Shown: in pieces, positions 1 through 24,516 of the stretch
How the letters are laid out: every line of letters starts with the position of its first letter
How positions within the stretch are numbered: position 1 is the stretch's first letter
Notes under the pieces: model-generated
Told to the model about the DNA's origin: nothing
What the model saw: only the letters and a program-made list of their open reading frames with translations
Databases searched by the model: none
Made by a program: the position numbers and the translations under genes
Origin: Saccoglossus kowalevskii
Lineage: Eukaryota; Hemichordata; Enteropneusta; Harrimaniidae
Assembly (NCBI RefSeq): GCF_000003605.2
Contig: NW_003112980.1
Coordinates: 81,699-106,214, forward strand
Length of the DNA stretch: 24,516 bases
Direction of reading: 5' to 3'

Positions 1-74
1 TGGTATTAGCCCTATAACACCCGACTAGGCAATGGATTTGCAGACTGTGTATTTGTCTTGATAAATAAACTTAC

Positions 75-196
75 GATATGTTTGGTTGTCCAACAGCATG
101 GGCTGTCGACTGTTTACTGATACTGGCTGTAGGCGTCCAGCTGGTCGTGACGATGATGTGGATGAAGATGCTGAAGGACCAGCAGGTGGTTTTTCT
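75..196 (-). CDS. possible internal coding exon, Ser/Pro-rich; may belong to the SH2B-like gene
   Basis: Between an acceptor (TTGCATTATAG) and a donor (GTAAGT) lies a 122-nt stretch open on the minus strand. It reads EKPPAGPSASSSTSSSRP, then AGRLQPVSVNSRQPMLLDNQTY. It is visibly GC-richer than flanking sequence. Ser/Pro-rich, disordered composition is usual for the PH-SH2 linker and C-tail of SH2B proteins, and the strand matches. The exon needs two bases of a split codon before it and leaves one base at the end, so it cannot follow the phase-0 exon at 9423-9524 directly; at least one further exon would have to intervene. No domain is recognisable and the polypyrimidine tract is weak. It could instead be an exon of another gene or chance. 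The short ORF extends past the donor but loses its coding-like composition there. Confidence 0.42.
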
Positions 197-1993
197 CTAT
201 AATGCAAGCAAATGAGTTCAATATTGTCTAGTCTATGTTCAATGATATCTTAATATCTAAGAAAATAAATCATTGTAAATGACATAGTCCCAGTCTATAC
301 TTTATGTTCATTGATATTTTTAAAGAATTTCAGATTACGCTTAAAGGTCCCTATGTAGACATGTATAAATACATTTGCTTTTTTACACAAAATTCAAACA
401 TGAATGACCACAGCTCTTAAAAAAAAAGGTTTGGGATAATAATTTAGACTCAGAGAAACAGATAGAGAATACATGTGGTGCAATCCATTATGCCAAGCTT
501 GATTGTAAACCTTACTATGATAATCTTTAAATTATTAATTTAATCACACTCAGGTCAGATATTTTAGCAAATGTACTGTGCTATATTTCTGTTATACACT
601 GCACTGTGGTGTTATTTTGTTATATTTAGCCATAGTCTCAGGTATAATTATATAACATGCATATAATGGTCAACTTACCGTGGTGTAATTTTGTTATACT
701 CTGTATCTTTTTTAATACAATCTTTTATTATATTTAGCCATACTCTCATCTCGGGTACATTGGCAGCCTCTATAACATACTCCATTGTATTTGCAGTCTG
801 CAATAAACAAGTTTTGAATAATTAGTTTTACGATTGACTTTATTAAATTAATTAGTTTTAAGATCGGCCTTTTAGCATACAAAATTAAGGTGAAATCTTT
901 ACTGCTAAAAGTCGATGATTACAAAAAAGTTTGGCAATACACACAAGATGCCTCACTTGTATCTAGAAAAGCAAAAACCGTGTCAAAACACAATTTCAAG
1001 CATATTTTTGCGATGCTTCACGGCTTAGGCAGAGATTATAACTATGTCTGTACTAAGACAAAAACAACAAATTTTGCAAGTAGGTAAAATACACATCAAC
1101 TGTTATCATTTTGAAAGTTGTTTAAAGTATTTTAATACTTGTTTTCACTATATAATAATGCACTTTTCCAGCCAAACACCATATATGCCATAGGTTTTTA
1201 CCATACTTCAACTTCGATAATCATGAAATTCACTCCCACAATGTATTGTGGTGGTGTCCAGTATTAGAACATATTGGTAACTGTCAGCAGTTACCACATG
1301 ACATTCTGATTGGTTATTGACATTCTTGGCCTATCACAGTTGTAGGTCAACTCAGCATGATAGATATGAGCTTTGTAAGAAGCCATCTCAATCATTAACT
1401 CAAGGCAAAACTTGATTTACACATTTAATGTATAGAACTATAACTAATAAGCAACGCAGGTAACTTAAAAAAGTATTTTTTTGTGTGTATGTGAATGGTT
1501 TTTGATTGTGAGGGATGATTAATTTTTCCTGCCATCTCTTAACCTTTTCCTCAAGGGTGTTTTGTTCTCATCTAAAGCCTAAATTAGCATTGAACCATCA
1601 GCCTAAGAAGGAACATAATATGAAAAAAAAAAAAAAAAAAAAATTGAAAAAAATGCAATTTTAGAATTTTGGAAGCAAATAAATGACAATAATCTGTCCT
1701 CACCATGAATGCTGTTCTATTTTTCATGGAATGATTTTAAAAAAAATATTCCTTTCAGTACACAATGAAGCAAGAGTAATCTGTGAACTTTGAGCACTAC
1801 ACAATATAATTCAACAACACATGGGTCTGATTGATAATCAACAACTTTTACAGCAATTGTACTTTGCATTTGTACTAGCCAGGGTGAAGAGAATTGCTGT
1901 AATGTATGTTGGGTCAACCATTAATCCAATTGTCAAAAAAAAAAAATGTTATTTCTATTTTCTTTTGTAGCTTATTGTTATTTAGTAGAACAT
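197..1993. other. AT-rich non-coding stretch
   Basis: No gene is supported. A degenerate duplication occurs at about 606-660 and 680-780 (shared GTGGTG.TATTTTGTTATA-like and TTTAGCCATA words). A 16-nt palindromic stem GGTAACTG/CAGTTACC lies at 1276-1295. A 21-base poly-A (1623-1643) could be a retroposon tail, but no source element is recognised. Presumed SH2B intron. Confidence 0.6.
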
Positions 1994-2288
1994 TTTCTGT
2001 TCACTGCCAGATCTCATGCTAGGAATGAAATCGTACATAAAAACAGATATCAACGTCAAAACATCGCATATGATTCAACAAATGTGAAATTTTGGGAGTA
2101 TTTTCACGCCTAATAATGTGCTATACACATTTGAATGATGGTCAATTTTTATAGAATAAGGGTAACGCAATATTGCCCTCTCAAAGATCAGCATAATTTT
2201 TGACATTGAGCTATATATGTTTGATTTTTGCCAAATGTTTGGTAGTATGCCTTTCATACCATTCATGAGATCTGACAGTGAACAGAAA
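1994..2288. mobile_element. possible 295-bp element with 25-nt inverted repeats
   Basis: The arms 1994-2018 and 2264-2288 are inverted repeats matching at 24 of 25 bases (core TGTTCACTG, then CAGATCTCATG). The internal sequence is AT-rich and non-coding. Chance occurrence of arms this good at this spacing is negligible. No clear target-site duplication is seen at the arm ends, so the true element borders may lie elsewhere, or it may be an inverted duplication. Confidence 0.55.
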
Positions 2289-3149
2289 CCACCTACAGGT
2301 ATTACCTTGTTTTCTATGTATAACAACTGATATAAAAGCGGTCTCTTTGAAACTCAGAATCATAAACATGCTACGTGCTATACTGACCACATGTATCAAT
2401 AAGTAGACTAGGTTCAATCATTTACTCCACACATGTGTACAAGTCTTTAAAATGTCACGATCACTCAGCATTCATGCACATATGCACGGCATTCAAGAGG
2501 TTAATAGAAATGTCAAAAAGCTAAGTCAATTATCATTCTGTTATTTCATATAACAATGTCTAAAATATTACAGAATAAATGTGCAAATGTAGTTTTCTAC
2601 AAAACAGGTCCTCCTAAACTAATAAGGTTTATTACTTAATAAGGACTGAGAATTTGTAATAAATGGTTAAGATTGTTAATAGTTTGATATTATGATTTTA
2701 TGTTCGAGAAATAATCTTGAAAAAAAAAATTGATAAACAGGTGGAATCGATAACCTCATTAACTATATATTAAGTAGTATTATATTGTATACTGCCTGAA
2801 ATGCTGTATTTTTATTGGTCGATCAGTAACACATGCAGCTTTGTTATTGTCTGTACTGCTTGAGGTCAGTACAAGAGGATACGAACAAGGCTGTGTTTGT
2901 CACTCACCAACATTCAATGTTTTCCCTGTGTTTATGTGAACAGTTTAAACAAATCCACCATTATTTGTTCATGTTAAGAAATCTTAGTCATTTTCATCTG
3001 AAAATCTGCTTACTACGGTAATAGGTTTCTACGTTTGCATGTTGTTCTTCTATGTGTAACTGGACTACAAGCATCCATGTCACGCTAACCACCTTGTCTA
3101 TTTATTTCTTTTCAAGATTACACGTACCACGAAATGTGTATTTCATTTT
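2289..3149. other. AT-rich stretch, nothing recognised
   Basis: Only short unsupported frames occur here. No repeat structure, exon or RNA gene is apparent. Confidence 0.6.
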
Positions 3150-3540
3150 TGGACAGTTTATTTATGCTTGCTGTTTTCAACAAGAATTTGAAAATATCAC
3201 TTTTCAACAAAAATATTCATTGAAAATTGAGGATATCATTACAAAAGTAACAAATCTGAAAGCGGTCCACATGTAGTACATATATATATAATATCAAAGC
3301 ACTCAGACTCAAAAAATCGGAAAACATCACTTATCCACAAAAATTACAAAAATATTCGTCAAAATTAGAGAATTAAAGATATCGTCATAAAATGAACAAA
3401 TCTTAGAGAGGTCTGCCCAGGGTATATATACACCAAGTATCAAAGCAATAAGAATTGTAGTTTTCAAGAAGAAGTTGAAAATGTAAAAAGTTGACATGAA
3501 CAACATACACTCAACAAAGTCGACAGCAGAGCTAAAATAA
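3150..3540 (+). mobile_element. degenerate relative of the 158-bp-core element
   Basis: Two diverged core units (marker word near 3247 and 3396, about 149 bp apart) share long words with the array at 4091-4935, including ATCAAAGCA, TTAGAGAATT and AAAATATTC. The block ends with CAACAAAGTCGACAGC then AGAGCTAAAA, the decayed version of the hairpin end at 4904-4935. The left border is uncertain. It is older than the downstream element. Confidence 0.55.
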
Positions 3541-4090
3541 AGTCTGCACTGCCCATTATTGCATGAAAACAAGAGTCTGCTTAAATAGTGAAGTTGACAT
3601 ACTATTAACTGATTTATAACCATTTTGAAAAGTGATGAATATTGACAGTCAGGAATGGATAATAGGGTCTGTGATAATTATTTTTTAATTAAATTATATA
3701 ATTATTTTTAGAGATTAAAAAATTTATTCTGAGACATGCACACCTAAAATAGTAATATGATGTAAAAACATCTTTATGACATGTACGTGTAATCTCACTG
3801 AATAAACTGGTGTCTGTATATATCATAATTAATTTTATTACTCTGGCATGAGAAAAAGTTGTAAATTTTCTGATTTACTCGTTCAGCTTGTTCTTACAGG
3901 TACATGTAACCGATATAAGGAATGGGGCAGTCATTCCACAACACACATTAGTCAGTTGGGAGATCAAACTTGCTGCCTTCTGGGTATATATATATATTGT
4001 GAAAGGGTTAATTCATGACACATGATACTTTGTGGCTCAATGTTGCATGATGTATAATATAAATTTTAACAAGCAGCCTATCGGCTGAGA
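3541..4090. other. AT-rich stretch between two related mobile elements
   Basis: No gene or clear repeat is seen; there is a short TATATATA run near 3984. It separates the degenerate and the better-preserved core-repeat elements. Confidence 0.55.
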
Positions 4091-4935
4091 TAGCTCCGCT
4101 GTTAGCAATGCACATTTCAATTAAAGAACTGAAGACATCATTAGAAAATGAACAATATGAATAGTATCAAAGCAATCGGACTTACAGTTTTTAACAAGAA
4201 GTCGAAAATATCACTTTTTACCAAAAATTACAAAAATATTCACCAAAATAAATTAATTAGAGAATTGAAGACATCATCACAAAACGAACAAATCTGAGAG
4301 AGGTCCACATGTAGTACCTATATATGTAATATCAAAGCAATCGGACTTGCGGTTTTTAACAAGAAGTCAAAAATATCACTTTTTACCAAAAATGACAAAA
4401 ATATTCACCAAAATTAGAGAATTGAAGATATCATCACGAAATAAACAAATCTGAGAGAGGTCCACATGTAGTACCTATATATGTAGTATCAAAGCAATTG
4501 GACTTGCGGTTTTTAACAAGAAGTCGAAAATATCACTTTTCACCCAAAAATGACAAAAATATTCACCAAAATTAGAGAATTGAAGATATCATCACGAAAT
4601 GAACAAATCTGAGAGAGGTCCACATGTAGTACCTATAAATATGTAATATCAAAGCAATTGCACTTGCGGTTTTTAACAAGAAGTCGAAAATATCAGTTTT
4701 TACCAAAAATGACAAAAATATTCACCAAAATTAGAGAATTAAAGATATCAACATGAAATGAACAAACCTAAGAGAGGTCTACCCAAGGTACATATACACC
4801 AAGTATCAAAGCATTTAGGCTTGTAGTTTTCAAGAAGAAGTCGAAAAAGTAAAACATTGACACGGACGACGGACGACGACGACGGACAATCACTCATATG
4901 ATAAGCTCCGCTCGACAAAGTCGACAGCGGAGCTA
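4091..4935 (+). mobile_element. Helentron-like non-autonomous element with 158-bp core repeats
   Basis: The left end carries TAGCTCCGCTGT (4091-4102), exactly inverted at the right end as ACAGCGGAGCTA (4924-4935). Between them are about four core repeats of 157-159 bp; the word GAGAGAGGTCC marks successive units near 4296, 4453 and 4611, with a variant near 4770. A GAC/GACGG-rich stretch follows (about 4862-4886), then a terminal hairpin at 4904-4934 with a 9-bp outer stem and a CGAC/GTCG inner stem. Inverted ends, tandem core, short simple repeat and 3' hairpin form the plan known for Helentron-derived non-autonomous elements, including the bivalve pearl family. Assignment is by architecture only. 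No protein is encoded. Confidence 0.6.
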
Positions 4936-5013
4936 AAAAGCCAGATGTCCTTTTTTGGAGGAATGTAATCTGGGATATTTTAAACATTGAAATAAATATT
5001 GAAGATTGTGTAT

Positions 5014-5735
5014 GCACTACTGGGGCTGAACCTTGCATCACAGGGGTTGAACCATGCACCACTGGGGTTGAACCATGTACCACTGGGGTTGAAACATGCA
5101 CCACTGGGGTTAAACCATGCACCACTGGGGTTAAACCATGCACCACTGGGGTTAAACCATGTACCACTGGGGTTGAAACATGTACCACTGGGGTTGAAAC
5201 ATGTACCACTGGGGTTGAACCATGCACCACTGGGGTTGAACCATGCACCACTGGGGTTGAACCATGCACCACTGGGGTTGAACCATGCACCACTAGGGTT
5301 AAACCATGTACCACTGGGGTCGAACCATGTACCACTGGGGTTGAACCATGCATCACTGGGGTTGAACCATGCATCACTGGGGTTAAAACATGTACCACTG
5401 GGGTTGAACCATGCACCACTGGGGTTAAAACATGTACCACTGGGGTTGAACCATGCACCACTGGGGTTGAAACATGTACCACTGGGGTTGAAACATGTAC
5501 TACTGGGGTTGAACCATGTACCACTGGGGTTGAACCATGTACCACTGGGGTTAAACCATGTACCACTGGGGTTAAACCATGTACCACTGGGGTTAAACCA
5601 TGTACCACTGGGGTTGAAACATGTACCACTGAGGATGAACCATGTACCACTGGGGTTGAACCATGTACCACTGGGGTTAAACCATGTACCACTGGGGTTA
5701 AACCATGTACCACTGGGGTTGAACCATGCAGTACT
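5014..5735. repeat. 21-bp minisatellite, about 34 copies
   Basis: The unit CCACTGGGGTTGAACCATG plus two bases repeats with a 21-bp period across about 720 bp. Variants are mostly GTTGAA/GTTAAA, ACCATG/AACATG and GCA/GTA. Because 21 is divisible by three, one reading frame on each strand stays open (seven-residue units such as TPVVHGS), but it has no domain or credible start and lies in a presumed SH2B intron. Treated as non-coding satellite DNA that directly follows the Helentron-like element. Confidence 0.9.
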
Positions 5736-6112
5736 GCTGTGTTTACACTATTAATTATCCAAAAGTATCTCACACTTATGCCGGACGTGCCAGTGAACAC
5801 GTTCAAACCTTTTTCCTAGATACATAAACTACAAACTAAGAATATCTGCCCTGGAATCATTGCTATGATTGCAATGCAAATACTTTATTTATTTATTATT
5901 ATAAGTATACTCATAACTCTGAGCATCTATGTAACGAACAAACAAACACATGCTCAATACATGTATATGTGTATGATTTTTTTTTCCTGTATCAAAATAA
6001 AACAAAACAAAAACATACATACAAACTTTGGTCTGGAAAAATACCTCAATGCTGTTGAAAACTTCGTAGATAAAGCTGCTCTAACTAAATTAATGCTCAC
6101 ACATGTACTCAA
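5736..6112. other. non-coding stretch between minisatellite and MITE
   Basis: AT-rich with short frames only; nothing recognised. Confidence 0.55.
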
Positions 6113-6349
6113 CGTTTCACCACCAGTTCCCTCTTTTTATCACAAATTCTCCAAAATATTACTGTTTATAGTCTACACTTTCCTTCAGAAAATTGGAACA
6201 AAAATGGCCAATTTTTTTTAGTAAAAACTGAAAATTTACTCAAATGTTGTCTGTTGGCTCTAAAATTAAAGTTCATTTCCAAAGATATCAAAGAATATGT
6301 AAGAAAAAATTGCAGACAAATTTGGGCGAGAAGGTCTGGTGGTAAAAAG
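6113..6349. mobile_element. second, more diverged copy of the TTAA-type MITE
   Basis: This 237-bp block aligns along its whole length with 23067-23280: the TTTCACCACCAGTTCCCTCT left end, the CTTTCCTTCAGAA block, the TGTCTGTTGG block and the GTCTGGTGGT right end. The left flank is TCAA and the right flank TTAA, so one target site has mutated. Its ends read CGTTTCACCACCAG and CTGGTGGTAAAAAG. It contains no coding sequence. It sits in the region downstream of SH2B exon 2. Confidence 0.7.
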
Positions 6350-7387
6350 TTAAAACTGAAGCAGGCAAACACATTTGACAAAAAATGTCTCAGCTTTCTG
6401 TAAAGGACAAGCAAATTGAGGATGAATGTCATTACATTATACAATGTCAGACTGAAATTTGTTGAAACCAAGATGACAAATAAAACAGATTTAGATCATG
6501 AAAACAAATGATAATCACATTTAATGGAGTGAAACTGTTAGCCATAAAACAAATTTGGAAGATGTTGACAAACTTGTTTTCAGTTATCTTTATTTATTTT
6601 TTATTTTAAGCATAATTGCATTTTTGTCTAGATCCCAAATGAGGACATGATTTAAAAAGTATTTTATTATTAATATTACAGTACATGAATGAGGGAGTGA
6701 ACATCTGCTGATGTGGAGCTTAAGTTGTGACACACATCCTGACATGCTGGTCTGCGTAGGTAACAGGATAGCTGAACCAAGGACCTAGTACATGTACATG
6801 CATGAATGTGTGGGTGGGTGTGTCTCTTAAACAGCAATCATGTGAGATCACAAAGGGATCCAGTTGAACAAAAATATATACCAGAAGATTTATTTAAAAA
6901 TTTGAGAGCAACATTTTAATGACATATAATAAAGTATTTTGTGCTGACACATGCAGGGAAACTAATTATTAAAAAAAAATGATTTTATTATTTGACAAAG
7001 CAACTACATAAAGCTGGTAAACAGCTACTAACTGCTGCTTACTGCTATATTTATACATATTATTCATACCAATATTACATTTTAATCCTTTAATACTATT
7101 TTGTATCAAATAATCAACGCTATTTTTAATTCTAATAGTTCTATTTTTAAAAACATTTTATTGATTTATTTTTGGAAACAGGAACTGTACATGCACGTTC
7201 CAACATATTCAAAAACAGGATGCTATCCCCTCGATGCTATCTTTTTACATTTAAACTTTTTTCAATTTCAGGTTTTTTCATTTTTTATCTTGTACAATAT
7301 ATTAAAAAAAAAAACATGTTTTGCCCAGCATACATAACAAATAGAAGGATCTGCCTTTTAATTGCACTCATCTAGAAAGTACATTCC

Positions 7388-7426
<39 letters not shown>

Positions 7427-7672
7427 TTCAAATAAATAAAATTAAAACTAAAGGAGTTTAAATGCTTATTAATTAATTAATTTTTGTACATTCTGACATG
7501 AATGAAGTGATTAGCAACAACAATACTTGTTTGTTGCGCGGGTTCACAAAAATTGAGTTTAATTGTCAAAATCAATGAAGTGTTTCAGACCTAAGTAATT
7601 GTTTCGTCTCTCACACATGTCTTGTCTGCATTTAGAAGGAAGAATTACAGACTGTATTAAATTATTATTCAC
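6350..7672. other. AT-rich non-coding stretch
   Basis: Apart from the TTTA run at 7388-7429 nothing is recognised. A minus-strand frame around 6700-6890 is open for about 57 codons and is slightly GC-richer, but has no start codon, domain or convincing splice sites for SH2B. Confidence 0.55.
7388..7429. repeat. (TTTA)n microsatellite
   Basis: About ten TTTA units in a row; a second such run is at 8667-8702. Confidence 0.95.
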
Positions 7673-8231
7673 AGGAGCACAACAATCATGAAATCATCTA
7701 TGAGTACATCAGGTTATCATAGGTACACACTACTTGTCATCAGTGAAGCACAACAATCATGAAATCATCTATGAGTACATCAGGTTATCATAGGTACACA
7801 CATACTTGTCATCAGTGGAGCACAACAATCATGAAATCATCCATGAGTACATCAGGTTATCATAGGTACACACTACTTGTCATCAGTGGAGCACAACAAT
7901 CATGAAATCATCTATGAGTACATCAGGTTATCATAGGTACACACTACTTGTCATCAGTGAAGCACAACAATCATGAAATCATTTATGAGTACATCAGGTT
8001 ATCATAGGTACACACTACTTGTCATCAGTGAAGCACAACAATCATGAAATCATTTATGAGTACATCAGGTCATCATAGGTACACACTACTTGTCATCAGT
8101 GAAGCACAACAATCATGAAATCATCTACGAGTACTTCAGGTTATCATAGGTACACACTACTTGTCATCAGTGAAGCACAACAATCATGAAATCATTTATG
8201 AGTATATATTAGGTTATCATAGGTACACACT
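7673..8231. repeat. 71-bp tandem repeat, eight copies
   Basis: The unit begins AGCACAACAATCATGAAATC and repeats at about 7684, 7755, 7827, 7898, 7969, 8040, 8111 and 8182. Copies differ by only a few substitutions (ATCTATGAG/ATTTATGAG, TACATCAGG/TACTTCAGG), and one has an extra base pair, giving one 72-bp step. The last copy decays after the TACACACTACT word. Recent, homogeneous array with no coding or RNA feature recognised. Confidence 0.9.
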
Positions 8232-8666
8232 ACTCCATCAACTGTTCAAATCCCATGACTTTTCAGTCTATTCTAGGACTGTACAAACCCTGAATGTGTT
8301 TTCATTATTTTTATTTCATTGTTTTCACATTAATTCAACTGTTAAGTCTTTTACATAGTTTTACATTCCACTAAGAAGCAATTTGCAACAACAACAACAA
8401 CAACTATATTTTTATTTATGTGTTTATTCTTAAAATACAATTAGCATATGAAGCCATTATTTCCGAAGGTAGCTCGTTTTTTTTTTCAGCTCGCAATATG
8501 AACATTAACAACACAATACTTGATTATCTTGAGTTCTCCTTTTTATAGGATACCATTCTCTCAAATCAGATACTGTGTGTTTAATAGTCTAGACAGAATG
8601 AACATGAACTGTAGCTTGTATCAAATGCAAGGTCAACATCCTTACAATGCAATCATATTTATTTCC

Positions 8667-8701
<35 letters not shown>

Positions 8702-8702
8702 C
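8667..8702. repeat. (TTTA)n microsatellite
   Basis: About nine TTTA units, 40 bp left of the MITE at 8746. A short CAA/AAC run lies at about 8386-8403. Confidence 0.95.
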
Positions 8703-8745
8703 TCTGTATTTCTATGTTTAGTTCTATGTACTATTTATTTACTGT

Positions 8746-8929
8746 TACCGTAAAATCTGTATTAGAAGCCGCATCCCTAATAGAAGCCATACCCATACTT
8801 TTTGAACAATTGATACCTAAAAATTCACCATTTCTCATATGTGTAGATGCTCTAATAGAAGCCGCATCCCCTCTGTTGCATTGTACCATTTTATTAGAAG
8901 CCGCGGCTTTTAATACAGATTTTACAGTA
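8746..8929. mobile_element. MITE with TACYGTAAAATC ends and internal GAAGCCGC repeats
   Basis: Terminal inverted repeats of 27 nt (8746-8772 and 8903-8929) match with two mismatches; the left begins TACCGTAAAATCTGTATT and the right, reverse-complemented, begins TACTGTAAAATCTGTATT. Inside, the word ATTAGAAGCC or AATAGAAGCC recurs four times (about 8761, 8779, 8851, 8892). The body has no stop codons in one frame on each strand, but nothing suggests a protein. The target-site duplication is not clear. Confidence 0.7.
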
Positions 8930-9422
8930 TAACTCGTCTTTGTAGCATTTTTTGTAATAATCAATTGTGTAAGGTGAATACTACACCTTTGTATTTTTTT
9001 TTCCCATTGAAATAATTGTATACAGGGGAACAGACTTGTCTAGCATTACGATTGCTATCTTCTGTTACCCCAGCCATGGATCAGTTGCTCATTTTATTTT
9101 ATTTTATTTTTTAATATTTATTATTTCGCAATGTACTCTCTTGTCGTATGTTTTTAGTTCTTTGTACTACCTGTAATCTATAGCAAATAAATAAATACTA
9201 AATACATGTATAACATGTATTAATTTCAGGGTTCTCAGGAGGCCATTAAAGAATACAATAGAGATGCTTAACACATTGTATTGTTATGCAAATTAACCAA
9301 TACTCTCTGGGGTTTTTAAGCTAGACACTGAATTCATATTCAACTTTTGACTCAGACTGACACAGCATTATTCAAACTTATAAAGAATTTGAAATTAAGA
9401 GTAAGTGTATTGAACAACTCAC
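8930..9422. other. intron sequence just downstream of SH2B exon 2
   Basis: Begins (in transcript sense) with the GTGAGT donor at 9417-9422. T-rich runs near 8990 and 9090; no exon found. Confidence 0.7.
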
Positions 9423-9524
9423 CTTTAGTACAAATGTATTTTCTAGATCAGGAAGTTCTAAGGCAGTAGTCTCTCTGGCTTCTTTAATAAGAAAACAAAA
9501 AATACCATTCTTGGGTTTGTGAGA
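9423..9524 (-). CDS. SH2B: SH2B-family adaptor, second coding exon (middle of PH domain)
   Basis: This 102-nt exon encodes 34 residues (219-252 of the predicted protein). It starts after a pyrimidine-rich acceptor ending TTTCAATTCCAG and ends AAG before GTGAGT. Both boundaries are phase 0, matching the donor of the first exon. The peptide begins SHKPKNG and ends TTALELPDLENTFVLK. This aligns with the PH-domain segment of human SH2B1 containing TTTALEMPDRENTFVVK, which directly follows the FVPPK motif corresponding to the end of exon 1. It would continue PH strands 4-6. The surrounding sequence is non-coding in all frames. The next exon should begin with a Val-Glu type sequence and end the PH domain with its C-terminal helix tryptophan; I could not find it. 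Confidence 0.9.
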
Positions 9525-9670
9525 CTGGAATTGAAACATAAAAATGAATAAATCACTGAGAGTGAGGTGAGTAGTGAAGCAATAAACAAACACACACCAT
9601 GTGACTTGTTATTTGTGAAGCAATCAGATGTATCATATTTGCTCTATTCAATGCATGTATAAACCAATTG

Positions 9671-9672
<2 letters not shown>

Positions 9673-9703
<31 letters not shown>
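9673..9703. repeat. (AT)n microsatellite
   Basis: About 15 AT dinucleotides, 150 bp upstream (in transcript sense) of the SH2B exon 2 acceptor. Confidence 0.95.
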
Positions 9704-9704
<1 letters not shown>

Positions 9705-10639
9705 TTATTAATTAAGCAAGAGTTGGCAGAGCCATCTCGATGCTGGGAAAATAAGAGTTTTAAAGGTGTGTTTTGGAGCAATGAATTGGCGAACAGACAG
9801 AAAAGCAATTTCAAAGACTTTGACTGTTTTAATGAAAACTTGAAGTATACATGAGGTTACGTATTATTTATTTATTTTGGAAACTAAATTTTTAACTGAA
9901 GGAATTAAACTAAATTAAATAATCATGTTAGAAATGACTACTGCTCCACTCCGGACGTTTAATTGTACTTAGCATATGTTACTATATAGTCACAATCAAC
10001 CAATTCGAGAAAAACAGTCAACAATGACTAAATGCATGGTCACAGCCAAATCGCTGTTTAATTGAAATAAAAAAAAAATCAAAGAAAACAGAGAACTCTA
10101 AGACAGAAAAAGAAACACGAGCGATGTAGTCAAACAGGCATTATGTCAACCATGTTTGTTTCACCTCAATACAGTATTACCCACGATGCACTATTCCCAT
10201 AAACATGGGTATGTGGAAGTTCATAGCCAACTACTACTAGGTACAGTACTAATAGTGCTTAAATAAGAGAAGAAAATTTTCATTGTGCTTGGAAGTCAGC
10301 ATATAATTATAAGATGATTTAAGATAGGTAATAACATGTTTAATGAGTTTTATTTCTGATGTATATATATTCATGATATACTTAAATTTTTCAATATTAC
10401 TGGCAGACTGGAAATTGTTCAGTGATGACCATATATAGTTTCTCTCAATCTGTATTATAGAGTTTACAGGATGTAATGAAAGAAGAAGATGGATACAAAC
10501 TACACCACCGAGTGTAGTAGACATAACCCTAATAGCAATAGGAAGTTCGAAGAAAGCTAATACAGTTGATTTACAACAGACGAAGTAAATAGAAATCACT
10601 TTTCAGTCCTGTTGAGGCACAAACGTATTTAAATGAGAG

Positions 10640-11000
10640 ATGATGGCAACTCCACGTTGTGGCAGATTTACACACTACTACAGTTTGACTAAAGTTTACA
10701 AACACGACGGTCAGTCACACAAAGTCCCCCAAATTCAAAAGGGATTTTTAACTGCACCGAGGACAAGGAGACGAACAATTGTGCATACTTAGATGACGAC
10801 TCCTCGCTAAACGCAGCATGCAAAAGGCAATTTAAACCTTCCGGGGCAGACTTACATAATACTACAGTTCGATAACATGGCCAGTCACATAAAATCCATC
10901 AAAAGGGAGCTGCAAGTCGTATAATGCCAAAACAGCTAGTCCCATGATTTCACAACTTTCGAAATACGTTCGCTTTTATCGATGTCCACTGTACGCCAGT
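10640..11000. other. CpG-richer patch in SH2B intron 1 with a duplicated block
   Basis: Within an otherwise CpG-poor intron, about 20 CpGs cluster here. A block starting CAGATTTACACACTACTACA (10663) recurs as CAGACTTACATAATACTACA (10847). The copies share later words (CAGTCACA, then AAAAGGGA) but are separated by different deletions, with a 184-bp offset. No ORF or exon is evident. It could be an intronic regulatory element, an alternative promoter or an old mobile element. Confidence 0.4.
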
Positions 11001-12039
11001 AAATGTCTTTCCGTTTGCAGAAACACAAAGCATAAACTATCAGAAATTCGTAACACATAATTCGAGTGATGGTATAACAAAATAACTTATCAATCCATCA
11101 AAAAAGTATAAAAAACATTTTTATAAACAATTTTTAATTATATAAATACACTTTGAAAAGAAACAAGATTCATAAATATAAATCTATTTGAATACATTCT
11201 CACTACAAATTACACAATACTTATTTTCTAATGAAGTTTCTTCACAGCACAAACTATTGGAATCATGCACACGTGTAAGTAATTCGGTGACACATTTTAT
11301 AGCTACGCCCAAAATAGTCCATCATTTATTACGCAACTGTAACCACATGACATCATTCTGTTAACATCCACACATTTTCATAAAATCTCCATGCACTTTT
11401 TGACCTTTCATAAGTACAATACACTACAATTTACTCCAGAAAAACAATTTTCTTGGTACATTCCTACAATCTTGCATACTAATGCGGGATTCAGACACAT
11501 TCCAAGCTGAACAATTTGCTTGGACTAATAACAATTAAAGAGAGTAAAATATGACAATCAGCAACAAGACTCATATACCTGTTGAAATGACTAACATAAG
11601 ATTCATCCTTTGTAGTTCTATTAGTTTTGGGGTCATTAATTAAATATTTCCTGGGTTGGACAAACACACTTGTGCTCATCTAGCAGTCTTTCAGGATTTC
11701 ACTAGTGAGCTTGCCATAATTGCTTTTTTCTTTCTACTGAGTGGTACAGTTGAAGCTTCTCTACATCTTTTTGCACAGTCACTAACGTCATTGGAGACTA
11801 ATTAAGAAAGCCTTGGGGACATTAGTGGCAATCAGCTGAGGTAAGTCTCCTGCAAGCAGCTGATCTCAGCAAATCATACTAGTAGACACTGATAAAGAGT
11901 TCACCATTTACAAGCCTCGAAATGAGGTCTGTAAAAGATTTTACTTCCATCACTACAAAAATGTATACGATTTGTATCCAGATCCGTCAATTTAAATTAC
12001 ATTGATTCACAATGGAAGTTGCATCATACTGACCCTCTG

Positions 12040-14325
12040 AGCTCTCACTGGACTATAACAAGAATTGGACGGACTGGGCTCTAACTGGGCATATAACAAG
12101 AATTGGACGGACTGGGCTCTCACTGGGCATATAACAAGGATTGGGTCCTACTGGGCTTTCACAGGACATTTAACAAGGATTGGGTCCTACTGGGTTCTCA
12201 CTGGGCATATAACAAGGATTGGGTCCTAGTGGGCTCTCACTGGGCATATAACACGGATTGGGTCTACTGGGCTCTCACAGGACATTTAACAAGGATTGGG
12301 TCCTACTGGGTTCTCACTGGGCATATAACAAGGATTGGGTCCTACTGGGCTCTCACTGGGAATATAACAATGATTGGGTCCTACTGGGCTCTCATTGGGC
12401 ATATAACAAAGTTTGGGTCCTAGTGGGCTCTCATTGGGCATATAACAAGGATTGGGTCCTACTGGGTTCTCAAAGGACATTTAACAAGGATTGGGTCCTA
12501 CTGGGTTCTCACAGGACATATAACAAGGATTGGGTCCTACTGGGCTCTCACTGGGCATTTAACAAGGATTGGGTCCTACTGGGCTCTCACTGGGCATATA
12601 ACAATGATTGGGTCCTACTTGGTTCTCACATGACATTTAACAAGGATTGGGTGCTAGTGGGCTCTCACTGGGCATATAACAAGGATTGGGTCCTACTGGG
12701 CTTTCACAGGACATTTAACAAGGATTGGGTCCTACTGGGTTCTCACTAGGCATATAACAAGGATTGGGTCCTACTGGGCTCTCACTGGGAATATAACAAG
12801 GATTGGGTCCTACTGGGCTCTCATTGGGCATATAACAAAGATTGGGTCCTAGTGGGCTCTCATTGGGCATATAACAAGGATTGGGTCCTACTGGGTTCTC
12901 ACAGGACATTTAACAAGGATTGGGTCCTACTGGGCTCTCACTGGGAATATAACAAGGATTGGGTCCTACTGGACTCTCATTGGGCATATAACAAAGATTG
13001 GGTCCTAGTGGGCTCTCATTGGGCATATAACAAGGATTGGGTCCTACTGGGTTCTCACAGGACATTTAACAAGGATTGGGTCCTACTGGGTTCTCACTGG
13101 GCATATAACAAGGATTGGGTCCTACTGGGCTCTCACTGGGAATATAACAAGGATTGGGTCCTACTGGGCTCTCATTGGGCATATAACAAAGATTGGGTTC
13201 TAGTGGGCTCTCATTGGGCATATAACAAGGATTGGGTCCTACTGGGTTCTCAAAGGACATTTAACAAGGATTGGGTCCTACTGGGTTCTCACTGGGCATA
13301 TAACAAGGATTGGGTTCTACTGGGCTCTCATTGGCATATAACAAAGATTGGTCCTAGTGGCTCTCATTGGGCATACAACAAGGATTGGTCCTACTGGTTC
13401 TCACAGGACATTNNNNNNNNNNNNNNNNNNNNNNNNNNNNNNNNNNNNNNNNNNNNNNNNNNNNAAGGATTGGGTCCTACTGGGTTCTCACAGGACATTT
13501 AACAAGGATTGGGTCCTACTGGGTTCTCACTGGGCATATAACAAGGATTGGGTCCTACTGGGCTCTCACTGGGAATATAACAAGGATTGGGTCCTACTGG
13601 GCTCTCATTGGGCATATAACAAAGATTGGGTTCTAGTGGGCTCTCATTGGGCATATAACAAGGATTGGGTCCTACTGGGTTCTCAAAGGACATTTAACAA
13701 GGATTGGGTCCTACTGGGTTCTCACTGGGCATATAACAAGGATTGGGTTCTACTGGGCTCTCATTGGGCATATAACAAAGATTGGGTCCTAGTGGGCTCT
13801 CATTGGGCATACAACAAGGATTGGGTCCTACTGGGTTCTCACAGGACATTTAACAAGGATTGGGTCCTACTGGGTTCTCACTGGGCATATAACAAGGATT
13901 GGGTCCTACTGGGCTCTCACTGGGAATATAACAAGGATTGGGTCCTACTGGGTTCTCACAGGACATTTAACAAGGATTGGGTCCTACTGGGTTCTCACTG
14001 GGCATATAACAAGGATTGGGTCCTACTGGGCTCTCACTGGGAATATAACAAGGATTGGGGCCTACTGGGTTCTCACAGGACATTTAACAAGGATTGGGTC
14101 CTACTTGGTTTTCACATGACATTTAACAAGGATTGGGTCCTACTTGGCTCTCACATGACATTTAACAAGGATTGGTCCTACCTGGTTCTCACAGGACATT
14201 TAACAAAGATTGGACCCTCTGGGCTCTCACTGGACATACAAAAATTGGACCCCCCCCCCCATCACTGGGCCATAACAGGAATTGGATCCCCTTGCATGCT
14301 TGGGCTCTCTCACTGGATTGTTTTT
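12040..14325. repeat. 39-bp minisatellite in SH2B intron 1
   Basis: The unit contains CTGGGCATATAACAAGGATT and GGGTCCTACTGGG and repeats every 39 bp across about 2.2 kb. Several variants recur in ordered groups: GGGCATATAAC, GGACATTTAAC, GGGAATATAAC and an AAAGATTGGGT..TAGTGGG form. This implies higher-order duplication of multi-unit blocks. Both edges are more diverged than the centre. The 13-codon period leaves long frames open (HWAYNKDWVLLGS-type units), but a 1-bp loss near 12264 and a TAG at 12747 break them. An N gap and a probable false duplication lie inside. Confidence 0.92.
13413..13464. other. assembly gap (52 N)
   Basis: The 52 undetermined bases lie within the 39-bp minisatellite. 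The 381 bases to the left (13032-13412) equal the 386 bases to the right (13465-13850) except for five GGG-to-GG losses, all near the gap edge. This indicates unmerged overlapping contig ends rather than missing unique sequence. Confidence 0.98.
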
Positions 14326-15915
14326 TGTCTTAGTAATCTTCATAACAGTGATGAAAACGCTATTTCCATACATAGTTCATCTTGAGATATTCAGTAAATT
14401 TAGAAAGAAAAACTCAATACACTACAGACGCTAGAGAAAGCATAGATTCTCAAAAAGACTAATTACCGTACTGGACCAGGTTAGTGCCCAGTCTCCTCAA
14501 TTCAGAAAATCATGATTTTTTTTAAAAAGAGTGCAAACAATAATTCTAATACACCATGTGATTGAGGGGATATTACGTCTTTCAGGGAAAATAAAATTAC
14601 GAAATTAGTTGCGTCGTCATTGACTTTTACAATGAAGAAACAGAAACGGTCATAACAAATATGCTCATTTTATTACAATTTAATTACATACCACCCGAAC
14701 TTATGAGGTTAAAAATATTAGAGTCAGTTGGAACACAGTCAAAGTCAAAATCTTCATCATTATCTCACTGATGAATGTGTTGAATTGCACACAAACTCTC
14801 GATGAAAATTCCTGAAGACTTTCTGGTAACGCAACGTGAATTATCGATGTCAAAGTACAATCTGTTGGAGTCTATTTTGGCGAATAAATGGCATGGTTTT
14901 TTTCAAAAAACAGGTACCAGGTAACTAGCAGTTTTTGATAGGTAAACTGAATATGGCATGAAATATTTACTGAATTTTACTTCTATTAACAGGTTATTTA
15001 CACATGGTTACTGTGGTCTGTGCATTCACAACATATTCACGATGGTCGATATCAATGCTGTATCATATAAAAACGAGTACCTATATTCCTTAAGAAATGA
15101 TCAAAGACCAAGTTTTAAATTAGTGGCATTTTGGGTGCTTTGCCAAATGTGACTCCGAATCTAAATATTGCGCGTGCGCGGGGTGGGGTGGGAGGTGGTG
15201 GTGGTGGTGGTGGGGGGGGGGGGGGGTTGAGGCTTGACTGGGCATGGGCGCTAACAAAGTCCAGTACAATATATGACCAGATTACAACCTAAAATGCTAC
15301 ACACATAGCAACAAAGATAAACAGTCCACGTCATGAAATACGACAATGAGTATAAAATGTACATGTAAGCCAAAGGATGCTTTGCAAAGCCCCTAGGCTA
15401 TTATGAACTGAACCACTGGAGAGCATAAACACTTATGCTTGTCTAACAGTCCTAGCAAATATATTCGCATCATGTCCAGACATAGCAGTGTCAACTTATC
15501 TTACAACATGTACATATCATCAGTCTCACTCTACAAAGAGATGGTTAAATTAGGACTAGCCACAACTCTTATTTCCCAGTCATTTGTTCCTGTGTGATTA
15601 AGATGAAAGGTGGAACAATTCTAAGGTCAACAAAATATGGGCACTTTTTATGAGAATATCATTGTTTACAGTTAACACCCCTTTTAATGCGTCCTTTTCC
15701 TACATGTAATCACAGGGAATAAATTACAATAAATACCCAAGCGTGCTTAAGTGAATTGTTTCAGATTTATCCTTTTTAATGATTTCATAGATGTTTAGCA
15801 AAATAAACTGCAAATTTTTGCTATTGGCATCCATCCTCGATGATATTGGTGATGGGTATGTGAGACTAATGTCATGAGTTCAACGACGATGAATATTTCT
15901 GTGTTGAAATGTGAA
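14326..15915 (-). other. SH2B intron 1, middle portion
   Basis: Non-coding; contains the G-rich tract at 15179-15226. Nothing else is recognised. Confidence 0.65.
15179..15226. other. G-rich tract with GGT repeats and 15-base poly-G
   Basis: A CG-alternating stretch (GCGCGTGCGCG, 15170-15180) runs into GGGTGGGGTGGGAGG, six GGT units and a run of 15 G. The plus strand has several G3+ tracts spaced by one to three bases, fitting a potential G-quadruplex; this is the non-template strand for neither gene but the template for minus-strand SH2B transcription. Other G or C runs occur at 16863-16875 and 14250-14260. Confidence 0.7.
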
Positions 15916-16093
15916 TACTGTAAAACCATTTATTTTCACAGACGTTAAATTTCACTATTTTGATGTTTTGAGCATACTCACTGTGAGTTTTATTGTTATT
16001 TTACATGTTCACGTAGATTTAATTTAGCAGATTTTACATATCAGTGACAATAGTGAAATTAAAACCCAGTGAATAATTAATGCGTTTACAGTA
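15916..16093. mobile_element. MITE with TACTGTAAA ends (178 bp)
   Basis: The left end begins TACTGTAAAACCATTTATTT and the right end, reverse-complemented, begins TACTGTAAACGCATTAATTA. Similarity continues imperfectly for about 45 nt, including the shared word AAATTTCACTATT or AATTTCACTATT. It encodes nothing. It belongs with the elements at 8746, 18267 and 20580 by its end motif, and lies in the large SH2B intron. Confidence 0.65.
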
Positions 16094-18266
16094 AGAAGCA
16101 CAGGTGGTTTTGCTGCAGACAGGAATATATGACATATATGCATTAGATTAAGGATATATAATTAAAAACAAACTCCCTGAACATCACTGAAAGGACAACA
16201 TGATATACTACCATTGAATCAAGTACGAGTTATCTTGCTAAGCCAAGAAATCATTTTCACTACCCTGGATGAAATGACAATACATATGTAGCTAGGGTTA
16301 CATTTTGCAAAATTACTTGTCCAGTCATATCCACAACCCTGGAGCCAATAGTAATAAACCTCATTTCTAGTTAGCAAGCATGTATATATATATGACCTTG
16401 ATAAACTGAAATAATATCTTATGCACAATCATTTATTTGTCATTTACTATTATTTGATATTTGTTCAACACATTGCCTGCAGGTGTTATTTTTCTTGTTC
16501 ATTTTAGCTCTCTGTGGAGGCTTTCTGTAGGCGCTGCATTTACAACTGACTTCATGAAGGCTGACTGAAGCAAAATTTAATTTTAGCCAAATCATTTTGG
16601 AAATCTTCCAAGCCCCTAAATATTTCAAATGTTCCATTAATTTGAAGGAATTAATGTATAATATAATGTATTTATATGAGAAGTATTTTCCTTACACAAT
16701 GTAGGTCCTTAAAGCACTGAGATTTGGCTATGAAAATACCATGCTTCGTTATTCAAGAAGACAATACAAAACAAAACAAAACAATAGATTTTGCACATAT
16801 TTTATATACAAATTACATTGTGTTATGTAAATTAGCAGACATGCTTAAAAAAATTTTCTGGAGGGGGGGGGGGGGCACTAAGAAGAAAAGAATACCAATT
16901 TCCTATTTATTGTGTAAACTAGAATTACCGGTAACAGCTCCACACCCTACATATTTAAGCAGTACATGTATTAATAGTAATATTTGTGTTAACATCTTAG
17001 TGTGCCAAATTCTATAATGTTCGCCATTTACAAAATAAATTTGCATACTTTTTTCCATCAGTATCCAATGATTCAAAATTATCAAAAAAATTATATGAAA
17101 ATATACAGTAAATATTAATAGGTTTAATAGTTTTTACCTAATTGCAGCTTCTCACAGGTGTTAACTATACAGTCATTTTGACACACAAACTGCTATAAAT
17201 ACTTTGTAATTAATTCAGCTGTCAGAGTATTTTGTAAAAGACCTTGAAATACTTTGGGATTGTGAGACAGTCAAAAACTATGAAATGAATCCATCAGGAA
17301 AACAATAAATGGCATCCTAGGAACTACATGCACCACCCACAAGCACAAACTGGATAATGCACTCCTACTGTGTTGATGCTGTTTGCAGAATGTGATAGAG
17401 TTTTATTCACTCACTCATTCACTGTGGAATATTGCATGCATCACAGTCTGGGTGACAGGGCAAACAGTGATAAGTAATGCATGCATACAACGCAGTATAA
17501 AATTATATCTTTAGAAAATTTAAATTATAAGAACATGACACTGTGTTCCCAGATGAAATGACATCACTCAAATAAATACAGCAATTCTATGACAGGGATC
17601 AGGGCCAGAGCAGACACAGTATACTTTGAGGGTTTGACGTTTTGAAAACACATCTGGATATCTCAGCTACGATATATCATGTGTACTACAAAATGACCAA
17701 GTGTATCCAACTGACTATACAATCCTCAATAATTATAGCACTAGCCTAGGAGTAATTATTATATACAAAATGACAATCTTTCTCTTTTGTCTAATGAATT
17801 GTTATTTTAGGTTAAAGCAATGAAATAAATTTAATAATAATTTGACATTTAATCTCTCAGTAAACAACGTAACAAATTACATAAAGACAAATTATGTTAG
17901 CCGCCCTTCACATCCGCATTCTCTGGTAAATAGAGATGATAAACAAGTTGTAAAGAGAAATATCGCCTATCCTTGCAATCCATGCGAAAGTAACTATAAA
18001 ATATAAACCTCTGAATAACTTGGAAAGCAGACTAGACTATGTACATGTATACACAGATTATTACAACTAGCAACGTTCAATCCAGAGTAACTGAAAAATT
18101 AGGTTGTAAATTAATTTCTAATAGGGTTGGAGCAGATGGGGGTGGGCATTCAACTGAGACTGAACATGGGATACGCAATCTTGAATGAAAAAAAAATAGG
18201 GCTAAATATTTTGCCAGGGATGTTGCACACTTTGGTTAATAAATTGCTATGTTCAAATATCTAACA
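16094..18266 (-). other. SH2B intron 1, AT-rich portion
   Basis: No exon or RNA gene recognised. A 13-base poly-G run sits at 16863-16875 and an AAAAC run near 16770. Confidence 0.65.
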
Positions 18267-18436
18267 TACTGTGGAATACTTTATTTTTGCTTGGAATTAA
18301 TTTTCGCTATTTTCGCTGAAGGAATGATTCAGTGAAAATAAAATACAGCGAATATACCTTTTCTCCTATCTTTTACATTCAACTCACTAAAATTCAGCGA
18401 AAATTAATTCCAGTGAAAATAAAGTATTTTACAGTA
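18267..18436. mobile_element. nearly palindromic MITE with TACTGT ends (170 bp)
   Basis: The left arm starts TACTGTGGAATACTTTATTT and the right arm, reverse-complemented, starts TACTGTAAAATACTTTATTT. Both continue with GGAATTAATTTTCGCT, giving arms of about 40 nt. The core also contains CGCTGAA / TTCAGCG words, so the whole element could fold back on itself. No coding capacity. Same end motif as 15916-16093. Confidence 0.75.
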
Positions 18437-19500
18437 CTTCTTAGAAAAAATTCTTGTCAAAAGATCAAAAACACCTGATTTTAGGCTTTGCAATAGCAGA
18501 AATTAAACAACTATGGCATGTTTTTTTTCAGGGTTTTCTATAATTATGTCATGCATTGTGCTGCATGCCCTGCACTTTTATTGCATCCAACAAATCAACT
18601 GCTTTATATGTGCATGTGACCATGTTAAGGGTATAATCTTTTATCAATACTTGACAATATGTTGAAAGGTTACTTTTCAAGGTGAGGAAGAGTGAATTGC
18701 TAAAATTGTTGGGTCAGTTCTCCAATGACTTCCTCTTGTTAGAACAGTGGGCAGATGAGACCAGTGAATGGTGAAACAAATCTTATAATACTGCAATGTC
18801 AAAGATACTGTGGTCTTTGCATGTCTGCGAACTCAACTATTAATCCATTGCATTGATCTAACTGTAACGAGTCATGCAAAACACAGAAATATCAACAGTG
18901 AGTTTCATTACAGAACTATTTTGTACAAAACTTTGCGCTTATTAGGCAATTTAAAGGGAAACCGCTCAATCCCATGGATTGCACCAAAGAATCATGGGAC
19001 ACTATTGTTTATGTTGTTTACAATGTTAATCTTTCTTTTTTTATCCATTGTTATTTTAATCCAGAAAGTAAATTTGTTGTGAGATTGGGCTTAACCAGAA
19101 GGTGCCCCTTTAAAATCTAATACACCCCATGTGGTACATCTATGGAGGAAGCTACTGGTACTAGTAATATGAAAGCAAGTGATTCACTTCTATGAAACAG
19201 GTGTTGTGTTTGGATAATACTATATTTAGTGAGCACAGACGTACAATTTAAATATTTCAACCGTCTATCTAAAAGTAATCTTAATTAACCAACATAACGC
19301 CTTCAGAAAGCTATCCATTAAGTGGTAGAAATCACCTTTACTGCGAAAGTCATTCAAAGAACATTTAATAGTACTTGCAAATGCAGTCTGCTGTGTAATT
19401 CAGAGAACTGTCAGTGTACATTGACAAGACAAAATCACTGCACTCAGTAAATCAAAGCAATTAACAAAGGTGAATTTGTTTTGATCCCTTAGCAGGCAGA

Positions 19501-19528
19501 AATCACCTTTCTCTTTAGAAAGGTGATT
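19501..19528. other. perfect 12-bp stem-loop
   Basis: AATCACCTTTCT (19501-19512) is followed by loop CTTT and the exact reverse complement AGAAAGGTGATT (19517-19528). A related word, AAATCACCTTTACTGCGAAA, occurs near 19331. The stem is too short for a typical microRNA precursor. It may be the centre of a small inverted-repeat element. Confidence 0.6.
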
Positions 19529-20108
19529 AATGATTTCAAAGTTCATTGCTCATTCACTCACTCAACTGAAATGAAATTAAGTCACATGACCAACCAAAAA
19601 TGAATTAATCGATCTACATATTATATTGCGAACACTTTTGATTTTCTCATCCTGGGTTCCTGGGTGGTGGATGGGGGACACTTTAATTTTTATGTTAACT
19701 CCTGACAATCCACTAGAATGGCATATTTGAACACCCACCCCAATATTTGATGACAAATTCACATTTAAGCTTTGATAATGCCACTATTTAACAACAAGGT
19801 TTTATCAGCATAGACAAGCAAAATAAATTTGTGTCAATGCACATTTGTGTACACCCATGACTAAGTAACAAAAAGTACAAAGTACTTCAAGGAGAAGTTA
19901 TAAACAAGAGGGGAATCAAAACAAGTTCTGCCCTCCAGGCAGTGTTATAAGGTTTCCTTTCTCAGCATAGAGCATGACACGCCCACTGCACATGCAGAAA
20001 CTAATACTTCAAAGACCTTAAACGAAATATTTTTTAAAAACTCTGAATATCTGATAATGTAGTTGGAGGGTGGATCTTTTAATGAAATGTTTTTCCCCAA
20101 AACTACCT

Positions 20109-20212
20109 GTGTAAATATTGTGGAATACATTATTGTTGTGGTTTGCAAATCATTTTATACGTGTAAATACTGTAGAATGTACTATTTTTGTGGTTCCTGC
20201 AACTCATTCACA
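20109..20212. repeat. two-copy 52-bp tandem duplication resembling a MITE end
   Basis: Copies at 20109-20160 and 20161-20212 begin GTGTAAATATTGTGGAATAC and GTGTAAATACTGTAGAATGT and share a TTTGTGG/GTTGTGG word. The sequence resembles the left end of the element at 18267 (TACTGTGGAATAC), so these may be duplicated MITE ends without a matching right arm. Confidence 0.5.
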
Positions 20213-20579
20213 TGTTTTCAAATGAAAGAAAAGTGATAGAAGACAGTTAAACAGGTTTTGTTTTTTTTTCTTTTCACACTCTCAAAGAACTTAATTGTCA
20301 TTGAAAAATAACTCCCAAAAAACAAATTCCAAAACTAAAACACCAATTAAATTACACAGTATATGTATAACCAATTTCTGGCTACATCAAACAAAATAAA
20401 TTACAAAAAAGAAAAAAGATTATCATTATCAGTTTTCTCCACCAACTTTTATCAAACGTCTCTGTCTGATCACAGAGCACATAGACTTTGGTAGAGATTA
20501 CGAAGTCAGCGAAGCTGGGTTAGAACGGGACAGTAATTTGGACATCATTATTAGAAATACAACAGTTGAATTCAAAAGT

Positions 20580-20753
20580 TACTGTAAACCCCCATGCGAC
20601 AAATCTTTGCAAATTTCGTCAGTGAAAATCACCAAATTTTGTGGAAGTAAAAGTTTTTCTGGGGTCCCAATTTTGCAAAATTTTGTCTACTTTAATGCTA
20701 TAAATTCTTGAAATCGTCAAAAATTTCCAGAGAAATTTAACCGTTTTACTGTA
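20580..20753. mobile_element. degenerate MITE with TACWGTAAA ends (about 174 bp)
   Basis: The left end reads TACTGTAAACCCCCATGCGA and the right end, reverse-complemented, reads TACAGTAAAACGGTTAAATT. The arms share only patches such as GCAAATTT/GGAAATTT and TTCGTC/TGACG, so it is an older member. The end motif and length match its relatives at 15916 and 18267. It lies in the SH2B first intron, about 380 bp from the splice donor. Confidence 0.45.
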
Positions 20754-21130
20754 TTTAAAGTACACCAATAACATTCTCATTTCTTCACCTTAACAAAGGT
20801 CATCCAGAATATTAACATTGATTAATTTAACATTTGGTCTTGTGCATTTTTTGTTTCAACAACAATGCTCTTTTACGAGAATTCGATTTACAGCATTCCT
20901 TGACATTTTTTCACAGGCTACTACTACTACTTACCATTTAACTAGGACTAAAAATAAATCATACTGGATACCGATAACAAAAAAATAGGATACCATGGCA
21001 ACTCATAATCCGTTTATAAACGAACAAATTGGATATGCAATCATAATATTGACACACAATTCAGTCAAAATTAATACGGTTACATAAACACCTGTCAGCA
21101 ATTAATTTCCTATTTGATAGTGATACTTAC

Positions 21131-21784
21131 TTTCGGGGGGCTGTAAAATTCCAGCATATGTCCTCCGTCCGTTTTAACAAGCATCAGTTTACTTTTTTCC
21201 CACTTATTTTTCCCGTGTTGTGGATCTGGGAAAATAAGTTGGTTGACTATTCCTTCTTTCAAAATGTCTTGTTTTGATCGCGTCGTGTGTTTTGATCCGT
21301 GGTTTAAGTCCTCTGAATGCTTGCGGAATTTCGATCGCACTGTTTCTCGCATACTTTTGAAAGACATTTTTTTGGTGAGTTGTGTCTTGGAAGAACCAGG
21401 CATTTTTGTTTTTTCTGCCTTGGAATGTGAAGAATGTGATTGATTATTTTGGTCTTGGGTCGACGTGGTTTCCTGTTGAAAATGCGAATGGTGAAAATCC
21501 ATCTCACCGCCCTGTCTTCCGCCATTTAGATTAGTCCCTCTTCTGTCGCCAGAAGCATTGAAACCCTTGTGCGCCTCAACCTCAAAATGGTCCAGAAAAT
21601 GATCGACATACCGACGTGCAAATTTGTTACCGGCATCCGGCTCGTCAAACTCAGGGTTGTCTGTGAGAAACTGACGGAAATGTCGTGCAAATTCAGCTGC
21701 CGCAGCTTGGGCATGATGTTCACATAATTCCGCCCAGTCGACCGTAGTCTCGGTTTCATGATTGTGTATACTGCCGTTTTCCAT
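21131..21784 (-). CDS. SH2B: SH2B-family adaptor protein, first coding exon (dimerisation domain and start of PH domain)
   Basis: This exon encodes residues 1-218 of an SH2B/APS/Lnk-type adaptor, a cytoplasmic scaffold that binds activated receptor tyrosine kinases and JAK2 through its SH2 domain. The ATG at 21784 has A at -3 and G at +4, and an in-frame TGA lies upstream. Residues 17-70 match the phenylalanine-zipper dimerisation domain: WAELCEHHA, then EFARHFRQFL, then FARRYVDHFLDHFEVEA, with aromatic residues spaced along amphipathic helices. Residues 76-135 are polar and low-complexity. Residues 138-170 are basic (KKMSFKSMRETVRSKFRKH), like the pre-PH linker of SH2B1. Residues 173-218 are the first PH strands (DILKEG, KSKLMLVK, LEFYSPPK). 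Translation stops matching after AAA, where GTAAGT gives a strong phase-0 donor. The family (established knowledge) is usually about 580-760 residues in vertebrates, so most of the protein lies outside this exon. Family assignment is firm; orthology to a particular vertebrate paralogue is not claimed. Confidence 0.93.
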
Positions 21785-22560
21785 AATTCCCGTTAACTGT
21801 AGTCCATCTGTTAGCCAGCTAAGAAATCATCGTGATATTTGGCATATACTTATTGAACATAACAATGTCATCTTTACATATAAACATTAAAACTCACGAC
21901 TCCTTCCTGTTAATGCCAGAAAAAGGGCTACTTTGGTTTCCTAAATAATTCACTCTGGCTGCGTTTGCTACTATCCACCCACGAGATTTCGGCGCAACGT
22001 GTATTCACAAACAAACCATCCCTTTTACTAAATCTTATTGGAGATTGATATATATTCGTGATTAATGTAATTTGCAATGGCTACGACCCGTCTAACGATT
22101 AGCATAGTCACGTTTTGAAAACTAGCTTGGGTAGCCTTTACTACGTCGTGGGCCAGGGTTTTAAAAGAATGCCCGGATGTGCGCATTGATAGGTCGTTGC
22201 TCTCTCTATTTGTCACAGCTGATCATTTGTTGTTGTTCACTTCATTCTAACAATTGGGGTTGTGATTGAATCGGATGTGTCAGCTCAATCAGGTCAGTAA
22301 ACACGGGATCCTTGCGTTGTGAGTATCGATGAACGGTAGGTTCAATTCAGGTGTATTTCACGCCATTGAGCGGTTGCTCAAGTTGCGACATCGTACTCTA
22401 GTATATTTGTGTATCAGCGGTTAGACAGATTGTGAACCCGACATGAAATCTACTACACGTCACTCTGAACTCACGCGACACGACTGACGTTGCCACGCAA
22501 ACACTTATGGAGTATGGGGAATGTGATTGGCACTTGAATCCAAACAACAGAACAGATCTT
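21785..22560. promoter_or_regulatory. presumed promoter and 5'UTR region of the SH2B-like gene
   Basis: This stretch lies directly 5' of the SH2B start codon. CpG density rises sharply, with roughly 17 CpGs between 22270 and 22500, while CpG is sparse in most of the introns. Inverted CCAAT-type (GATTGG, 22525) and CRE-half-site-like (TGACGTTG, about 22487) words are present, but each is short enough to occur by chance. There is no convincing TATA box near the start codon. It is a plausible CpG-rich, TATA-less promoter, possibly shared with the divergent plus-strand gene. No transcription start can be placed from sequence alone. Confidence 0.4.
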
Positions 22561-23062
22561 GACATTGGCGGACGTTCATTGCCTGGACCTGTACAGTGTT
22601 GTGGTCTTAACGCTTTTAGACGACAAAGTCAAACTATTGTCACCCTTCACAAATGTAACCGGCATTTTCCACAAAATTAAGTATGAAAATATGGTTTCTG
22701 ACATTTTGAGTGGAGGGGCGACATATGTCATCAATGTTGAGAAATTTAACTTCTGTCAGATACCGGAAATATTAATTACCTGTTTTTTAATATAAGTATT
22801 TTCATTTTACCAGTCCTGGTTGTAACTCTGCATGTCTGTTGTTTCTTGCTCTACGGTACCCTAGAAACACTGTCCCTCAACTTGGTGCTCACAGAAACAA
22901 CAATGTCACTATCTGAAATGCTGAAATGGATGCAGCATTGTTCAACATTATATATATATATGACTTCATAAAAGATTATATTATTACTCAAACTAACTTA
23001 ATACTAACCTGAAATTATACATGCATGTTTGAAATAGAATAAAATATTGCTTTATTACAAAC
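22561..23062. other. intergenic stretch between the divergent genes
   Basis: A plus-strand frame at 22559-22795 is open for 78 codons but only from a TTG, with no domain or splice evidence. The rest is AT-rich with a short TATATATA run near 22950. Confidence 0.5.
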
Positions 23063-23066
23063 TTAA

Positions 23067-23280
23067 CCATTTCACCACCAGTTCCCTCTTTTCATCACAA
23101 ATTCACAAAATAGTCCCGTTTATAGTCTGCACTTTCCTTCAGAAGATTGGGGGGAAAAATGAAAATTGACTCACATTTTGTCTGTTGGTTCCAAAATTGG
23201 AATTCATTTCCAGAAATATTGAAAAATATAAAAAAAAAAGTACTGACAGATTTGGGCAAGAAAGTCTGGTGGTGAAAGAG
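23067..23280. mobile_element. piggyBac-type MITE with intact TTAA target sites
   Basis: The 214-bp element is bounded by TTAA at 23063-23066 and 23281-23284. It has terminal inverted repeats CCATTTCACCACCAG (23067-23081) and, as reverse complement of the right end, CTCTTTCACCACCAG, matching at 13 of 15 positions. TTAA duplication with CC/CT-starting ends is the hallmark of piggyBac-superfamily insertions. No transposase is encoded, so it would have moved in trans. A related copy is at 6113-6349. It lies between the two divergent genes. Confidence 0.75.
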
Positions 23281-23640
23281 TTAACCAAAATCAAACAATT
23301 TTGTATGTTTCTACACATGAAATAAAAAACGATTTGTCACAGGTTGTTTTCCATGGTTACTGATGAGTGTCCATGGTGTGCTGTAACATTGTTACATATT
23401 AGCAAGAACACTGATATTTGTACACATGTACACGTGAGGTGGGGGTGATTCATTGACTGTTCACAAAAACAGGACTTAAGTGCATGTATTATGATCCATA
23501 TAGATATCAGCCTGTATATTCAGGTATTTGACCTTCAGACTGTGTCTAATGTCATGTCTATATAAACCTTGTAAAGGTGAAATCTTGTAAAATATTAATA
23601 TATTTATCATTGTTTCTATTCATACATTTGTAGCGTGATT

Positions 23641-23698
23641 ACACCGACTAGACTTCCAATACGTATACGCAGCAACCAAACTTCCAATACTAAACAGT
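23641..23698 (+). other. possible 5' non-coding exon end of the PhnD-like gene
   Basis: A good splice donor (ACA then GTAAGT) occurs at 23699. A good acceptor with pyrimidine tract TTTATTTCTCTTGAAG ends at 23963, eight bases before the start codon at 23971. Together they suggest a leader exon ending at 23698 and a 265-nt 5'UTR intron. The start of the leader exon is not defined; 23641 is only a nominal limit. The segment contains a short direct repeat of about 12 nt (CTTCCAATAC core) at 23655 and 23679. Transcript evidence is needed, so confidence is low. Confidence 0.3.
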
Positions 23699-23776
23699 AA
23701 GTTTGTAACACTTTTAGTTCTGTAATATGTTTTTGTAACTGATCAAAAATAGTTGTGAGTTTTACTTTGCATACCA

Positions 23777-23935
23777 TGTCTGTGAGGAACTGGCAGAAAT
23801 ATTGTGCAAACTTGGCTGCCGTAGCTCATATGACTGTAGTCTTGGTTTTATTATTGTAGTCCGTCCACTAAATCATCATGGCATGTACATAATAAACATA
23901 AATTTTTTTGCATATAAATAATAAATCTATAATAA
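23777..23935 (-). pseudogene. decayed partial copy of SH2B exon 1 and its 5' flank
   Basis: Positions 23777-23826 match 21658-21707 at 41 of 50 bases, and all nine differences are transitions. A second block (about 23834-23850) matches 21741-21757, in the zipper-domain coding start. Further blocks match the 5' flank (TGTAGTCC, AAATCATC, a GCATAT/ACATAA stretch) up to about 23935. In the coding frame the copy still reads AAKFAQYF then CQFLTD, parallel to AAEFARHF and RQFLTD. However, the region coding for WAELCEHHAQ and the start codon is missing, and a TGA interrupts the frame. Several CpGs of the parent are TpG or CpA here, consistent with old methylation-driven decay. It lies in the same orientation 2,119 bp away, inside the proposed 5'UTR intron of the PhnD-like gene. 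A non-functional segmental duplicate is the best reading. Confidence 0.8.
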
Positions 23936-23970
23936 TAATGATTATAGTTTATTTCTCTTGAAGTTGAAAG

Positions 23971-24184
23971 ATGAATGACATCATGACATCAGATGTGACG
24001 CCGCAAAGATGCCTCCGATTCATCACATACCTTGCTCCAAGTGTTCCAATTGAATTCTTTCAAACTCTGACGTATTATTTAGAAGAGAAACTGAACATAG
24101 CGTCCTTTCTAATGTATGAAAGTCGATGGTCTGGTCCAAATCCAGATGCAGTTGACCCTTTCACTCTCAATATAGCTGATGTTG
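23971..24184 (+). CDS. PhnD-like phosphonate/phosphate-binding-type protein, first coding exon (partial gene)
   Basis: The ATG at 23971 (A at -3) opens 71 codons plus one base, ending GTTG before a GTAAGC donor (phase 1). Residues 15-29 (LRFITYLAPSVPIEF) and 49-64 (YESRWSGPNPDAVDPF), then ADVG at 69-72, reproduce the N-terminal pattern of the bacterial substrate-binding family of phosphonate/phosphate ABC transporters (PhnD-like, Pfam Phosphonate-bd). In those proteins a TYLAPS-type strand is followed by a helix, an E.R.SGP motif, a DPF motif and D.GF. In bacteria these are periplasmic proteins with signal peptides. Here the N-terminus is short, acidic-polar and has no hydrophobic signal, so a cytosolic product is inferred. 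The rest of the gene lies to the right of the window or beyond the intron starting at 24185. The family match is by motif memory only. The ligand and role in an animal are unknown. Confidence 0.72.
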
Positions 24185-24516
24185 GTAAGCTTCATAGGTT
24201 GTGTTTGAGTCACAGTCTGCTCATTACTATTGATATTATATACGACCAAGATGCTATTAACAATTATATTAACTACTATTACGAAGATCGATAATGTGAC
24301 ATTATTTATAAAACTAGTGTGGATTTTGGTGGATACCGGTAATCATTTTGAACAAAGATGCAATGATTTCAATAACATTAGTACATTTGATTTTTGTGAC
24401 CATGGATTTAGTGTCATGAATTAGTTTTCGCGTATCTGTTGACCGACTTAATTAGTTGATTATTAGCTGAATTGCTGTGTTATGTCTGTCATCGTTTAGG
24501 CAGGCGAGGTCCTGGA
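24185..24516 (+). other. start of the next intron of the PhnD-like gene
   Basis: Begins with donor GTAAGC. The next exon should start with two bases completing a Gly codon and probably encode a Phe-containing continuation of ADVG. Possible acceptors near 24499 and 24503 give Gly-Arg or Gly-Glu, which do not fit the family, so the next exon is probably outside the window. Confidence 0.55.

Follow-up and report, generated by a model that had tools for sequence, protein, structure and literature searches.

The stretch of DNA analysed here (the window: 24,516 nucleotides, C699:81699-106214 in a Saccoglossus kowalevskii assembly of 572 Mb and 4830 contigs) carries close to its end, at positions 23971-24184, what is on sequence evidence the real first coding exon of a PhnD-superfamily protein with a pocket like that of AioX and ArrX. 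The gene to which this exon belongs appears to be real and is a probable acquisition from bacteria, and it can now be placed more exactly than in an earlier sequence-only reading of the same DNA. With moderate confidence, we take it to be an animal gene of several exons whose product is a cytosolic oxyanion-binding protein of the Venus-flytrap kind; the gene would have been gained by ancient horizontal transfer from bacteria whose homologues mostly stand alone and are devoid of a signal peptide. In bacteria, proteins of the periplasmic binding type are the usual means by which uptake and sensing systems catch their ligands, and a stand-alone binding protein with the pocket of an arsenic sensor in animal cells would, if true, represent an intracellular ligand receptor of a new kind. 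To our knowledge, eukaryotes are not known to sense arsenic or phosphate inside the cell in such a way. We found no publication that describes this gene in animals in the open-access literature, a result that does not in itself establish its absence, and similar unannotated proteins of invertebrates may already be present in public databases.

The exon (plus strand, 214 nt, 71 codons plus 1 nt, residues 1-71) runs from the ATG at 23971 to a GTAAGC donor at 24185, in phase 1; both the 71-codon exon and its phase-1 donor had been proposed in the sequence-only reading, and both are confirmed in the sequence. The start of intron 1 fills the remainder of the window (24185-24516, plus strand), with an identical donor in a second copy of the gene, and directly beyond the window the contig consists of 6660 N, possibly an assembly gap. 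On the far side of these lies the last exon of copy 1 (C699:113750-113934), which terminates in a stop codon. Copy 2 (C699:120590-122179, the same as L004:5091-6680) is found on the same contig, 15 kb downstream of copy 1, and contributes exon 1 (C699:120590-120794), exon 2 (C699:121630-121777) and exon 3 (C699:122034-122179), all with AG/GT borders, the last two in frame and bounded by GT-AG introns. The intron phases are 1-2-1, and both the frame and the conserved motifs are restored across the two junctions seen in copy 2. The claim of a spliced gene is borne out by these introns and phases in exons 1-3 of copy 2 and by the last exon of copy 1 on the same contig. When a composite of copy 2 exons 1-3 and the copy 1 last exon was searched against the whole own genome, the matches were the five exons just described and nothing else. 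A middle part of the gene, of about 63 residues and at least one exon, was not seen: a search of the genome with the corresponding segment of L014, an Acidobacteriota relative, found nothing, this search having no positive control. The expected place of the missing exon falls within the N run in copy 1 and past the contig end in copy 2, and in bacteria the missing segment holds the pocket His and Asp.

The unseen middle exon, the N run adjoining copy 1 and the tandem array that adjoins copy 2 at the contig end would all fit a decaying or non-functional relic of a transferred gene. We nevertheless consider a relic improbable: each of the five exons that could be read has an open frame and splice sites, and the last one ends in a proper stop codon; those pocket residues that can be seen are kept; and between the two copies exon 1 (7 of 199 sites differing, 3.5%) diverges less than the start of intron 1 (14 of 215 sites, 6.5%). 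Four of the seven changed exon 1 codons are replacements and three are silent, and the lower divergence of exon 1 than of intron 1 gives weak evidence of selective constraint. The two copies could represent a tandem duplicate or two uncollapsed haplotypes.

The signals around the start codon are in part those expected. The Kozak-like context that had been proposed is matched only partially, by the A at -3; the A at +4 departs from it. Just 5' of the ATG of copy 1 there is a pyrimidine-rich AG (23962-23963), part of a possible acceptor of a 5' UTR intron (23951-23970, plus strand), and a similar acceptor is present in copy 2, so that a non-coding exon upstream of exon 1 seems plausible. An exon of copy 1 spliced at this AG cannot extend the N-terminus, because an in-frame TGA (23965-23967) intervenes two codons upstream of the start; copy 2 has no in-frame stop between AG and ATG. 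Since the ATG of copy 1 stands 17 residues ahead of the first strand motif, the protein, judging from the position of the start codon, probably has no signal peptide, as had been proposed.

The scaffold itself is animal, as had been held, since an exon of an SH2B-type adaptor gene with a Phe_ZIP domain (68 bits) lies on the minus strand at 21110-21784, about 2.2 kb upstream of exon 1; it is not part of the gene described here. The GC content of the gene's exons is 36-43%, that of the window 35% and that of the SH2B exon 44%. A bacterial contaminant or a chimeric scaffold has nothing in its favour except the bacterial homology, and the introns of the gene make it very unlikely; with GT-AG splicing, an exon GC near that of the host, the SH2B exon 2.2 kb away and tandem repeats on the same contig all against it, we give this explanation practically no credence.

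Homology with bacterial proteins can be detected even with the first exon alone. Compared with 52 bacterial proteins, exon 1 reached 40.1 bits against L014 and 24.9-40.1 bits against the six relatives that share its insert (see below), all other rows scoring 15.5 bits or less; the best of 200 shuffles of exon 1 scored 10.6 bits, and the shuffles rather than E-values are the control here, because the 52-protein set had been gathered with the longer splice. Exon 1 alone gave no match in Pfam or PDB, one chance-level match in NCBIfam (E 0.23, to an unrelated family), one match in plasmids (E 5) and nothing in a single-sequence scan of genome contigs; with the splice, a single-sequence scan of viral contigs found nothing, nor did a search of phages. 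Against PF12974, exons 1-3 of copy 2 (166 aa) score 26.3 bits (E 5.6e-6), just under the cut-off of 27, and the composite scores 34.3 bits, over it. Membership of the PhnD superfamily, proposed in the sequence-only reading, is upheld by these scores. A PF12974 search of the whole own genome returned a single match (E 8.14, on C52) that we judged to be due to chance; this search is low-powered for split genes, because the real exons were missed as well.

Specificity is another matter. Exons 1-3 of the animal splice score 25.6 bits against TIGR01098, whose cut-off is 112, and do not match the PhnD equivalog TIGR03431 (cut-off 261.1), against which L014 scores 56.2 bits. The nearest solved sequence to the splice is ArrX, with a weak match (E 0.0051). 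A profile of 21 bacterial relatives (drawn from 83 bacterial loci and including two periplasmic proteins, L027 and L029) ranks ArrX first (2.3e-46), followed by AioX (3e-42), PtxB (9.5e-25) and PhnD (2.7e-19). As single queries, L014 finds ArrX (3.8e-16), AioX (4.9e-10) and PtxB (9.3e-6), with E. coli PhnD not appearing at E up to 0.01, and L017 finds AioX (6.3e-23), ArrX (1.4e-17) and PhnD (1.2e-4). The phosphonate/phosphate-binding PhnD type named in the sequence-only reading is too specific, because ArrX and AioX are nearer to the bacterial relatives than PhnD is; what survives of that assignment is the superfamily, which the animal protein has in common with PhnD and with PtxB/HtxB (PF12974, TIGR01098, TIGR03431), including the SxSG oxyanion-binding turn.

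In plasmids, tblastn found three cyanobacterial proteins with 31-35% identity, and when 84,980 species genomes of bacteria and archaea were scanned with a profile, 101 relatives came up, 80 of which were kept: Acidobacteriota (39-44%), Chloroflexota, many cyanobacteria, a bin from Spirochaetes and three from gammaproteobacteria. This census is biased, because cyanobacterial sequences made up three-quarters of the alignment on which the two search patterns were based. With L014 as query, 5 of 148 genomes of its class match at E up to 1e-15; in its phylum 5 of 396 genomes match at E up to 1e-5, two of them strongly; and in the Chloroflexota, the phylum of L017, 40 of 400 genomes match at E up to 1e-10. 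In a tree of 53 rows (the animal and 52 bacterial rows), the animal protein forms one clade (100/100) with five proteins of the Acidobacteriota class (L014-L016, L107 and L108) and one from the Chloroflexota (L109), and is sister to these six (98/87). A 42-row tree, which draws on 41 of the 83 bacterial loci, is concordant (100/98), and the seven-member clade is nested in a larger group (97/84), whose 23 rows come from the draws of Chloroflexota and Acidobacteriota. The SGP...DPF insert that exon 1 carries in common with its Acidobacteriota relatives is present in all seven members of the clade (as SAP...NGF in L109). Its column P53 is filled in 3 of 82 bacterial rows (L014-L016) and is a gap in the other 79 of the 82 (L041, which has no intact frame over the N-terminus, is excluded), and it is filled in L107-L109 too; the insert should not have shaped the tree, because columns filled in fewer than 60% of rows were dropped.

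The bacterial affinity that had been claimed holds in both trees, each of which places the animal protein within the bacterial radiation, and this supports a bacterial origin from an unsampled donor. The direction and date of the transfer are to be taken as inferred, because the animal branch is long (about 1.0), the animal row is a composite of the two copies with filler and the animal is the sole eukaryote in the tree. The same material can be read differently, as an old eukaryotic PhnD-like family that is not animal-specific and that was inherited vertically and patchily lost, the gene being an ordinary catalogued one of invertebrates and the bacteria outgroups or recipients. It would agree with such a history that the animal protein is sister to the six insert-bearing bacteria and not nested inside them, that several introns mark the gene as old in its host and that close Acidobacteriota relatives are as rare as 5 in 148 genomes of the class. 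However, the clade stands among broad bacterial groups, with 40 of 400 Chloroflexota genomes and many cyanobacteria having relatives, and the acidobacterial copies L014 and L015 each have a glutamate dehydrogenase gene of bacterial type no more than about 2 kb away, for which reasons, on a comparison with bacteria, we regard vertical descent as unlikely, although far from negligible, and retain transfer from bacteria as the preferred reading.

If the gene did come from bacteria, the state in which it arrived can be approached through its relatives. The sequence-only reading was right that there are no ABC-transporter neighbours, no ABC family being found in the 15 of the 16 window ORFs that were scanned; a kinase domain was not found in these ORFs either. 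Where that reading probably erred was in treating the stand-alone, signal-peptide-less state as a change made in the animal, since most bacterial relatives already have it. Among 79 motif-bearing bacterial rows (L041 again excluded, L027, L029 and L082 lacking the motif, and the motif match of L025 possibly spurious), 64 leave less than 20 residues ahead of the first strand even when these are counted from the farthest start codon, 47 have an in-frame stop within 20 codons upstream, and 15 have room for a longer N-terminus. Three gammaproteobacterial rows lack the motif, and two of them, L029 and L082, begin with a long run of hydrophobic residues that resembles an export signal. The genomic neighbourhoods agree: around 12 of the 83 bacterial loci, where 56 neighbouring ORFs were scanned (ORFs that overlap the query gene being excluded, together with some of the short ORFs), one ORF matches ABC_tran and one BPD_transp_1, and no recurrent ABC operon is seen; the sole transporter family seen twice is MFS, and no linked histidine kinase is found near the animal's nearest bacterial kin, both among the 25 of 65 families listed. 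As most bacterial relatives have no room for a signal peptide and show no recurrent ABC operon, the stand-alone, cytosolic state was probably inherited rather than gained in the animal. This suggests that export was lost in bacteria, before the transfer, and that the sequence-only reading, in which a transporter part formerly exported became cytosolic in an animal, probably has the events in the wrong order. The closest relatives in the tree, which are signal-peptide-less PhnD-like proteins of Acidobacteriota, Chloroflexota and Cyanobacteriota (for example WP_126391092.1, annotated 'PhnD/SsuA/transferrin family'), have a similar N-terminus; unlike these intron-less stand-alone proteins, the animal one sits on a long branch and does not have the 4-residue deletion that follows SGW in L014-L016.

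The gammaproteobacterial proteins L027 and L029 form a separate case. They are AioX-like and have the FIC cysteine, and their genes immediately precede that of a sensor histidine kinase (L027:1772-4284 and L029:1648-4100), as expected of AioX-like sensors rather than of transporters; AioX is itself paired with the kinase AioS. Both loci are probable oxyanion-sensing two-component systems. Also among the relatives, 8 of the 13 cyanobacterial loci listed have a convergent ORF of 419-445 aa after the PhnD-like gene, a possible partner, and the two such ORFs that were examined (L013:4798-6063 and L031:3838-5097) match TPR models.

As given in PMC5908839, AioX binds arsenite through Cys106, in a pocket that comprises Tyr88, Cys106, Tyr131, Ser161, Ser163, His192 and Asp210; PhnD has Gly65 where AioX has the arsenite cysteine, and phosphate binds AioX at the same site too. 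In the copy 2 splice, Cys72, Tyr107, Ser139 and Ser141 align to AioX Cys106, Tyr131, Ser161 and Ser163, so that four of the five AioX pocket residues falling within exons 1-3 are kept. The fifth, Tyr88, has no aligned counterpart, a nearby position being Tyr in copy 1 and Cys in copy 2; the alignment is unsure at this point because the insert lies there. In the bacteria, C62, Y96, S126, S128, H153 and D171 (the last two in L014 numbering), which were aligned to AioX, are invariant in all 21 rows of the alignment used for the profile, and the arsenite-type cysteine is present in 82 of 82 bacterial rows (L041 excluded), an invariance that is partly built in, because FIC was part of one of the two search patterns. 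The fold of the family is represented by an AlphaFold2 model of L014 (pLDDT 91.2, pTM 0.86). The animal protein compares with two kinds of known system: (i) with the AioX/ArrX sensors (PDB 6esk, 6esv, 8ed5 and 6x6b), which are its nearest solved sequences, it shares the pocket Cys, Tyr, Ser and Ser, but unlike them its gene is spliced and eukaryotic, with no signal peptide and no linked histidine kinase seen; (ii) from PhnD it differs in having a cysteine for Gly65, and no ABC partner or export signal is seen.

We propose that the product is an expressed, single-domain protein of the periplasmic-binding-protein or 'Venus flytrap' fold that would stay in the cytosol and hold a small oxyanion (phosphate, arsenite/arsenate or a similar acid) between its two lobes. 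The SxSG turn and the Tyr would hold the oxygens, and the cysteine would be able to bond arsenite or to hydrogen-bond phosphate. Closure of the lobes might then be read by a partner, as a sensor kinase reads AioX, or the protein might simply buffer its ligand. Such a protein would also point to oxyanion binding as a function of the relatives that stand alone in Chloroflexota, Cyanobacteriota and Acidobacteriota.

A more specific reading is that the protein is an arsenic sensor or buffer, binding arsenite through the AioX-type cysteine and taking part in arsenic handling. Its attractions are that the arsenite-binding Cys106 of AioX, which PhnD lacks according to PMC5908839, has an equivalent in Cys72 and in every bacterial row counted, that the bacterial profile and the single relatives come nearest to ArrX and AioX, and that the periplasmic outgroup proteins L027 and L029 adjoin a sensor histidine kinase, like AioX. 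However, no arsenic gene family occurs near the 12 bacterial loci, among the 25 of 65 families listed; Tyr88 goes without an aligned counterpart; the AioX site also takes phosphate, according to PMC5908839; and the FIC search pattern favours cysteine. We therefore find an arsenic role doubtful, and for the oxyanion-binding protein that we prefer, a phosphate-like ligand seems about as likely as an arsenic-like one. Only tentatively, and as an unlikely possibility, would we go further and suggest that animals have in it a cytosolic AioX-like oxyanion receptor, that is, a captured bacterial sensor with a thiol pocket and with neither a transporter nor a kinase of its own.

The contig is also rich in repeats. 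Soon after exon 3 of copy 2, a 31-bp tandem array of about 43 copies (L004:6893-8213) reaches the contig end. In the window, a 39-bp array of about 56 copies (12037-14238) and a 21-bp array of 34 copies (5012-5728) look like minisatellites and not like genes, despite repeat-like Pfam matches; because their unit lengths are multiples of three, they give long open frames on one strand or on both. Upstream of copy 2, L004:2396-2647 is 73% identical over about 270 bp to window positions 23498-23757, perhaps as a dispersed repeat, and between the two copies a 219-aa open frame (L004:1535-2191), which has no Pfam match, resembles by eye the end of a LINE reverse transcriptase.
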